From positions 124,001-188,000 of the forward strand of contig NZ_JASJOC010000001.1 of the NCBI RefSeq assembly GCF_030068615.1: DNA of 64,000 bases. The letters run 5' to 3'. The DNA comes from Halostagnicola sp. A-GB9-2. GTDB taxonomy: Archaea; Halobacteriota; Halobacteria; Halobacteriales; Natrialbaceae. This document shows, piece after piece, positions 1-64,000 of this stretch. The position numbers were made by a program, and so were the translations under genes. The notes beneath the pieces were generated by a model that saw only the letters and a program-made list of their open reading frames with translations, made no database searches and was not told where the DNA came from. Position 1 is the first letter of the stretch. Every line of letters starts with the position of its first letter.

Positions 1-62
1 GTTGTCGATGCGCCGCAGTTGGATGCCGATTCGGTTTCGTCCGCGTTGGTGTCAGTACTCAT
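1..62 (-). CDS. Partial gene at window edge, last gene seen in the cbi operon
   Basis: An ATG on the minus strand at 60-62 opens a frame that stays open to the window edge (about 20 codons, beginning MSTDTNADETE and containing one Cys). It starts 12 bases after the cbiH stop codon, so it is probably co-transcribed with the cobalamin genes. The visible N-terminus is an acidic, low-complexity leader typical of haloarchaeal proteins and does not identify the family. In other haloarchaea a ferredoxin-like protein or a second CbiH follows at this place, but nothing here proves that. Confidence 0.55.
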   Translation of the reverse strand, partial: MSTDTNADETESASNCGAST

Positions 63-74
63 TGGCTGTTAGTG

Positions 75-989
75 TTAGAAGTTGTCGACGTCACGCCCGC
101 CGCGGGGGGTGACGAGGTACGTTCGGTCGTCGTTCTCCCAGGTCTTGGTCTCGTGATTGCCGATGATTAGCGAGGTTCCCATGCCCGAGACCTTGTCGTC
201 GTGAGCCGTCGCCTCGCCGAGGCTGGTGATGAAGTGGTCCTCGCCGTTCCGGCCGGCGTCTTCGCGGCCGGCGTCGTTGACGATGGCCACGTAGGCGTCG
301 TCGGTCCGCTCCTCGCGGACGATATCGACCGCCTTCTCGTAGTTTCGCCAGCAGTTGTAGAGGACGATCACGAAGCCGCTGATCGCCGCGGCCCGGAGCT
401 TCTCCTCGATTTCGTCCCAGCCGCGCCACTTATCCGAAAGCGAAATCGTACAGAAGTCGTTACACAGCGGCGCGCCGACGTTTGCTGCGCCGCCGAGCGC
501 TGCGGTCAGCCCCGGGACGATTTCGACGGGGATGTCGTTCGCGTCTTCCTCTTCGGCCATCAGGAAGATCAGGTCCGACTTGCCGTAGACCGACGGGTCG
601 CCACCCGACACGTGGGCGACGTCCTCGCCGTCTCGAACGCGATCGAACGCCTCCTTCGCCAGCTCGATCTGGCGGCCCATCGTCGAGCGGACGATCTGCT
701 GTTCGAAGCCATCCTCGCGATCGTCTTCGGCTCGCGCTGCGGTGCCATCTTCACGAGTCGCGATTCCGTCGTCGTCCACCGCTTCCTCCGGCGGAAGCGT
801 TCCGTCGTCCCGGAGGAACGCTTGGTAGAGATCGGAGGCGATCACGCAGTCGGCGGACTCGATCACCGCCTTGGCCTTCGCGGTCATGTGATCCGGCAGG
901 CCGGGACCGATACCGACCACGTAGAGGGTCCCGTACTCGTCAGGGGTTCCCGAACCCGCTTCGTCCGCAGTGCTCTCAGCGCCGCTCAT
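75..989 (-). CDS. cbiH: Precorrin-3B / cobalt-precorrin-3 C17-methyltransferase CbiH
   Basis: SAM-dependent tetrapyrrole methylase that methylates C17 and drives ring contraction in corrin synthesis; expected to be cytoplasmic. The 304-residue protein has the family glycine loop VVGIGPGLPDHMT near residues 24-36, HVSGGDPSVYG in the middle (SAM-binding GDP motif) and EIVPGLTAALGGAA, all classic for the CbiH/CobJ branch. The tail TYLVTPRGGRD is also typical of CbiH. An acidic insert (about residues 65-95) separates the first two motifs and is probably a halophilic surface loop. Its start overlaps the cbiG stop by 4 bases (ATGA), which indicates translational coupling in the cbiT-L-F-G-H operon. 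Confidence 0.93.
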   Translation of the reverse strand: MSGAESTADEAGSGTPDEYGTLYVVGIGPGLPDHMTAKAKAVIESADCVIASDLYQAFLRDDGTLPPEEAVDDDGIATREDGTAARAEDDREDGFEQQIVRSTMGRQIELAKEAFDRVRDGEDVAHVSGGDPSVYGKSDLIFLMAEEEDANDIPVEIVPGLTAALGGAANVGAPLCNDFCTISLSDKWRGWDEIEEKLRAAAISGFVIVLYNCWRNYEKAVDIVREERTDDAYVAIVNDAGREDAGRNGEDHFITSLGEATAHDDKVSGMGTSLIIGNHETKTWENDDRTYLVTPRGGRDVDNF

Positions 990-1987
990 CTGCCGATCGC
1001 CACCGTGACTTCGTTCTCGTAGCCGAGCTTCTCGAGGACGAGTTCGTTCTCGGCTCCGCCGGCGATCGCACTGGCCTCGGAGACGCCCGGCCAGCCGATC
1101 AGGTCCTTCGAGCGCGAAGGCGTCGGCCCCTCGTGCTCGAGGAGCGTCTCCTTGTCGAAGACGACCACGCCGAGATCGAGTTCGTCCGCGGCCTCGAGCA
1201 GTCCTTCTTCGTCTTCCTTTCGAGTGGCCGTGCCGACGAACTCGACGTCCTCAAAGTCGTAGTCGGTCTCCTCGAGCGCCTGCTCCCAAGCGGCGAGGAA
1301 CGCATCTTTGCTCGCGCCCGAGACGCTTCCGGTGCCCAGCACGATGCCGTCGTCCTTGTTGCGCTTGAGAACCGTCACATCGTCGCCGACGAGGACGGCC
1401 TTCGGCCCCTCGAGCCGTGCGACGGGACCGAGATTGTCGTCGAGCACGGCGAGGTTGGTCTTCACCGTCGAGTCGCCGTTGACCACGTGGGCGTCCATCG
1501 CCTTCGCGCGGGATTCGACGCCCTGCTTGCCGGCGGCCTCGCTCGCGGTGGTCATCGCCGGAACCGCGCCCATCGTCGCCAGATCCTGTGCGACCTGATT
1601 CGCGCCGTGGTGACCGCCCGTGATCGGGATGGCCCAGGTAAGTTCCTCGTCGACGACGCAGATCGCGGGATCCTCCCACTTGTCGTCGAGCAGGTGGGCC
1701 GTCTTTCGCATCGCGATCCCGGAAGCCATCAGGCCGATGAAGCAGTCGTACTCGCCCCATTGCTCCTCGAAGACGTCGCCGTGGTACTCGATGATGTCGA
1801 TGCTCTCGTAGCGGTCGCCGATCTCCGCCTCGATTTCCTCTGCGGTCTCCATCTTCCGACCGAAGGAGATAATCGCGATCTCCTCGGCGACCTCGCCGTC
1901 CGAATCGGCCGTCGAACAGTGACCGCCGGAATCTGTACTCGAACTCGAGTCGTCCGTCCCGTCCGCGTTCTCAGTTCCTGAACTCAT
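986..1987 (-). CDS. cbiG: Cobalt-precorrin-5A hydrolase CbiG
   Basis: CbiG opens the ring-A delta-lactone of cobalt-precorrin-5A and releases acetaldehyde in the anaerobic cobalamin pathway. The 333-residue protein starts with a Ser/Asp-rich leader of about 35 residues. The N-terminal domain follows (EYDCFIGLMASGIAMR, then VVDEELTWAIPITGGHHGAN, which matches the family VVVLDE...LLSGHxGGAN region). The C-terminal domain carries GIVLGTGSVSGASKDAFLAA and ends in an IAGG-containing tail. The presence of CbiG marks the early-cobalt route, because the aerobic pathway does not use it. The gene is separated from upstream cbiF by a 276-base structured spacer but overlaps cbiH by 4 bases. Confidence 0.93.
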   Translation of the reverse strand: MSSGTENADGTDDSSSSTDSGGHCSTADSDGEVAEEIAIISFGRKMETAEEIEAEIGDRYESIDIIEYHGDVFEEQWGEYDCFIGLMASGIAMRKTAHLLDDKWEDPAICVVDEELTWAIPITGGHHGANQVAQDLATMGAVPAMTTASEAAGKQGVESRAKAMDAHVVNGDSTVKTNLAVLDDNLGPVARLEGPKAVLVGDDVTVLKRNKDDGIVLGTGSVSGASKDAFLAAWEQALEETDYDFEDVEFVGTATRKEDEEGLLEAADELDLGVVVFDKETLLEHEGPTPSRSKDLIGWPGVSEASAIAGGAENELVLEKLGYENEVTVAIGR

Positions 1988-2263
1988 ATTAAAACCTCTC
2001 TCGTACCGAAATCGTCCTGTCCACGTGCTATCGACCCGACCAGACCACCGCGGGGGTGGGACTGAAAGGGGCCAGCCCCGTCGGCGAAGGCGGGCGAAGC
2101 CCTCGTGAACGAAGTGAGCGAGGGATCAGCGAGACGCCCTGCGTCTCGCGGAACAAGCACCGCAGGGAGGGAGCGAAGCGAGCGACCGAGGCGCACAGCG
2201 AGCCCCCCGAGTCGACGGGGTTGGGGGCTTTCTCCGTGTTCGCGGTACCGTGTCCGCCGTCGC
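1988..2263. repeat. Structured intergenic element between cbiF and cbiG
   Basis: This 276-base spacer interrupts an otherwise tightly packed operon and holds no credible gene. It is full of hairpins. One has 9-base perfect arms gcgagacgc and gcgtctcgc around cct (about 2129-2149). Another has arms ccctcg and cgaggg (about 2099-2124). A third has arms agccccc and gggggct near 2200-2231. The layout of two neighbouring hairpins made of cgag-type words resembles the 48-base units inside cbiE. It looks like an inserted palindromic repeat. It could act as an attenuator or processing site between cbiF and cbiG; that role is inferred. Confidence 0.6.
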
Positions 2264-3271
2264 TTAGTCATCGCTCGCCTCCGGTTCGCTCGTGTTCTCG
2301 GACGAACTCCCAGATGACCCCCTATTAGCCCAGTCACCGTAGAGGAAGGATCGCTCGTAGCCCGCTCCCGTCACCGCATCACCGATAACGACCAGCGCGG
2401 AGGCCCGGTAGCCGGCTTCCTCGACTTTATCGGCAATAGTTCCAACCGAGCCGATAATCACGTCCTCGTCGGGCCAAGAGGCGTGGTAGATCACCGCGAC
2501 CGGGGTCTCCGGATCGTGATCGTCCTCGAGCAGGCGATCCATCGTGTCCCGAACGGCGTGGGTCCCCAGATAGATGCAGGTCGTCACGTCGCCCATCTCG
2601 ACGAACTCCGAAATGTGGTCTTCCTCCTCGGTCAGGGTCTTGCCTTGCGGCCGGGTGAACGCGACGTGGTTCGAGACCTCGTTTAACGTCAGTTGGGTCC
2701 GCAACGTTGCGCTCGCGGCAAACGCAGACGTGACGCCGGGAACGAAGTACGTCGGAACGCCCTCGTGTTCCAGCGCGTCCATCTGCTCCAAGGCGGCCCC
2801 GTAGATCGCGGGATCGCCACTGTGGAGCCGCACCACGTTCTCGCCGTCCTCGTAGGAGTCACGCATCAACGGGATGAGTTCCTCGAGGTCCTTCCCCACG
2901 GAGTTCACCAGCTCCGCGTGGGCGCAGTACTCGTCCAACAGTTCGCTGTTAACTAGCGAGCCGGCGTGGACGACGAGGTCGGCCTCCTCGAGCAGTTCCT
3001 TCCCGGCCACGGTCAGGAGTCGCGGGTTACCGGGACCGGCTCCGACGAAGGGGACGCCCTCCTGGTCGTCTCCCGCGCTGTGGTCGAAAATTCGGTCGTC
3101 CAGTTCTTCCCGACGGCGCTCGCCCTGAGCGTCGATCGCCTGCTGGGGGTCGCCGCCGTCCGTCGCCACGGTCGCGTCCATCCGGGCAGCTTCGCTTGTC
3201 CCGCCCGTCTCGGCCGTCTCGACCGTCGAGTCCGTCTTGTTCGTCTCGTCAGTTTCAGTTGTATCCGTCAT
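2264..3271 (-). CDS. cbiF: Cobalt-precorrin-4 C11-methyltransferase CbiF
   Basis: SAM-dependent enzyme that methylates C11 of cobalt-precorrin-4. After an acidic leader of about 70 residues the tetrapyrrole methylase fold begins with VPFVGAGPGNPRLLTVAG. It continues with VVRLHSGDPAIYGA, YFVPGVTSAFAASA and LTRPQGKT-like FTRPQGKT, then TCIYLGTH; these residues are diagnostic for CbiF/CobM. The frame is open six codons further upstream, but the ATG at 3269-3271 is preferred: it is preceded by GGAGGT eight bases upstream, an excellent match to the archaeal anti-Shine-Dalgarno. It also begins 2 bases after the cbiL stop. The Ser/Glu-rich C-terminal tail (about 15 residues) is unconserved. Confidence 0.94.
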   Translation of the reverse strand: MTDTTETDETNKTDSTVETAETGGTSEAARMDATVATDGGDPQQAIDAQGERRREELDDRIFDHSAGDDQEGVPFVGAGPGNPRLLTVAGKELLEEADLVVHAGSLVNSELLDEYCAHAELVNSVGKDLEELIPLMRDSYEDGENVVRLHSGDPAIYGAALEQMDALEHEGVPTYFVPGVTSAFAASATLRTQLTLNEVSNHVAFTRPQGKTLTEEEDHISEFVEMGDVTTCIYLGTHAVRDTMDRLLEDDHDPETPVAVIYHASWPDEDVIIGSVGTIADKVEEAGYRASALVVIGDAVTGAGYERSFLYGDWANRGSSGSSSENTSEPEASDD

Positions 3272-3273
3272 AT

Positions 3274-4113
3274 TCAGTGACCTCCACAATCGCCCTGGGC
3301 ACAGCCCTCGGCGCGCTCTCTTTCCATCGTCTCCGTCGTCCCGCCGTCGGCGAGGGGTTCGCCGCTCGAGGCCGATTCCTCGCCCTCCTCCGTCGGTTCG
3401 TCCGTGCCCTTCGTCTCGTCAGTACCGTCGGTCTCGAATGCCGCCGTCGCCGACTCGATCTCGAGATCGTCCTTCACGGCGTAGGCGAGCGTGTAGTAGT
3501 CCCGTTCGTCGATTTCCGCGGGATCGTCCGTGATCAGCGTCTCGCCTTGCTCCATGAACAGCCGTCGGCCGTAGGTCACGTCGTAGCCGGCCTCCACGAG
3601 CCCCTCGTGGGTCGCCGGCGCGTCGGTGACCTTGAACAGGATCATCCGATCCGGCCCGGTCGGGCTCGCCCCGTCCGCCGCCTCCCGCAATGAGAGGCCG
3701 GCTCCGGCCTCGATTTCGACTCCCATCGCGGTCGCAAAGCCCGTCACCGCGCTCACGCCGGGAACGATCTCGAGGTCCACGTCGTCGTGGAAGGCGTTGA
3801 TCGTCCGTCGCAGGTGGCCAAACGTCGAGTAGACGTTCGGATCGCCGAGCGTGACGAACGCGACGTCACCCTCTCTGGCTCGAGGAGCGACCTCTGCCGC
3901 GGCCTCCTTCCAGGCCGAGCGGAGCTTCTCTTCGTCTTTGGTCATCGGAAAGTCCAGATCGCCGATCTTCGACTCGTCGACGTGGTTCAGCGCGACCGAC
4001 CGCGAAAGCCGACCGGGCGAGTAGACCACGTCCGCTTCCTCGAGCACCCGCTTCCCCCGAACCGTCACGAGGTCGGCTTCGCCGGGTCCGAGGCCGATTC
4101 CGTAGAGCGTCAT
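3274..4113 (-). CDS. cbiL: Cobalt-factor II C20-methyltransferase CbiL
   Basis: Methylates C20 of cobalt-factor II (cobalt-precorrin-2) using SAM. The 279-residue protein begins LYGIGLGPGEADLVTVRG, has VAFVTLGDPNVYSTFGHL as the second SAM loop and LEIVPGVSAVTGFAT as the third; all are standard CbiL/CobI signatures. About 65 residues after the core are an acidic Thr/Glu-rich extension ending in GCAQGDCGGH, which is not part of the methylase fold and could bind a metal (speculation). Start and stop are tightly fixed: the ATG shares one base with the cbiT stop codon (TGATG) and the stop lies 2 bases before cbiF. Confidence 0.94.
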   Translation of the reverse strand: MTLYGIGLGPGEADLVTVRGKRVLEEADVVYSPGRLSRSVALNHVDESKIGDLDFPMTKDEEKLRSAWKEAAAEVAPRAREGDVAFVTLGDPNVYSTFGHLRRTINAFHDDVDLEIVPGVSAVTGFATAMGVEIEAGAGLSLREAADGASPTGPDRMILFKVTDAPATHEGLVEAGYDVTYGRRLFMEQGETLITDDPAEIDERDYYTLAYAVKDDLEIESATAAFETDGTDETKGTDEPTEEGEESASSGEPLADGGTTETMERERAEGCAQGDCGGH

Positions 4114-4718
4114 CAGCGAGTGCTCCCTCCGTCAGCAGCCACTTTTTCGGCATCGTCGGTCCCCTCCTCGGATGTCGCACTCCCGACCAGCATGTAAACT
4201 GGATTGTCCGAATTGAAACTCGTCGCCCCGGCGAGTTCGTAACCGTGGCTCACCTGAAACTGGACGACCTCCTCGAGCAGGTCCCGCTCTCGAAACGCCT
4301 CCGTTGCGCGACCGGCGACCTCGAGTCTCGAGACGTTCATGATCACGCGATCGATTTCGGTCTCGACGGCGTGATCGAGGACAGCTTCGAAGTTCCGACT
4401 CCCGCCCAGAAAGAGGGCGTCGGCGTCGTCGGGGAGCCCTGCAGGCGCTTCCTCGTTTCGGAGCTCGACATTAGCTCGGATCGACTCCTCGTTCGCCGCG
4501 AGGTTCTTCTCCGTCGTCTCGAGGCGTTCTACTTTCCGCTCGAGGGCAGTTACCTGCCCGGCTTGTTGGGCCGCTTCGATAGTGATCGCTCCCGTACAGG
4601 AGCCGACCTCCGCGAAGTGGTCCTCGGGCTCTAAGGCGAGCTTCGATTGGACGACGGCGCGGACCTCCGACTTCGTCGGCCCGGCCTTCGCATCGTGTGG
4701 AAGCGCGATGGGTGGCAT
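4113..4718 (-). CDS. cbiT: Cobalt-precorrin-6B C15-methyltransferase (decarboxylating) CbiT
   Basis: First gene of the left cobalamin operon. CbiT methylates C15 and decarboxylates the C12 acetate side chain; its partner activity CbiE (C5 methylation) is encoded separately at 13.9-14.8 kb. The start region reads MPPIALPHDAKAGPTKSEVR, which is the usual CbiT opening (family form ...GLP...GPTK.EVR). Motif I is EVGSCTGAITIEAA, a Rossmann SAM loop in which the usual GCGTG is GSCTG, as in other archaeal CbiT. Further family marks are ADALFLGGSRNFEAVL and RVIMNVSRLE. A GTG codon directly before the ATG (4719-4721) is an alternative start. A TATA box and palindrome lie 30-45 bases upstream. Confidence 0.92.
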   Translation of the reverse strand: MPPIALPHDAKAGPTKSEVRAVVQSKLALEPEDHFAEVGSCTGAITIEAAQQAGQVTALERKVERLETTEKNLAANEESIRANVELRNEEAPAGLPDDADALFLGGSRNFEAVLDHAVETEIDRVIMNVSRLEVAGRATEAFRERDLLEEVVQFQVSHGYELAGATSFNSDNPVYMLVGSATSEEGTDDAEKVAADGGSTR

Positions 4719-4745
4719 CACCGGATGGAACAGAAGCCATCCCTA

Positions 4746-4768
4746 AAACAATTTTGTTTGGTATAGAA
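4746..4768 (-). promoter_or_regulatory. Promoter and candidate operator of the cbiT operon
   Basis: On the minus strand a TATA-like ttctatacc (4760-4768) lies about 45 bases before the cbiT start. Directly downstream of it is a perfect palindrome AAACAA-TT-TTGTTT (4746-4759), which would sit between the TATA box and the transcription start. That is a typical place for an archaeal repressor to act. Further acaat/attgt words occur just upstream. The regulator is unknown, so the operator role is inferred from position and symmetry. Confidence 0.45.
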
Positions 4769-4933
4769 CAATCTGCATTGCTCAGTTTGAGTTTGGTTAG
4801 GGAAAGTATTGTTGGTAACTCTCCGAAGACTGTATCGCGGACCGAATTTTACTAGTAAGCGAGGAGTATCTCCTCTTGATCCTCATGGTCCGATAAGAGA
4901 CCTCACCAAGGAGCGGATTGCTCAAGGAGATCT

Positions 4934-5299
4934 TTAATGAACCGAAATGTCCTCGTCGGTTGTGCGGCGCCCAACGGCGTCGATCAGTGCCGGGGTAATC
5001 GTGTACTCGTGAGCGTCGTTACCTGCCGTGACGGTCAGGTCGATCTCCCAGGCGACGTACGTTCGCGGTTGCTCGTCGGTCGTCGCCTGAATGATGCCGG
5101 CGTCGACCAATCGGTTCACGTAGGTGTAGGCCGTTCCTTGTGCGAGGTCGAGGGCGTCCATGAGTTCCTGGACGGTCGTTTCTCCCTCTCGAGCGATATA
5201 CGCGTACAATCGCGCTCACTGGGGCTCCTCGAGGAGGCCCGCGACCGAGAGGAAGTCGCGTATGACGCCGCCATTAGTCCGATTTGAAGTGCGTGACAT
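4934..5299 (-). pseudogene. Broken haloarchaeal winged-HTH regulator (DUF7437-like)
   Basis: Reading from the ATG at 5297-5299 gives 27 codons (MSRTSNRTNGGVIRDFLSV...EEPQ), then an in-frame TGA at 5216-5218. The same frame then continues for 93 codons through LYAYIAREGETTVQELMDAL, AYTYVNRLVDAGII and VGRRTTDEDI to a TAA. The second part contains a helix-turn-helix, and the two halves join seamlessly in one frame, so this is one gene interrupted by a nonsense codon. From memory, intact relatives of this haloarchaeal family are longer at the C-terminus, so the gene is probably truncated there as well. It sits between cbiA and the cbiT operon. A reinitiated 90-residue product from TTG is possible but unlikely. 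Confidence 0.7.
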
Positions 5300-5310
5300 G
5301 GGCAACCACT

Positions 5311-5331
5311 GTTTACAGTTTACAGTTTACA
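5311..5331. promoter_or_regulatory. Three perfect 7-base direct repeats before the broken HTH gene
   Basis: The plus strand reads gtttaca three times without a gap (tgtaaac on the gene strand), 12-32 bases upstream of the ATG of the DUF7437-like pseudogene. Tandem sites this close to an HTH gene suggest an autoregulatory operator covering the core promoter. The repeats are perfect although the gene is dead, so either decay is recent or another protein uses them. Confidence 0.45.
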
Positions 5332-5382
5332 GAGAGTCAATAAAGAGTGGTTGGGTCGATCTGCCCAAGTAGGGAGTAGCGA

Positions 5383-6723
5383 TTAACTGTTCTTTCCAAC
5401 CGACTCGAGGAACCGATCGAACGCCCCGCTTTCTGGATGCACGTGGACGTACGTGCCGAGCGATTCGTACTCGATTAGCCCGTCGTGGTCGCCGTCGATG
5501 CCGTCCCCGCGAACCGTTTCGAACGCGAAGCGGGCGTCGCCCGCCACGTCGGCGCTCGAGTAGTGAAACTCGTGGCCTCGAATCGTCTCGCCGGCGGTTG
5601 CTGTCAGCGTCCCGTCTATCGCCTCGAGTTCGACGTGATCCAACGCCTGATAGCGGTCGTGCATCGTCACCTCGGCGGGGAGAATGCCGGCCATCGCGCT
5701 CGTCTCGCCCTCGGCCGTCGTCAGCGACTCGCTCATCGCCATCAGGCCGCCACACTCGCCGAGCACGGGCAGTCCGTCGCTCGCCAGTTCCCCGAGTTCG
5801 GAGAGCGTTCCCGCCGACTCGAGTTCCGACGCGTGGAGTTCGGGGTAGCCGCCGGGGAGATAGACGCCGTCGCAGTCGGGAACCGAATCGCCCGAAAGCG
5901 GCGAAAACGTGACGAGTTCGGCCCGCTCGCGAAAGCGCTCGAGAGTCGCAGGATACCGGAAACAGAAAGCGGCGTCGTCGGCAACGGCGATTCGGGCGTC
6001 GACCGACGGTTCGGATCTTCCTGTGCCGGCAACCATCTCGGCGGCGGAAGTTTCGGGTTCGGGCGGTTCGCTCGCAACATCGGCCAACCGCTCGGCCTCG
6101 AGCGTCTCCGCGGCTTCCCGGAGCGCTTCTCTCGGCAGCGCCGCTTCGCCGCCCATCTCGAGACCGAGATGCCGATCCGGAATCTCGAGGTCCGGCTTCG
6201 GGGGAATCCGCCCGAAGAACTCGAGATCGTCGGGGAGTGCATCCCGAATTCCCTGCTCGTGGCGGCCGCCGTGGGCGCGCTGGGCGACGATTCCCGCAAC
6301 TTCGATATCTCGACCGATCGCGTCCGCGTACTCGCGAAAGCCGAGCGCCGTCGCCGCGACGCTTTCCATCCCCGCCTTGGCGTCGACGACGAGCACGACC
6401 GGCACGTCGAGCGCTTCGGCAACCATGGCGGTGCTCGAGCCGTCGCCGTCGTAGAGGCCCATGACGCCCTCGACCACGCAGATGTCTCCCTCGCCGCGGT
6501 GGTAATTCCGACGAAGCCCGTCTTTGCCACAGAGCCAGAGATCGAGCGTTCGCGAGGGCCGATCCGCGATCGCTTCGTGGTGACTCGGATCGATGAAGTC
6601 CGGGCCAGCTTTCGCGGGCTGGACCTCGTGGCCCGCATCCTCGAGGGCCTGAACGATTGCGAGGGTGGCGACCGTTTTCCCGACGCCGGAACTGACGCCG
6701 CCGAGGACGAATCCGTTCATCAT
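5383..6723 (-). CDS. cbiA: Cobyrinate a,c-diamide synthase CbiA
   Basis: ATP- and glutamine-dependent amidation of the a and c acetate side chains of (cobalt-)cobyrinic acid. At 446 residues it has the usual CbiA length. The N-terminal dethiobiotin-synthetase-like domain has the P-loop GVSSGVGKTV (about 9-18), AGPDFIDPSHH and VEGVMGLYDG. The C-terminal class I glutamine amidotransferase domain has LPGGYPELHA, the nucleophile Cys in LGECGGLMAMSE and the His-containing GHEFHYS. It stands alone on the minus strand between the mobile cassette and the broken HTH gene, upstream of the cbiT operon. Two ATG codons are adjacent (6723, 6720); the first is used here. Confidence 0.93.
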   Translation of the reverse strand: MMNGFVLGGVSSGVGKTVATLAIVQALEDAGHEVQPAKAGPDFIDPSHHEAIADRPSRTLDLWLCGKDGLRRNYHRGEGDICVVEGVMGLYDGDGSSTAMVAEALDVPVVLVVDAKAGMESVAATALGFREYADAIGRDIEVAGIVAQRAHGGRHEQGIRDALPDDLEFFGRIPPKPDLEIPDRHLGLEMGGEAALPREALREAAETLEAERLADVASEPPEPETSAAEMVAGTGRSEPSVDARIAVADDAAFCFRYPATLERFRERAELVTFSPLSGDSVPDCDGVYLPGGYPELHASELESAGTLSELGELASDGLPVLGECGGLMAMSESLTTAEGETSAMAGILPAEVTMHDRYQALDHVELEAIDGTLTATAGETIRGHEFHYSSADVAGDARFAFETVRGDGIDGDHDGLIEYESLGTYVHVHPESGAFDRFLESVGKNS

Positions 6724-6732
6724 TGTGGTTGC

Positions 6733-6748
6733 GTTCGGACAACCGAAC
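6733..6748. promoter_or_regulatory. Inverted repeat upstream of cbiA
   Basis: Perfect 6-base arms gttcgg and ccgaac with a 4-base spacer lie 10-25 bases before the cbiA start codon. The position, around the expected transcription start, fits a repressor site or a short 5' hairpin. It differs from the palindrome before cbiT, so a common regulator is not indicated. Confidence 0.35.
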
Positions 6749-6824
6749 TTGAATCCGTCGGTGACGCCGCCGATAGCGCCAGCGAGTTCGGTATAATGGG
6801 CGACTGTCCGTTTAAACTTCTACA

Positions 6825-7911
6825 GAGGGTGTCATAGAACGGTTCGCATACCTATCTTCGACTACCCGACGAACGGTAAGTACAGGACGAGTAGTTACCG
6901 GAGCGTCCATCGGGTCATACAGAACCTGCCAAAAATTTCCTGCTGAATATAGAGGATGAGTTCAGCAAACCGGCTTCGTTTGTTCCAATCGCATTGCGCT
7001 GAATCAGCCGATCCATAGATATGCGAACTGACCGATGACCGGCCACGATGCGCCGCCCTATCTGACAGTCAATAATCTTTTCAGAGTGACATCTATATAT
7101 GCTATCTGAACGTGTATAGGGGTACCTCTGAGCAGTCAGGAGGCACGAGAGATCATGAGCAGAAAACTCAATCCAGCGGATGGTATCCTGCGGAGAACAG
7201 TCCTGAAAGCCAGCGCTGCAGCGGCGGGGGCACTCGCTCTGAGCGGAACAGCGGCCGCCGACGAACACGACGAGGAGGACGACTACGACGACGAGGTTGA
7301 GGTAGACGAACCTCATGGCTTCGAGGTCGATGTCCTCCAGGAGCATGCATCCTTCACCGACGGCGTGGCCGCGACGTTCGAAGTAACCTACGACGACGCT
7401 GACGAACCGATCGTCGTCGACCTCGACGACGCCTCGACCGTCATCCTCGCCGAGGCGACGTGGGAGGAGGGCGCGGAGTCCGGGTGGCACCGCCACCCCG
7501 GGATGTCCATCGTCCGCATGATCGAGGGCGAAATCGAGCACACGATGGAAGACGACTGCGTCCCGCGGACGTACTCGGCGGGTGACGCGTGGATCGACCC
7601 CGGCCACGTCCACAAGGCAGACAGCGAGAGCGGCGCGCTCGCACACGTCACCTTCCTCGGGATCCCCGACGGAGAGCCAGCGACGGAGTGGGTCGAGCCG
7701 GTCGAGTGCTGATAGCCCATTCCTCCGCTCACCCCCTTCGGAGATCGAACCCAGTTCGTGCCACATTCGCGCTGTATATTCAGCAGGGCTCGCTCAACAT
7801 CTCTATTAGCTGATGGAAGTAAGCGCGTTAAGTTCGCATACCTACTTATTGGTCAGTTCACTGAAATAGTGAATGTAATCAACACTGTGGGAAGAGTTCT
7901 ATGACACCCTC
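6825..7911. mobile_element. Transposon-like cassette with inverted ends, carrying a cupin gene and no transposase
   Basis: The ends are a perfect 16-base inverted repeat, GAGGGTGTCATAGAAC at 6825-6840 and its complement at 7896-7911. They are flanked by the direct duplication ttctaca at 6818-6824 and 7912-7918, the footprint of a transposition event. The 1,087-base interior has only one gene, the cupin at 7155-7712. I saw no transposase frame. Secondary repeats are present: gttcgcataccta in direct orientation at 6842-6854 and 7832-7844, and a 13-base inverted pair (cctgctgaatata) at 6939-6951 and 7775-7787. This matches the concept of a mobile insertion cassette mobilised in trans. The right duplication directly adjoins the tnpB element, so the cassette landed at that element's left edge. 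Confidence 0.75.
7155..7712 (+). CDS. Tat-exported cupin-domain protein (cassette cargo)
   Basis: The 185-residue protein begins with a twin-arginine signal (RRTVLKASAAAAGALALSG at about 13-31, then TAAA), so it is probably secreted folded. An acidic linker follows, then a single cupin barrel. Metal-binding motif 1 is GWHRHPGMSIVRMIEGEIEH (HxH and the Glu side) and motif 2 is GDAWIDPGHVHKAD. The three histidines and glutamate suggest a mononuclear metal site. The reaction cannot be told from sequence: dioxygenase-like, isomerase-like or metal/ligand binding are all possible. A TATA box ctatatat (7093-7100) and ggagg (7139-7143) precede the start. It is the only gene within a transposon-like cassette. 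Confidence 0.85.
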   Translation: MSRKLNPADGILRRTVLKASAAAAGALALSGTAAADEHDEEDDYDDEVEVDEPHGFEVDVLQEHASFTDGVAATFEVTYDDADEPIVVDLDDASTVILAEATWEEGAESGWHRHPGMSIVRMIEGEIEHTMEDDCVPRTYSAGDAWIDPGHVHKADSESGALAHVTFLGIPDGEPATEWVEPVEC

Positions 7912-7918
7912 TTCTACA

Positions 7919-9420
7919 GGCTAAGTCCCCGTCCTTAAGGAGCGACCGTAGGGAGCGAGTAAGCGGGGATACAGCCGTCACCTCCGTCTAATAAAAAATC
8001 TTCAAGTGACAACAATTCTATTCAATAAGCAGTGGTCGAAGAAGCGTTCAAATACACAGCAGAGCCCGAGGACACTTCGACTGCCGAGAGTGCGTAGAGC
8101 GCAATTCAAACCTGTCGCGAAGTGTACAACCACGCGCTCACACAAGAGTACAAACCCGCTCCAGACTACAACAAACCATCGTACACCACGATACAGAACA
8201 AGCTTCCTGAGTGGAAGCGCAAGTGGACAGAGTGGAGCAGTGTGTACTCGAAATGCCTACAAATGGCAGTCCGACGAATCAAAAACAGTGAAACTGTCCT
8301 CGACTCGCTCGAAGAACGCGGCTTCGACGTAGGTAAACTCAAGTGGAAAGCACCGCGAGAATACCGTAGCATTTGCTATAACCAGTCTGGCTTTGACGTG
8401 GATAGTAACACGGGTTGATCTGGTCACGCGACCGTAGAACTTTCGAAAATCGGGACGTTCCACTTGAATTTCCACCGACCACTCCCAAGCGACGCTAACA
8501 TCAAGGAAGTCATCCTGAAAAAGCAGAAAACAGGTGACTGGACGGTTAGCATCCTCGTTGAATACGAGGCTGACTATCTTGAGAAACCTGCTGTCGAAGA
8601 CATTGACGTTAGGATACCGTGGGTATAGACCTCGGTATCACGAAGTTCATCCACGATTCGGACGGGCGAGCGTTTTCTCCGTTGGATGAGACTGTAGACC
8701 GAGAACGCATCGAGACGCGGCATCAATCCGTGTCTCGCAAGGAACACGAGTCGAACAACTGGAACAAGGCCCGCCAACGCTTAGCACGAGCATACGAGCG
8801 GTTATCGAACAAGCGTCGAGCGTATCGCGAAGCCCTTGCCAACGCATACACGCAACGATACGACGCGGTGTTCCTTGAAGACCTGAATGTCGGCAGTATG
8901 ATGCAGCAGAACGGGAACAGTCGGAACATCGCGTCGATGTCGTGGTATGAGACGCTGAAAACGTTCGAACGTTTTGGCGAGAAAAACGGCTGCTATGTCG
9001 TACTTGTTCCACCTGAAGGAACGACGAAGCGATGCGTACAGTGTGGTGTGGAGTCGAAAAAACCCTTGTGGGCTCGAGAGCATTCGTGCCCATCGTGCGG
9101 GTTTGAGACGGACCGTGACCAGAACGCTGCTCTTGAGGTACAGCGTCTTGGGTTGCTCGAACTGGGAGTGGTTGAAGATGAGTTAGGATTAGGTCAGGAA
9201 CTGGCCGAATCAACGCCCGCTGAGACTGGAACCTCTGCGGGGTCGCGCTCTAGCTCGTCTAGAGACGTGATTCCTGCAAGTACCGTCGTTGACACAGAAA
9301 GCCCCATCTGCTCACGGGCGCAAAGCGCCCGTTCGCATGGTCCGTGAGACCGTCGATCTCACGGTACCCTCAAGGAACGAGCCGCGGTAGCGGCGAGTGA
9401 GTAGGGTGGGGTAGTTCACT
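7919..9420 (+). mobile_element. Decayed IS200/IS605-type element with tnpB only (IS1341-like)
   Basis: A tnpB gene is flanked by related subterminal sequences. The left end (about 7935-7965) reads ccttaaggagcgac...gcgagtaagcgggg and the right end (about 9370-9412) ccctcaaggaacgagc...gcgagtgagtagggtgggg. The right end includes the hairpin gccgc-ggta-gcggc, the kind of structured 3' end that yields an omega-type guide RNA in this family. No tnpA is present. The exact edges are approximate because this family makes no target duplications. The cupin cassette is inserted immediately next to its left end. Confidence 0.65.
8006..9347 (+). pseudogene. tnpB: TnpB (RNA-guided nuclease family), interrupted
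   Basis: The catalytic half is intact: VGIDLGI with the first RuvC Asp (8619 on), FLEDLNVGSM with the Glu, a zinc finger CVQC...CPSC and the last Asp in DRDQNAA. The N-terminal half is broken. The frame VEEAFKY... is read through an in-frame TAG near 8095, and another TGA occurs at 8416 after VDSNTG. A one-base loss near 8611 shifts the frame just before the RuvC core, and the extreme N-terminus is also out of frame. The full-length nuclease therefore cannot be made. TnpB proteins use an RNA from the element's 3' end to cut DNA and keep the element in place; this copy can at most supply that RNA or a fragment. Confidence 0.85.
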
Positions 9421-9549
9421 TGGTTACAGTAATCGTCCCGATACAGTACCGAGTCTCTCGCTTGACTCCACCGTGGATCCGACGGTTACGAGGGACTTGG
9501 ATAAATATCCGAAACGTTTTATAGTATTTGGCAGTAAATGTTCGCAAAC

Positions 9550-10242
9550 ATGACAATTAAACAACCTGTGGGTTCGCTAAAAGACGCTGGACCGACTGCT
9601 TCTCTAAAACTCGTCGGTCGGTGGCTACTCCTTCTGGGCACCCCGATCGCACTCGCAGCGGTGTTGTGGTTTCATCCGGCCGCTGGCGAAGAGGTGTACT
9701 CCAATCTCGAACCGGTTGCTGACACGTGGTTCTACATTCACATCCTCCTCTTGCCTCTCTTTGGCCTGCTCGGAGTCGTCCTCTACGTACTTCTGGCCGG
9801 TTATCGGGGCACCACTGCGACCATCGGACGGATCGGAATCGCGGGATACCTCGTCTGTTACATCGCGTTCGAATCGATCGCTGGCATCGCAACTGGAATC
9901 CTCCTCCGAGAGTCACAGAACCTCTCCACCGAACAGCAGGAGGGCGTCGAAGCCGTCCTTCAGGTGATTTTTACGGAGCCGATAAACGGGGTGGTCGGGG
10001 TACTGGCCCTACTCGGGACCATCGGAATCCTTCTCGCAGTCGTCGCTATCGGCGTTGTACTGCGCCGTTCGGGTGCCCCGCTCGTCCCCCTCGTCTTACT
10101 CGGTGGCGCACCGATCGCCATCGTCGCTCACGGGAGTGGGTTGGCGGATGTGATCGGGATGGTTCTGTTCGCCACCGGCGTCGCGTGGCTCGAATTCGGA
10201 TGGACATCGACTGACGAAACGGAATTCAAGCAGGGAAACTGA
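9550..10242 (+). CDS. Six-helix hypothetical membrane protein
   Basis: The product (230 residues from the chosen start) has about six hydrophobic segments, including WLLLLGTPIALAAVLWF, IHILLLPLFGLLGVVLYVLL, IGIAGYLVCYIAFESIAGI, a long C-terminal pair and VIGMVLFATGVAWLEFGW. Short acidic ends face outward or inward. I do not recognise a functional family. A TATA box tttatagt (9518-9525) lies about 28 bases before the ATG at 9550, so leaderless initiation there is more likely than at the ATG at 9538, which would be too close to the promoter. It is a lone plus-strand gene right after the tnpB element. Confidence 0.7.
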   Translation: MTIKQPVGSLKDAGPTASLKLVGRWLLLLGTPIALAAVLWFHPAAGEEVYSNLEPVADTWFYIHILLLPLFGLLGVVLYVLLAGYRGTTATIGRIGIAGYLVCYIAFESIAGIATGILLRESQNLSTEQQEGVEAVLQVIFTEPINGVVGVLALLGTIGILLAVVAIGVVLRRSGAPLVPLVLLGGAPIAIVAHGSGLADVIGMVLFATGVAWLEFGWTSTDETEFKQGN

Positions 10243-10474
10243 AATCGACAGCCGATGAAGTGCCCCCTCGCACAATCATCGAGGTTGCAAGGCATAAATC
10301 GTGTCGAGCGCCGCTCTCGAGCCGGAACGCCGTTCGGCCACGAACAGCGACGCCGGTACTCGACGACGCGACGTTCGCCGAACGGACGGCGGCGGTTCGA
10401 GACGCGCTCGTGTGACCGGTTCGCACTACCGACGAACGTAAGGGAACCGATCGGTTACGACTGTTTCAATCACG
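10243..10474. other. Spacer with a possible gene fragment
   Basis: No complete gene is visible. In one plus-strand frame a stretch ending near 10413 reads like a real C-terminus (TPVLDDATFAERTAAVRDALV then stop), but no start or upstream continuation was found. It may be the tail of a deleted gene. Confidence 0.25.
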
Positions 10475-10639
10475 ATGACCGAGGAACCAGAAGACGAAAC
10501 CGAACATCACCTTCGAGAAGCGCTCCAGCACATTAGCGAGGCCCGAGACGGCGAACTCAGAAAGACGAACGACGTCGCGCTCGAGGAGGTCTCGAAGACG
10601 GTGTCGGCGGTGTTGCGCGAACACAGACAGGACGAGTGA
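10475..10639 (+). CDS. Small acidic hypothetical protein, 54 residues
   Basis: An ATG at 10475 opens a 54-codon frame, MTEEPEDETEHHLREALQ..., ending REHRQDE and TGA. The composition is strongly acidic and helical (LREALQHISEARDGEL), with no transmembrane segment or cysteine. Amphipathic helices and halophilic codon use make it look genuine even though it is short. I know no function. It lies alone between the membrane protein and the convergent binding-protein gene. Confidence 0.55.
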   Translation: MTEEPEDETEHHLREALQHISEARDGELRKTNDVALEEVSKTVSAVLREHRQDE

Positions 10640-10805
10640 TGCGCCGTCGCCGGAACACGAATCAGATCATGCAAGTAAAGCGGAGAACTCCGCACCGATA
10701 CCAAGTCGATCCGTGGATCTACCGCTGAGGGGGGCTGTTGACCCGGATAGACGAACTCAGAGAGTGAGTACCGTATTAGACTCCCCTTGGTGATCTCACT
10801 CTCGT

Positions 10806-12353
10806 TTACTGGAGCCGGAGGTTCCGAAGTCCGTGGGTATACATTGTCGGATGGACATCGAAATTCTTCACTCGGTTTCGAGTTCCCGAAACAGTTTCTT
10901 TGTATGTTAGCATTCCCAGCGGGGTATCATCGTGTACGATCGTCTGCAGTTCGTCGTATATCTCTTTTCGTTCTTCAACGTCTGTCACACGTCGCCCTCG
11001 TTCAATCAGTTCGTCGGCCTCCGGGTTGTCGTAACCCGTATGTATCTGTGAATCTGTCGAGTGGTAAAACGTCATGGCACGATCCGGGTCTGCTACCCAA
11101 AAGAAGTTGTACGACCACAGACCTACATCGAACTCGCCTGCCTCCATGTCTTCTTGGATCGCGGCTACCTCGGTCACGAGTATCTCGATATCGATCCCCA
11201 CTTCACTGAGTTGGTCCTGAATTACCTCCGAAATGAGTTCCAATTCGGGTTGCCGGGTGTAGGTTCGGAGCACGATCTCGAAGGGAGTCCCATCGCGTTG
11301 ACGGGGGGTGCCCTCCTCTGGGGTAGCCTCCCAACCGGCATCTTCCAACAGGGCTCTCGCTCGTTCAGGATCGTATTCGTACGGCTCGAGGGACGTATTC
11401 GCCCAATCGCTCACTGATGGATCGAACGGTCCCACAGCGGCACTTCCCAGATCGCTAAGAACTGTCTCAACGATTGTTTGCATATCGATCGCGTGGTTGA
11501 CTGCCTTCCTGACCCGGACGTCGTCGAACGGTGGCCTCCGAACGTTATATGCCAAAAAACGATTATTAGTAGTCGGCGTTATACTGAGTTCCACGTCATC
11601 GTTTTCCGATAAGTCTTCCAGGGCCGACGCTGAAAGGTTGTATGAAATATCGAGTTCGTTCGCTTCAAGACTGAATACGCTCGTTTGGCTGTCTTGGATT
11701 CCCTCGTAGACAACCCGATTGATTTGGGGCAACGATTCGTAGTAGTCGGAATTCTTCGTTGCGACGAGCCTCTCGTTCATCTGCCAGGACTCGAAGACGT
11801 ACGGTCCGGTTCCGACCGGTTCCTCAAACTCCCCCGAATCAGTCGTTGAATCCGAACTAATTATTGAGGCGTATGGATGTGATAAATACGACGGGAGCGG
11901 TGAGAATGGGGTGGTCGTCGTGATTTGCACTTCGTACCTATCCGTTGTGGCGACTTCTTCAACGGGTAGCGGAGACAAGAGACTCGATTCAGCAAACGCT
12001 CTGGACAGAGAGTGTTCGACTGATTTGCCGGTTAGATCTGTCCCATCATGGAACTGCACGTCATCTCGAATGTCGAACGTCCAGGTTCGGTTGTCGTCAG
12101 TTACTGTCCAGTCAGTGGCTAGCTGTGGCTGGATTTCTAGTTCAGGGGAGACGCGACACAGTGATTCATAGACGCCAATTTGCCCTAGCGGTCCACCCCC
12201 GTGATCGACCGGATCGATGGATTCCGGAATATATGTCCCTCCAATCCGAATGGTCGAAGATTGCGCAGTGTCGGACGAACAGCCTGCGATGGATCCAACC
12301 GCAGCTGTACCGAGCCCGGCTGCGAGAAGCCGTCGTCGAGTGTATTGAGTCAT
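10806..12353 (-). CDS. ABC-transporter substrate-binding lipoprotein, family 5 (peptide/nickel type)
   Basis: The 515-residue protein has a Tat signal with lipobox: TRRRLLAAGLGTAAVGSIAGC, cleaved before Cys at about 25. The mature part is a family 5 solute-binding protein with the hallmarks TIRIGGTYIPESIDPVDHG, LATDWTVTDDNRTWTFDIRD, VQFHDGTDLTGKSVEHSL, VGTGPYVFESW and FLAYNVRRPPFDDVRVRKAV. Such proteins bind oligopeptides, nickel chelates or related ligands outside the membrane. No permease or ATPase genes are adjacent, so it is an orphan receptor. Its position between the two cobalamin blocks makes a corrinoid or cobalt/nickel ligand tempting, but that is unproven. A TATA-like tttttatta about 30 bases before the start suggests a short leader. 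Confidence 0.88.
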   Translation of the reverse strand: MTQYTRRRLLAAGLGTAAVGSIAGCSSDTAQSSTIRIGGTYIPESIDPVDHGGGPLGQIGVYESLCRVSPELEIQPQLATDWTVTDDNRTWTFDIRDDVQFHDGTDLTGKSVEHSLSRAFAESSLLSPLPVEEVATTDRYEVQITTTTPFSPLPSYLSHPYASIISSDSTTDSGEFEEPVGTGPYVFESWQMNERLVATKNSDYYESLPQINRVVYEGIQDSQTSVFSLEANELDISYNLSASALEDLSENDDVELSITPTTNNRFLAYNVRRPPFDDVRVRKAVNHAIDMQTIVETVLSDLGSAAVGPFDPSVSDWANTSLEPYEYDPERARALLEDAGWEATPEEGTPRQRDGTPFEIVLRTYTRQPELELISEVIQDQLSEVGIDIEILVTEVAAIQEDMEAGEFDVGLWSYNFFWVADPDRAMTFYHSTDSQIHTGYDNPEADELIERGRRVTDVEERKEIYDELQTIVHDDTPLGMLTYKETVSGTRNRVKNFDVHPTMYTHGLRNLRLQ

Positions 12354-12492
12354 GTATTATTAACAGTATGGTCTACAGTAATAAAAACTATGATATGGAT
12401 CGAGTTCCTTAATATCAACTATGAGGGTGAATTTTCTACCGGATTGTCCTATCCGTATGATGCAGTCTCGTTTGCTCTTTGAAGTCCTCAAT

Positions 12493-12838
12493 TCACGACT
12501 CGCTCCGCAGACACAGGTATCTCCACAAGGCGGGAAACCCCGCGCCGCGACACCGTTCTCTTCGAAAGAGCGAGAGAGATAGTTCACACCGCGTTCGCGT
12601 CTCGAAGTCCGCCCGAACGGGAAACTTGCAGGCTGACGATCCTGAGGTGTCACCACTAATAATCATCACATCGAACTCACAGGCGGCGGCTAACGTGAAA
12701 ATCTTCTGTGGGTCGGTCCATGGCTGCGGATTCAGGAGTAGGGTCGATAGGCTGCAGGTTCCTGTCATCAATTCCGAGAATATACGTCAGGAAATCTTCG
12801 GCCACTTTCGACCCTCGGTTTCTGACGAACGCGTTCCG
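12493..12838 (-). pseudogene. Probable remnant of a PIN-domain (VapC-like) gene
   Basis: Two minus-strand frames appear to be pieces of one protein. The first, 12838 to the TGA at 12677, contains GSKVAEDFLTYILGIDDRNL and ends EDFHVSRRL. The other frame resumes at the same spot as LAAACEFDVMIISGDTSG. Joined across a small indel they read EDFHV-LAAACEFDVMIISGD, which resembles the C-terminal half of PIN nucleases (histidine helix, then a strand ending in Asp). No start codon or first catalytic Asp is recognisable, and the tail after GDTSG looks random. If correct this is a dead toxin fragment. The match rests on pattern memory only. Confidence 0.35.
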
Positions 12839-13044
12839 TTATTGGATTAACCTGTCAGAGAGAATTAAACACCGTTTCGTTGGTCCTCCGCGAACACGTG
12901 CAGGGCGAATAAGTTACCGTCACCGGAAGGGAAGCGGTGGTTCCGGGCGGATGTTGGTCTCGCATCTAGTAAATATTCTCTATAAGTTAATTACATATAA
13001 TAAATCAACGCTCTCAAGTATTACCGTCTCACGAAACTGCTTAT
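12839..13044. other. AT-rich non-coding spacer before the methyltransferase gene
   Basis: No gene is seen here. The stretch 12965-13015 is markedly AT-rich (ctctataagttaattac, then acatataataaatc) and probably contains the promoter of the methyltransferase at 13068. Confidence 0.5.
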
Positions 13045-13062
13045 CGTCTTCGTCCGAAGACG
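13045..13062 (+). promoter_or_regulatory. Perfect hairpin just before the methyltransferase start
   Basis: Arms cgtcttcg and cgaagacg (8 bases each) with a 2-base loop end six bases before the ATG. In DNA this is a near-perfect palindrome suitable for a dimeric regulator. In RNA it would block the initiation region. It could therefore control transcription or translation of the methyltransferase; neither is proven. Confidence 0.45.
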
Positions 13063-13067
13063 GCATC

Positions 13068-13748
13068 ATGACGCGACACGATCAGACGGGCGAGGAAATC
13101 AAGGCGACTGTCCAACAGTACTGGGACGGCCGCGCCGATTCGTTCGACGACGACAGCCAACACGGCATTCACAGCGACGAGCAACGGGAGGCGTGGCTGT
13201 CGGTGCTGCGGCCGTGGACGGGCGAGCCACCGAAGAAGGTCCTCGATGTCGGCTGCGGCACCGGCGTGATCTCGCTGCTGCTGGCGGAACTCGGTCACGA
13301 TGTCACGGGCGTCGACTTCGCGCCGGAAATGCTCGAGCAGGCGCGAACGAAGGTCGAGCAGTCGGAACTGTCCGCCGAGTTCCAGCGCGGAGACGCGGAG
13401 AACTTGGCGCAGTGCGACGACGCCTACGACCTAGTAACGGCGCGACACCTCATCTGGACGCTGCCGACCCCCGAAAATGCAATCGACGAATGGCGTCGCG
13501 TTGTCCAGCCCGGTGGTCGTCTCGTCTTGATCGAGGGCCACTGGGACTTTTCCGAGGTGTTCGAGGGGTACGAAGAAATCCACGACGACCTGCCGCTGTA
13601 CGACGGTCGGCCACCCGAAGAGCTGGCGATGTTTCTCAGAGAACAGGGTCTCGAAAACGTCGAGTACGAACCTCTGGAGGAGTCTGAGCTCTGGGGACAG
13701 GAGCCAAATTACGAGAAGTACATCATGGTCGGCGACGTGTCCGAGTAG
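13068..13748 (+). CDS. Class I SAM-dependent methyltransferase (UbiE-like)
   Basis: The 226-residue protein has a standard Rossmann methyltransferase core: KKVLDVGCGTGVISLLLAEL (motif I), VTGVDFAPEMLEQAR (motif II), YDLVTARHLIWTLPTPENAI and PGGRLVLIEGHW. The substrate domain is not diagnostic. A much longer open frame runs upstream to 12708, but the AT-rich promoter-like DNA and the hairpin there argue for the ATG at 13068, where protein-like sequence begins (MTRHDQTGEEIKA). It is convergent with the cobN-cbiC-cbiE operon and lies inside the cobalamin locus. A role in corrin methylation or in metabolising another small molecule is possible but not shown. Confidence 0.85.
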   Translation: MTRHDQTGEEIKATVQQYWDGRADSFDDDSQHGIHSDEQREAWLSVLRPWTGEPPKKVLDVGCGTGVISLLLAELGHDVTGVDFAPEMLEQARTKVEQSELSAEFQRGDAENLAQCDDAYDLVTARHLIWTLPTPENAIDEWRRVVQPGGRLVLIEGHWDFSEVFEGYEEIHDDLPLYDGRPPEELAMFLREQGLENVEYEPLEESELWGQEPNYEKYIMVGDVSE

Positions 13749-13909
13749 CTCATTCTGCCCCATGCCGTCGTGGGTTTTCCTCGCACGAGCATGGTATAGC
13801 GCAGGCGGTGCGGTACGAACCGCTCATTGTCGTTCACTGGATCAGTGTGTAGCGCCCGGTCGGAGACGAAACGGCGAGTCGGGCCCGTCCGAACGTGACT
13901 CGAGTCAGG

Positions 13910-14848
13910 CTACGATACGGGCTGTCTAACCGCCAACACGACCAGATCCGAAAACGGTGTATCCGCCTCGCCGCTCCCGCCGGCGTGTTCCGATAGCTCG
14001 CCGAGCGTAAACCGGTGGATCTCCTCCTCGTCGTGGGTTAGCTTCTCGAGTACCAGCGCCTCGAGATCCGGGTCGGCTCCCTCCTCGAGCAGGAACTGCG
14101 CGAGGTCGCCGGGCATTCGGTCGTAGGGCCGGGGAAGCACCAGCGCGTGCCGGCCGTCAACCGTCACAGCACTCGCCAACCGAGCCATGTCGGCCTCGAG
14201 GTCGCCGCTCTTGTGCAACGTGACGAACTCGGTGTCCTCCATCGGCGTTCGGGCCCGGCTCGCGGCCATCTGGAGCGAGGAGATGCCGGGGATGACGCGA
14301 ACCGGAATCTCGGTGGAGTTGCGTTCTATCGCGTCCTGACGAGCGTGCGAGTCAGGGCTCGTCGAGCTTTGCTCGACGGCGTCCTGCTGAGTCTGCGAAG
14401 CAGGGCTCGTGGAAACTCGTTCCACGGCGTCCTGACGAGCGTGCGAGTCAGGGCTCGTCGAGCTTTGCTCGACGGCGTCCTGCACTTTGCCGACGAACTG
14501 GTAACCGGAATGGTTCGGATCGCCCATCGCGACGGCAGTTCCGGACTCGCCGGCCGCGACGCGCCGACCGAACTCCTCGAGGGCGTCGGCCTCGTCCTTG
14601 TAACCGCAGGTCAGCAGGTCGGCGTCGGTGAACTCCTCGACGAACTCCACAACGGTCGTAAAGCCGACGACGACGTCCGCGTCCCGAATTGCCCGGCGTC
14701 CTCGAGGCGTGAGGTACTCCGGGTTCCCGGGGCCGACGCCGACGGCGTAGACGGGTTCGTCCGCGTCTTCGTCGATGACGGGTTCCGAACTCGCCGCAGC
14801 GAACGTCGCCGGATCCGGCCCCGCCTCGAGATCGTACTCGTCGCTCAT
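13910..14848 (-). CDS. cbiE: Cobalt-precorrin-7 C5-methyltransferase CbiE with repeat insertion
   Basis: Tetrapyrrole methylase that methylates C5, partner of CbiT. Signatures are VYAVGVGPGNPEYLTPRG (about 29-46), DADVVVGFTTVVEFV, TAVAMGDPNHSGYQFVGK, RVIPGISSLQMAASR and ALVLPRPYDRMPGDLAQFL, followed by EEIHRFTLGEL. The protein is 312 residues, clearly longer than usual CbiE (about 200-240). Besides a leader of about 28 residues it carries an insertion of some 50 residues between GKVQDAVE and IPVRVIPG, made of three 16-residue repeats. The insertion separates the second and third SAM loops, a surface position, so the enzyme may still fold. Its start overlaps the cbiC stop by 4 bases (ATGA). 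Confidence 0.88.
   Translation of the reverse strand: MSDEYDLEAGPDPATFAAASSEPVIDEDADEPVYAVGVGPGNPEYLTPRGRRAIRDADVVVGFTTVVEFVEEFTDADLLTCGYKDEADALEEFGRRVAAGESGTAVAMGDPNHSGYQFVGKVQDAVEQSSTSPDSHARQDAVERVSTSPASQTQQDAVEQSSTSPDSHARQDAIERNSTEIPVRVIPGISSLQMAASRARTPMEDTEFVTLHKSGDLEADMARLASAVTVDGRHALVLPRPYDRMPGDLAQFLLEEGADPDLEALVLEKLTHDEEEIHRFTLGELSEHAGGSGEADTPFSDLVVLAVRQPVS
14332..14475. repeat. Three in-frame 48-base hairpin repeats inside cbiE
   Basis: Units are 14332-14379, 14380-14427 and 14428-14475. Units 1 and 3 are identical; unit 2 differs at about a quarter of its positions. Each unit forms two hairpins. Hairpin A has arms cctgac/gtcagg in units 1 and 3 but cctgct/agcagg in unit 2. Hairpin B has arms cgtcgagc/gctcgacg versus cgtggaa/ttccacg. 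The changes are paired, so the stems are kept while the encoded amino acids change. A degenerate fourth unit may lie on the low-coordinate side. The 48-base length keeps the cbiE frame. Confidence 0.9.
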
Positions 14849-15636
14849 CGGTCCTCGTCAGCGTCCTGAGCCGTTCGCTCGTCGGCCGTCAGTTCCAACT
14901 CGAGTCCCTCAGCCCGCACGTCTTTCGCGACGTGGATCAGCTCGTTCGTCAGCGCGGCCGCCAGTCCGCTTCCGCCGCGGCGACCGACGTTGGTGATCGC
15001 CGGAACGTCGTAGGCCTCGCTGATCTCGCGGATGCGCTGTCGGCTCTCCTCGGCCTTGACGAACCCGACCGGCGTCGCAACGATCGCGGCTGGACGAGTC
15101 CCGTTCTCGATACAGTCCGCGAGGGCGAACGCGGCGGTCGGCGCGTTTCCGACGACCGCGATCGCGTCGTCGTAGACGCCTTCCTTATCGAGTTCGAGCA
15201 CCGAGGCGGCGGTTCGGGTCATTCCGGTCTCCTTCGCCAACTCGGCACCGTTACCGATCGCCTTGCGCTTCTCGCAGTTGTGGCCCCGGCCCGTAATACC
15301 AGCCTTGGACATCGTGATGTCGGTGACAATCGTCGTCTCCGCGAGCACCGCTCGAGCGCCCGCCCGAATCGGCGCGTCCTCGTCGTCGCCGAGTTCGTCA
15401 CTCCCCGTAAATTCGATCAGGTGCTGGAACTCGATGTCGCCCATCGAGTGAACCGACTTCTGGCGGATCCGATCAGCGAGGGTCTCGTCGGGGACGAACT
15501 GCCGGACGATGTCCATGCTCGTCTCGGCGATATCCATCGCGTTCTGGGTCGTCGCGCCCAAATCGGCGTACTCTCGTTCGAAGTCCTGGGTTTCTTCTTG
15601 CGGTCCCGTTCCCGCTTTCTCAGTTCGTTCAGTCAT
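14845..15636 (-). CDS. cbiC: Cobalt-precorrin-8 methylmutase CbiC
   Basis: CbiC moves the methyl group from C11 to C12, giving cobyrinate. The 263-residue protein opens with an acidic leader, then shows DLGATTQNAMDIAETSMDIV, RIRQKSVHSMGDIEF (the His here matches the conserved catalytic region of CobH/CbiC), TDITMSKAGI, RGHNCEKRKAIGNGAELA, AVVGNAPTAAFALADCI and IVATPVGFVKAEESRQRI. These are canonical methylmutase blocks. Its start overlaps the cobN stop by 8 bases and its stop overlaps the cbiE start by 4, so cobN-cbiC-cbiE is a coupled operon. Confidence 0.93.
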   Translation of the reverse strand: MTERTEKAGTGPQEETQDFEREYADLGATTQNAMDIAETSMDIVRQFVPDETLADRIRQKSVHSMGDIEFQHLIEFTGSDELGDDEDAPIRAGARAVLAETTIVTDITMSKAGITGRGHNCEKRKAIGNGAELAKETGMTRTAASVLELDKEGVYDDAIAVVGNAPTAAFALADCIENGTRPAAIVATPVGFVKAEESRQRIREISEAYDVPAITNVGRRGGSGLAAALTNELIHVAKDVRAEGLELELTADERTAQDADEDR

Positions 15637-18600
15637 CGGTGGTCACCCCGACGGCCTCGTTGGTCGTTCGCGCCTCGAGGTCGCCCTCGACGGTCAGGTT
15701 GATGTCCCGCAGTCGATCGACGGTCTCCTCATCGGCGTCCCACAGGTCGCGCTCGATCGCCTCGAGGAGGGTGTCCGAGATGGACTCGAGCGCCCACGGA
15801 TTCACGTCGCGCATCCACTCCTGACGATCCTCGTCGAAGGCGAACTTCTCGGCTACCTCCTCCCAGAGCGTATCCGAGACGACGCCCGTCGTGGCGTCCC
15901 AGCCGAGGGTCACGTCGACTGTCGTCGAGAGATCGCCCGCGCCCTTGTAGCCGTGTTCCTCCATCGACTCGAGCCAGTCAGGGTTCAACACGCGGGCCCG
16001 CATCGACTTGCGGACCTTCTCCTCGTTCGTGTACACGTCGACGTTGTCCGGGTCCGACGAGTCGCCGACATACGAGGCGGGCTCCTCGCCCGAAATCTCG
16101 CTCACGGCCGAAATAAAGCCGCCGTGGAAGGCGTACCAGTCCGAGGAGTCGAACTCGTCCTGTTCCATCGTATCCTCGAGTTTGACCGTCGCGTCGACGC
16201 TCGAGAGCCGGCGTTCGAAGGAATCGTGAGCGTCGCTTACCTTCCCTCTCGAGCCCATGGCGTAGCCGCCCCATTGGACGTAGACGCTCGCGAGGTCGCT
16301 TCGGTCGTCCCAGTTACCCTCGTCGACGGCCTTGTTCGTCCCGGCACCGTAACCGCCGGGTTTCGTCGTGAAGACGCGGTGTTTGGCCGCCTTCCGTGCG
16401 TCTTTTGCGTCGAGCCCCTCTTCGTCCTCGAGTTCGGCCTGCTCCTCCTCGACGTGCTTTTTCACGTAGTTCATGTTGTGGGGTTCCTCGAGGTCGACGA
16501 CCGCGTCGACGGCGTCGTGGATGACGCCCGCCGCGGCGGGGAAGGCGTCTCGGAAGAGCCCCGAAACGCGCGTCGTCACGTCGATTCTGGGCCGATCCAG
16601 TTCCTCGAGCGGAATCGGCTCCACGTCGTCGATCCGACCCGCGTCGGTCCACTGCGGCTCGACGCCCATCATCGCGAGCACTTGGGCGATCGTCTCGCCA
16701 CGGGTGCGAACGGTCGGCGTCCCCCAGGCGACCACGCCGATCTCTTCGGGATACTCGTCGTTCTCGTTGTAATGGCGCTCGAGAACGCCTTCGGCGACGT
16801 CGCTGCCGACCTGCCAGGCGGCCTTTGCCGGCACCTTGCGTGGATCGAGCGTGTAGAAGTTCCGCGCCGTCGGAAGCAGGTCGACGCCGCCGCGTGTCGG
16901 CGCGCCGGAGCCGCCCGGCGGAACGTACTCTCCGTTGAGGGCATCCGCTGTCCGCGGGATCTCGTCTTCAGCCCCCTGGACGCGAGGCTGAGCTTCCTCG
17001 CAGATGTACGCCAGTGCCTTCCGAAGGTCGTCGTGTGCGCCGGATTTCGCCCGCGCGTCGCCGATCGTCTCGAGGTCGACGACGAGCAGATTCATGTTGA
17101 CCTCGTCGTCAGGCCCACCGTCCACCTCGGATTCGGGCACGTCGAACTCGTATTCGGCGAGCGTCTCGAGCAACTCGACGCTGGTCTCGAAGACGCGATC
17201 GGACGCCTCCGCGTAGGTCATGCCGAGGTCGTCGTCGAAGGCTCCCGGCGAGTCGAGCATCGTCTGGTAGTCGATTCCCAGCACGCCGGCGACGCTCTCG
17301 CGAAGGCTCGGCGCGCCCGGGTTCTCGAGTCGGGTGAGCGCGACCAAGTACTCGACGAGGCGTTCACCCTCCGGCGGTTCGGACATCGTGTGCAGCCCCA
17401 GTCGAATCTGGGTCGTTTTGACGTCCGTGAGGTACTCGTGGATCCGTTCGACGAGGTCGTCGATCTCGAGGGAATCGCCCGACACCTCGCCCTCGGCGAG
17501 GGTCGTTCCCGACTCCTCGGGGCCGCGAACGTCGACCTTCTCGTCTATCTCTCCCGAAATGCCGAGCTCGACCGCGAGATCTAACTCCTCGACTGTCTCC
17601 CGGATGAGCGTCTCGAGGTGTTCGCCGTCGTCCGCGCGGGCGTCTTCCATCCCCGCTTCGCGGTACTGGTTCGCGAGTTCCTCGAGTTCCGATAACTCGT
17701 CGTAGGTGCCCGCGTTCCGCATGACCGGCGTCAGGTAGTCGACGATCGCGGCGTAGGACCGGCGCTTGGCCTGGGTCCCTTCGCCAGGGTTGTTCACGAT
17801 GTAGGGGTAGACGTTCGGCAGGTCGTCGATCAGTTGATCGGGCGCGCTCTCGCCGTCGAGGCCGACGGTCTTGCCGGGGAGCCACTCGAGGCTCCCGTGG
17901 GTTCCCAGGTGGACGACCGCGTCGGCGTCGTAGGTGTCTCGCATCCAGCTATAGAACGCGTAGTAGTCGTGTGGCGGCTGAAGGTCCGAATCGTGGTACA
18001 CCTTCGAGGGATCCATCCCGAACCCGCGCGGGGGCTGGACGGTGACGAGCACGTTGCCGAACTCGACGCCAGGAATCGCGAACGGTCGATCCGGCGCCTC
18101 GCCCCACTCCCCGAGGACGTTTTCCCGAAACCGCTCGTCCGCGTCCGCGAACCAGTCGGCGTACTGGTCGCTCGAGACCACATCAACAGAGAGGTCTCGG
18201 ACATCCTCCGGCGCGACCCAGCGATCCTCGAGTGTGAGCTGTGCGGTCAGCTTCTCGACGAGCGTCTGGCCGTCTTCGGGCATCTTGCCACCGAGATCGT
18301 AATTCCGGGCATCGAGTTCCTCAAGCAGGTTAACCGTGCTCTCGGGTGAGTCCAGACCGAATGCGGTCCCGATCCCGTCATCGCTCGGCGGGTAGTTGTG
18401 CAGGACGACGGCAACCTTCTTCTCCTCGTTCGGCGTGTGTCGGAGCTCGGCCCAGTTGACCGCCAGCCGGGTCGCGTGGTCGACTCGGTCCTCGATCGGG
18501 TAGTGGTGTTTTGGCGCGCTTCCGATCCCAGCCTCGTCGTCGGTTCGCTCCTTACCCGAGATCGGGTGGGTGATGACGTTGCCGTCGAACTCCGGGAGCG

Positions 18601-19537
18601 CGACGGAAAGGGCGAGTTCGAAGCCCATCACGCCCGTATCGTTCGATTCGTACCTCGAGCGCGAGCGCATCGTCGTGATCGTCTGAAGGACTGGTACGCC
18701 GAGGCGATCGAGGAAGACGTCTTCCGCCGAACTCCCTTCGTCGTCGGCACTCCGTCCGCGCTCGTCCATCGAGAGCGAGAACATGAACGAGGAGAGGACC
18801 GCATCGACGATCGGTTCTCCCTGCTTATCGATGAGCCAGCTATCAGTTACCCACTCCGCGTCTTCCTGTTCTTCCGTATCGGTCGCCGGGTTACAGAATA
18901 TCGGGAGCGCATTCGCACCCTGTTCCTCGAGCGCTCGGACCTGCGCATCGACGTACCGGGTGTTCTCGTGGGTCCAGTGCGATTCGTAGAACCAGACGGC
19001 TACCGTCGGCCGATCCGGGTCGAAGGTCTCGAGGAGTTCCTCGTACTCGATCCCCGGATGGTCGGGGTGGTAGACGCCCTCGGTCGGGAGCGCGGTGGGG
19101 TCGGCGTATTCGGCGTTGAGGGCGTCGTTTTCGGCAGCATCTCCGTACTCCGAGACGAGGTATCGACACAGGTTCTCGACGTTTATCGTCCCGCCCTTCT
19201 CGAGGTACTCGTAGGCGAGGTCCCGGTGTGAATCGCTGACGGTCGTATCCTCAAACGCGTAGGCGTCGCCGGTCGCTTTCACGACGAGCGGAACGCCCGC
19301 GTCCTCGAGTTCGGCCGTCGCGTAATCGTATCCCGGCATGCTGTCTTCGGCCCCGTGGAGCCAGAAGATCGCAGCCGTCGCTTCGGTTAGTTCGTCGACG
19401 AACGCCTCGATCGACGTCTCGTCGTCCAGGTCCGACTCGGACCTGACGACAAGGTCAACGCCCTCGAGGCGGTCTGCGGCCTCGCCGATCGAGCCGAGCT
19501 CGTTCTCGGTCGCGGTGTAGATCCCGATAGATGTCAT
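15629..19537 (-). CDS. cobN: Cobaltochelatase large subunit CobN
   Basis: Porphyrin-binding subunit of an ATP-dependent metal chelatase (CobN/BchH family), expected to insert cobalt into the corrin or its precursor. The protein is 1,302 residues, within the family range. Typical blocks are IFWLHGAEDSMPGYDYA, VAVWFYESHW, VVLHNYPPSDDGIGTAFGLD, VVHLGTHGSLEWLPGK, PYIVNNPGEGTQAKRR and the C-terminal VTLGWDATTGVVSD. The frame is open far upstream (to 19933), but that stretch lies inside the divergent chelatase gene. The ATG at 19535-19537, giving MTSIGIYTATENELG, is the right start. It heads the cobN-cbiC-cbiE operon and is divergent from its ATPase partner gene across 34 bases. Confidence 0.94.
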   Translation of the reverse strand: MTSIGIYTATENELGSIGEAADRLEGVDLVVRSESDLDDETSIEAFVDELTEATAAIFWLHGAEDSMPGYDYATAELEDAGVPLVVKATGDAYAFEDTTVSDSHRDLAYEYLEKGGTINVENLCRYLVSEYGDAAENDALNAEYADPTALPTEGVYHPDHPGIEYEELLETFDPDRPTVAVWFYESHWTHENTRYVDAQVRALEEQGANALPIFCNPATDTEEQEDAEWVTDSWLIDKQGEPIVDAVLSSFMFSLSMDERGRSADDEGSSAEDVFLDRLGVPVLQTITTMRSRSRYESNDTGVMGFELALSVALPEFDGNVITHPISGKERTDDEAGIGSAPKHHYPIEDRVDHATRLAVNWAELRHTPNEEKKVAVVLHNYPPSDDGIGTAFGLDSPESTVNLLEELDARNYDLGGKMPEDGQTLVEKLTAQLTLEDRWVAPEDVRDLSVDVVSSDQYADWFADADERFRENVLGEWGEAPDRPFAIPGVEFGNVLVTVQPPRGFGMDPSKVYHDSDLQPPHDYYAFYSWMRDTYDADAVVHLGTHGSLEWLPGKTVGLDGESAPDQLIDDLPNVYPYIVNNPGEGTQAKRRSYAAIVDYLTPVMRNAGTYDELSELEELANQYREAGMEDARADDGEHLETLIRETVEELDLAVELGISGEIDEKVDVRGPEESGTTLAEGEVSGDSLEIDDLVERIHEYLTDVKTTQIRLGLHTMSEPPEGERLVEYLVALTRLENPGAPSLRESVAGVLGIDYQTMLDSPGAFDDDLGMTYAEASDRVFETSVELLETLAEYEFDVPESEVDGGPDDEVNMNLLVVDLETIGDARAKSGAHDDLRKALAYICEEAQPRVQGAEDEIPRTADALNGEYVPPGGSGAPTRGGVDLLPTARNFYTLDPRKVPAKAAWQVGSDVAEGVLERHYNENDEYPEEIGVVAWGTPTVRTRGETIAQVLAMMGVEPQWTDAGRIDDVEPIPLEELDRPRIDVTTRVSGLFRDAFPAAAGVIHDAVDAVVDLEEPHNMNYVKKHVEEEQAELEDEEGLDAKDARKAAKHRVFTTKPGGYGAGTNKAVDEGNWDDRSDLASVYVQWGGYAMGSRGKVSDAHDSFERRLSSVDATVKLEDTMEQDEFDSSDWYAFHGGFISAVSEISGEEPASYVGDSSDPDNVDVYTNEEKVRKSMRARVLNPDWLESMEEHGYKGAGDLSTTVDVTLGWDATTGVVSDTLWEEVAEKFAFDEDRQEWMRDVNPWALESISDTLLEAIERDLWDADEETVDRLRDINLTVEGDLEARTTNEAVGVTTDD

Positions 19538-19571
19538 CGTGTTTTTAAACCTCTGTTGTATTAGCTCAAGC
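19538..19571. promoter_or_regulatory. 34-base bidirectional promoter between cobN and the ChlI/ChlD gene
   Basis: Only 34 bases separate the two divergent start codons. A TATA-like ttttaaa (19543-19549) lies about 25 bases before the plus-strand ATG. On the other strand aatacaa (about 19556-19562) lies about 22 bases before the cobN ATG. Both transcripts would then be leaderless and the two core promoters must interleave. This arrangement would tie expression of the chelatase subunits together. Confidence 0.55.
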
Positions 19572-21812
19572 ATGGTTGCAAACGCTGGAGACAAAAAGGT
19601 ATCGTCACTGCCCTTTCCAGCGATCGTCGGACAACAGGAACTCAAGCGAGTGTTGCTCGCCGTCGCAGTCAACGACGAACTCGACGGCGCACTCGTTGCC
19701 GGCGAAAAAGGGACGGCGAAGTCGACGGCCGTTCGCGCACTGATCGACCTGCTTCCCGAACAACGGGTCGTTGCGGACTGTCCGTACGGCTGTTCGCCGG
19801 ACGATCCAACCCAGCAGTGTGAGGATTGTCGAGAGCGCAGTAGTCGGAACCATGGGGAGCTCCCGGTCGAGACACGACCGGTTCCGCTCGTGACGCTTCC
19901 CCTTGGAGCCACTCGCGACCGCGTCGTCGGCACCCTCTCTGTCGAAGACGCGCTCGCCGGCGAAGCCGACTTTGACCCCGGCCTGCTCGCTCGATCCCAC
20001 CGCGGAATCCTCTACGTCGACGAGGTCAATTTGCTCGGGGATCACCTGGTCGACGTTATCCTCGATGCGGCGGCTTCCGGCGTCAACACCGTCGAACGGG
20101 ACGGGATGAGCGTCTCTCATCCCGCCGAGTTTACGCTCGTCGGAACGATGAATCCCGAAGAGGGAGACCTCCGGCCCCAGCTTCGAGATCGGTTCGCACT
20201 GCAGGCCACCGTCGAAGGTTGTCGGGAAATCGAGGATCGCGTCGAAGTCATCGATCGATCGCTCGGGCTCGAGCGGGACGACCCGGGCACGGAGTACGCC
20301 GACGACGTTCGGAAGCTCCGGAGCGACCTCGAGGACGCCAGAGAACGCCTCGAGTCCGTCGATCTCCCCGACGATTTCAAGGCGGACATCGCTCGCCTCT
20401 GCCTCGAGGCCGGCGTCGACGGTCACCGCGGGGACGTTGCCACCGCCCGAACGGCCAGAACGTTGGCCGCACTCGAGGGCCGCACGACGGTTATCGAACC
20501 CGATGTCCACGAGGCGGCGTCCTACACCCTCCCCCACCGCCTCCGAAGTACGCCGTTCGAGGAAACGCCGGACCTCGAGGACTTGCTTGAGGAGGAGTTC
20601 GACGACTCGTCCGACGCGGGAGACAGAGAGCGTGACGATGACCACGATTCGGACGACGTCGATGAAGCGAACGGCGGACCCGAGGGAAACGAAACGACGA
20701 GCGATGACGAGTCGGGACACGACGAGGGCGACGCTCGAGACGGGCAAGATTCGCCCGGCGATACCGATTCTAGTGGAGAGGACGAACGGACGTCCGAATC
20801 GACGCCGGAACTGACAGCAGCGGACGATTCGACCGACAGCGAAAAGAGCAAGGAGCGGTCTTCCACCCGGACCGGACAGCAAGCGGATGCAGGATCCGAG
20901 GCGGGCGAAGACGGCAGCGGCGACGATAGCCGCGGCGAAACTGACGAAAGCGGTGATGACGGCACCGACGACGAAACGGCAACGCCACTGCTCCCCGGTC
21001 AACGAGCCGATATCGGGGAAGCCGCCGCACCGAGTATCGACGTCGATCTCAGCGACCACGAGACGCCCGATAACGCGTCCGGCGGTTCTCGAGCGAAAAC
21101 GACTCCGACCACCGACGGCCGCGGAGCCCGCGTTCGCACCGAACAGCTTTCGACGAACGGTGAAAGCGGCTCGATCGACGCCGCTGCCTCCGTTCGATCT
21201 GCCGCGAACCGCGGCGAGTCAAGCGTCGACAAGCGGGATCTCCGGCAATCCGTCCGAAGCGGCGACGCCGCGGTGACGATCGTCTTCGCAGTCGACGCGA
21301 GCGCCTCGATGCGTCCCGCGATGCGAACGGCGAAAGGCGTCGTCCTCGACCTCCTTCGGGATAGCTACCAGAATCGCGACGAAGTCGCGTTCGTGGCGTT
21401 TGCCGGGGACAACGCCGACGTACTCTTACCGCCGACCAACAGCATCACGCTCGCTGCCCGGCACCTGAAAGACCTCCCCTCCGGTGACCGAACGCCGCTT
21501 CCGGCTGGTCTCGAGACGACTCGAGCGGTACTCGATCGCACGGAATCCGACGCCTCGGTCGTCGTCCTCGTCACCGACGGCGGCGCGAACGTCGCAGGCG
21601 AAAACGGCAGTCCGACCGATGCGACGCGGCAAGCGGCCCGACGGCTCGAGTCGACGGGTGCGTCGGTCGTAGTCGTCGATGCGGGGGACGACTCTCGAGC
21701 CGGGCTCTCCGAACTCGTCGCCGCCGAAACGGGTGGCGAACTCGTTTCGCTGTCAGCGCTCTCGGTGGAGGCCGTACGTTCGGCTGTAGAAGGAACGTCG
21801 ACTACCGATTGA
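19572..21812 (+). CDS. Fused ChlI/ChlD-type ATPase subunit of the cobaltochelatase
   Basis: The 746-residue protein fuses the AAA+ ATPase and the integrin-I-like subunits of a metal chelatase. Residues 1-340 are the AAA+ module: Walker A GEKGTAKST (44-52), Walker B GILYVDEVNLL (about 145-155), sensor region GTMNPEEGDLRPQLRDRF. An unusual Cys cluster CPYGC...CEDC (about 70-86) may bind a metal. Residues about 340-560 are a very acidic Asp/Glu/Ser linker. The rest is a von Willebrand A domain with MIDAS VDASASMRP and TDGGAN. It would power CobN, whose gene is divergent next door. The ATG at 19572 is preferred over an upstream start inside the shared promoter. Magnesium chelatase activity is unlikely because no chlorophyll genes are present. 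Confidence 0.9.
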   Translation: MVANAGDKKVSSLPFPAIVGQQELKRVLLAVAVNDELDGALVAGEKGTAKSTAVRALIDLLPEQRVVADCPYGCSPDDPTQQCEDCRERSSRNHGELPVETRPVPLVTLPLGATRDRVVGTLSVEDALAGEADFDPGLLARSHRGILYVDEVNLLGDHLVDVILDAAASGVNTVERDGMSVSHPAEFTLVGTMNPEEGDLRPQLRDRFALQATVEGCREIEDRVEVIDRSLGLERDDPGTEYADDVRKLRSDLEDARERLESVDLPDDFKADIARLCLEAGVDGHRGDVATARTARTLAALEGRTTVIEPDVHEAASYTLPHRLRSTPFEETPDLEDLLEEEFDDSSDAGDRERDDDHDSDDVDEANGGPEGNETTSDDESGHDEGDARDGQDSPGDTDSSGEDERTSESTPELTAADDSTDSEKSKERSSTRTGQQADAGSEAGEDGSGDDSRGETDESGDDGTDDETATPLLPGQRADIGEAAAPSIDVDLSDHETPDNASGGSRAKTTPTTDGRGARVRTEQLSTNGESGSIDAAASVRSAANRGESSVDKRDLRQSVRSGDAAVTIVFAVDASASMRPAMRTAKGVVLDLLRDSYQNRDEVAFVAFAGDNADVLLPPTNSITLAARHLKDLPSGDRTPLPAGLETTRAVLDRTESDASVVVLVTDGGANVAGENGSPTDATRQAARRLESTGASVVVVDAGDDSRAGLSELVAAETGGELVSLSALSVEAVRSAVEGTSTTD

Positions 21813-21818
21813 CATCCA

Positions 21819-21838
21819 CCCCGCCCTGAAGGGCGGGG
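21819..21838 (+). terminator. GC-rich hairpin after the ChlI/ChlD gene
   Basis: Perfect arms ccccgccc and gggcgggg around a TGAA loop begin six bases after the stop codon and are followed by ctttctc. It could act as a terminator. The same kind of gccctgaagggc hairpin is also common at the ends of haloarchaeal IS200/IS605 elements, so it may be a relic of such an element. Confidence 0.5.
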
Positions 21839-21887
21839 CTTTCTCATCGCACTTCCGTAAGCCGGGTAGCCCGGGAGTTTGGGCCAC

Positions 21888-23282
21888 CTATCCGCTTTCG
21901 TCCTGCTCCGGCCACGAGATCATCTCGTCGTAATCCCCCGGCGCAACCGGCCCGTCGAGTAGCGGGTCATCGGTTTCCTCCATCCACTCTCGAAGCCTTG
22001 ACGCGAGTCTGAGTCGGACGTCTTCGTACTGCGGCTCGTAGATGAGGTTTTGGCCCTCCTGTGGATCGTTCTCGAGGTTGTACAGTTCCTCGTAGGCTCG
22101 CAACGGGGTGGCGTACTCCTCGCGCACTTCCCGTCCGGCTAGACTCGAGAAGATGTCGGCAGTCAGATAGACCTTTGGCAGGTGCCAGAAGTTCCGAATG
22201 TACTTGTACCGCTGCGTTCGGATCGCTCTGACAGGGTTGTACATGTCGTGCCAGGTGATCTCGGCGAACAGTCGCTCGCGCTCCTCGTAGTCGTTGTTCC
22301 CCGCTTGGGCCTCGTCCTCGTCGTCCGTTTCTCCGCTGGCCACGAGCGAGTGAAAGCTCCGGCCACCGAGGTCATCGGGAATATCGGACCCAATTAGCTC
22401 GAGAAGCGTCGGTAAAACGTCGACGTTGCTGATGAGTTCGTCGTAGCGCTCGTCCGGTTCGACGATGCCGGGGTACCGAACGAGAAACGCCGCCTCGATT
22501 CCCGGATCGTAACATGACCCCTTCGCTCGAGGAAACGCGATACCATGTTCCGTCGTGAAGATCACCACCGTCTCTTCGGCTATCCCGTTTTCCTCGAGTC
22601 CCTCGAGGATCGTGCCGACGGCATCGTCGATGGCGTATAACATCCGCCGCATCGCAGCGAGGTCTCGCCGAATTCCCTGTCGATCGGGAAGATAGGGGAG
22701 CGGCTGGACTTCCTCGGGATCATCACAGCCATAGAAATCGGATTCGAACCCAAATCGTCCGTTCTCTTCCTCGGCGCGGTGGGCTTCGAAAAATCCGATC
22801 GACGCGAAAAACGGCTTCTCGTACAACTCCTTCTCGAGAAACGTCGACACGACCGATGCGACGGTCCGGGCTCGGTTCACCTGATGAACTTCGGGCGAAA
22901 CGCCCGGATACAGGTTCCCCTCCGAGTGAACGTACTCGTACTCGAGCCGGTCGGTATCCTGTGCGATGTGTTGCAGGCCGAAGAGGTGCGTTTCGTACCC
23001 TTCTTCGTTGAAATATTGCGGCATCACTTGTCGACCGGATTCGATCTCCCACTCTCCGTGTGCTAATCCCATCAGCCCGTTCACGTGGGGCATCTGGCCG
23101 GTCATCAGGCTCCCGCGGCTTGGAGAACACTGCGGTGCGCTGACGTAGTGGTTCTCGAGTAAGGCGCCCTCCTTCGCGAGCGAATCCAGATTCGGCGTCT
23201 CGATATCTACCCCATAGCAGCCGAGATGCTGACCGATATCGTGACAGTGAATCAAAAGAACGTTCGGCTGGGTGTCGGCCAT
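21888..23282 (-). CDS. Sulfatase / arylsulfatase A family hydrolase
   Basis: Member of the alkaline-phosphatase-like sulfatases. From the ATG at 23282 it is 464 residues. It opens PNVLLIHCHDIGQHLGCYG with metal-binding Asp. The active-site signature is CSPSR at residues 52-56, where the Cys would have to be converted to formylglycine. Other blocks are LMTGQMPHVNGLMGLAHG, TVVIFTTEHGIAFPRAKGSCYDPG and VRAIRTQRYKYIRNF. A GTG five codons upstream is an alternative start. There is no signal peptide, so it acts inside the cell, or the family function differs (some are phosphonate or phosphate-ester hydrolases). It stands alone on the minus strand. Confidence 0.88.
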   Translation of the reverse strand: MADTQPNVLLIHCHDIGQHLGCYGVDIETPNLDSLAKEGALLENHYVSAPQCSPSRGSLMTGQMPHVNGLMGLAHGEWEIESGRQVMPQYFNEEGYETHLFGLQHIAQDTDRLEYEYVHSEGNLYPGVSPEVHQVNRARTVASVVSTFLEKELYEKPFFASIGFFEAHRAEEENGRFGFESDFYGCDDPEEVQPLPYLPDRQGIRRDLAAMRRMLYAIDDAVGTILEGLEENGIAEETVVIFTTEHGIAFPRAKGSCYDPGIEAAFLVRYPGIVEPDERYDELISNVDVLPTLLELIGSDIPDDLGGRSFHSLVASGETDDEDEAQAGNNDYEERERLFAEITWHDMYNPVRAIRTQRYKYIRNFWHLPKVYLTADIFSSLAGREVREEYATPLRAYEELYNLENDPQEGQNLIYEPQYEDVRLRLASRLREWMEETDDPLLDGPVAPGDYDEMISWPEQDESG

Positions 23283-23381
23283 TGCGTCCCCATCCACTAC
23301 AGAATGGCGGATAAGTGTTGGCCGTCAGTTGGGTCCCGTTTCAGGAACGATGCAACGAGTTTGCAACGTTCTGTCGCGAAA

Positions 23382-23645
23382 CTACTCCTCAAACAACTCG
23401 TCGACAGCCGATCGTCCTGCAAGCGCCGCTTCGTCGGCGACGGCTTCGGGGTCGTCTGCGTCTTCGGGTGCGTCGAGGTAGACGTCGATTTCTAACACAC
23501 CATCCTCGAAAACAGCCGTGACATCACAATCGCGGACCGCCGACTGCTTGTACCGCGAAAAAATGACCCCTTCCGCAGCGTCGGAGGCGGTCTGGACGAC
23601 CGTCTCCGGGTCGGGTTCTGACTCCGCTTTCGTATCTGTGTCCAT
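23382..23645 (-). CDS. DUF3194-type protein encoded beside prefoldin beta
   Basis: A small acidic protein of 87 residues with an alpha/beta pattern (VVQTASDAAEGVIFSRYK, then VTAVFEDGVLEIDVYLDAP). The sequence and its location directly downstream of prefoldin beta match what I remember of the archaeal DUF3194 family. The function is not known; the conserved linkage suggests a role in protein folding or in translation. It is transcribed in the same direction as the prefoldin gene after a gap of about 100 bases. Confidence 0.75.
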   Translation of the reverse strand: MDTDTKAESEPDPETVVQTASDAAEGVIFSRYKQSAVRDCDVTAVFEDGVLEIDVYLDAPEDADDPEAVADEAALAGRSAVDELFEE

Positions 23646-23748
23646 TGCTAGTTCAGTTGTTGTTGTGGGTTATGAAGCCCCAAAAATTGGGGGTTCGTGG
23701 TCGTATTCCGTCTCGAGTCGAATCCGCCTGTCTCAGCGCGATTCGTTT

Positions 23749-24141
23749 TTATGCGCCACCTGCGCCTGGGCCGCCTGGGCCTGCCGGGCCGCCCATGCCG
23801 CCGCCAAGCATCTGCTCGAGTTCTTCCTGTAGGGACTCGAACTGGTCCTGGACGCGCTCTTCTTGCTTCTCGAGGGTTTCGAGTCGGATTTCGAGGCTGT
23901 CGACCTTCTCGTCGAGGTCGTCTTCGGCTTCGTCGTACTCGGTCTCGACGAGGAGTTCGCCAACCTGTCGGTACATCGTCGTGTCGCCCTCGATGTTCTC
24001 GAGTTCCTCGAGTGCGTTCTCGGCGTCGGTGAGCGAGGATTCGGCTTCCTGCTTCTGGACGGCGACCGTCTGGGCGGTCTCCTGAAGGTCCTGCAGTTCC
24101 TCGATTTTCTCCTGTGCTTCCGGCGGTAGATTACCTTGCAT
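23749..24141 (-). CDS. pfdB: Prefoldin subunit beta
   Basis: Molecular chaperone subunit that binds unfolded proteins through coiled-coil tentacles and hands them to the thermosome. The 130-residue protein opens [17 protein letters not shown] and has long heptad-rich helices at both ends flanking the beta hairpin region ([15 protein letters not shown]). It ends in a Gly/Pro-rich tail ([14 protein letters not shown]). All are typical for archaeal prefoldin beta. The open frame extends upstream, but the MQGNLPPE start is the family start. Confidence 0.93.
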
Positions 24142-24231
24142 ACCTCGACCGTAGCCCTCCGGACTGATAAAGCCAAGCTTTGCGTTCGGAGATCGGTTGC
24201 ACGCTCTGTTGACCGTCGACCCCACCGTCGG

Positions 24232-24489
24232 TCAGACGAACCGTTCGCCGGCAGTTGCGATCTCCTCTGCGATATCGATCAGCGAGAACCAGGTATTGAG
24301 TGCCGCTCGAAGGGCGATGACGTCCGCGGCTTCGATCTCGACGAAAACGGTTTGGTCGCTTCGGGAAATAGTCGTTCGAGACCGTTCGTCGTCGATTTCG
24401 CCGATCTCTCGAGAAACGCTTTCGGCGACGATACGCGCTCGAGTTCCGCTCTCGTAGTCGAACTCGAGGGTCGCGCCGTGAAGAGACAC
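24232..24489 (-). CDS. pcc1: KEOPS complex subunit Pcc1
   Basis: Pcc1 is the dimerisation subunit of KEOPS, which makes the t6A modification of tRNA. The 85-residue product has the compact fold (ATLEFDYESGTRARIVAESV, then RTTISRSDQTVFVEIEAADV, then ALRAALNTWFSLIDIAEE), matching the family's fixed ALR...N.......E ending. The frame is open further upstream but overlaps rpo12. The GTG at 24487-24489, four bases after the rpo12 stop, is the best start because it gives the standard length. It belongs to the run L37Ae-rpo12-pcc1-prefoldin, a conserved haloarchaeal arrangement. Confidence 0.88.
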   Translation of the reverse strand: MSLHGATLEFDYESGTRARIVAESVSREIGEIDDERSRTTISRSDQTVFVEIEAADVIALRAALNTWFSLIDIAEEIATAGERFV

Positions 24490-24493
24490 GCTA

Positions 24494-24628
24494 TCAGTGG
24501 GCGTCGACTTCTTTGACGTCTCGGCTGCGCTCTTTGAGAAGGACTCGGTGTCCACAGTAGGGACAGCGGACGCCGCCGTATTCGTCGAGTTGCACGTCGC
24601 GTTTACAGCGGGAACATTTGTAGCTCAT
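24494..24628 (-). CDS. rpo12: DNA-directed RNA polymerase subunit Rpo12 (P)
   Basis: Short zinc-ribbon subunit of archaeal RNA polymerase, 44 residues, [16 protein letters not shown].... Two CxxC pairs (CSRC and CPYC) hold one zinc ion, and [17 protein letters not shown] is the family core that joins the Rpo3/Rpo10 assembly platform. It lies between L37Ae and pcc1 in the same direction, with 23 and 4 base spacers. Confidence 0.95.
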
Positions 24629-24651
24629 GGTGAACTGACTCTGTGAGGTCG

Positions 24652-24924
24652 CTAGTCGTCGCTCTCGTCTTCGGACAGCGCGGCTCGAATCGATCGAGTC
24701 ACGGTTTTGCCGGCCGGGGTCTGCGGGCGGTAGGCACCGCCGGTGAACACTTCACCGGTCTCGTCGTTCTTCCAGATGCCGGTTCCGACGCGAGTGACGT
24801 CGTCGCCGTCGACCTGTGCGTTTTCCATGTCCGCTTCGATCTCGCTCACTCGTCGTCGCGAAACGCGTCCGTAGCGTGCACCGAATCGGCCAGCGCTACC
24901 GACGATTCCGGAGTTGTTGCTCAT
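24652..24924 (-). CDS. rpl37ae: 50S ribosomal protein L37Ae lacking its zinc-finger cysteines
   Basis: The N-terminal half is textbook L37Ae: [22 protein letters not shown]. The C-terminal half ends in [17 protein letters not shown] and SIRAALSE, also conserved. Between them the family normally has a CxxC...CxxC zinc ribbon. Here those places read [15 protein letters not shown] and KNDETGEVF, with no cysteine at all, so the ribbon probably folds without zinc. The length (90 residues) is normal and the remaining sequence is well conserved, so it looks functional. The start is the ATG giving [12 protein letters not shown]; the frame is open 10 codons further upstream in promoter-like DNA. Confidence 0.9.
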
Positions 24925-24966
24925 AGTATCGTATGCTATCCCCAGCGGATTCATAAAGCTGTTGAG

Positions 24967-25179
24967 TCACGCTCGTCCAGCCGTCCCGTTGGTCGTGGCT
25001 GGCGCCCACAGCAGTTCTCGAACGACGACACCCAGTGCGGCCAGATAGCCAGCCGGTGCGAGCGGTGCGGCGAGTAATCCCGTTCCGATTCCGGTGACTG
25101 CGATGAGCGTTTGGACAGTAAGGCCGCTCACCGCAAGCACTGGAATCAGCGCCAGGACGATGTCGGCGCGTTCGAGCAT
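24967..25179 (-). CDS. Small two-helix membrane protein
   Basis: This 70-residue protein has two or three hydrophobic stretches (IVLALIPVLAVSGLTVQTLI and GLLAAPLAPAGYLAALGVVV) and a short polar tail. It resembles a small haloarchaeal membrane protein family without assigned function. The ATG is immediately preceded by a palindrome that probably belongs to its promoter. It lies directly upstream of the L37Ae-rpo12 group, separated by 42 bases, in the same direction. Confidence 0.65.
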   Translation of the reverse strand: MLERADIVLALIPVLAVSGLTVQTLIAVTGIGTGLLAAPLAPAGYLAALGVVVRELLWAPATTNGTAGRA

Positions 25180-25199
25180 CGTAATTACATCTAATTACG
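25180..25199 (-). promoter_or_regulatory. Perfect palindrome touching the start of the small membrane gene
   Basis: CGTAATTA-CATC-TAATTACG has two perfect 8-base arms and ends exactly at the base before the ATG. It is AT-rich in GC-rich surroundings. A dimeric regulator bound here would cover the transcription start of a leaderless gene. Confidence 0.45.
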
Positions 25200-25336
25200 G
25201 CTTGCCGGATAAGTGACTGACAACCAGCAGGTTCTGTCTCTTCCATCGAGTCGAACGGATCGATAGGCGACGAGCGTCCCGGAACCCGACTCTCACTCCT
25301 GCGATCGCTCTTAACCTGGTTCGGAGTACGCTTTGG

Positions 25337-26053
25337 CTACTGAAACTCCTCCTCGTCGAGCACATCGTTGAGATCATCACGAACACGTTCGCCCATCTCT
25401 CGGTCGCGTGCGGTCGTCACGATCCGGTTTTCCTGCACGCTCGAGCCGTCTCGCAAAAGGAGGCGAATGTTTCCGCCGTCGTCGGCTCGAGTGACTTTTG
25501 CGCGCAACCCCGACTGCGACCCCTTGCCGCCCGCGTCGATCGGTCCGGGGATGACTTTCTTTACGTGCGGGTGACCCGCGACGGTCTGAATGGCCCGCAT
25601 CCCCGTACGCCCGCCGATGAGCGTCGTGTGGCTCCCACCGATCTTCTCCTCAAGCGGGAGATTGACGACGTCAAGCGCTCGCTCCCCGTTGCGCTCGATG
25701 ACGGCCTCGACGGGATTCGCGTCGTCGACGCGATAGAACGTGTGGTGGAGGGTGTTTCGAACGGCTCGAATGACCGGCCGATCGCCCGCCGCATAGACTT
25801 CCTCCGGCCGTTTTCTTCGGATTTCATCGCCGATAAGCTCCGCGAAGTTTCGAAACTCGACGGTTTCCTCCTCGCCGGTTTCGGGAACCGTCGTGATCGT
25901 CGTCTCGCCGAGAACCGTCTCCTCGGCGAGCATCGTGATCGTCGCCCGCTCGCGACCTGCCTCGAGAACGATCCGCTCCGTATTCTCCTCCCGACAGACC
26001 AGACAGAAGTCTCCGGGTTTCTCGAGCGGCGACGCGCAGTGGCGACACTCCAT
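25337..26053 (-). CDS. DUF2103 predicted metal-binding protein
   Basis: The 238-residue protein starts with a zinc-ribbon-like head (CRHC at 3-6 and CLVC at 17-20). A conserved core follows: HTTLIGGRTGMRAIQTVAGHPHVKKVIPGPIDAGGKG, split here as GGSHTTLIGGRTGMRAIQ and HPHVKKVIPGPIDAG. This matches the archaeal DUF2103/COG4031 family as I remember it. Function is unknown; the ribbon and the basic Gly-rich core suggest RNA or DNA binding. It is a single gene between the small membrane protein and truD, all on the minus strand. Confidence 0.8.
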   Translation of the reverse strand: MECRHCASPLEKPGDFCLVCREENTERIVLEAGRERATITMLAEETVLGETTITTVPETGEEETVEFRNFAELIGDEIRRKRPEEVYAAGDRPVIRAVRNTLHHTFYRVDDANPVEAVIERNGERALDVVNLPLEEKIGGSHTTLIGGRTGMRAIQTVAGHPHVKKVIPGPIDAGGKGSQSGLRAKVTRADDGGNIRLLLRDGSSVQENRIVTTARDREMGERVRDDLNDVLDEEEFQ

Positions 26054-26160
26054 GGCTCTGTGCCCATTTGATGCCGTTCGTGTAAAACGCCCGCGCTTTC
26101 ACTCGAGAAGGACGCGTTCGGAAGCGACGGGACGGTCGTCTCTCGAACTGCTTCGTGCCC

Positions 26161-27555
26161 TCACCCGAGTTCGATCGGATCGACCTTCAGATACTCGCGA
26201 CAGAGGACCGTGGCGTAGCATCCTTTCGGCAACGCGAACGATAGCGCCAGCGGATCCCGTTCGACGGCGAGGTCGGTTCGGACGAGGATCGCGCGCCGGG
26301 TTCCCGTAGAGTGAAACTCTCCTGGGAGATCGAAGTCGCCGGGCTCGAGTCCGAGGTCATCCAATACGTCTCGTTCGATCTCGCCCTGTTCGCCGTCGGC
26401 GAGTTCCGTCTCGGTGCCAACTAAGGGTGCCGTGACGAACGCGCGACCTCGCTCGCAGTGGCGGGTGACGGATCGAACACGTCGTTCGTCTACGCGCTGT
26501 TCTCGATCGACGTCGGGCAACTCGAGTTCGTCGGGCGCGTCTCGGTCGGCGAAACAGACGACGTCGCCCTCGACCGGTCGGTCGAAGGGAAGGCCGCGCT
26601 CTAAGCGCTCGCTCAACATCAGGTTGAACGCGTAAGACTGACCCGCGTGAACGAACAGCCGCTGGAGGTTCGACGGCACGCGCTCGAGCGCCGCTCGGTA
26701 CGTCTCCGGCCCCGGATCGCCCGATTCCTGACTCTGGTGTTCGGCCAGTTCGTGCAACATGGAGCGCTCGTACCGAAGGCGGTTCGGGAACCGCTCGAGC
26801 GATTCCTGCCAATCGCGGGTTTCGTCGACGAACCGGCGGGCCTCTTGGGTTCCCTCCGGTTCGGACTCGGCGGGGTTACCGAGATACGCCATTACCGCGC
26901 CCTCCCAGTCGTCTCGAGCAATCGCGAGGCCGACTTTGTGCGTGACGGGCCGCCGGCTTCCGAAGCGTTGCTGACCGAAGAAGTTGGGGACCCCGATGGA
27001 TTGTGCCGGGCCGTCTCCGTCCGCATCCTTTCCGCTGTCGTTCTTCCCGCCGTTATCTCTTCCACCAAACTCGGCGAGTTCGTCGGTGATCGCCGCCGCG
27101 TTTTCGGGCCGTTCGGCGTCACTGACGACGAGTTCGAACGCGTTCCCCGCGAGGTCGCCGAACTCGAGCGCTCGGCCCGCCCTCCCGAGAACTTCGATGT
27201 CGGCACCGTTCACGTCCGGAAGTTCGTTCCGGTCGGTCTCGTAGACGGAGAAGAGTTGGGTCGTCACGGCGTACTTGTCCTTGGTTCCGGCCCAGTTGAT
27301 CCGTTCGCGGCTGACCCCCAGCGCGTCCGAGAGCTGGGACGCAAAGTCGTTCGTATCCCAGCCCGTGAGCGTCGCCCGAAAGACGAGGTGCGGATAGGCG
27401 TCCGTCGAGGCGTCGACTGGTTCGGTCGAGAACCGCTCGAGTTCGCGCACGCGAAAGTGGTCATCAGCCTCGCGCAAGCGACCGCCGACCCCGTCGGCGT
27501 CGCTGACGTAATACTCCATTCCGACGGCGGTTTCGGTTGGATGGGCAGGACGCAT
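26161..27555 (-). CDS. truD: tRNA pseudouridine(13) synthase TruD
   Basis: Isomerises uridine 13 in tRNA to pseudouridine. The 464-residue protein starts [16 protein letters not shown]. It has the catalytic Asp in [15 protein letters not shown] (about 90-105) and the TruD-specific [20 protein letters not shown] block. The TRUD insertion domain follows, with the Asn-rich [21 protein letters not shown]. An acidic Gly/Asp-rich loop (about 160-180) is a halophilic insertion. Family members in haloarchaea often sit next to pth2; here pth2 is 10 kb away. Confidence 0.93.
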
Positions 27556-27694
27556 TCGTATTGAGAACGGCTTTGGTCGCCGGGACTAAATCGGTTCGTT
27601 CTCGAGGCCGAGACCTGGCTCGACATCAAGCGGATCGCTCGAGCCGTCTGCCTGGATCGAATGTCATTTGGTGAAGGGCTTTTAGTTTCTCTCT

Positions 27695-27940
27695 ATGAAG
27701 CAGTCCCCGCTCCGGGGTGCACTACTGGTGATGGTCGGCGTACTCGCCGCGTTCATCGCCGTCCCGCTCGCTACCGGCGAGTCCGTGCGGATCGGGACGG
27801 TGATCGGCACCGCTCTGGGCTGTCTCGTCCTCCCGGTACTCGCGTATCATCCCGGCCCGCTCGAGGAGCGAACGGCGATCGTCGGCGGAGCCCTGTTGAC
27901 GGTCGTCCTCGTAAGTGCAGCGCTCTGGCTACACGTGTGA
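27695..27940 (+). CDS. Small hypothetical membrane protein, 81 residues
   Basis: Three hydrophobic segments are visible: GALLVMVGVLAAFIAVPLA, GTVIGTALGCLVLPVLAY and AIVGGALLTVVLVSAALWLHV. A TATA-like gcttttagttt lies about 20-25 bases before the ATG, suggesting a leaderless transcript. No family or function is recognised. It is divergent from truD. Confidence 0.65.
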   Translation: MKQSPLRGALLVMVGVLAAFIAVPLATGESVRIGTVIGTALGCLVLPVLAYHPGPLEERTAIVGGALLTVVLVSAALWLHV

Positions 27941-28078
27941 CGATCCAGACCAATTGATGCACCCAACGATAGTTGTGCAGATGGTTCTTTGTTCGTGGCG
28001 AGGCGTCTTTCACCACAACTGCGTATTCATCACGTATCTCTGGCAATACTTAACAGGTAATTCCACGTGCATGGGGAT

Positions 28079-28501
28079 ATGGACCGAACAATCCGGAACA
28101 GTCTCATCTCCCTCCTCGCCGGAGGAGGAATCAGCGGCGGTCTCTACTGGCTTGGCGGCTATCTGAGCCTTGCACTTGTGACCGGTCTTTGTTGGGCCTG
28201 TGGCCTCAAACTCACCTTTTACGTCGGGCACCTGTATCCGGCATACGCCACGGGCGAAACATGGGCCGATAAACGATGGACGGGACTGAGCGTTGGTCTC
28301 GTTACCCTCGCCGCTCTCGTCGGGGTGAGTCCAGTGCTCCCGCTCGTGAATGAACTGCGGCTCGGTCTCGGGTTCCTCGTCACCGGCGTTGGACTCGTCG
28401 CATACGCGGCGGGCACACTCGCCGTGTTGGAACGGGTAGCGGGTAATTCGACTGCATCATCCTCGCATTCCGGAACACCGCAGCCTACGGATAGCGATTG
28501 A
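28079..28501 (+). CDS. Hypothetical four-helix membrane protein
   Basis: The 140-residue protein has four hydrophobic helices (SLISLLAGGGISGGLYWLGG, LALVTGLCWACGLKLTFYV, LSVGLVTLAALVGVSPVLPL, LGLGFLVTGVGLVAYAAGTL) and a Ser/Thr-rich tail. Upstream starts exist at 28067 (GTG) and 28071, out of frame for the latter. A TATA-like caatacttaac about 28 bases before 28079 supports leaderless initiation at MDRTIRNS. The function is unknown. Confidence 0.65.
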   Translation: MDRTIRNSLISLLAGGGISGGLYWLGGYLSLALVTGLCWACGLKLTFYVGHLYPAYATGETWADKRWTGLSVGLVTLAALVGVSPVLPLVNELRLGLGFLVTGVGLVAYAAGTLAVLERVAGNSTASSSHSGTPQPTDSD

Positions 28502-28612
28502 CCCCGGCCAGGCAAAGACGTGCGTTCTCTTCCTGTTTCGTACGCAACCAACGTTAGTTATTAACTGAGAGTAGTTGGCATGTGACCGATATAGTGAAGT
28601 AAACCACTAGAT

Positions 28613-29254
28613 TCACTCCGCGACGTCGTCGACGAGTTCGCGCACGTACTCGAGTTCGTCCTCCAGCACCGTGTGGCCGACGCCCTGGTAGATCCGTTTC
28701 TCGGTCTCGGCCTCGAGGTCGTCGAAGGCCCGAATGGACTCCTCGACCCGTTCGACTGGAATGTGCGGATCCTGGTCCCCGCAGCCGATGAAGACCGGCG
28801 TGCCGTCCATCGATCCGTCGTAGTCTCGTGGCGTTCCCTCGGGTCCGATCAACCCGCCCGAGAGGGCGACCACACCGCCGTATCGATCTGCGTTTCGAGC
28901 CGCGTACTCCGTCGAGAGACAGCCGCCCTGGGAGAAGCCGAGCAGGATCGTCCGATCGAGCGGGACGCCGGCCGATTCGACCGTCTCGAGGACATCGTCT
29001 AGTTTCGTGAGCGCGGAATCGAGATGGGGCTGATTGTCCTCGAGCGGCGCGAGAAACGACTGCGGATACCAGGTACCGCGGTGGGCCTGGGGCGCGATAT
29101 AGGCGATATCGTCGCGAGCGAATTCGTTCGCAAACTCGAGCATGCCCTGTGCGCGAGCCCCGCGGCCGTGGACGAGGATCATCGCTGCGCTGGCTTCCTC
29201 GAGGTCGGCTCCGGCCCGCTCGATCGGCTGGGTTCCGTGCGGATCGTCGATCAT
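28613..29254 (-). CDS. Phospholipase/carboxylesterase family alpha/beta hydrolase
   Basis: The 213-residue protein is a compact serine hydrolase. AMILVHGRGA carries the oxyanion-hole HG, the nucleophile Ser lies in LLGFSQGGCLSTEYA, the catalytic Asp in GCGDQDPHIPVERV and the His in GVGHTVLEDEL. These belong to the acyl-protein thioesterase/carboxylesterase group (COG0400). The open frame extends upstream, but MIDDPHGTQPIERAGAD is the sensible start; the extension is not protein-like. The likely substrate is a small ester; nothing nearby narrows it. Confidence 0.88.
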   Translation of the reverse strand: MIDDPHGTQPIERAGADLEEASAAMILVHGRGARAQGMLEFANEFARDDIAYIAPQAHRGTWYPQSFLAPLEDNQPHLDSALTKLDDVLETVESAGVPLDRTILLGFSQGGCLSTEYAARNADRYGGVVALSGGLIGPEGTPRDYDGSMDGTPVFIGCGDQDPHIPVERVEESIRAFDDLEAETEKRIYQGVGHTVLEDELEYVRELVDDVAE

Positions 29255-29463
29255 AGTCGGTCCAACGGTCCGAACGCCAAAAGACGTTGGTGAATCGGTG
29301 ATTCGGGTCTGCTGTGCTCGAGCCGTGCTAGGTTTACAAGGTCGTCGGTGGTAGAGCTTCGAGCCGTTTTGAGAGCCACAGGCTCGGAGGATACCGGTTC
29401 GGCGCTTCGCGAATTGATCGGTCGAATCCGACGAGTGCGTCGGCTGTGAGACGGCGGATTCCA

Positions 29464-29904
29464 ATGTCAACAGAACCGAAAACGCTCGTTCGACGCGACC
29501 CGGAGGAGATCTGGACCGACGGAAATCTGGATGCGATAGACGAAATCTTCGCGGAAACGTTCGTTCTACACGATCCGTCCACGGATGAGAGACAGCAGGG
29601 CCCTCAAGAGTACAGAGAGTACGTCGAGACCTATCGAGAAGCATTTCCCGACGTCGCCTACGAGGTCGAAGCCGTGATCGGCGAGGGCGAAATGGTCGCG
29701 CTTCGATACACCGCCCAGGGGACCCACGAGGGATCGTTCATGGGGATCGAACCGACCGACGAACGGGTTTCGGTGTCGGGGATGGAGATGTACCGTGTCG
29801 AAGATGGAAAGATCGCCGAGATGTGGACGAACTACGACGCGCTGGGCCTCCTTCAGGAAGTGGGGGCCGTCCCGCCGCTCGAGGAGCTCGACGAATCTAC
29901 GTAG
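29464..29904 (+). CDS. SnoaL-like ester cyclase family protein
   Basis: A 146-residue NTF2-fold protein. The pattern ...IFAETFVLHDPSTDERQQGP, EYREYVETYREAFPDVAYEVE, ALRYTAQGTHEGSFMGIEPT and GMEMYRVEDGKIAEMWTNYD is typical of the SnoaL/ester cyclase superfamily, including the Asp and His side chains lining the pocket. These proteins act as cyclases, isomerases or stress-related proteins; the substrate is unknown. The ATG at 29464 is preferred over an upstream codon because it starts the conserved sequence. Confidence 0.82.
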   Translation: MSTEPKTLVRRDPEEIWTDGNLDAIDEIFAETFVLHDPSTDERQQGPQEYREYVETYREAFPDVAYEVEAVIGEGEMVALRYTAQGTHEGSFMGIEPTDERVSVSGMEMYRVEDGKIAEMWTNYDALGLLQEVGAVPPLEELDEST

Positions 29905-30027
29905 TGAGGCTTGCTTTCGATCTTTCAGCCTCTGTTCGTAGATGCACGCAAGCGGCGGAACCGGTTTCGAACCGGCAGGCGATAAACTCGATACTCTTTT
30001 CACTACTCGGTGTTATTACCTAGTTGT

Positions 30028-30957
30028 ATGAGCGAGTTCGAAAAATTCAGCGACGTCGGTGAAGCGGACGTAACGCGAGCGATCGGACAGGAATGGACCG
30101 AAGAATTCATGGACTTCTCGGATTCGGACGTCATCATTGTCGGTGGCGGCCCATCGGGCCTGACGGCCGCAAAGGAGCTCTCGGAGCGCGGCGTGAAGGT
30201 CATGGTCGTCGAGAAGAACAACTACCTCGGCGGCGGCTTCTGGCTCGGCGGCTTCCTGATGAACAAGGTCACGGTTCGGAGCCCGGCCCAGAAGGTTCTC
30301 GACGAACTCGACGTTTCCTACAAGGAATCCCAGGACAGCGAGGATCTCTACGTTGCGAACGGTCCGGAGGCGTGTTCCGGTCTGATCAAGGCCGCCTGCG
30401 ACGCTGGTGCGAAGATGCAGAACATGACCGAATTCACGGACATCGTGATCCGAGAGAACCACCGCGTCGGCGGTATCGTCATGAACTGGACGCCCGTTCA
30501 CGCCCTGCCTCGAGAAATCACGTGTGTCGACCCGATCGCCGTCGAAGCGGACCTCGTCATCGACGCGACGGGCCACGACGCGATGGCGGTCACCAAACTC
30601 GACGAGCGCGGCGTCCTCGACGCGCCTGGCATTCAGGATGCCCGCGACCGCGGCGAGGTCATGGACCAGACCGACAGCGACACCTACGGCGCACCCGGCC
30701 ACGACTCGCCCGGCCACGACTCGATGTGGGTCGGCGAGAGCGAGGACGCCGTCGTCGAACACACCGGCCTCGTCCACGAAGGCCTGATCGCGACCGGAAT
30801 GGCGACCGCAACGACGTTCGGACTACCGCGCATGGGCCCGACGTTCGGTGCCATGCTCGTCTCCGGCAAACGCGCGGCCCAGGTCGCCCTCGATGAGCTC
30901 GAGGTCGACGCCGAACCGGTCGAACTGAGCTCCCGAGCGGCGCCCGCTGACGACTGA
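30028..30957 (+). CDS. thi4: Thiamine thiazole synthase Thi4 (cysteine type)
   Basis: Thi4 makes the thiazole moiety of thiamine from NAD, glycine and sulfur. The 309-residue protein has the dinucleotide fold [19 protein letters not shown] (33-51), followed by [39 protein letters not shown] holds a Cys at residue 166. That Cys corresponds to the conserved active-site Cys studied in Haloferax Thi4. Methanogen enzymes have His there. A His/Asp-rich loop (HDSPGHDS) follows. The next gene starts 7 bases later and is co-transcribed. A ThiR-type regulator lies 3 kb downstream and is the obvious candidate controller. Confidence 0.93.
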
Positions 30958-30964
30958 ACCCGCG

Positions 30965-31735
30965 ATGGATCGAGTCGTCCTGTATCGAGCGCCGACGACC
31001 GAAGCGCAGGTCGAGGAGATCGCAGGCTGGCTCGAGGAGCGCTTCGAATCCTCGGTTGGAGCGGATGTCGTCGTGCGGGATCGGTTTCTCGACGTTCATC
31101 GAACCGACGAGTTGGCCGAGCGGTTCGCGAAAGCTCGAGTGCTCTCGCCGTACGATCGCAAAACGGGGAACACGATGCTCGGCACGATCCGCTACGAAGA
31201 GCGAGCGCTCGAATCACCTGATCGGGCAGGGGGTGTACTATACGACGGACTGCAGGTCCAGCGAGCGCTCAACGACGCGCTTGCACCCGAAGAGCGGAGT
31301 CTTGAGACGCTTCACGTCGCGATCCTCGACCGGGCGATCGGAACCTGGGGTGATCACGACGGCCGATGGCACAAGCGAGTGAACGTGCCCGGCCAGCCCG
31401 GAATCGTCTCCGTGCCGGGGCTGTACGAGGCCCCAGCAAAGCCCGAGAGTTATTACAAGGAACAACAGCGCCACGCGATGCTCTCGGGAGATACACCGCC
31501 CCGAGAGGTCCTCGAAAACCGCGTCGAGGGTGACTTTTTGATCGAAAACGACCCGCGCACGACGGACGCGCTGTGTGGATACGTGCTCCAGACGGTTCAT
31601 TACCTCCTGACGGGAGAGCCCTTCTGTGAGGAGGAGAGCTGTCGGTTGTTCAACGCCCACTACCACGAGGACCTGATCGAGGCGCAACTTCGAGAACCCG
31701 AATTCTGTAAAGCCCACGCATCCACCTACGATTGA
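30965..31735 (+). CDS. DUF6775-like putative metallopeptidase, Thi4 partner gene
   Basis: The 256-residue protein follows thi4 after 7 bases. The central block LHVAILDRAIGTWGDHDGRW, then RVNVPGQPGIVSVPGLYEAPAKP, and a C-terminal Cys/His-rich part (FCEEESCRLFNAHYHEDLIEA, FCKAHAS; shown in pieces: FCEEESCRLFNAHYH, EPEFCKAH) match what I recall of an archaeal family (DUF6775) labelled putative metallopeptidase. The Cys/His cluster suggests a bound metal. Coupling to thi4 suggests a role in thiamine synthesis, perhaps in supplying sulfur or metal; that is inference. Confidence 0.65.
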   Translation: MDRVVLYRAPTTEAQVEEIAGWLEERFESSVGADVVVRDRFLDVHRTDELAERFAKARVLSPYDRKTGNTMLGTIRYEERALESPDRAGGVLYDGLQVQRALNDALAPEERSLETLHVAILDRAIGTWGDHDGRWHKRVNVPGQPGIVSVPGLYEAPAKPESYYKEQQRHAMLSGDTPPREVLENRVEGDFLIENDPRTTDALCGYVLQTVHYLLTGEPFCEEESCRLFNAHYHEDLIEAQLREPEFCKAHASTYD

Positions 31736-31814
31736 TACTGTCGGCTGTACCTCTGTGAAGATTCTCGCATCCCCTGAGGCGATGAGAATCGTGAACGGCG
31801 TATAGCCGACAGTA
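31736..31814. repeat. Nested palindrome directly after the thi4 operon
   Basis: Outer arms tactgtcggctgtac (31736-31750) and gtatagccgacagta (31800-31814) pair with one mismatch. Inner arms gattctc and gagaatc frame the middle. The 79-base structure starts at the base after the stop codon, so it could terminate the thi4 transcript. Its nested symmetry also resembles small palindromic repeats dispersed in haloarchaeal genomes. Confidence 0.6.
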
Positions 31815-32007
31815 CGACGGTCGGTCCGATTCCGCTCGCAACCAGCGAACCGTCTCGGTTTGATTTGGAACTGCGGACCGACTCGATTTGACTCGCGAAG
31901 GCGGTCTCCTCCTCGCTTTCTCGCGGACGGCCGGAACCGCTTTACTTCCTCACGCGCCACCGAATTCGGTGCACATTTTTACGTCGATGCCGACCTACCA
32001 ACTATAA

Positions 32008-32409
32008 ATGAGTGATGAATTTACGCTGTCGATTCCCGTTCGGTTTCGCGATATCGACCGACTGAATCACGTCAATAACGCGGTGTATTCGACGTATCTC
32101 GAAGAGGCCAGGTTCGCCTATCTCGAGTCGGTACTCGACGTCGACATCACCGAGTTCGAACTCGTCATCGTCAACCTCGAACTCTCCTTTGCACGCCCAA
32201 TCTCGCTCGACGACGAACTCGAGGTCGCGGTTTCGATAACCGAACTCGGCGAAACGAGTTGGACGATGACCTACGAGTTCCGGGTCGACGGAGACGTCGT
32301 AGCGACCGGCAAGACGACGAACGTCCACTTCGATCCGGAAAGCGAGCAACCCGAACCCCTTCCCGACGAGATCCGGGAACCGATACTCGAGCACGAGTCG
32401 CTCGAGTGA
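32008..32409 (+). CDS. Acyl-CoA thioesterase, 4HBT/YbgC hotdog family
   Basis: A 133-residue single hotdog domain. The motif RFRDIDRLNHVNNAVYSTYL carries the catalytic Asp of the 4-hydroxybenzoyl-CoA thioesterase family, followed by EEARFAYLESV and a typical strand set ending KTTNVHFDPES. These enzymes hydrolyse acyl-CoA thioesters in the cytoplasm; the acyl group cannot be named. A short acidic tail follows. Confidence 0.88.
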   Translation: MSDEFTLSIPVRFRDIDRLNHVNNAVYSTYLEEARFAYLESVLDVDITEFELVIVNLELSFARPISLDDELEVAVSITELGETSWTMTYEFRVDGDVVATGKTTNVHFDPESEQPEPLPDEIREPILEHESLE

Positions 32410-32523
32410 GAGACTGCGCACCGATTTCGACGTTTTGAGTCCCGATCGGCAGTCGAGCTACGGTGAGTGATCGATCAATTGAACGCAGCTATTATGTGTG
32501 TCATTCTCTTACATTAGAGTATT

Positions 32524-32916
32524 ATGCCCACATCCATCTGTCAGGATGAAAATGAGAGGGTCGAGCACAGGGATCGCGTTTTCACCGCGCTCTCGGCCGA
32601 GCCGCGAAGACAGGTCCTGATTTCGCTCCTGAATGCCAGTCCGGAGGAGTTCGTCGAACTCCCCGGAGCCGCAACCTCTCCGGCTCTCGACTGTGAGTTA
32701 CGGGAGCTTCGATCCCGACTGATTCACCGTCACTTGCCGGTGTTAGAGGACTACGAATTCGTCCGCTGGGAAATGGATCCGTTTCTGGTCCGACGAGGCC
32801 CGAAATTCGAACAGGTCGGCGACGTCATAGCGGTCCTCCTCGACCAGCCCGAAACGGTTTCGGTTCAGTTCGTCACCGGGTACGGGCAACTCGATCGCGA
32901 TCTCAGGACGGAGTGA
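32524..32916 (+). CDS. Winged-helix transcriptional regulator, haloarchaeal type
   Basis: The 130-residue protein has a helix-turn-helix region near the N-terminus (DRVFTALSAEPRRQVLISLL, an ArsR-like opening), a His/Asp-containing wing (LIHRHLPVLEDYEFVRWEMD) and a short effector part. The pattern fits small haloarchaeal ArsR/DUF-type regulators. The target is unknown. The gene converges with the methyltransferase at 32988. Confidence 0.72.
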   Translation: MPTSICQDENERVEHRDRVFTALSAEPRRQVLISLLNASPEEFVELPGAATSPALDCELRELRSRLIHRHLPVLEDYEFVRWEMDPFLVRRGPKFEQVGDVIAVLLDQPETVSVQFVTGYGQLDRDLRTE

Positions 32917-32987
32917 ACGATTGCAAGACCGCTGGTATATCCCGGCTCTCGAGTTGATCGGCTCAGCAAAACGGTCGTAGCCGGAAC

Positions 32988-33662
32988 CTATTCGAGTCGA
33001 CCACCGGTCAAGCGCACGACGCCGAAGGCGTGGGTTTCGTGGGCGACTGCAACGGCGTTCTCCCGAAGTTCGTCGTGGGCTTTTCCGATGCGTTCGTCCA
33101 GCCGCTCGGTCGGCGGCTTCTCGTAGCGAAGCTTCGTCGTCGGCGGCGTCGAAAGAACCGTGATAGCGTGAAAAACGGCGTTTACTGGCGGCCCGTACCA
33201 CCGTCTGCTTCGGGCGGCATTGACGAGTACGAGGTGGCCGCCGCTTCCGACGAGTTCGCACCAGTCGTCGACCGCGCCGTCGGGATCCGAGAGCATGCCG
33301 ACGACGAACGTTGCGATCACCGCATCAACGGGGCCGGAAATCGGCGGCATCGTCGCATCTCCGCGAACGACGTGTACGTTTTCGTACGGTGCGGTCAGGT
33401 CGCGGGCTCGTCGGAGCACTGGCTCGGTAAAGTCGATGCCGACCACAGCCCCCTCCGGACCGACCGCTTCCCGAAGAAAGGGAAGGTTTGCACCCGTCCC
33501 ACACCCCATCTCGACGACCGTGTCGCCCGGCTCGAGTCGACAGGCGCTGGTCGCTCGTCGCCGAAGCGTCGCGATTCCGGGCGTTTTGCGAGCGAGCAGG
33601 TCGTACAACTGCGCCCACCTCCCGTAGAATGCTTGGGCGTCCCCCGATCCTGTTTTGGTCAT
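32988..33662 (-). CDS. Class I SAM-dependent methyltransferase
   Basis: The 224-residue protein has the usual core: YGRWAQLYDLLARKTPGIA, TVVEMGCGTGANLPFLRE (motif I), GAVVGIDFTEPVLRRAR (motif II), VDAVIATFVVGMLSDPDGAV, GGHLVLVNAAR. It resembles UbiE/MenG-like and phosphatidylethanolamine-type methyltransferases, but the substrate cannot be assigned. The ATG at 33662 (MTKTGSGDAQAFYGRW) is preferred over one five codons upstream. It lies 30 bases downstream of the thiR stop, in the same direction, so it may be in the same transcript. Confidence 0.85.
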   Translation of the reverse strand: MTKTGSGDAQAFYGRWAQLYDLLARKTPGIATLRRRATSACRLEPGDTVVEMGCGTGANLPFLREAVGPEGAVVGIDFTEPVLRRARDLTAPYENVHVVRGDATMPPISGPVDAVIATFVVGMLSDPDGAVDDWCELVGSGGHLVLVNAARSRRWYGPPVNAVFHAITVLSTPPTTKLRYEKPPTERLDERIGKAHDELRENAVAVAHETHAFGVVRLTGGRLE

Positions 33663-33692
33663 CCTCGTCTCCCCCAACGTCAGCCGCCATCC

Positions 33693-34592
33693 TTAAATTA
33701 ACGAGCGAACCGTATCAGCGACTGATTCTGGGTCCGGGCCGAGTACGTACGTGATCGGTTCGATCCCCATCCCGCCGGTCTGGTAGAGTACCGTCGCATC
33801 CGGATTCGCGTCGATCGCTCCACCGATGCTTGAGGTGATGTCGGCCGATTCGTCGAACTCGGCGATCGCATGCCCTTTCGATGCAAGGGTTTCGACGATG
33901 TCCCGATCGTACTTGATGTTGGCCGCAGCCGAGACGTCGGCTCCGTGTCGACGCGCCGCGAGCAACACCGTTGCGACGTGCTCGGAAACCCCGAACTCCG
34001 GGCCGCCGGGGACCGTCGCTTTTCCCTTCACATCGAACACGCGACCGGGAACGCCCGCGACATCGTCCACTCCATCGGCGTCGGGCGTGCACGCCACCAG
34101 ATTCGAACCGACCGCGGGAATCAATCCCGAAAAGCCGCTCGTGTTCTCGAGGATGCGAAGCCCTCGCCGGAGCGAGGAGAGAACGCGTTCGCTCGCCCGA
34201 AGATCACTTTCCGGATCGTGGACGCGGAAACTGGATTCGTACTCGGCGAGTTCCGGAACCTCCTCTTCGTGAACCCGTGCGAGGACGTCCCCGCCACGTT
34301 CGAGTTCGCGAACCAGAACCTCGAGTTCGATGAGCGCCTGCACTGGGGTCGTATCGCCCGTTGCGAGCCCCTCTCCGAGTTCGGCGACGAGGCTCTCGAC
34401 TCGCTCGTCAGTTGCGACCAACTGGTTTACGGTTACGTCTCCGTGAGCGTACTTCGAAACGGCACTCTGGCTGATTCCGAGCACGGTTGCAACTTCACTC
34501 TGCGTAAGCCCCCGTTCGCGTAGTTCACCGGCTAACATCGATCGAACTGTCGGCAAGAATTCTTCGACGACGATCTCTTCGACGAATTTCAT
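33693..34592 (-). CDS. thiR: ThiR-type regulator: HTH plus ThiN-like thiamine phosphate-binding domain
   Basis: The 299-residue protein combines a Cro/C1-type helix-turn-helix (LRERGLTQSEVATVLGISQS, AVSKYAHG) with a C-terminal ThiN-like domain (GSNLVACTPDADGVDDVAGV, ANIKYDRDIVETLASKG, VLYQTGGMGIEPITYVLGPD). ThiN normally joins thiamine phosphate. As a fused regulator it senses a thiamine phosphate and controls thiamine genes in archaea, an assignment known from comparative genomics. The ATG at 34592 (MKFVEEIVVEEFLPTV) is the conserved start; the frame is open 27 codons upstream without protein-like sequence. Nearby thi4 is the likely target. Confidence 0.9.
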   Translation of the reverse strand: MKFVEEIVVEEFLPTVRSMLAGELRERGLTQSEVATVLGISQSAVSKYAHGDVTVNQLVATDERVESLVAELGEGLATGDTTPVQALIELEVLVRELERGGDVLARVHEEEVPELAEYESSFRVHDPESDLRASERVLSSLRRGLRILENTSGFSGLIPAVGSNLVACTPDADGVDDVAGVPGRVFDVKGKATVPGGPEFGVSEHVATVLLAARRHGADVSAAANIKYDRDIVETLASKGHAIAEFDESADITSSIGGAIDANPDATVLYQTGGMGIEPITYVLGPDPESVADTVRSLI

Positions 34593-34725
34593 CTGTTGAC
34601 CCGGTCTAGGGAGCGACGTGGGATAACTGTGGCTCACTGCTGTGGGATTCGTGTACTCTCGACGGGGGCACAACGCCTCGAATCGAAAGGAAATCCATCC
34701 GGCTCAAGATTCATTCCGGGCGTTT

Positions 34726-35772
34726 CTATCTCCGAAAATTCGCTTGTACGCCTTCAGTGTAATCCATATCGTGAATTTCGATGCGTGTCCCATCTGCTCG
34801 TCCGTCGGTGATCGAAAACGACCAGCCGTGAGCGATGGCGATCGCCCTAATTATTTCGAGCCCGAACCCGGTTTTCGCATCATGCGAGACGTCGCGTTTT
34901 TGCAATTGGGTACGTTTGGCCGGTCGGATCCCAGGGCCATCGTCTTCGACGTATATCCCGTCCTCGGTCGTTCCGACCCAGATAGTAACCGACGAACCGC
35001 CGTGCTCGACGGCGTTGCAAAAGAGGTTCTCGAAGACCTGTGCAAGGAGGGTTTCGTCGGCAACGAACGAGCGAGAGGATTCGACCTCGAGCGAAGCGTC
35101 GGCGGTCGGCGTCTGCGCCCACGCGTTCGTTGCGACATCCGCTAGCGCGACCTGCGTGAGGGAACTGACGCGCTGTGTCCGCGCGAATTCGAGTATCGAA
35201 TCGACCATCTCGATCATTCGGTCGGTACTTTCTTGAATCGCTTCAATCGCGCTGGGGTTCGTTCCGGGCGTCCGCAACTGTTCGGTATAGCCGTCGACGA
35301 TATTGAGCGGGTTACGAAGGTCGTGAGAGAGCGCGTTCACGATCGTTTCGAGCTGCTCGATCTGTCGATCCCGCTGGAGTTCGGCTTGTTTACGGGTCGT
35401 GATATCGATATGCGTGACGATGCCGTATCGGTTGTCGTCGTATGTGGCCGTGGTCGCGTCGAGAAGAAACCAGCGCTGATCGTCCGGTGGATGGCACGGA
35501 TACTCGAGTCGGAAGCGCTCGCGATCGGCAGATAACAACTCTTCGAGGCCGTTTGCGACTGCAGTCGCGGTCGGGTGGTCGGCCTGCCGACAAACCGTCA
35601 AATAATTTTCGCCGACCCAGTGGACGTCGTGGGCCGAACTGTTCGCATCCCCGAACGCCATCCACGAGTCGTTCGCGAAGATGATCTCGCCCGTCGCATC
35701 CAACAGCGCAATCTCGAACGGGAGGGCATTGAAGCTAACCTGGAGCAGATCGGTGTCGACTACGGGACTCAC
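34726..35772 (-). CDS. PAS-domain sensor histidine kinase
   Basis: The 348-residue soluble kinase has an N-terminal PAS fold (ALLDATGEIIFANDSWMAFG), a HisKA dimerisation helix with the phospho-accepting His150 in NALSHDLRNPLNIVDGYTEQ, and a HATPase domain. The HATPase has the N box ENLFCNAVEHGG, the G1 box VEDDGPGI and TGFGLEI. No transmembrane segment is present, so it senses an internal signal. No response regulator is adjacent, which is common in haloarchaea. It starts at a GTG because an in-frame TAG lies four codons upstream. Confidence 0.9.
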   Translation of the reverse strand: MSPVVDTDLLQVSFNALPFEIALLDATGEIIFANDSWMAFGDANSSAHDVHWVGENYLTVCRQADHPTATAVANGLEELLSADRERFRLEYPCHPPDDQRWFLLDATTATYDDNRYGIVTHIDITTRKQAELQRDRQIEQLETIVNALSHDLRNPLNIVDGYTEQLRTPGTNPSAIEAIQESTDRMIEMVDSILEFARTQRVSSLTQVALADVATNAWAQTPTADASLEVESSRSFVADETLLAQVFENLFCNAVEHGGSSVTIWVGTTEDGIYVEDDGPGIRPAKRTQLQKRDVSHDAKTGFGLEIIRAIAIAHGWSFSITDGRADGTRIEIHDMDYTEGVQANFRR

Positions 35773-35848
35773 TCTTGTTCTCTAGAAACACTAGTCAGGA
35801 AAAATAGCTGTCGGCCATCACAGCGAGTTCAGGTAGCGATGGCTATCG

Positions 35849-36451
35849 TCAATCCGTTCGCCCGAGTTGATCGCCGCCGAACTCGTCGTCGCTCTGGATC
35901 CGCGAGGCCTGCGGACCGTCCTGATCCTGATACTTCGATCCGCGGTCGCTCCCGTACGGTCGATCGGCCGGGGTTTTGAGTTCCGTAAACGTCAGTTGCG
36001 AGATCCGCATTCCCGGCGTCAGGGCGACCGGAGCGGAGCCGAGGTTCGACAACTCGAGGGTGATCTGCCCGCGATACCCCGGATCGCAGAGGCCTGCTGT
36101 GGCATGAACTACCACCGCAAGGCGACCCAGCGACGAGCGCCCCTCGACGTGGGCGATGAGATCCGCGGGGATTTCGACGCGTTCGTGAGTCGTTCCGAGG
36201 ACGAAATCACCCGGATGGAGGATGAAGTCGTCGTCGTCATCAACGACCGTCTCGGTCACGTACTCGTCAACTTCTCCCTCGGAGGTGGGGTGGATGCAGG
36301 GGATGTTCGTCCGCTGGAATTCGAGGAACTCCCGTCCGAGTCGCATATCGACGCTCGCCGGCTGGATCTGGAGTTCGTAGTCGTCGATCGGGTCGATAAC
36401 GAGGTCGCCCTCCTCGAGGCGCTCGAGAATATCCGCGTCGGAAAGGATCAT
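35849..36451 (-). CDS. dcd: dCTP deaminase
   Basis: Deaminates dCTP to dUTP for thymidylate synthesis; a trimeric cytoplasmic enzyme. The 200-residue protein opens [20 protein letters not shown] and has [19 protein letters not shown] and [14 protein letters not shown] with the catalytic Glu in ITLEL. It ends in [15 protein letters not shown], the lid region of the dUTPase-like fold. It could also be bifunctional (dCTP deaminase/dUTPase), which sequence alone does not settle. Confidence 0.94.
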
Positions 36452-36545
36452 GTGCGAGCACTCGAGTGGAGGGGATTAAAAGTCACTGAAAGGCGGCCTC
36501 GAGAGCGCCGCGGGTGTGGCGAACAGCCGGCAGTATACTATCGGG

Positions 36546-37172
36546 CTACAGCGCGTCCTCGATATCCGATTCGACGCCGTCGTCGGATAACGGCTCGTCG
36601 ACCGTTTGGCCGTCGACGACGACCGTTGGAGTGGCCTGAACGCCAGCATCTTCGGCCCGCTCTTTTTCCGCTTCCAACTCGTCTCTGAAACGTCCGTCCT
36701 CGACGGCTTCGACTACCTGTTCCCCGTCGACACCGACATCATCTGCAACCGCTCTGACGTCGTCCAGCGAGTACTCGCCAAAGTGCGTGTAAATGTTCTC
36801 CGTAAACTCCCAGAACGCGTCGTCGTCCCCCTGTTCTTGAACGGAGCGGGCCGCGCTAGCGATTTCCCACGACCACTCGTTGTCCGCCGGTATCGGAAAG
36901 TCGCGTTGTTCGTACCGGATCTGTCCGGAATCGATGTACGCCGCTTTGATATCGGGATAGACGTTCGTCTTGTAACTCGCACACCCTCCGCATCCATAGT
37001 CCTCGAACGCCATGACCGTAACATCCGCGTCCGGATCGCCCGCAACCGCAATCGGGAGCTCCGAGTCACCCTCGAGTGCTATTTCGTCCGCGCTCGAGCC
37101 AAAACAGCCGGCGACGGCGACGGCGGTACTCGTAAGCGCCGTTGCAGTGAACGTACGGCGTGAGATATCCAT
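36546..37172 (-). CDS. DsbA-family thiol-disulfide oxidoreductase, Tat lipoprotein
   Basis: The 208-residue protein has a Tat signal plus lipobox (SRRTFTATALTSTAVAVAGC, lipid-modified Cys 23), so it is anchored outside the membrane. The thioredoxin-fold active site is CGGC (61-64) in FEDYGCGGCASYK, with the cis-Pro region VQATPTVVVDG near the C-terminus. Family members oxidise or reduce protein thiols outside the cell. A partner DsbD/CcdA is not visible nearby. Confidence 0.9.
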   Translation of the reverse strand: MDISRRTFTATALTSTAVAVAGCFGSSADEIALEGDSELPIAVAGDPDADVTVMAFEDYGCGGCASYKTNVYPDIKAAYIDSGQIRYEQRDFPIPADNEWSWEIASAARSVQEQGDDDAFWEFTENIYTHFGEYSLDDVRAVADDVGVDGEQVVEAVEDGRFRDELEAEKERAEDAGVQATPTVVVDGQTVDEPLSDDGVESDIEDAL

Positions 37173-37317
37173 GTCTCTGCTAGCGACTACGCCGTGAAAT
37201 ATGTAGTGACAGCGGCTTTCTGAATCTGTTTCTCGTCACCACATCTTAATCAGGAATTCTGTTCACGACTCAAGACTAACCGCCGTTCCTATATCGCTCG
37301 CTCTCGAGACGTACGAT

Positions 37318-37656
37318 ATGAAACAGGCCATCGTCGCGCGGACCGACATCGGGATGGGACAGGGAAAACTCGCCGCGCAGGTCGCACACGCCTCGCTGTC
37401 GGCATACGAGAAAGCCGACAAACGAACCCGTCGGGAGTGGAAAAACAGCGGGCAGAAGAAGATCGTTCTCAAGGGAAGCAGCGAACGCGAACTCCACGAA
37501 CTCTCCGAGATTGCCGAACACAAAGGGATCGTGGAAGCGCTCGTCCGCGACGCGGGACACACCCAACTCGAGCCGGGGACCGTGACCGCACTAGCCGTCG
37601 GTCCAGCAGAAGCGGATCTCGTCGATCGCGTAACGGGCGAATTGCCGCTGTTTTGA
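37318..37656 (+). CDS. pth2: Peptidyl-tRNA hydrolase Pth2
   Basis: Releases tRNA from peptidyl-tRNA that dropped off the ribosome. The 112-residue protein matches the archaeal/eukaryotic type: [71 protein letters not shown]. The length is the standard 110-120. It is a single plus-strand gene, divergent from the DsbA-like gene. Confidence 0.95.
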
Positions 37657-37793
37657 ACGGTGGATAGCGAAACGGCTCCGGCTCTCGAGGTCGTCAAATG
37701 CAGGCGGTCTCCCCACCAGTCCGGTTTTCCTCCCAAGAAATATCGAGTACACATCCAGAACGCTGAAGGAACCACCGAACGAAACTCCGCAGG

Positions 37794-38165
37794 ATGAAAC
37801 GTCGCGCGTTTCTCGTCCTTGCGGTCTGTCTCCCTGGCTGTGTCGGCAACGGCGAGGAGATACAGGAACCCGAGGACATCGAAATCATCTGGGATAGCCT
37901 GATCCGGGACAATCCCGGAACTGAGGAGGAACGCGTCTACGTTTGGGGAGTCGCCAGAAACGTCGGGGACCGAACGCTGAACTACGTCGAGATTCGGGCG
38001 ACGTTTTTCGACAACGACGGGGAGGAATTAGAGAGCGTCATCGAAAACGTTCAGGAAGACGTCAGCGCCGACGAGGAGTGGGGATTCGAAATCGAATTCC
38101 CCGATTTCGGCGAACGCGCCGCGGAGGTCGAGGAGTACGAACTCGAGCCAGCCACCGGCGTCTGA
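37794..38165 (+). CDS. FxLYD-type extracellular lipoprotein
   Basis: The 123-residue protein has a signal with lipobox (FLVLAVCLPGC, Cys at 16). A single immunoglobulin-like domain follows (VWGVARNVGDRTLNYVEIRA, TFFDNDGEELES), typical of the FxLYD domain seen in many haloarchaeal surface lipoproteins. The role is unknown. It lies just upstream of the flippase gene in the same direction, with a 242-base gap. Confidence 0.75.
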   Translation: MKRRAFLVLAVCLPGCVGNGEEIQEPEDIEIIWDSLIRDNPGTEEERVYVWGVARNVGDRTLNYVEIRATFFDNDGEELESVIENVQEDVSADEEWGFEIEFPDFGERAAEVEEYELEPATGV

Positions 38166-38407
38166 GAGACAACGGATCGAGCACATGGACCAAACCCGAC
38201 AGCAAGACCCCATCACAACAGTCTCGAGTGGAGCAGCCATCTCGAATGGCCTGTCTCCACCGAGCGGTCTGTCACCCTCAAGCGGCCCGTTGCCCTCGAG
38301 TGGCTATTCGACCGTCTGGATCGGATTGTGCGTCTGGGCCCTCTCTTATGTCGACTCCCGCCGCTCGGAGCAGTTTCGGGAATCACTCTTCGAGGTGAGG
38401 TGCTGAG

Positions 38408-40111
38408 ATGGGCGACGGAAGCGGAAACGGAGATGGTTCCGAGGTCGACGCGACCGATCTCGAGGATGATGGTTCGGAAAGCGGTTGCTCCTCGGGCCAC
38501 GATCAGGAACGGGAACTCGAGGAACGGACCGACGAAAGGAGTTCGTTCGCAGTCGCCGGCGAGAGCGGCGACCCGGGCGGGGTAGATGGGGCGACCGATC
38601 ACGATACGGGCGTGTCGACGCTCGCGAAGCAGGGGAGCATCACCTTTATTGGGAACGTCGTCAACGGCGCGATGGGGTTTGCGATCGTCATGTTGATGAC
38701 GCGGTTCGTGAGCCCTTCGGTGTACGGCCTGTTCGTGCTCGCCACGTCCGTCATCCTGTTCATGCAGGTGTTTGCGAATCTCGGACTCCCGTTGGCGATC
38801 GATTACTTCGTCCCCCAGTACTTGGACGAGGGCGAGCGGGGGAAGGCCAAGGGCGTCATCGTGCAGGTCACCGCGACGGTGCTCGTGACCTCTTCGATCG
38901 TTGCGCTCGTACTTGCGGCGAGTTCCGGCTACGTCGGCGAGTTCTTCCAGGAGCCGTCGATGCAGATCGCACTCTTGCTGTTGAGCGTGACGATCCCGAT
39001 GCTGGCGATCTACAACGTCTTGCTCACCTCCTATTACAGCATCAAGAAGCTCCAGTACCGAGTGATAATGCGCGACCTCGTTCGACCGCTGGTCCGGTTT
39101 ACCGTGACCGCGGCGCTCCTGTTGGCGGGGTTCGGTCTGCTCGGGCTGATTGCCGGATACATCGTCGGCCTGTTTATCGCCATCACGATCGGTTCGATGG
39201 TCTTTACCTACAAAGCCTGGGACCTGCTCTCGACGAAGCTCGAGTTCGTCGCGCCGAAGCCGTTGTTGACCTACTCGGTTCCGCTGGCGATGACGAGCGT
39301 CGTCTTCGTCCTGATGGGTCACGTCGATTACTTCGTCCTCGGCTTCTTCCTTGACTCGGACGACGTGGGAATCTACAGGGTCGGCTACATGCTCGGCTCC
39401 GGGCTGATGATCATCTTCAACTCGCTGTCTCCGGTGTTCAAACCGCTGATCGCCGAGACTCGAGAGGACACCGAACTGGTCAACGAACGGTTCCGGGTCG
39501 CCGCACGGTGGATTGCAGGGCTGACGCTCCCGATCGCGATCACGCTCTCGCTCGGTGCGAGTTCCTACCTCGCGGTGTTGTACACGCCCCAGTACAGCGA
39601 GGCGAGCGCCGTCGTCGCGCTGCTCGCGCTCGCGTTCCTGTTCAACGTGACCTTCGGTGGCCCTGACGGCACGTTGCTACAGGGGATGGGCTACTCTCGG
39701 GTCGTCTTCGCGAACACGCTCGTCCTCTTCGGCGCGAACTTCCTCGTCTCGCTGACGCTCGTCCCGCTGTTCGGGATGGAGGGGGCGGCAATCGGGTCGG
39801 CGACGGCGCTCTTTCTCGTCGGCGGGCTGACCATCGGCGAACTCTACTACCTTGACCGCGTTCACCCGTTCACGCGGGATTTCGGCAAAATCGTTTTCGC
39901 CGGTATTCCCGCGACGATCGCCGGGGCCCCGGTGGTCTATTTCATCGACTCGGATACCATCATCGTCGCGTTGCTCCCGATCGTCGTCTTGGCGGCCTAC
40001 ATCTTTACGCTCCTCACGACGGACGCGTTTACCGATGACGACGCCCAGATGGCGGCTGAATTCAGCCCGGCGATCGAAAAGTGGCTTCCCGCAGGTCCGT
40101 GGAACCGGTGA
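38408..40111 (+). CDS. Polysaccharide flippase (Wzx/MOP superfamily)
   Basis: The 567-residue membrane protein has a disordered acidic N-terminus of about 70 residues and then about 14 helices. Features are GSITFIGNVVNGAMGFAIVM, a polysaccharide-synthase-type core and LLTYSVPLAMTSVVFVLMGH in the middle. It is expected to flip lipid-linked glycans across the membrane in N-glycosylation or exopolysaccharide synthesis. gaggtga before the ATG at 38408 supports the start. No glycosyltransferases are adjacent. Confidence 0.87.
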   Translation: MGDGSGNGDGSEVDATDLEDDGSESGCSSGHDQERELEERTDERSSFAVAGESGDPGGVDGATDHDTGVSTLAKQGSITFIGNVVNGAMGFAIVMLMTRFVSPSVYGLFVLATSVILFMQVFANLGLPLAIDYFVPQYLDEGERGKAKGVIVQVTATVLVTSSIVALVLAASSGYVGEFFQEPSMQIALLLLSVTIPMLAIYNVLLTSYYSIKKLQYRVIMRDLVRPLVRFTVTAALLLAGFGLLGLIAGYIVGLFIAITIGSMVFTYKAWDLLSTKLEFVAPKPLLTYSVPLAMTSVVFVLMGHVDYFVLGFFLDSDDVGIYRVGYMLGSGLMIIFNSLSPVFKPLIAETREDTELVNERFRVAARWIAGLTLPIAITLSLGASSYLAVLYTPQYSEASAVVALLALAFLFNVTFGGPDGTLLQGMGYSRVVFANTLVLFGANFLVSLTLVPLFGMEGAAIGSATALFLVGGLTIGELYYLDRVHPFTRDFGKIVFAGIPATIAGAPVVYFIDSDTIIVALLPIVVLAAYIFTLLTTDAFTDDDAQMAAEFSPAIEKWLPAGPWNR

Positions 40112-40157
40112 GAACAGCCCCATAACCGAATAGCGGCTGGAAAAGCGAATCCGAGAT

Positions 40158-40897
40158 TCAGTTTCCGTCGAAGAGCGCACCCGGCGCGTCGATATCGATC
40201 GACGCGACGCGGGCGACATCCCACAGGGTCGTCCCGTTGCTCGTTACGACGGGAATACCCAGATCGCCCTCGAGTCGGTCGACCGCGGCGAGCGATCGGT
40301 AGTTCGTACACGAAATGAAGAGCCCGTCAAGCGACGCGCCGTCCGCCAGCGTTGTCGCCTGTTCGTACGCGTCTTCGGGCTCGAGCGTCCCAATTTCGGT
40401 GTTCGATTCGATCCAGCGACCGTCGATGGCGACGACGTCGAAACCCCCTCCTCGAGAACTTCGACTTCGCGCTCGTCCAGCGCGTCGGTGTACGGCGTGA
40501 CGACCCCGACGCGTTCGATTTCGAGTTCGGAGAGCGCCCGCACGACGGATCGGGCGGTCGCGACGGCGGGAGCGCCCGCGGCGTTCTCGAGGCGCTCCTC
40601 GAGTTCCACGTCGAAGCCGGGGCCGTGAAGCAGACTACCGGTGGTGAAGGCGTCGGCGACCGCGTCGACATCGGCGTGTTCGAGTAGCCCCGCCGCGCGA
40701 ACCGCACCGTCGCTCATCGTGTCGAGTTCGTCGACGGTGACCGACTCGAGGGCCATTCGGGCCGAATGGATCGTGACGCTCTCGGCCGTCGTCCGCTCGA
40801 ACTCGGGTTCTACTGTCGTGTTCGACGAGGGGACGATCAGGCCGATGCGGTCCCGGTCATCGGTACCGCCGTTGCAGTAAGGGTCCGAGTCACGCAT
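40158..40897 (-). pseudogene. Frameshifted maleate isomerase / arylmalonate decarboxylase-like gene
   Basis: The frame starting at the ATG 40895-40897 gives IGLIVPSSNTTVEPEF, the opening of the maleate cis-trans isomerase family, through EREVEVLEEG. The rest of the protein is in another frame: GFDVVAIDGRWIESN, LFISCTNYRSLAAVDRLEG, TSNGTTLWDVARVA, ending at a TGA at 40158. The shift lies at a run of five G (40444-40448) and a change of one G (or two removed) would restore it. The first catalytic Cys of the family (CTTGS) is Phe here (FTTGS), while the second (SCTN) is kept. So decay is real rather than only a sequencing slip. Its start overlaps the hyuB stop by 8 bases; it closes the NRAMP-hyuA-hyuB operon. 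Confidence 0.78.
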
Positions 40898-42623
40898 CTC
40901 TCTCGCCGTCGCGATACGCTTTCTCGTCCGCCCGATCGCGCTCGATTGCGGCCTGCTCCCGATCGTCTGGATCGCCGTGACCGCCGCCGCCGGGCGTTCG
41001 AACTGTCACCGTCGTTCCGGCGGGAACGTCGACTGTCGTCTTCGCGGCGACCGCCGTACCGTCGGCGTCTGTCGTCCCGCTTTCGTCGCCCGGGTCGTCG
41101 CCGCTATCTGACTCGAGGCCGTCCGGTTTTTCGATATCGTCCGGCAACTCGAGCAGATTTTGCCCGCACGAACCATCCTCCCCGCCGGCGACCCCGGCGG
41201 GCGCATGTCGACGGCGCTCGGTGAGCAGGGAAACCGTCGACTCAGTTTCGACCGTCACGGCGCGCTCGAGTCCGAGACCGCCGCGGAATTTCCCCTTCCC
41301 GCCGCTTCCGGGCCGGAGGGCGTAGCGTTCGACCCGCATCGGGTACTCGGTCTCCATCGATTCGATCGGCGTGTTGAGCGTGTTGGTCATCCCGACCTGG
41401 ACGCCATCCATTCCGTCCGCGCCGGCTCGAGCGCCGAACCCGCCGGCGATCGTCTCGTAGTAGGTAAAGGAGCCGTCTCGAGCGCCGATGGTGAGATTGT
41501 TCATGGTCCCCTGCCCCTGCGCGGGGACGCGGTTGGGGGCGGCCTTCGCGAGCGCGGTGAAGACCACGTCGGTGACCCGCTGGCTGGTCTCGACGTTTCC
41601 GCCGACGACGGCCGCGGGCGCGGTTGGGTTGAGTAATGATCCTTCAGGGGCGTCGACGGAGACGGGTGCATAGCAGCCGTCGTTCGGCGGAATTTCGGGG
41701 TCGGTGATACACCGAACGACGAAGTAGACCGCACTCTTAGCGACCGCGATCGGTGCGTTCAGGTTCCCTTCGACCTGTTCTGCGGTTCCGGAAAAATCGA
41801 CGTCGATCGACGCGCCGTCGACCGTAACCGTCGTCTCGATTCGGACGTCTTCGTCGGTGATCCCGTCGCCCTCGAGCACGTCGCTGGCCTCGTAAACGCC
41901 GTCGGGTAACTCCTCAACCTCGCTTACGATGCGTTCTCGAGAGTAGTCGATGACGGCGTCGAAGCCGGCCAGCACGGTCTCCCGCCCGTGCTCCTCGATG
42001 AGCGAGGCGACGCGCGCTTCGGCGCGCTCGTTCGCCGCGAGCTGTGCGCGAAAGTCCGCTCTGCGCTCTCGGGCGTTGCGAACGTTCGCGAGGACGAGCG
42101 ACTGGACGTCAGATCGGATCTCGCCGTCCTCGACGAGCCGAATCGGCGGCAGTCGAAGCCCCTCCTGATAGATCTCGCGGGCCCCGGCGGGCATGCTTCC
42201 GGGGGTCATCCCGCCCACGTCGGCGTGGTGCGCTCGAGAAACCGCGTAGCCGACGATCTCGTCCTCCGGAGCGATCGGCGAGACCATCGTCACGTCGGGC
42301 AGGTGCGTGCCGCCGGTGAACGGGTCGTTGAGAACGAACACGTCGCCTGGTTTCGGATCGTGCTCGCGAACCGCCTCGACGGCTTCGGGCATCGCCCCGA
42401 GGTGAACGGGGATGTGTTCGGCCTGGGCGACCATGCGACCCTCGGCGTCGAACAGCGCCGTCGAGCAGTCGCGTCGCTCCTTGATGTTCGGCGAGTAGGC
42501 TCCGCGGATCAGGGTCTGGCCCATCTCCTCGGCGGCACTCTCGAGTTGATTTCGCAGTACCTCCAGGGTGATCGGATCGATTGCTGAGTCGGTCATCTGT
42601 TTCGCTGGCTGATGTGCGCTCAT
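40890..42623 (-). CDS. hyuB: Hydantoinase B / oxoprolinase-type subunit
   Basis: ATP-dependent hydantoinase or 5-oxoprolinase second subunit, 577 residues. Motifs are DPITLEVLRNQLESAAEEMG, GDVFVLNDPFTGGTHLPDV, SRAHHADVGGMTPGSMP and FGARAGADGMDGVQVGMTN. The tail is GGGGHGDPDDRE. The ATG at 42621-42623, four bases after the hyuA stop, is preferred. With HyuA it would hydrolyse a cyclic imide or lactam such as a hydantoin or 5-oxoproline. A broken maleate isomerase-like gene follows in the same operon. Confidence 0.9.
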   Translation of the reverse strand: MSAHQPAKQMTDSAIDPITLEVLRNQLESAAEEMGQTLIRGAYSPNIKERRDCSTALFDAEGRMVAQAEHIPVHLGAMPEAVEAVREHDPKPGDVFVLNDPFTGGTHLPDVTMVSPIAPEDEIVGYAVSRAHHADVGGMTPGSMPAGAREIYQEGLRLPPIRLVEDGEIRSDVQSLVLANVRNARERRADFRAQLAANERAEARVASLIEEHGRETVLAGFDAVIDYSRERIVSEVEELPDGVYEASDVLEGDGITDEDVRIETTVTVDGASIDVDFSGTAEQVEGNLNAPIAVAKSAVYFVVRCITDPEIPPNDGCYAPVSVDAPEGSLLNPTAPAAVVGGNVETSQRVTDVVFTALAKAAPNRVPAQGQGTMNNLTIGARDGSFTYYETIAGGFGARAGADGMDGVQVGMTNTLNTPIESMETEYPMRVERYALRPGSGGKGKFRGGLGLERAVTVETESTVSLLTERRRHAPAGVAGGEDGSCGQNLLELPDDIEKPDGLESDSGDDPGDESGTTDADGTAVAAKTTVDVPAGTTVTVRTPGGGGHGDPDDREQAAIERDRADEKAYRDGERDA

Positions 42624-42627
42624 CGGA

Positions 42628-44730
42628 CTATTCCCCACCGTCTGCGTTCGCCTGCGTCATGACGAGCGTGCCGTCCTCGAGGATCTCGCCCGTCCACTCG
42701 GGCGGAACGACGGTCGTGCTTTCGGCTTGCTCGAGGACCGCGGGGCCCTCGACCGGCGCGCCCGGCTCGAGTCGATCCCGTTCGTAGACGGCGGTTTCGT
42801 GCGTGCCGTGGCCGGGAAAGTGGGCGTCCCGAGTGCCGATTCGGGCGTCGCCCTCGCCGTCGTGGCGGACCAACGGGTCGGGGCCGTCGACGGTCGCGCT
42901 CGCGCGCAAATTGACGACCTCGATAGCCTCGTCCATCGCGTAGCCGTAGGCCTGCTCGTGGACTTCGTGGAACCGCTCGGCGACCGCGGACGGGTCGAAC
43001 TGCTCCCCTGCAGAGACGGACAGTTCGAAGCTTTGCCCGGCGTACCGGCAGTCGGCGGTTCGTTCGATCCGAGCCGCATCGGTATCGGAGGCGTCGGCCA
43101 GCACGTCCGAAACGAGTCCGTCGTAGACGTCCTCGAGACGCGACGGATCGGCGGTCTCGAGATCGACGCCGACCGTCCTCACGGCGTCGTAGCTCTCGTC
43201 GGCCGCGAGCAGGCCGAACGCCGAGAGAACCCCGCCGGGACGGGGGACGACGACGCGGTCGACCTCGAGACTCTCCGCGAGCGATGCGGCGTGCATCGGC
43301 CCCGCACCGCCGAAGGCGACGAGCGCGAACTCCCGCGGGTCGTGACCGCGCTCGACGGTGACCGAGCGGATCGTCCGGGTCATTGTCGCGTTGGCGACGC
43401 GGTAGACGCCGCGAGCCGCCTCGAGTGCGTTCTCGAGCCCGGCTTCATCCGCGAGCCGTTCCAGCGCGTCGTGGGCGGCCTCGACGTCGAGCGTGAACTC
43501 CCCGCCCAGGGCGGTCTCGGGGCCGATGTATCCCAGCACGACGTTCGCGTCCGTTACCGTGGGTTCGGTGCCGCCGCGGCCGTAGCAGGCCGGACCGGGC
43601 TGAGCCCCCGAAGATCGAGGGCCGACCCGGAGTGCGCCGCCCGCGTCGACCCAGGCGATCGACCCGCCGCCCGCGCCGACGGTGTTCACGTCGACCATCG
43701 GCGTTCGGATCGGGAGCCCGTCGATTTCGGAATCGGTCGTCCGTTCCGCTTCGCCGTCGCGGACGAGGCTCACGTCGCTCGAGGTGCCGCCCATGTCGAA
43801 GGTGACGAGCCCCGAAACGGCGTCGTCGTCCACCGTGGCGGCGGCACCGACCACGCCCGCGGCTGGTCCCGAAAGCGTCGTCGTGACGGCCTGCTCACGA
43901 ACCGTTTCGGGGTCCGCGATGCCGCCGTTGGCCTGCATGATCCGCGGCGCGGGGATGCCCGCTTCGGTTGCCTCCTCGACCAGCCGGCCGACGTAGCTGT
44001 CGATCGCCGGGCGGACGTAGGCGTCGACGGCCGTCGTCGAGGTTCGCTCGAACTCGCGGAACTCGGCGAGAACTTCGTGAGACGCCGACACCGGCACCTC
44101 GAGTTCCTCGCGAAGCACGTCGGCGACGACCCGCTCGTTCTCGGGGTCAGCGTAGGCGTGAAGCAGACAGATCGCGACGCTCTCGATGTCGCGCTCTCGC
44201 AGGGTCGCTGCGAGTTCCCGAACGTCCTCCTCGTCAACTGCTCGTTCGACGCCCGAGGGAGTCGTTCGCTCGTCGAGTTCGTACCGTCGACGGCGCGGAA
44301 CGAGCGGCTCAGGCTTTTCGGCCTCGAGATCGTACAGGTCGGGTCGGTCCTGTCTGCCGATCTCGAGCACGTCCCGGAACCCCTCGGTCGTGACCAGCGC
44401 GGTCTCCGCGCCGCCGCGCTCGAGCAGGGCGTTAACCGAGACGGTCATCGCGTGTGCGAACTCGTCGATCTCGCTCGGCTCGATACCCGCGCGGTCGCAG
44501 GCCTTTTCGATTCCCTCGAGGACGCCGACGCTCTGGTCGTCCGTGGTGGGCACTTTCGCCGTAACGAGTCGATCCTCGACCGAGAGTGCGACGTCCGTGA
44601 ACGTGCCGCCCACGTCGACGCCGACTCGAGTGTCGGTCGGGCTCGAGGATCGGCGTTTCCCGCCCTTCGATTTCGTTCCGTCGCGGTCTCGATCCGATGC
44701 GCCTTCGTCCGTCATGGCTGATTCGTTCAT
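42628..44730 (-). CDS. hyuA: Hydantoinase A / oxoprolinase-type subunit
   Basis: The 700-residue subunit carries the ATP-binding actin-like fold: TRVGVDVGGTFTDVALS (about 33-49), VTFDMGGTSSDVSLVRDGEA, NTVGAGGGSIAWVDAGGALR and RGGTEPTVTDANVVLGYIGP. The ATG at 44730 is 23 bases after the NRAMP stop; a second ATG five codons later is also possible. A Lys/Arg/Ser-rich leader (about 30 residues) precedes the fold. It works with HyuB. Confidence 0.91.
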   Translation of the reverse strand: MNESAMTDEGASDRDRDGTKSKGGKRRSSSPTDTRVGVDVGGTFTDVALSVEDRLVTAKVPTTDDQSVGVLEGIEKACDRAGIEPSEIDEFAHAMTVSVNALLERGGAETALVTTEGFRDVLEIGRQDRPDLYDLEAEKPEPLVPRRRRYELDERTTPSGVERAVDEEDVRELAATLRERDIESVAICLLHAYADPENERVVADVLREELEVPVSASHEVLAEFREFERTSTTAVDAYVRPAIDSYVGRLVEEATEAGIPAPRIMQANGGIADPETVREQAVTTTLSGPAAGVVGAAATVDDDAVSGLVTFDMGGTSSDVSLVRDGEAERTTDSEIDGLPIRTPMVDVNTVGAGGGSIAWVDAGGALRVGPRSSGAQPGPACYGRGGTEPTVTDANVVLGYIGPETALGGEFTLDVEAAHDALERLADEAGLENALEAARGVYRVANATMTRTIRSVTVERGHDPREFALVAFGGAGPMHAASLAESLEVDRVVVPRPGGVLSAFGLLAADESYDAVRTVGVDLETADPSRLEDVYDGLVSDVLADASDTDAARIERTADCRYAGQSFELSVSAGEQFDPSAVAERFHEVHEQAYGYAMDEAIEVVNLRASATVDGPDPLVRHDGEGDARIGTRDAHFPGHGTHETAVYERDRLEPGAPVEGPAVLEQAESTTVVPPEWTGEILEDGTLVMTQANADGGE

Positions 44731-44753
44731 GTGAATGTCGGTAAACGTGGTGA

Positions 44754-45971
44754 TTAGATGCCCAGAAGACCGGTGATCGCGTCGAACAGCGTTTGCAGAC
44801 CGATGACGACGACGACCAACGTGACGAGTCCGCCCAGCACGTTTTGTAGCGTGCTGTTGGTGTACTCTCCGAGTAAGGATTCGTTGTTCATCGCGTAGAT
44901 CAGGAAGATCGCGAGGATGGGCAAGAGAATACCGTTCATCGCCTGCGCGAAAAGGATCACTTCCAGGGGGCTGTAATCGAGTGCTGAAAAGACGGTCCCG
45001 ACGCCGAGTATCGTGACCCAGATCGCACGGAATCGCGTGGAGGTGAGGTCGCGTTCCCATCCCAGTGCGCCGGCAGTAGCGTACGCACCAGCAAGCGGCG
45101 CGCTCATTGCACTCGTAAAGCCGGCGGCGAACAGCCCGATCGCGAAGAATGTGAGCGCGTAACCGCCGAAGGCGGGCTCGAGCTGGTCAGCCATTTCGCC
45201 GATATTCTCGATTCCCGACCCCTCCGGAAACACCGCAGCAGCCGTCACGACGATCGAGGTCGTGATGATTCCGCCGAGGACGACCATCGCGATCGTATCC
45301 GTCCGACACTCCGCGAGGTCGCTCGGGCCGTCCCAGCGCTCTTGGACGGTGCTCGCGTGAAGGAATAGATTGTATCCGACGACGGTCGTCCCGATGAGCC
45401 CCGCGATGAGATACGCGGACCCCTCCGGAACCGTCGGCACGAGTCCGCCCGATATCGCGCCGATATCCGGTCGAACCATGATCGCGTTGACGATGAAGGC
45501 CAGCCCCATGACGGTGACGAGGCCGACGAACACCCGCTCGATCAGTTTGTAGTTTCCTGACCAGAGCAATGAACCTGCGGCGATTCCGATGAGCGGCCCC
45601 CAGACGTTCTCGCTCACGCCGGTGATCGTGCTCAAACCCGCAGCACCACCGACTATGTTGCCGGTCTGGAACGCCGCCGTCCCGAGACCGATCGCACCGA
45701 CGACAAGGGCGACGGTAACGACCTTGACGAGTAGGTTCGACGACTCGTTCCGAAGCGCTTCTCCGAGCCCTTCTCGAGAGACCAGTCCGAGCCGCGCGCT
45801 CATCTCCTGCAGGACCATCGTTGCGATGATCGAGAACGCAATCGTCCACAGCAGGAGGTAAGCGTACTCCGCGCCGATGACGCTTGCCGTCGTTACAGTA
45901 CCTGGTCCCACGAACGCCGCCGCGACGAGCGCCCCCGGACCGATTGCCTTGAGTCGGTTGACGATACCCAT
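44754..45971 (-). CDS. NRAMP-fold transporter without the metal-binding residues
   Basis: The 405-residue membrane protein has 11 hydrophobic segments and clear NRAMP similarity, for example IGPGALVAAAFVGPGTVTTA in helix 1 and GTTVVGYNLFLHASTVQERW in helix 6. Canonical NRAMP metal transporters have DPGN in helix 1 and a MPH-containing segment in helix 6. Here these read GPGT and GYN, so the Asp, Asn and Met that hold the metal are missing. It therefore probably carries another solute. As the first gene of the operon with hyuA and hyuB, it is a good candidate for uptake of their cyclic substrate (inference). Seven phased repeats lie about 100 bases upstream. Confidence 0.85.
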   Translation of the reverse strand: MGIVNRLKAIGPGALVAAAFVGPGTVTTASVIGAEYAYLLLWTIAFSIIATMVLQEMSARLGLVSREGLGEALRNESSNLLVKVVTVALVVGAIGLGTAAFQTGNIVGGAAGLSTITGVSENVWGPLIGIAAGSLLWSGNYKLIERVFVGLVTVMGLAFIVNAIMVRPDIGAISGGLVPTVPEGSAYLIAGLIGTTVVGYNLFLHASTVQERWDGPSDLAECRTDTIAMVVLGGIITTSIVVTAAAVFPEGSGIENIGEMADQLEPAFGGYALTFFAIGLFAAGFTSAMSAPLAGAYATAGALGWERDLTSTRFRAIWVTILGVGTVFSALDYSPLEVILFAQAMNGILLPILAIFLIYAMNNESLLGEYTNSTLQNVLGGLVTLVVVVIGLQTLFDAITGLLGI

Positions 45972-46068
45972 GTTCGATATACGCTCACATCCCTCTCCGT
46001 AACCACCAAAAGGGTTGTTGAGAAGCGGTCATACGGCTCGATACAGTACCGGTGATTGGACGAAATCT

Positions 46069-46138
46069 GTATGAGAGTGTATGGTTTCGTGTGAGAAAGT
46101 ATGATATTGTATGAGTTCGTATGATCTCGTCTGCGTAT
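46069..46138 (-). promoter_or_regulatory. Seven 10-base repeats upstream of the NRAMP-hyu operon
   Basis: Consecutive decamers read GTATGAGAGT, GTATGGTTTC, GTGTGAGAAA, GTATGATATT, GTATGAGTTC, GTATGATCTC and GTCTGCGTAT, so GTATGA recurs with a strict 10-base period. All copies face the same side of the DNA helix. The array ends 98 bases before the NRAMP start. It does not code for protein in any sensible frame. It looks like a cooperative binding platform for a regulator or a bent-DNA tract; the bound protein is unknown. Confidence 0.65.
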
Positions 46139-46198
46139 GAAGATGTGTGGTCAGAACTCCACTTGTCGACTCCGGTCAACTGGCTCGGCCGGGTTCGG

Positions 46199-46762
46199 CT
46201 ACTCGCCTTCGTTCTGCTCGCCTGCCGGCCGCTCGGTAATAAACACCTTCGAGAGCCCCTGATCGATCTCGATGTCGACCGGAAGATCGACCGTACTTCG
46301 TTCGATGAACCGCGTCATGAACCAGCGGATCGGTTCGGACGCGAAGACGATCTGGTAGACGCCATCCTCCTGGGTTCGAACGCCAAGAAACCCACAAAAG
46401 GACAGCCACTCGAGGAGCTCTTCCACGCTGTCGAAGCGCTCGGCGTACTCTCGAGCGTGGTAGTCCGAGACCCGGTCGGCGGCCTCGACGAACGCTGGAT
46501 CCGGGTCACCGTCCTCGTAGAGGTGTTCGAGAAAACAGTGCAGAAAGTCGACATCGAGTAGAACGTGCTCGCCCGAAGAAAGCATCTGGTAGTACTGCTC
46601 TAGGTTGTCGCTGGGCCGACCGCTCGCGGCTTCGAAGTTCGCCGCGTAGAACGCGAGCGCCCGTCGGACCACCTCGCTCTGGCCGTTGTCCGTCTGGGAC
46701 ATGAGCGTCTCGAGTGCTGTTTCAGCGTCGTCGTCGAGAGAAACCGTCATACGGCGGGTCAT
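46199..46762 (-). CDS. Ribbon-helix-helix regulator with C-terminal sensor-like domain
   Basis: The 187-residue protein begins with a CopG/MetJ-like ribbon-helix-helix (RRMTVSLDDDAETALETLMS, QSEVVRRALAFYAANFEAA). A helical domain of about 120 residues follows (HVLLDVDFLHCFLEHLYEDG, ELLEWLSFCGFLGVRTQE) of a type common in haloarchaea, probably an effector or dimerisation region. Starts at 46762 and 46750 are both plausible. It stands between the phased repeats and topA and is a candidate regulator of the repeats, though no evidence links them. Confidence 0.75.
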   Translation of the reverse strand: MTRRMTVSLDDDAETALETLMSQTDNGQSEVVRRALAFYAANFEAASGRPSDNLEQYYQMLSSGEHVLLDVDFLHCFLEHLYEDGDPDPAFVEAADRVSDYHAREYAERFDSVEELLEWLSFCGFLGVRTQEDGVYQIVFASEPIRWFMTRFIERSTVDLPVDIEIDQGLSKVFITERPAGEQNEGE

Positions 46763-47053
46763 AGGTGCGGAGAGGAATTCCAGAGGGATAACTGTCCGCA
46801 ACCGGACTCGAGCAGTGTTCACGACTCGAGTATTTTTCAACTCGGGGACGTTCACGTCGTATTTCGAAACTCGACGAAGTTCGATCTCGAGTCGACACGG
46901 CGCATCTCGAGCCACCTTGCGCACGCGAGCGCCCATCGCACGCACACCCGCGTAGTCTTGCGATTTCAGGCGAGTTTCGGCGAAAGGGTTATCCCAATCT
47001 CGGTCGTACCGAGCGATCATGCTCGAGAAGTTCCTTGTGGGGGGTGAGCGACC

Positions 47054-49591
47054 GTGGAGCTGATTATTACGGAGAAGGACAACGCTGCGCGGCGAATCGC
47101 CGAAATACTGAGCGGCGACTCGATGGACTCGAGTCGAAAGAACGGAGTGAACGTCTATGAGTGGGGCGGCAAGCGCTGCGTCGGCCTTTCGGGCCACGTC
47201 GTCGGGGTTGACTTTCCGCCGGAGTACTCTGATTGGCGAGACGTCGAACCCAAGGAGTTGATCGACGCGAGCGTCGAAAAGACCGCGACGAAAGAAAACA
47301 TCGTCGCGACGCTTCGGATCCTCGCGCGCAAAGCCGAACGGGCGACGATCGCGACCGACTACGACCGCGAGGGCGAACTCATCGGCAAGGAAGCCTACGA
47401 GATCGTCGAGGAAGCCAACGACGAGATCCCGATTCGCCGGGTGCGGTTCTCCTCGATCACCGAAAACGAGGTCCAGTCGGCGTTCAACGAACCCGACGAA
47501 CTCGACTTCGACCTCGCCGCCGCCGGCGAGGCCCGCCAGATCATCGATCTCATCTGGGGAGCGTCGCTCACGCGATTCCTCTCGCTTTCTTCGGGCCAAC
47601 TGGGCAACGACTTCATCTCGGTCGGTCGAGTCCAGTCGCCGACGCTCAAACTGATGGTCGACCGCGAGCGCGAAATCGAGGCCTTCGATCCCGAATCCTA
47701 CTGGGAACTGGTCGCCGATTTGGCGAAAACCGACAGCGATGACGGTGCCGAGGCCGACGGCGAGAGCGGCGAGGACCCGACCGCCCCGTTCGAAGCCCAG
47801 TACTTCTATCGCGACGAAGACGATAACGAAGCCGAACGCGTCTGGGACGAGTCGACCGCAGAAGGAGTCTACGAGACGCTCTCGAGCGCTGACTCGGCCA
47901 CGGTCGTCGACGTCAACGGTCGCAGCCGGACGGATTCGCCGCCAGCGCCGTTCAACACCACTCAGTTCATCCGCGCAGCGAGCGCGATCGGCTACTCCGC
48001 CAAGCGGGCGATGTCCATCGCGGAGGACCTCTACACTGCCGGTTACATTACCTATCCCCGAACGGACAACACGGTCTACCCGGACGACCTCGAGCCCGAC
48101 GCGCTCTTGGACGAGTTTGTCGGCCACCCGACGCTGGGCGAGAGCGCAGAATCGCTCCTCGAGGACGACGAGGAAATCGTTCCGACGGAAGGCGATGAAG
48201 AGACGACCGATCACCCGCCAATTCACCCGACGGGAGAGATTCCGTCCCGGGGCGGCGACGTCTCAGACGACGAGTGGGAAGTGTTCGAACTCGTCGTTCG
48301 GCGCTTCTACGCGACCGTCGCGGACCCTGCGGAGTGGGAACACCTCAAGGTCGTCGCGGAGGTCGACGACGAAGAGCGACTCAAGGCAAACGGCAAGCGT
48401 CTCGTCGAACCCGGCTACCACGCCGTCTACCCGTACTTCAACACCTCCGAAAACTTCGTTCCCGCCGTCGACGTAGGCGAGGAGCTCTCGCTATCCGATG
48501 CCGAACTCGAGGCCAAGGAAACCCAGCCGCCGCGTCGATACGGCCAATCTCGGCTCATCGAGACGATGGAGGATCTGGGTATCGGAACGAAGTCGACCCG
48601 CCACGAGACGATCGAGAAGCTCTATGACCGTGGCTACATCGAGAGCGATCCGCCGCGGCCGACGCGACTCGCGATGGCCGTCGTCGGTGCCGCGGAGGAC
48701 TACGCCGACCGCGTCGTCAGCGAGGACATGACCGCCCAGCTCGAGGCGGACATGGACGCCATCGCGAACGGAGAAGCGTCGCTCGAAGACGTCACCGACG
48801 AGTCCCGAGAGATGCTCGAGGACATCTTCGCGAGCCTCGCCGACTCCCGCGAAGAGATCGGCGACCAGCTTCGCAAGTCGCTCAAGGACGACAAGCGCCT
48901 CGGACCGTGTCCCGAATGCGGCGAGGACCTGCTCGTTCGGCGCTCGCGCCACGGCTCCTATTTCGTCGGCTGTGACGGCTATCCCGACTGTGAGAACACG
49001 CTCCCGCTCCCCTCGACGGGCAAGCCGCTGATCCTCGAGGACGAATGCGAGGACCACGGCCTCAACGAGGTCAAGATGCTCGCCGGACGACAGACGTTCG
49101 TTCACGGCTGTGCGCTCTGTAAGGCCGAAGAGGCTGGCGAAGGGCCGACGCTGGGGGCGTGTCCAGAATGCGGAGACGAACACGATGGGGAGCTTGCGGT
49201 AAAGACCCTCCAGAGCGGCTCGAGGCTCGTCGGCTGTACTCGCTATCCGGACTGTGAGTACTCGCTACCGCTTCCCCGCCGCGGCGAAATCGAGGTCACC
49301 GACGAACGCTGTGAGGAACACGACCTGCCGGAACTGCTCGTCCACAACGGCGACGAACCGTGGGAGCTTGGCTGTCCGATCTGTAACTACCGCGAGTTTC
49401 AGGCTCGAGAAGCCGACAGCGGTTCGGACCTCGAGGCGCTCGAGGGGATCGGCGCGAAGACCGTCGAAAAGCTGGCGAACGCGGGAATCGAAGACGTGTC
49501 GGATCTCTCTGATGCCGATCCGGATGCCGTCGCCGAGAGCGTCGACGGCGTGAGCGCGGACCGAGTTCGGACGTGGCAGGCGAAGGCCTAA
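47054..49591 (+). CDS. topA: DNA topoisomerase I (type IA)
   Basis: Relaxes negative supercoils by single-strand passage. The 845-residue protein starts at GTG (47054), with a strong ggggtga before it, giving the TOPRIM opening MELIITEKDNAARRIAEILS. DYDREGELIG holds the metal-binding acidic residues. The active site Tyr lies in GYITYPRTDNTVYPDDL. The C-terminus has three zinc-ribbon repeats (CPEC...CDGYPDC, CALC, CPEC...CTRYPDC, CPIC) and a helix-hairpin-helix (LEALEGIGAKTVEKLANAGI). It is a core gene; long antisense frames over it are shadows. Confidence 0.95.
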   Translation: MELIITEKDNAARRIAEILSGDSMDSSRKNGVNVYEWGGKRCVGLSGHVVGVDFPPEYSDWRDVEPKELIDASVEKTATKENIVATLRILARKAERATIATDYDREGELIGKEAYEIVEEANDEIPIRRVRFSSITENEVQSAFNEPDELDFDLAAAGEARQIIDLIWGASLTRFLSLSSGQLGNDFISVGRVQSPTLKLMVDREREIEAFDPESYWELVADLAKTDSDDGAEADGESGEDPTAPFEAQYFYRDEDDNEAERVWDESTAEGVYETLSSADSATVVDVNGRSRTDSPPAPFNTTQFIRAASAIGYSAKRAMSIAEDLYTAGYITYPRTDNTVYPDDLEPDALLDEFVGHPTLGESAESLLEDDEEIVPTEGDEETTDHPPIHPTGEIPSRGGDVSDDEWEVFELVVRRFYATVADPAEWEHLKVVAEVDDEERLKANGKRLVEPGYHAVYPYFNTSENFVPAVDVGEELSLSDAELEAKETQPPRRYGQSRLIETMEDLGIGTKSTRHETIEKLYDRGYIESDPPRPTRLAMAVVGAAEDYADRVVSEDMTAQLEADMDAIANGEASLEDVTDESREMLEDIFASLADSREEIGDQLRKSLKDDKRLGPCPECGEDLLVRRSRHGSYFVGCDGYPDCENTLPLPSTGKPLILEDECEDHGLNEVKMLAGRQTFVHGCALCKAEEAGEGPTLGACPECGDEHDGELAVKTLQSGSRLVGCTRYPDCEYSLPLPRRGEIEVTDERCEEHDLPELLVHNGDEPWELGCPICNYREFQAREADSGSDLEALEGIGAKTVEKLANAGIEDVSDLSDADPDAVAESVDGVSADRVRTWQAKA

Positions 49592-49648
49592 CCCCATCAG
49601 GCGGTCGCCGTTGAAGCTGTAACTCCGGTTTTGGTTCCGCGTTACCGT

Positions 49649-50347
49649 TCACTTATCGAATTCCGTCTCGTCGTGACTGACGGCGACGTTGCGCGACGGG
49701 GATTTTTTATTGGACACATCAGCGTCTTCGACGGCGGATCGAATCGAGCGGAGTTCCGCGAGAATCTCCTCGAGAACCTCCTCGTCGGGCCGTTCGTCCG
49801 CTCCCTGCTCGTCCGAGCGGTAGCGACTGATCATCGCTTGTACCTGTTTTGGGGATCGAACAGAGGAAAAGCGCATCTCGACGCCGGCTCCGCCCGCGGT
49901 GCTGATCCCGACGTGGCCGTACCCCATGACGTTCCCGACCGCGGTCTGGGTGTAGGAGCTGTTTTGCACCTTTTCGAAATCGACTCGTTTGACGTCCCTC
50001 GAGAAGACGCCGCGTTTCTTGTAGAGCGCACTCGAGGTAACGACGTAATCGGTTCGACTGACGCGCAAGACTGCCCAGAGAGCGACGGGAAGCGTCACGA
50101 TCGACAGGACCGCCATCGCGACGAGCCCGGCAGATACCGAGAACGGGAACAATGCCAGCGTGCTCAGCGGTAGTAACAGGAGTGCCACAACCGGTGTGAT
50201 CGTCCGCCAATCCGGTCCGCCGATCCAGTGGACTGACTCACCGTCCTCGAGCGATAGCCACTCGAGATCCGTCGTCGAACCGGGTGAATCAGCGGGCTCT
50301 GAGCTGATTACGATTCCATCGGATTCGTCTGATTTGGGAGATGTCAT
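49649..50347 (-). CDS. PH-domain (bPH2/YdbS-like) membrane protein
   Basis: The 232-residue protein has an acidic N-terminus, two adjacent transmembrane helices (ITPVVALLLLPLSTLALFPF and AGLVAMAVLSIVTLPVALWA) and a bacterial PH-like domain. That domain reads RTDYVVTSSALYKKRGVFSR, DVKRVDFEKVQNSSYTQT, VGNVMGYGHVGISTAGGAGV, typical of DUF304/bPH_2. An acidic helical tail follows. The function of this family is unclear; membrane stress and transport roles are suggested in bacteria. It converges with topA. Confidence 0.8.
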   Translation of the reverse strand: MTSPKSDESDGIVISSEPADSPGSTTDLEWLSLEDGESVHWIGGPDWRTITPVVALLLLPLSTLALFPFSVSAGLVAMAVLSIVTLPVALWAVLRVSRTDYVVTSSALYKKRGVFSRDVKRVDFEKVQNSSYTQTAVGNVMGYGHVGISTAGGAGVEMRFSSVRSPKQVQAMISRYRSDEQGADERPDEEVLEEILAELRSIRSAVEDADVSNKKSPSRNVAVSHDETEFDK

Positions 50348-50459
50348 CGTGTGCGTTCAATCTGGCTGCTGCTACCGTGTCCATTCGTCCCGTCGTCGTG
50401 TACGTTTCGTCTCGTGATTGTGCTAGCTCGGAACGGCTAGGACAAACCGCTCCGATTGT

Positions 50460-50915
50460 TCAGGGAACCTGTTCGCGCTTTTTCGAAAGGACTGTCCGGT
50501 CGAACGAACAGACCAGGTCGTCGTCCTGATTGAAGGCTTCGACGCGCATCGTGACGACGCCGCGGTCGCCGTCTGACGTTTCTCGCTTCTCGGTTATTGT
50601 CGATTGGGCGCGAATCGTATCGCCGTGAAAGACGGGTTCGGGATGTTCCACATCGTCGTAGGAGAGGTTCGCGACGATCGTTCCGTCGGTCGTTTCCGGA
50701 ATCGAAATACCGACCGCCAGCGACATCGTGTAGAGCCCGTTAACGACCCGCTCGCCGAACTGAGTGTCCTCGGCGAATTCGGAATCGAGGTGCAACGGCT
50801 GCTGGTTCATCGTCATGTCACAAAAGCGCTGGTTGTCGCTCTCGGATATCGTCCGCCGGCGCTCGTGCTGGATGGTTTCTCCGACCTCGAGTTCCTCGTA
50901 GTAGAGTCCGGTCAT
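50460..50915 (-). CDS. MaoC-type enoyl-CoA hydratase
   Basis: Single hotdog domain of 151 residues: LYYEELEVGETIQHERRRTI, then NQRFCDMTMNQQPLHLDSEF where the Asp/His of the hydratase-2 motif lies, then GERVVNGLYTMSLAVGISIP. It should hydrate an enoyl-CoA. In haloarchaea similar genes lie near CitE-type lyases and glutamate dehydrogenase; both are 3-5 kb away here. The ATG at 50915 (MTGLYYEEL) is preferred; the frame is open 41 codons upstream without conserved sequence. Confidence 0.85.
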   Translation of the reverse strand: MTGLYYEELEVGETIQHERRRTISESDNQRFCDMTMNQQPLHLDSEFAEDTQFGERVVNGLYTMSLAVGISIPETTDGTIVANLSYDDVEHPEPVFHGDTIRAQSTITEKRETSDGDRGVVTMRVEAFNQDDDLVCSFDRTVLSKKREQVP

Positions 50916-51195
50916 ACCAGAGACATAGGTGGGGGCCCCAAAGAATGTCAGTGGGGATCGGAGAACTCTTCGATGTAGTCCGTTGGGTATGGAAAGTCCC
51001 CACGGATGGGATCCATCAAATTTCATTGCCCAACACATTTCAATAGATCATAATTATTAAATAGACAGGAGCGGTTCCCGTAGACGGAAATCGCATAATG
51101 GTAGGAAGATATTGTCATGAGAAGCGTGCCGGGGTATCCACTGACCGATCCGAACGAAGTAACATTCATCGAAGCAAGATTGTGAAGGCCGAAAG

Positions 51196-51870
51196 ATGAA
51201 TAGAAAAACAATCGCGTCACTAGCTGTTCTTGCGGTGATACTTCTTTCAGGATGTCTTCATATGACTGCGACAGTCGAAGTTTCCCCGGACGGCGACCTC
51301 GAGACGATGGCAGTCGAAATGGAGATGGATGAGATTATCTACAACGAACTCGAGGCTGAAGCTCAGGAGGAAGGGTACGACTCAGTTGAGGCAATGCTGG
51401 AAGACGATATGCTAGACGACGCTGACGACGAGTACTACGATGACGTGAGTTCATCGACCAAGGAACTCGATGATGGAGATTATCTCGTGACTGTCAGTGC
51501 CGACAATGTTGACCCTGATGGATCGGACGATATCGACGTCACAGTTGAGGACGATATGATCGAGTTCGAGGATAGCGGCATCATGGACGATACCGGCGGA
51601 GATGAAGGCGATGAGATGGACGAGTTTGACAGTCAGATTACCGTCGAGTACGAACTGATCATGCCTGGCGAGATTCAGGACCACAACGCAGACGAAATAA
51701 GCGATGATGGAACGACAGCAACGTGGGATCTGGTAAACTCGAACGAGGACTCGGTGTATGCGGAGAGTGAAATCGACGACGACGGAATGCCTGGCTTCGG
51801 TGTTTCCGCAGGCCTTCTGGCGTTGTTGGTCGCAGTCGCCAGTCTCGGACTGTATACGCGGTCTTCCTGA
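51196..51870 (+). CDS. Acidic surface lipoprotein with PGF-CTERM-like tail
   Basis: The 224-residue protein has a signal with lipobox ASLAVLAVILLSGC (Cys about 20), a very acidic extracellular domain (long Asp/Glu runs) and at the C-terminus GMPGFGVSAGLLALLVAV, then a short basic end. PGFG plus a helix is the archaeosortase sorting signal. Lipid anchor and sorting signal in one protein is unusual. The domain resembles a DUF found in archaeal lipoproteins, without known function. It lies alone between two minus-strand genes. Confidence 0.72.
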   Translation: MNRKTIASLAVLAVILLSGCLHMTATVEVSPDGDLETMAVEMEMDEIIYNELEAEAQEEGYDSVEAMLEDDMLDDADDEYYDDVSSSTKELDDGDYLVTVSADNVDPDGSDDIDVTVEDDMIEFEDSGIMDDTGGDEGDEMDEFDSQITVEYELIMPGEIQDHNADEISDDGTTATWDLVNSNEDSVYAESEIDDDGMPGFGVSAGLLALLVAVASLGLYTRSS

Positions 51871-51945
51871 CCGTCTGTGACGAACGAGACGTATCGAGAC
51901 TGATTTTTTGGCCGGTGGTCGGTTGCGCTGTCCGACGAAAGACCG

Positions 51946-53346
51946 CTATTCGACTAATCCGCCATCTTCTTCGCTCCCGTGCTGGACCCAGACCGTCTTC
52001 GTGTTGACGAACTCCCGAATTCCGTCTCGAGCGAGTTCGCGGCCGTAGCCGGACTCCTTGACGCCGCCGAACGGTAATCTGGGATCGGACTTGACGAGTT
52101 CGTTCACGAACGCCAGTCCCGACTCGAACTGTCTCGCGACGCGTTCACCTCGAGTCTCGTCTTCGGTCCAGACGCTCGCACCGAGTCCGAAGCGCGTGTC
52201 GTTGGCTTTCTCGATGGCCGCCTCCTCGTCGGGAACCCGAAATACCGTCGCGACTGGGCCGAACAACTCCTCGTGATCGGCTGGCGATCCCTCGGGAACG
52301 TCCGAAAGCACCGTCGGCGGGTAGAACGCCCCTTCCCGGTCCATCGGTTCGCCGCCGATATGTAACTCCGCTCCCTGATCGACAGTCTCCTGAACTTGTT
52401 CGTCGAGCGTCTCCATGAGGTCCTCGCGCGCCTGCGGGCCAATATCGGTTTCTTCGTCCATCGGATCGCCGACGACCCGCCCGTCCATCCGCTCGACGAA
52501 TCGCTCGAGAAACTCGTCGTAGACGTCATCGACGACGATGAACCGTTTCGCCGCGATACAGGACTGCCCGGAGTTGATGAGCCGAGATTGGGTCCCTTTC
52601 TCGACCGCGGACTCGAGGTCCGCATCGTCGAGAACGACGAACGGGTCGCTCCCGCCGAGTTCGAGGACGGTCTTTTTCAGTTGACTCCCCGCAGTTTCGG
52701 CGACCGACCGGCCCGCACCGCTCGAGCCGGTGATCGTGACCGCGTCGATTCGGTCGTCTTCGATGACCTCGTCGATTTCGTCGGAGCCGATCAATAGCGA
52801 ACTGAACGCGCCCTCGGGACAGCCAGCTTCTCGAAAGACCTCTTCGATGGCTCGAGCGCAGCCGGGGACGTTCGAGGCGTGTTTGAGAACGCCCACGTTC
52901 CCGGCGGCGAGATTCGGAACGGCGAAGCGAAACGCCTGCCAGAACGGGAAGTTCCAGGGCATGATCGCGAGCACTGTGCCGAGTGGCTCGTAGCTGATCA
53001 GCGTCCGAGCGTCCGCGTCGCTCGCGACCCGCTCGTCCTGCAGGTGCTCGGCGGCGTGTTCGGCGTAGTACTCACAGAGCCAGGCACACTTTTCGACCTC
53101 CGCTCGGCTCTGTGCGATGGGTTTTCCCATCTCCGCTGTCATCAGCTCTGCGTACTCCGTCTCCTTCTCTCGCAACTGCTCGCCGGCTCTGGCCAGCATC
53201 CGCTGTCGGTCTTCGATCGGAACGTCTCGCCACTCAGCGAACGCCTCCTCGGCCCGCTCTACGGCCTCGTCTCGCTCCGCGGTCGACTCTCCTTCGTACG
53301 TCTCGAGCGTCTCGCCGGTCGCGGGATTCGTGCTTTCGATGGACAT
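51946..53346 (-). CDS. Aldehyde dehydrogenase, succinate-semialdehyde type
   Basis: The 466-residue NAD(P)-dependent enzyme has [20 protein letters not shown], the cofactor loop [18 protein letters not shown], the catalytic Glu in [17 protein letters not shown], the nucleophile Cys in [12 protein letters not shown] and [27 protein letters not shown]. These fit the succinate-semialdehyde dehydrogenase (GabD/Sad) branch. The ATG at 53346 ([14 protein letters not shown]) is the family start. It is divergent from the CitE gene across 131 bases. It could oxidise succinate semialdehyde from glutamate or polyamine breakdown. Confidence 0.88.
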
Positions 53347-53477
53347 GAAAGAGGTCACGGGGAGTAGTGCCAAAGTTCGCTGGGCGGAATTCGCCGGCAG
53401 TACGACGAGGATGATTCGCGTCGACTGTCGGCTCCCAACCCATACTTTCAATTCGCCCACTCGCGCACACACTCTGT

Positions 53478-54335
53478 ATGGCTCGTCGAAGCGTGCTCTT
53501 TACGCCGGGAGACCGCCCGGAGATGCTCCGAAAGGCACCGAAGTCCGGTGCGGACGTGATCGTGTTCGATCTCGAGGATGGGGTTTCCCCGGATCGAAAA
53601 CAACAGGCACGAGAGGGCGTTGTAGACGCTCTCAGCGATCCCCGATTCGATCCCGACTGCGAGGTCTGTGTCAGGACCAACGCCGAACCGGAACTGAGGG
53701 ATGCCGATCTCGAGGCGCTGGTCGATTCCGGACAACTCACACTTGACGGCCTGATGCTCCCCAAGACGGCATCGGCTTCGGACGTCCAGTCCGTCGTCGA
53801 TCGACTCGAAGAGTACGCGACAACAGTCCCGATTTTTGCGCTCATCGAGAGCGCTTCCGGCGTTCTCGAGGCTCCGAAGATCGCCCGCGTTCCGGAAACC
53901 ACGGCGCTCGTTTTCGGTGCTGAAGACCTTTCTGCGGACATCGGCGCAACGCGAACATCGGCGGGAACCGAGGTTCTGTACGCTCGAGAGCGCATCGTGC
54001 TCGCGGCGGCGGCGGCCGATATCGATGCCATCGACACCGTCTTTACCGATTTCGAAGACGAATCTGGCCTGCGAACGGAAACGTCATTTGCGATCCAATT
54101 GGGCTACGACGGAAAACTCGCGATCCATCCCGCGCAGATCGAACCGATCAACGAGGCGTTCGTCCCCGAACCGGCGGATCTCGAGTGGGCGCGCGACGTT
54201 CTCGCGGCCAAACGCGAGGCCGACGACATCGACCGCGGCGCGTTCGAAGTCGATGGTGAGATGATCGACGCGCCGTTGGTCGCTCAAGCGAATCGAATCC
54301 TCGAGCGTGCCGAACTCGAAGATGGAGAATACTGA
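53478..54335 (+). CDS. HpcH/HpaI/CitE-family CoA lyase
   Basis: The 285-residue protein opens RRSVLFTPGDRPEMLRKAPK and has IVFDLEDGVSPDRK, CVRTNAE, LDGLMLPKTASASDV, FALIESASGVLEAPKIA, FGAEDLSADIGATR and GYDGKLAIHPAQIEPINEAF. All of these are standard for CitE/beta-methylmalyl-CoA lyase enzymes that cleave or form malyl-CoA-type thioesters. In haloarchaea one such enzyme belongs to the methylaspartate cycle. Here it is upstream of glutamate dehydrogenase in the same direction. Whether it acts on citramalyl-, malyl- or methylmalyl-CoA cannot be decided from sequence. Confidence 0.9.
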   Translation: MARRSVLFTPGDRPEMLRKAPKSGADVIVFDLEDGVSPDRKQQAREGVVDALSDPRFDPDCEVCVRTNAEPELRDADLEALVDSGQLTLDGLMLPKTASASDVQSVVDRLEEYATTVPIFALIESASGVLEAPKIARVPETTALVFGAEDLSADIGATRTSAGTEVLYARERIVLAAAAADIDAIDTVFTDFEDESGLRTETSFAIQLGYDGKLAIHPAQIEPINEAFVPEPADLEWARDVLAAKREADDIDRGAFEVDGEMIDAPLVAQANRILERAELEDGEY

Positions 54336-54442
54336 CCGTTCATCCAATATATGGTGATATCCATATCAATTAATGTACTATCGACACCATCCCATGATAG
54401 ACATTCGCTACGCTTATCCCCTGTTCAGAAAAATAGGCGCGT

Positions 54443-55699
54443 ATGTCGGAGCAAACGAACCCATTCGAAAGTTTGCAATCTCAGATCGACGAGGCCAGTT
54501 CTCACGTCGACGTCGATAGTGACGTCCTCGAGCGCCTCAAACACCCGGAACGAGTTCTCGAGACGAACCTCACCGTCGAACTCGACGACGGATCGCTCGA
54601 GCGATTCAAAGCGTTTCGGTCCCAATTTAACGGTGACCGCGGCCCCTACAAAGGGGGCATTCGATACCATCCGGGAGTGTCTCGCGACGAAGTCAAAGCG
54701 CTCTCCGGGTGGATGGTGTACAAATGTGCAACCGTGGGGATTCCCTACGGCGGCGGGAAAGGCGGGATAATCATCGACCCCGACGAGTACTCCGCAACCG
54801 AGATCGAACGGCTCACGCGAGCGTTCGCGAAGGAACTCCGGCCGATGATCGGCGTCGATCGGGACGTGCCAGCACCCGACGTGAACACGGGCCAGCGGGA
54901 GATGAACTGGATCAAAGACACCTACGAGACGCTCGAGAACACCACTGAACCCGGCGTCGTCACCGGAAAAGCACCTGATTCAGGGGGTAGCGAGGGTCGC
55001 GTCGAGGCGACCGGGCGATCGACCGTTCTGGCCGCACGCGAAGCGTTCGACTACCTCGATAAAGACCTCGAGGGAGCGACGGTCGCCGTGCAAGGCTACG
55101 GAAACGCCGGCTGGATTGCCGCGAAACTGATTCACGAAATGGGTGCAACCGTGGTCGCGGCCAGCGACTCGAGCGGTGGCATCTACAACGCCGACGGCAT
55201 CGATCCGGTCGCCGCGAAAGACCATAAACACGAAACGGGGAGCATCACCGGCTACGACGGCGCGGCCGAGGAGATTACGAACGAAGACGTCCTCACGCTC
55301 GATGTCGACCTCCTGATCCCGGCAGCACTCGAGAACGCCATCGACGGTGACCTCGCACCGGACGTTCAGGCCGACGTAATCTCGGAGGCCGCAAACGGCC
55401 CGCTCACGCCCGAAGCCGACGAAATACTCGCCGACGAGGACGTGCTGGTCATTCCGGACATCCTCGCGAACGCGGGCGGCGTCACCGTCTCGTACTTCGA
55501 ATGGGTGCAGAACCGCCAGCGGTTCTACTGGACGGAAGAACGGGTCAACGAGGAACTCGAGGCGATCATCGTCGACGCGTTCGCCGATCTCGTCGACACG
55601 TACGAAGCGAACGATCTTCGGTCGTTCCGAACCGCCGCCTACGTCGTTGCAGTTCAGCGGGTCGCCGACGCGTTCGAAGAAGCGGGAACGTTCCCCTGA
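54443..55699 (+). CDS. gdhA: Glutamate dehydrogenase
   Basis: The 418-residue Glu/Leu/Phe/Val dehydrogenase has [20 protein letters not shown], the catalytic Lys region [40 protein letters not shown], the Rossmann loop [20 protein letters not shown] and [19 protein letters not shown]. It interconverts glutamate and 2-oxoglutarate. The C-terminal GTFP end is usual. It follows the CitE gene after 107 bases and fits glutamate/methylaspartate metabolism. Confidence 0.93.
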
Positions 55700-55837
55700 T
55701 CGGCGCTTCGTTTCTACCTGCGCGCGCTTCGCTCCTGACTCCGCGCGGAGTTCGACGCTCGTGATCGATTTCCAACCGGTCCGTTCGATACTCGGTAGCT
55801 TTTTCTCGTCTGCTCCGAATCTCCCTCCAACGCTTGA

Positions 55838-56344
55838 ATGATCCGAGATCGGCTGGCGGTGTACCGCGACCGTGTCCGCCGCGAGCTGACTACCGCATTT
55901 GCGGAGGATCACTCGCCTCACGAAGTTGCAGTTAGTTTTGCGATCGGATTGTTCGTCACATCGATGCCCACCGGCGGGCTCGGACTCGGGTTACTGGCTG
56001 CGATGGCATATTGGCAGTCGTGGACGAGCAAGACGGCAATGTTCGGAGCGGTCGTCTGCATGAACCCGCTCGTGAAACCCGCAGTGTACGTCGCGAGTTA
56101 TCAGCTTGGGAGCATGCTCCTCGGATCCGAACAGCTCGTCTTCGTCGGTCACGGGACAATCGACACGGCATTTGCCCTCGTCCAGTTCTTGCTCGTCGGA
56201 AACTTCCTCATCGCACTGGCGCTTTCCGGGCTCAGCTACCTGATCGTGTTACACCTTACCCGATCTTACCGCCGTAGAGAGGATCCGTCCGTTGGATCTT
56301 CGCCGGTTTCGGTCGCGCTCTCGCTGTTCAACCGGCGAAAATAG
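55838..56344 (+). CDS. DUF2062 membrane protein
   Basis: The 168-residue protein has the DUF2062 layout: a helical lead, then VAVSFAIGLFVTSMPTGGLG, AMFGAVVCMNPLVKPAVYVA and FLLVGNFLIALALSGLSYLI, with a short basic tail. Function is unknown; relatives occur with transport or lipid genes. Single gene, same direction as gdhA. Confidence 0.78.
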   Translation: MIRDRLAVYRDRVRRELTTAFAEDHSPHEVAVSFAIGLFVTSMPTGGLGLGLLAAMAYWQSWTSKTAMFGAVVCMNPLVKPAVYVASYQLGSMLLGSEQLVFVGHGTIDTAFALVQFLLVGNFLIALALSGLSYLIVLHLTRSYRRREDPSVGSSPVSVALSLFNRRK

Positions 56345-56382
56345 CCACCGAAGCGTCCATCAATTTGTCGTCTCGCCGCAAG

Positions 56383-56598
56383 TCATAAAATTGCGTACGC
56401 GATAAGCAAACCGCCAAACACGGCGAACGCGACTCCGACCCCTCGAGTGGCTCGCAGTCGATCCTTCTGGCCGATTGCCTCGGCACGAACCGGCGTCGCA
56501 CCGCGTTTTCGTTGGGCCTCGAGAATAGCAGGTGCGTACAGGATACCCCCAATCCCGAGTCCAAGCATGCACAATCCGGCAATGAGTATGAAAGCCAT
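56383..56598 (-). CDS. Small hypothetical membrane protein, 71 residues
   Basis: Two hydrophobic helices (FILIAGLCMLGLGIGGILYA at the start and VGVAFAVFGGLLIAYAIL at the end) flank a basic loop (EAQRKRGATPVRAEAIGQKD). Haloarchaeal-type small membrane protein without known function. It lies close downstream of the acyl-CoA dehydrogenase in the same direction. Confidence 0.6.
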   Translation of the reverse strand: MAFILIAGLCMLGLGIGGILYAPAILEAQRKRGATPVRAEAIGQKDRLRATRGVGVAFAVFGGLLIAYAIL

Positions 56599-56627
56599 CG
56601 ATGGACTGTGGTTTCCACCGGGGCGAT

Positions 56628-57770
56628 TTAAAGGCCGAGTTCTCGGCCGATGACGAGGTGCTGGATTTCGCTGGTCCCTTCACCGATTTCCATGAGTTTC
56701 GCATCGCGGTAGAATCGTTGGGGGGCGAAATCCGTGGTGTAGCCGTAGCCGCCCAGAACCTGTACCGAATCTTCGGCGACCTCTCGAGCGGCTTCGCTCG
56801 CGTCGAGTTTCGCGAGCGCGGAGGCTTTCGTAACGGGTTCGCCGCGGTCGTACTTCCGTGCGGCTTTGTGAGTCAGCAGTCGCGCACGCTCGGTCTTCCG
56901 GTACATATCGACGACTTTGTCGCGGACGGCGTCGAACTCCGAAATCGGCTGACCGAACTGTTCGCGTTCGGTGCTGTATCGCTTCGCGTGCTCGTAGGCT
57001 CCCTGGGCCAGCCCTGTCGAGAGCGCGGCGATGGAGATGCGACCCCCGTCAAGGGTCTTTTTTGTTTGCTCCCAGCCCTCGCCCTCCTCGCCCAGAAGAC
57101 GATCGTCCGGGAGTCGTACGTCGTCAAGCGCGATTTCACAGGTGGGAGAGGCGTTGAGCCCCATCTTCTCCCAGGTCGTCGTCACCTCGAAGCCGTCGTC
57201 TTCGTTCGGGTCGACGATGAACGTCGAGATGCCGTCGTAGCCGGCGTCCGGGTCAGTTACGGCCTTGACGAGAATCGAACCCGCGACGGACGCGTTGGTG
57301 ATGAACTGCTTGGTCCCGTCCAGGACCCACTCCGAGCCGTCCTTTCGGGCCGTCGTGTTCATATCGGAGGCATCCGAACCGCTCTCGGGTTCGGTTAACG
57401 CCCAGCCGCCGAGATACTCGCCCTCGGCGAGCGGCCGAAGCCATCGTTCCTTCTGGTCTTCGGTGCCGAACAACTCGAGCGGTTTCGACGCCAGCGAGGT
57501 GTGTGCGACGTAGGACAGGCCCACCGAGCCCGAAACCCTGCCGATCTCTTCGGCGACCAGCGCGTACATCAACGTATCGCCGCCCAGCCCGCCGTACTCC
57601 TCGTCGATGGGAATTCCCATGATATCGAGATCTGCGAGCGTATCGAAAATCTCCTCGGGGAACCGGTGTTCGTCCTCGATCTCCTGAGCGATCGGCTTGA
57701 TTTCGTCCGTACAGACGTCCCTGACGGTTTTTCGAATCATCCGATGCTCGTCGGATAGATCGGCTTCCAT
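56628..57770 (-). CDS. Acyl-CoA dehydrogenase
   Basis: The 380-residue flavoenzyme has GWALTEPESGSDASDMNTTA for FAD/substrate contacts, KQFITNASVAGSILVKAVTD, SIAALSTGLAQGAYEHAKRY and the C-terminal block LGGYGYTTDFAPQRFYRDAK, MEIGEGTSEIQHLVIGRELG with the catalytic Glu. It dehydrogenates acyl-CoA in fatty-acid or branched-chain amino-acid breakdown. The ATG at 57770 (MEADLSDEHRMIRK) is preferred; an open frame of 22 codons upstream is not conserved. Confidence 0.92.
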   Translation of the reverse strand: MEADLSDEHRMIRKTVRDVCTDEIKPIAQEIEDEHRFPEEIFDTLADLDIMGIPIDEEYGGLGGDTLMYALVAEEIGRVSGSVGLSYVAHTSLASKPLELFGTEDQKERWLRPLAEGEYLGGWALTEPESGSDASDMNTTARKDGSEWVLDGTKQFITNASVAGSILVKAVTDPDAGYDGISTFIVDPNEDDGFEVTTTWEKMGLNASPTCEIALDDVRLPDDRLLGEEGEGWEQTKKTLDGGRISIAALSTGLAQGAYEHAKRYSTEREQFGQPISEFDAVRDKVVDMYRKTERARLLTHKAARKYDRGEPVTKASALAKLDASEAAREVAEDSVQVLGGYGYTTDFAPQRFYRDAKLMEIGEGTSEIQHLVIGRELGL

Positions 57771-57886
57771 ACGCAATACTTGCCACCTCGAGCAATAAAC
57801 GCACCGACGGCTCGAGTAGTGTTCGCAGCTCGGCACCGGAAAATCGATCGGCGGCGAACCCGAGAGAGCGGCGAACGATTTGCTCC

Positions 57887-59308
57887 CTACCAGCCTCGGT
57901 CGTCGAGGTCGCCGTCCGAGTCGTCAGCGTCGTTGTTGTCCGCGTCGGCAGCGTTGTCCGAGTCGTCAGCGTCCGACTCTTCAGGGTCTTCCGCGTCTGT
58001 CTCACCCTCGTCGAATCCACCACCGACACCGTCACTGCCGGTGCCGGGGTCGGCGTCGTCCCGTTCGGCGTCACCATCGAGACCCGATTCGTCGTCCGAG
58101 TCGCCCGAATCGTACCATTCGAACTCGTCTTCGCCGTCGGCCCCACCGGAACTGTCCGACGCCGACCACGGATCGTCGTCATCGTCGTCGCCGAATTCGT
58201 CTTCGTCAGCGTCGTCTGGAATATCGGCCGTCTCATCCCACTGCGAGTCCGTCGCGTGACCGGTTGCCGAGCCGCCAGCGGCCGTGCCTGCGACGTCCCC
58301 GCGAATCAATGCGCGCTGGTCCGGGATCAGATCGAGTTCCCCGTCGGTATCGCCGAGCAACAAGAGGGCGTAGTACTGGAAGTACGCCGTAATCGGTGCC
58401 CAGACCAACGACAGCACCAGCAGAAACAGGAGAAATCCGAGGAAAACGAAGAGGAACAGAAGAATTCCGCCGATTGCGCCCAACTCCGCGAGAACGGCGA
58501 CCAAGATGAAAAGCAGAATCATGAACGGAATCGCAAGCACGAACGATGTGATAGCGATCACGGCCCACGCCGTGATCGTGATGACGAGCAGGAGGATCCA
58601 CGCGATCACCAGATAGACGACGTACTCCGTCCAGTTCGCTTTGAACGTCGACCAGAAGCGACTCCAGGCGCTCAACACGCCCCGCTCCTCGAAGAGCATG
58701 ACCGGAGCGACGAATTCGGAGGTAAAGCGAAGAACGGCACTATAGACGAGCGTAACGACGAACCCGTAGGCCACGAACGCGCCGAGGGTGCTTCCCGAAG
58801 CCTGATCGAGTCCGCCGCCGGTCGTTGCGACGTAATAGAGCGGACCGCCCACGAGCGCTATCGAAGCTAGTATGACGCCCACCCGGAACACGAAGAGCCG
58901 AAGCCCTCGGCCGAGGTTCTCTTTGAAGTACCGTCGAAAGTGTATCTCATCGGAGCGCAACGACTCGATGAAGACGAACTCCATGATCGCCTTGATGAGG
59001 GCGTACACCAGCCAGATCCCCATGAAGATGAGCCCGATGATGACCAATCCGGCGATCAGTTCCTCCAAGGGAAACTCCTCGCCGGTCTCAGCCTCGAACT
59101 CTTCCTCGAACTCCGCCCACTCCTGGGTCTGGGTCGGATCCTCCGAGTACATTCCGATATCTCCCATCGGAATTCCCGGCCCGGTCATCCCGAGGCTACT
59201 CACGAAGAAAACGATCAGCGCGAGTTTGAGCACGAACCCGATTCTGAGCGGCGTAAGGAACTCGCGGGTTGCGTCGATCGCATCGCTGAGGTCATCGACA
59301 GCGTACAT
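57887..59308 (-). CDS. Multi-helix membrane protein with very acidic tail (DUF7544-like)
   Basis: The 473-residue protein has about seven transmembrane segments in residues 1-330 (for example FVLKLALIVFFVSSLGM, LIAGLVIIGLIFMGIWLVYA, GVILASIALVGGPLYYVATT, a cluster of hydrophobic helices at 225-310) and then an Asp/Ser/Gly-rich cytoplasmic or external tail of about 130 residues. The family occurs in haloarchaea without assigned function. It is divergent from the RIO-like kinase. Confidence 0.7.
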   Translation of the reverse strand: MYAVDDLSDAIDATREFLTPLRIGFVLKLALIVFFVSSLGMTGPGIPMGDIGMYSEDPTQTQEWAEFEEEFEAETGEEFPLEELIAGLVIIGLIFMGIWLVYALIKAIMEFVFIESLRSDEIHFRRYFKENLGRGLRLFVFRVGVILASIALVGGPLYYVATTGGGLDQASGSTLGAFVAYGFVVTLVYSAVLRFTSEFVAPVMLFEERGVLSAWSRFWSTFKANWTEYVVYLVIAWILLLVITITAWAVIAITSFVLAIPFMILLFILVAVLAELGAIGGILLFLFVFLGFLLFLLVLSLVWAPITAYFQYYALLLLGDTDGELDLIPDQRALIRGDVAGTAAGGSATGHATDSQWDETADIPDDADEDEFGDDDDDDPWSASDSSGGADGEDEFEWYDSGDSDDESGLDGDAERDDADPGTGSDGVGGGFDEGETDAEDPEESDADDSDNAADADNNDADDSDGDLDDRGW

Positions 59309-59487
59309 GATTGATCAGGGTTTCTATCGCCACCATGAAAATAATATTGTTATGACGGTCACTCCCGTTTTCAGGACGATTCGGTTCTCCTCACTCTCGA
59401 GAGTGGGCAACGTCGACGTTCATCGAACACCTCTTATCGGCAACAGTTCGGGACTCATATAAGCCCAAAACCCCTCACTGCCACCAC

Positions 59488-60294
59488 ATGGATATCCGCC
59501 AGCTCGCGCGTGGGTCCGTCGAGTGGAGCCGTATCGAGCGTGTTATCCACACGCTGGTGGATCGGTACGACCAAGAAGTCGTGCGCGTCGAGTTTCTCGA
59601 GGCGGACAACTGGCTATCGACCCCCTGTGTAATCGACGACAAGTGGTTCGTCAAGATCGTCTCGAAGCAGAACGCGCTGGTTCACGGGTTGTTGACGGCC
59701 GGCAGAAACGTTGGGGCGTTTTCCTCGGGAACCGAGGGATTCTTCGATCGGTTCGATACGCCACTCCAGATGGTCGAACACGAGTACGAAGCGACGAAGC
59801 GAATCCGAGAACTGGGGCTCAACGCACCGAAGCCGATCGAGTCGTTCGAAGTTAACGGCCTCGGCGTCCTCGTCCTCGAGTACCTCCCCGACTTCCGGTC
59901 GCTCGACGACGTTCCCGATTCGGTCGTCCGGGCTCACGCGTCAGAACTGTTCGAGATGCTCGCGACGATGCACGCCAACGAACTCGCACACGGCGACCTC
60001 CGCGCAGAAAACATCCTGCTGTGTAACGACGAACTCTACGTCATCGACGCGACGAGCATTTCCGACGGTCGACTGTCGGAAAGCACGGCGTACGACCTCG
60101 CCTGCGCAATGGCCGTCCTCGAACCGCGGATCGGATCCCGAGCCGCCGTCGACGAGGCGGCGGCCGTCTACAACGCAGAACTCCTGCTTTCGGCTCGAGA
60201 ATTCCTCGATTTCATTCGAATACGCCCCGATCATCAGTTCGACTCGACGCGACTTCGAAGCGAGGTCGAAAAGGTAGCCGATTTACAAAAGTAA
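59488..60294 (+). CDS. RIO-like atypical protein kinase
   Basis: The 268-residue protein has a nucleotide-binding Lys in DDKWFVKIVSK (56), an ATP-site helix (VEHEYEATKRIRELGLNAPK) and the catalytic motif AHGDLRAENILLCN (HGD 168-170, Asn175). The metal-binding Asp187 lies in VIDATSI. This matches the RIO1/Bud32-type kinases, and LAHGDLRAEN is intact, so it is expected to be active. The substrate is unknown. A TATA-like catataag about 30 bases before the ATG suggests leaderless transcription. Confidence 0.82.
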   Translation: MDIRQLARGSVEWSRIERVIHTLVDRYDQEVVRVEFLEADNWLSTPCVIDDKWFVKIVSKQNALVHGLLTAGRNVGAFSSGTEGFFDRFDTPLQMVEHEYEATKRIRELGLNAPKPIESFEVNGLGVLVLEYLPDFRSLDDVPDSVVRAHASELFEMLATMHANELAHGDLRAENILLCNDELYVIDATSISDGRLSESTAYDLACAMAVLEPRIGSRAAVDEAAAVYNAELLLSAREFLDFIRIRPDHQFDSTRLRSEVEKVADLQK

Positions 60295-60683
60295 GGATCG
60301 AATGCTTGGTGTATAGACAGGCCAGATTTCCCGAATCGTATTCCGCTTTTCTGACGCCACTGCACACGCTAGGAACGATGAATCCTGGAAACGAAGAGTG
60401 GGTGGCGAAAGGCGTGGGCGAGCGGTGGATCCGTCCTTCGAGGAGTTCGGCGGAGTTGGAGACGAGCAGTACCGGTCAAGACGAGAAAAGCGTCGTAAAC
60501 CGGTATCTCGTATGCGGGGCGGGAGCAACTAAAAGATCCCGGTTGCGGAACCGACTGTCGTTCACCTCACCTATTCTACCTAGAGTCGCGTTCGACCGCT
60601 CTTTCGGTCGATCTGGAATCGCATTCGACAGCTCTTCCGTTCGGTCTGGAGTCGCGTTTCGAACCGTTTTTGAACTGCTTCGG
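60295..60683. other. Non-coding stretch with a 33-base tandem repeat
   Basis: This 389-base gap between the RIO-like kinase and the convergent nitrilase holds no convincing gene. Open frames on both strands are Arg/Ser-rich and look like shadows. The right part contains the tandem repeat listed separately. Confidence 0.5.
60583..60670. repeat. 33-base imperfect tandem repeat, two and a half copies
   Basis: Units start at 60583, 60616 and 60649 with gagtcgcgttcgac, gaatcgcattcgac and gagtcgcgtttcga, each about 33 bases apart with a common gctctt core. A multiple of 3 leaves open a coding origin (11-residue unit around NATPDR or NAIPDR on the minus strand), but no convincing gene covers it. 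Confidence 0.5.
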
Positions 60684-61550
60684 TTAGGACCGGCGGTCCT
60701 CGAGCGCGGGGAAAGCGGATCGGACGCTTTCGACGACGGCAGGATCAACCGTCGTGGATACCAGTGCCGGATCGTCGCCGCTCGAGGCCAGACGAACGCC
60801 CCAGGGATCGTACACGGTCGATCTGCCGATTAGTTCCGCGTCCTCGAAGGAACCGGACCCGTTGACCGCCGCGACGTAACACTGATTTTCGATCGCTCGA
60901 GCGCGCGCGAGCGTTTCCCAATGCTCGACTCGCGGATATGGCCACGCGCTCGGGATGAGGAGAAGTTCGGCACCCGCATCGACCAGTTCGCGATACAGTT
61001 CAGGGAATCGGAGATCGTAGCAGGTCGTCACGCCGACGGTGAACCCACAGATTTCCGCGGTTTCGACCCGCTTGCCCGCCACGAGAAGTTCGCTCTCGGC
61101 GGATTCGTAGCCAAAGAGGTGATGTTTTCGATAGACTAACTCGAGGGTTCCGTCCGATCCAAACAGCGCCGCGGTGTTCGCGAGGCCCTCCTCGGCGGGC
61201 GTCGGGACGGCCTCGGTCGCCGCGAGATCCTCGACGATGGTTCCCGCGAGGACGGCAACGTCGTGGTCGACGGCCGCGTCCCTGAGTCGATCGAACGTTT
61301 GCCCGCGGATCGGTTCGGCGTAGTGCTCGTACTGATCGAACGCGAAGTAACCGACGTTGAACAGTTCCGGGAGCACAACGAGGTCGGCACCAGAAGACGC
61401 TGCTCGAGCCACCGCCGCCGTCGCTCGTTCGACGTTGCCGTCGACGTCGCCCGGTTCGATCCCGATCTGTGCGAGCGCCAGTTCGGTCGCCGAGCTGTCG
61501 GTCAAGTGACCTGTCTCCATCGAACCTGTCGTTGAATGATCGGCCGTCAT
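60684..61550 (-). CDS. Carbon-nitrogen hydrolase (nitrilase superfamily)
   Basis: The 288-residue protein has the catalytic triad of the superfamily: Glu62 in VVLPELFNVGYF, Lys142 in LVYRKHHLFGYE and Cys177 in VGVTTCYDLRFPELYREL. It resembles omega-amidase/beta-alanine synthase-like members that hydrolyse a C-N bond of an amide. The N-terminal 20 residues are a polar leader, and a start at METGHLTD (residue 11) is also possible. The substrate is unknown. Confidence 0.9.
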   Translation of the reverse strand: MTADHSTTGSMETGHLTDSSATELALAQIGIEPGDVDGNVERATAAVARAASSGADLVVLPELFNVGYFAFDQYEHYAEPIRGQTFDRLRDAAVDHDVAVLAGTIVEDLAATEAVPTPAEEGLANTAALFGSDGTLELVYRKHHLFGYESAESELLVAGKRVETAEICGFTVGVTTCYDLRFPELYRELVDAGAELLLIPSAWPYPRVEHWETLARARAIENQCYVAAVNGSGSFEDAELIGRSTVYDPWGVRLASSGDDPALVSTTVDPAVVESVRSAFPALEDRRS

Positions 61551-61574
61551 AATGGGTGATCAGCGAAATGCGGG

Positions 61575-62027
61575 TCAATCAGCGGACCGGGAGTAGTCGT
61601 CCGAACGGATGTCGTTCTCGAGTCCGCGACGAAGGTTCTCGAGTTCCTCGTCGAGGTTTCGCTTGAAGAACTTCTCGACGCCAGGCAGTTTCCCGTCGAC
61701 GACGAACTGGTTCTCGAGGCGAGCCCCGTTTTCGGTCTCGACGATGTCGTGATCTCCCGTGACGTCCATCACTTTCGATCGGCCGACGAACTTGACGTAG
61801 TTCGGTGGCTCTCGAGTGACGTCTTCGGTCTTTACGGTAATCGTCTGTCGAATCAGCGGGATCGGTAACTCGACGTGCCACGTTGCTTTGTTGCCGGCTT
61901 CGTCATCGATCGTGTACTCGGAGACGACACTGATAGATCGCGCTCGGTTCTCCGGGTCGGAAATGAACTCCCAGACGCGTTCGGGGGAAGCGTCGACTTC
62001 GAACGATCGATCGACCCGTACTGTCAT
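61575..62027 (-). CDS. SRPBCC-fold (CoxG-like) protein
   Basis: The 150-residue START/Bet v1-like protein has the opening VRVDRSFEVDASPERVWEFI, then DPENRARSI and a strand-rich body ending in a long helix (PGVEKFFKRNLDEELENLRR). Such proteins bind small hydrophobic ligands in a cavity. It follows directly upstream of the nitrilase in the same direction (24-base gap), so the two may be co-transcribed. Confidence 0.82.
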   Translation of the reverse strand: MTVRVDRSFEVDASPERVWEFISDPENRARSISVVSEYTIDDEAGNKATWHVELPIPLIRQTITVKTEDVTREPPNYVKFVGRSKVMDVTGDHDIVETENGARLENQFVVDGKLPGVEKFFKRNLDEELENLRRGLENDIRSDDYSRSAD

Positions 62028-62080
62028 GTGAGTTGTATCCGTGGTTCACGGGTAAAAAGCCGGTGAAATCGGCGACTGAC

Positions 62081-62305
62081 TCAACTGAGCGTGACTTTCC
62101 AGGTTGTCGAACGCGCCCGACCCCACTTCTCGATATCGACGTCTTCCGATTTCTCTGCGAGGTGGGGGAGGCGAGCGCCGACCTGTTTCGATGAGAGATC
62201 GATAGCTGCGGCAATGTTCTTCGCCCGGAAATACTGTTCCCCTCGGGCTGCACTCTCACGGAGATAGGAGAGAATGCGCTGTTCTTCGTCGGAGTAGTCG
62301 TTCAT
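62081..62305 (-). CDS. Small winged-HTH protein (DUF7123-like)
   Basis: A 74-residue haloarchaeal DNA-binding protein: DEEQRILSYLRESAARGEQY, a recognition helix (AKNIAAAIDLSSKQVGARLP) and a wing ending WGRARSTTWKVTLS. The arrangement and ending match a small haloarchaeal family (DUF7123 from memory). A target is unknown. It precedes the SRPBCC gene in the same direction. Confidence 0.75.
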   Translation of the reverse strand: MNDYSDEEQRILSYLRESAARGEQYFRAKNIAAAIDLSSKQVGARLPHLAEKSEDVDIEKWGRARSTTWKVTLS

Positions 62306-62478
62306 CGTCCGTGTTCTGTCTAGGGTGTCTGTGGCCTTAACTCTTAACGGCTAAGACCAGCTTCTGACTGTGAAAATCGCCAGCAGTGACGGGTTATGAA
62401 CGCGATACTCGAGGAGTGGACCGAGAGAAATACGATCGGCAGGTTGTCGCGGATTGATTCGACAGCGACGCCTTCCGT

Positions 62479-62682
62479 TTACTCCCAGATGTGAATACCG
62501 GCGACCGCGATTATCCCGAACGCGACAGCTCCAGCAAAGCCCCAGGCCGCCGTAATTTCGGGAACACCACCGAGCTCGAGCGCACCGACTATCATCGCAA
62601 CAGCACCGACAACGACGAGTGCGCTGAGTGCCATCGTGAGGCCGACACCTTTGTCCGACGCAGATTCCGTTTGGGTAGTCAT
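62479..62682 (-). CDS. Small two-helix membrane protein (DUF7525-like)
   Basis: The 67-residue protein has two helices (MALSALVVVGAVAMIVGALE and AAWGFAGAVAFGIIAVAGIH). The ATG at 62682 (MTTQTESASDKGVGLT) is the family-like start. It resembles a small haloarchaeal membrane family without known function. Confidence 0.68.
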   Translation of the reverse strand: MTTQTESASDKGVGLTMALSALVVVGAVAMIVGALELGGVPEITAAWGFAGAVAFGIIAVAGIHIWE

Positions 62683-62814
62683 ATCAAGCCGGTTTCGAGT
62701 GAAGTCTCTTAATTGCACTCATTCGCGGTGATTCTCGCCACCGGCCAGAGCTGCTGTCGAGGCGGTGTGAACGACTCCGGCAGGTCGAATTCCCTTGAAA
62801 AAGACGGAACGACC

Positions 62815-63846
62815 TTATCTGATCGTCGTGTGCTCGGACTCTTCGTTGAGCGCGAGATTGGCGGCGATTTCCGCGTTTCGCATGGCGTATCCCGCGGTCT
62901 GTTGGACACTGACCAGCACCTCGCGAACTTTGAGGAGGTCGTCGTTGTCCATTTCGGGTAGTTCCGAGAGGATCTCTTCCTCCCGGTCCGCGATGTCCTG
63001 GTAGAGTTCGCGAGCTTCGATCGTCTTGTCGTAGTCCCGCTCGACGGCCGACTCGACCGCGAGGGACGTGATCTCGTCGACCAGTTCGGTCAGTTCTCGG
63101 ATTTCGCGCATGACGCTGCTGTCGATGTCGAGCGTGTGACCCTTCGTCTCCATCACGATATCGGCGATATCTTCGGCGTTGTCGGCGGTCAACTCGAGGT
63201 TCTTCGCGATCGAGCGGTAGCCGATTAGCGGAAAGCCGCTGTTGAGACCGACCGCACGGGCGAGGTTCGGATTCTGGTAGGCCGTAAAGATCAGGCGGAG
63301 CAGTAAGACGAAGATCTTGTTCGCCTGTCGCTCGCGGTTTAGAGCCCGCTGTGCGAGGTCCGGGTTTCCGTGGGCGAGCGCTTTGATGGCTTCGCCACGC
63401 ATCGTCCGGCCGGTTCGCTCGAGTCGCTCGAGCAGGCTATCCAGCGTGAAGTCCTCCGGGTCGACCGAACAGCGAATGGAGATGTTCTCCGGCGTTTCTT
63501 CGATGACGCCGAGTCCCATCAACTGCGTTTCCGCGCGGTAGACCGCGTTGATGTGATCCGACTCGAGCGCGCCGTCTTCGCATTCGATTCGAATGACGCG
63601 TCGACCGAGAACGTACTGGGCGACGATCGCTCGTTCAACGGCTTTCGAGTCGAGATTGTCGGCGTGGATGATCGCCTCGGTTTCTTCCGAGTTCGCAGAC
63701 TCGGGCATCACCGTCAGCGTTCCTTTGCCGCTGGTTCGAAGCGACACTTCGTCGCCTTTCTCGACATCGTGTTCGGATGCCCATTCGGCGGGGAGCGTCA
63801 TTGCGAGCGTCGACGGACCAAGCCGCTGCACTTTCCGCGTTTCCAT
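62815..63846 (-). CDS. phoU: AbrB-PhoU phosphate uptake regulator
   Basis: The 343-residue protein has an N-terminal SpoVT/AbrB-like DNA-binding fold (METRKVQRLGPSTLAMTLPA, WASEHDVEKGDEVSL) and two PhoU-type helical bundles (for example LTADNAEDIADIVMETKG, RDYDKTIEARELYQDIADRE). PhoU-type proteins sense phosphate status through metal-bridged bundles and shut down phosphate uptake; the AbrB part lets this one act directly on DNA. No Pst transporter genes are inside the window; they could lie beyond its right edge. Confidence 0.9.
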   Translation of the reverse strand: METRKVQRLGPSTLAMTLPAEWASEHDVEKGDEVSLRTSGKGTLTVMPESANSEETEAIIHADNLDSKAVERAIVAQYVLGRRVIRIECEDGALESDHINAVYRAETQLMGLGVIEETPENISIRCSVDPEDFTLDSLLERLERTGRTMRGEAIKALAHGNPDLAQRALNRERQANKIFVLLLRLIFTAYQNPNLARAVGLNSGFPLIGYRSIAKNLELTADNAEDIADIVMETKGHTLDIDSSVMREIRELTELVDEITSLAVESAVERDYDKTIEARELYQDIADREEEILSELPEMDNDDLLKVREVLVSVQQTAGYAMRNAEIAANLALNEESEHTTIR

Positions 63847-63880
63847 ACCGCTCCCTACGCAGGACGCGACCTTAATCCTG

Positions 63881-63890
63881 ACTATATACT
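63881..63890 (-). promoter_or_regulatory. TATA box of the AbrB-PhoU gene
   Basis: agtatatagt on the minus strand lies 35-44 bases before the ATG, in an AT-rich patch. It gives a short 5' leader of about 10-15 bases. Confidence 0.5.
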
Positions 63891-63965
63891 CAATACATTC
63901 TACTGCGTCGTTATATCCTTGCGTCGTTCAGAATATTGCGTCTCATCCTTAAACAACCTTCACGA

Positions 63966-63983
63966 GGCGGGTGGTATACCGCC
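63966..63983. other. Small hairpin near the right edge
   Basis: Arms ggcgg and ccgcc frame gtggtata. The DNA from 63847 to 64000 otherwise shows only the phoU promoter region and no gene. Confidence 0.3.
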
Positions 63984-64000
63984 CCGTCTGGACCTTGATC

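Follow-up and report, generated by a model that had tools for sequence, protein, structure and literature searches.

A 48-bp two-hairpin sequence repeated within haloarchaeal cbiE, probably one of a family of target-specific, in-frame palindromic DNA elements

The cbiE gene of Halostagnicola sp. A-GB9-2, which encodes a cobalt-precorrin-7 C5-methyltransferase, carries three tandem copies of a 48-bp sequence, each of which can fold into two hairpins. The question raised by this locus is what such an array is, how it comes to lie within a gene without breaking its frame, and whether the DNA, the RNA, or the peptide is the entity that is propagated. The gene is located on the reverse strand at 13910–14848 of the window, i.e., the whole 64,000-nucleotide stretch that was analyzed (contig NZ_JASJOC010000001.1, positions 124,001 to 188,000). 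It is recognized by NF004457 (387 bits), TIGR02467, and PF00590 (Pfam TP_methylase), and it forms one run with its neighbors, the genes for a CbiC-like methylmutase and CobN. The insertion comprises 144 bp at 14333–14476 on the reverse strand (KVQSAVEREEPE), and Tandem Repeats Finder assigns it a period of 48 with 3.2 copies at 14331–14482. An earlier note on this DNA had recognized the three-unit array but placed it one base off, at 14332–14475. In CbiE, the array follows GDPNHSGYQFVGKVQDA and precedes the PVRVIPGISS strand. The insertion is missing from cbiE of the same genus, the relatives being without the insert residues, and the inserted segment is predicted to be disordered (pLDDT <50 for residues 132–189; the prediction used 37 aligned sequences, and its confidence overall is moderate). 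No Rfam 15 family matches the window at the gathering score. The window also harbors a separate 33-bp tandem repeat of 2.1 copies at 60586–60655.

The array most probably represents three copies of a haloarchaeal 48-bp two-hairpin DNA element that uses the target GACGCC^GNSGA and makes in-frame 16-residue additions to tolerant loops. All three units are on the reverse strand. Both hairpins of unit 1 (14429–14476; GCCGTCGAGCAAAGCTCGACGAGC CCTGACTCGCACGCTCGTCAGGAC; peptide AVEQSSTSPDSHARQD; 77.2 bits) are perfect. On the basis of the fold and of pair counts, its stem 1 occupies 14453–14476 (GCCGTCGAGC AAA GCTCGACG A GC), while its stem 2 occupies 14431–14452 (CCTGAC TCGCACGCTC GTCAGG). Unit 3 (14333–14380; 73.2 bits) is identical to unit 1, whereas unit 2 (14381–14428; GCCGTGGAACGAGTTTCCACGAGC CCTGCTTCGCAGACTCAGCAGGAC; peptide AVERVSTSPASQTQQD) differs from both. 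In stem 1 of unit 2, a C-G pair is replaced by G-C and a G-C pair by A-T; in stem 2, A-T is replaced by C-G and C-G by T-A, with every one of these changes compensated on the opposite arm. Thus, the two hairpins of unit 2 survive by way of four compensated pairs, as had been claimed, but one apical pair of stem 1 is lost. The accompanying claim that the peptide changes instead holds for stem 2 and the loops, which alone alter the peptide of unit 2; it does not hold for stem 1, where neither arm's changes affect the encoded residues (GTC/GTG, GAG/GAA, TCG/TCC). Because other family members often carry the variant seen in unit 2, the differences within the array need not have arisen in place.

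On the left, the array is bordered by the target or junction motif GACGCC (14474–14479, reverse strand; the D-A codons of cbiE), as judged from empty-site comparison and target statistics, and on the right by a copy of this motif, GACGCG, with a host-like Ala codon (14330–14335, reverse strand), as judged from empty-site comparison. The fold energy of the array lies far below that of dinucleotide shuffles (z −5.2, 0/200), and the exact unit occurs by chance in 0 of 100 shuffles of the window. An origin by chance or as an ordinary low-complexity repeat was considered and is ruled out by the shuffles, the fold z, the species scan, and the covariation.

The unit has the layout GCC GTS GAR CNN NGY TCS ACG AGC (stem 1), followed by CCT NNN TCG NAN RCT CNN NAG GAC (stem 2). 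Of 61 related genomes, 22 contain it by blastn. When a stem 2-based pattern was run over 84,980 species, each represented by one genome, it yielded 76 loci, of which 73 are haloarchaeal; the other three (Rhizobium, Pararhizobium, and Streptomyces) are without stem 1 and are taken as chance matches. A covariance model built from 40 units matches 158 of the 243 genomes of the haloarchaeal order at E ≤ 0.01 per genome, a threshold at which approximately 2 chance matches are expected, and, at E ≤ 1, three genomes rich in copies yield 51, 60, and 30 matches. The collection analyzed consists of 274 units in 186 arrays and is biased in that the search pattern fixes parts of stem 2 and of the loop, such that the conservation of these parts is no evidence. 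Intergenic relatives of like layout are found in genomes G103 (L335–L341) and G092 (L342–L346). In these relatives, both hairpins are perfect, with TCGCTNCGCTC among the loops; they have the GAGC spacer of the coding units and ACC/GACGCC flanks and are present in several near-identical copies per genome. Coding variants of 45 and 51 bp (DAGSENASEPSVADAPED; DADEQSSSSPRSASPRED; SSRPEADDA) share arrays with 48-bp units at L179, L012, L045, L055, L061, L097, and L329–L337 and are in frame where examined. The source genome itself has a second, diverged unit in an MBL-fold/rhodanese gene (L002:1501–1555, G000:C13:18043–18097; EDAAERRSASPASQSQQD). A search of 50,697 phage records gave 0 matches, and no description of the family was found in the open-access literature, subscription journals being outside the scope of that search.

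Comparison with relatives reveals insertions whose lengths are exact multiples of 48 bp. Most members of the GluRS family read LPNA-EEYDEIRMR, which constitutes the empty site, while a few read LPNA-VEPGSTSPDSQARQDA-EEHDDIRMR and are exactly 48 bp longer; filled and empty members occur within one genus. MBL genes can be filled at one site and empty at the other, and the arrays of orthologues differ in 48-bp steps. In line with the comparison proposed in the earlier note, cbiE genes with and without the insertion both exist: 55 of 71 are empty, reading KVQDAVEREDPE or a close form, and 16 are filled with one to four extra units. The note had set two outcomes against its own reading, i.e., unstructured linkers in all cbiE genes and an absence of paired changes from other copies of the unit; neither was observed. 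The cbiE tree calls for at least 12 changes of state, 9 of which are forced by well-supported branches, indicating frequent gain, loss, or allele exchange at a single codon. As the cbiE units are mostly of one stem 2 type (GAC/GTC), an old insertion that is inherited or allele-exchanged, with repeated loss, is likely at this site, rather than many fresh insertions. In GluRS, decayed insertions (L211 in G016 and L207 in G270), in which hairpins are broken or a short stretch has been deleted internally, are apparently ageing copies. At site 2 of the MBL genes (L016, L091, L104, L138, L139, and L143), divergence is lower in the unit than in the sequence on either side; between L016 and L138, the unit shows 0/48 differences, with 11.3% in the flanks.

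Where exact 48-bp insertions are aligned with empty relatives, they sit at GACGCC^GNSG, or GACGCC^GNSGA in its longer form, and all non-kinase insertions follow (G/A/T)AC-GCC or near forms. Among 15 target sites that were hand-chosen as independent, the base following GCC is G in 15 (expected 51%, p = 4e-5), and a G recurs three bases later in 13 (p = 0.017). Written as an in-frame sequence, the target has the form GACGCCGTCGAG. The strict motif GACGCCG(T/A)(C/G)GA occurs 61 times in 200 kb of coding sequence from hosts; 53 of these occurrences are read in sense as Asp-Ala-x-Glu, and 8 lie in the antisense frame. The constancy of the frame is thus mostly explained by a target that already sits in that frame in genes. 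The target resembles the junction between two units, with which it shares approximately 10–18 bp, and the similarity lies on both sides of the insertion point. Since the flanking ACGCC occurs both in the empty site and at the element end, a 5–6 bp duplication is indistinguishable from target similarity.

One frame is open without a stop in all 186 arrays (274 units), and 71 of 71 inter-unit spacings are multiples of 3. Histidine kinases account for approximately three-quarters of the distinct arrays, which there follow immediately after the N-box (ENLFRNAVEHG). The other hosts include CbiE, GluRS, the MBL-rhodanese protein (three sites), TrpC (IGPS), an FMN oxidoreductase, an alpha/beta hydrolase, the VLRF1 release factor, a TGT-C2/PUA protein, and a Rieske protein, and the unit is found in at least 10 unrelated gene families. 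The kinase arrays L030, L134, L145, and L046 follow the catalytic N-box Asn and reach up to 5 units (L145); the orthologous arrays L030 and L134 differ by one unit. In the proposed course of events, haloarchaeal genes nearly always read the target as Asp-Ala-(Val/Asp/Glu)-Glu; combined with a 48-bp unit that has no stop, this reading would cause each insertion to add 16 residues (AVEHGSTSPxSQAxQD type) in a single fixed frame, in loops that tolerate them. The single frame, the conserved AVE and STS residues, and the large share of histidine kinases could also be the mark of a useful protein linker module, DAVEHGSTSPxSQAxQ, expanding by replication slippage and spreading by recombination, for which the palindrome is incidental. 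Such a module is very unlikely to be the explanation, given that the frame follows from the target, that the insert is predicted to be disordered and is patchy among orthologues, and that intergenic relatives of like layout are non-coding. Furthermore, the covariation of silent positions links the two arms of a hairpin and does not extend to the same codons in the following unit.

The complementarity of the arms is kept separately in each hairpin. Covariation across 40 diverse units scores 0.379, versus 0.145 after shuffling (0/500), and collapses when the partners are slid. In 201 unique units, 3015 of 3216 cells are Watson–Crick (94%), although the unit sequences are related and the pairing counts do not represent independent events; the three apical pairs of stem 2 take the form of 13 different complementary triplets. 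For the two stem 1 positions at which changes are silent, pairing between the left and right arms of one hairpin is seen in 150 and 153 of 161 cases (68 and 79 when shuffled), whereas the match of a left arm to that of the following unit, 48 bp away, is at the level of chance (67 vs 66 and 63 vs 74 shuffled). Therefore, codon usage, genome composition, and direct repetition are not the cause of arm pairing. The variant carried in stem 1 shows no association with that in stem 2 (chi-square p = 0.30), which rules out a few frozen subfamilies as the source of the covariation. Templating of a stem 1 arm from the host target, hinted at by L021 and L182, finds no support as a general rule, successive left arms being uncorrelated. 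The expectation that the hairpin is kept is upheld by the abundant paired changes in other copies of the unit. Structure alone, however, is not what is kept: the reading frame is fixed and the DAVE/STS peptide conserved, indicating that protein tolerance and target choice also matter.

Part of this pattern is what quasi-palindrome correction at replication would produce by itself, with neither selection nor mobility, the spread being due to homologous transfer of genes that already carry the unit. The stems change independently, and compensated changes greatly exceed single ones in several orthologous pairs (e.g., 2 compensated and 0 single between L182 and L185, at 10% flank divergence). As the entire explanation, correction carries little probability, because the unrelated host gene families and the intergenic relatives require that the unit has been copied between sites; moreover, mismatches can persist.

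The strong paired changes, the low folding energy of the array, and a transcribed orientation that is always the same would also be compatible with selection on an mRNA hairpin (for stability, translation pausing, or processing), compensatory changes being fixed to keep the RNA fold. The mismatches speak against this improbable alternative. Sense-strand G·U pairs (36) are rarer than A·C mismatches (86) among the 3216 cells, the reverse of what RNA selection would leave, and the RNA part of the earlier note's structural proposal is not supported on this count. In addition, the unit is patchily present among orthologues of one gene, and mismatches persist across Haloarcula-type MBL orthologues. 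At MBL site 2, a C·A mismatch is retained across species (L016, L091, L104, L138, and L139); together with the decaying GluRS copies, it indicates that complementarity is not strictly enforced in place. The 86 A·C mismatches would be G·U pairs in an antisense transcript. Overall, what is propagated appears to be the hairpin as DNA, and neither the RNA nor the peptide.

How the hairpin is moved is a further question. PATEs and 52-bp terminal-only elements of Haloquadratum walsbyi are transposase-free and have near-terminal palindromes and a short targeting sequence (PMC3119063). They resemble the present units in being haloarchaeal, very short, transposase-free, and palindromic, with a short target; PATEs derive from IS605-type ends, whereas here most of the copies studied are intragenic, and no Y1 transposase is found in roughly one in two copy-rich genomes. 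The unit could accordingly be pictured as a non-autonomous IS200/IS605-type element (PATE- or REP-like), with two terminal hairpins serving a Y1 transposase in trans as recognition sites and ssDNA inserted 3′ of the short target. Its two hairpins, fixed 5′ target, fixed orientation, and lack of any target duplication beyond the target itself are in keeping with such an element, as are the strain-specific insertions of the 52-bp terminal-only PATEs (PMC3119063). This origin is nevertheless unlikely: a search for Y1 transposase (PF01797) came back empty in 8 of 15 genomes selected for their many copies, the majority having a completeness of 95% or more; at the 17 Y1 loci searched, model R1 detects no significant unit (best E 0.19); and the target similarity spans both sides of the insertion point.

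Returning to the 48-bp DNA element with its in-frame target, its gain, loss, and changes in copy number may result from hairpins stimulating template switching, or recombination, between the target and the junction of two units, and not from the action of a dedicated transposase. Suggested, less firmly than the DNA hairpin itself, by the junction-like target, the exact 48n lengths, and the precise loss, this route would leave arm complementarity to arise from the copying of whole hairpins, possibly supplemented by templated correction of one arm by the other. Neither a mobilizing enzyme nor active transposition was found in this analysis. It is conceivable, albeit doubtful, that the unit is a transposase-free, self-propagating palindrome in which the junction hairpins provoke template switching into genes harboring a sequence that resembles this junction, and templating within each hairpin keeps the arms complementary while peptide and loops drift. 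If this were true, the target itself would guarantee in-frame insertion.

The units lie in frame in unrelated genes, form hairpins, and have empty orthologues, features that place them in the protein-coding palindromic (RPE-like) class. RPEs are said to have been described by Ogata et al. in 2000 and 2002, and the palindromic coding repeats of Methanocaldococcus jannaschii reportedly by Suyama et al. in 2005. According to two sources (PMC2229807, PMC10969869), the palindromic elements of Rickettsia and Wolbachia are in-frame palindromes in many unrelated protein genes, are also intergenic, and have no known mobilizing enzyme, which is where the likeness to the haloarchaeal family lies. RPEs are approximately 105–150 bp in length, form long stem-loops, and belong to alpha-proteobacteria. 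In contrast, the haloarchaeal unit, compared by description, has 48 bp, two short hairpins, a GACGCC^GNSG target, and tandem arrays; with this length, and with a scan that is haloarchaeal bar the three chance matches, it is not an RPE proper. The M. jannaschii repeats, known here via papers that cite them, are palindromic coding repeats fused into protein genes (PMC2996958, PMC2229807). They share with the present units the nature of archaeal repetitive palindromic DNA in protein genes but belong to a different archaeal lineage.

REP/BIME sequences, including GTAG- and CGTC-tagged families (PMC3733652, PMC12306157), are also short, often dimeric palindromes, and intergenic members are found here too. 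REPs, however, are by definition mostly extragenic, whereas the haloarchaeal units are coding and have a fixed frame, with 186 arrays in open frames notwithstanding the intergenic relatives; no REP-flanked RAYT gene was found. The two internal hairpins and the lack of terminal inverted repeats distinguish the unit from MITEs. The best reading is that of a haloarchaeal target-specific, in-frame palindromic DNA element that would work like RPE, the likeness being one of behavior and not of demonstrated kinship. The idea of a haloarchaeal counterpart of gene-invading palindromic elements, put forward from the cbiE array, is thereby borne out by a dispersed, in-frame family with filled and empty relatives.

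With this family, a large archaeal case joins a class known mainly from Rickettsia and Wolbachia. The haloarchaeal hosts are free-growing and genetically tractable, and by virtue of filled and empty close relatives and 48-bp copy-number steps, the entry and exit of palindromic elements becomes directly testable. The element would also account for the unusual low-complexity stretches (DAVEHGSTSPxSQARQ) inserted into haloarchaeal kinases and enzymes, stretches that could otherwise pass for functional domains. Finally, its several hundred hairpins constitute a natural data set for telling DNA-level from RNA-level selection.
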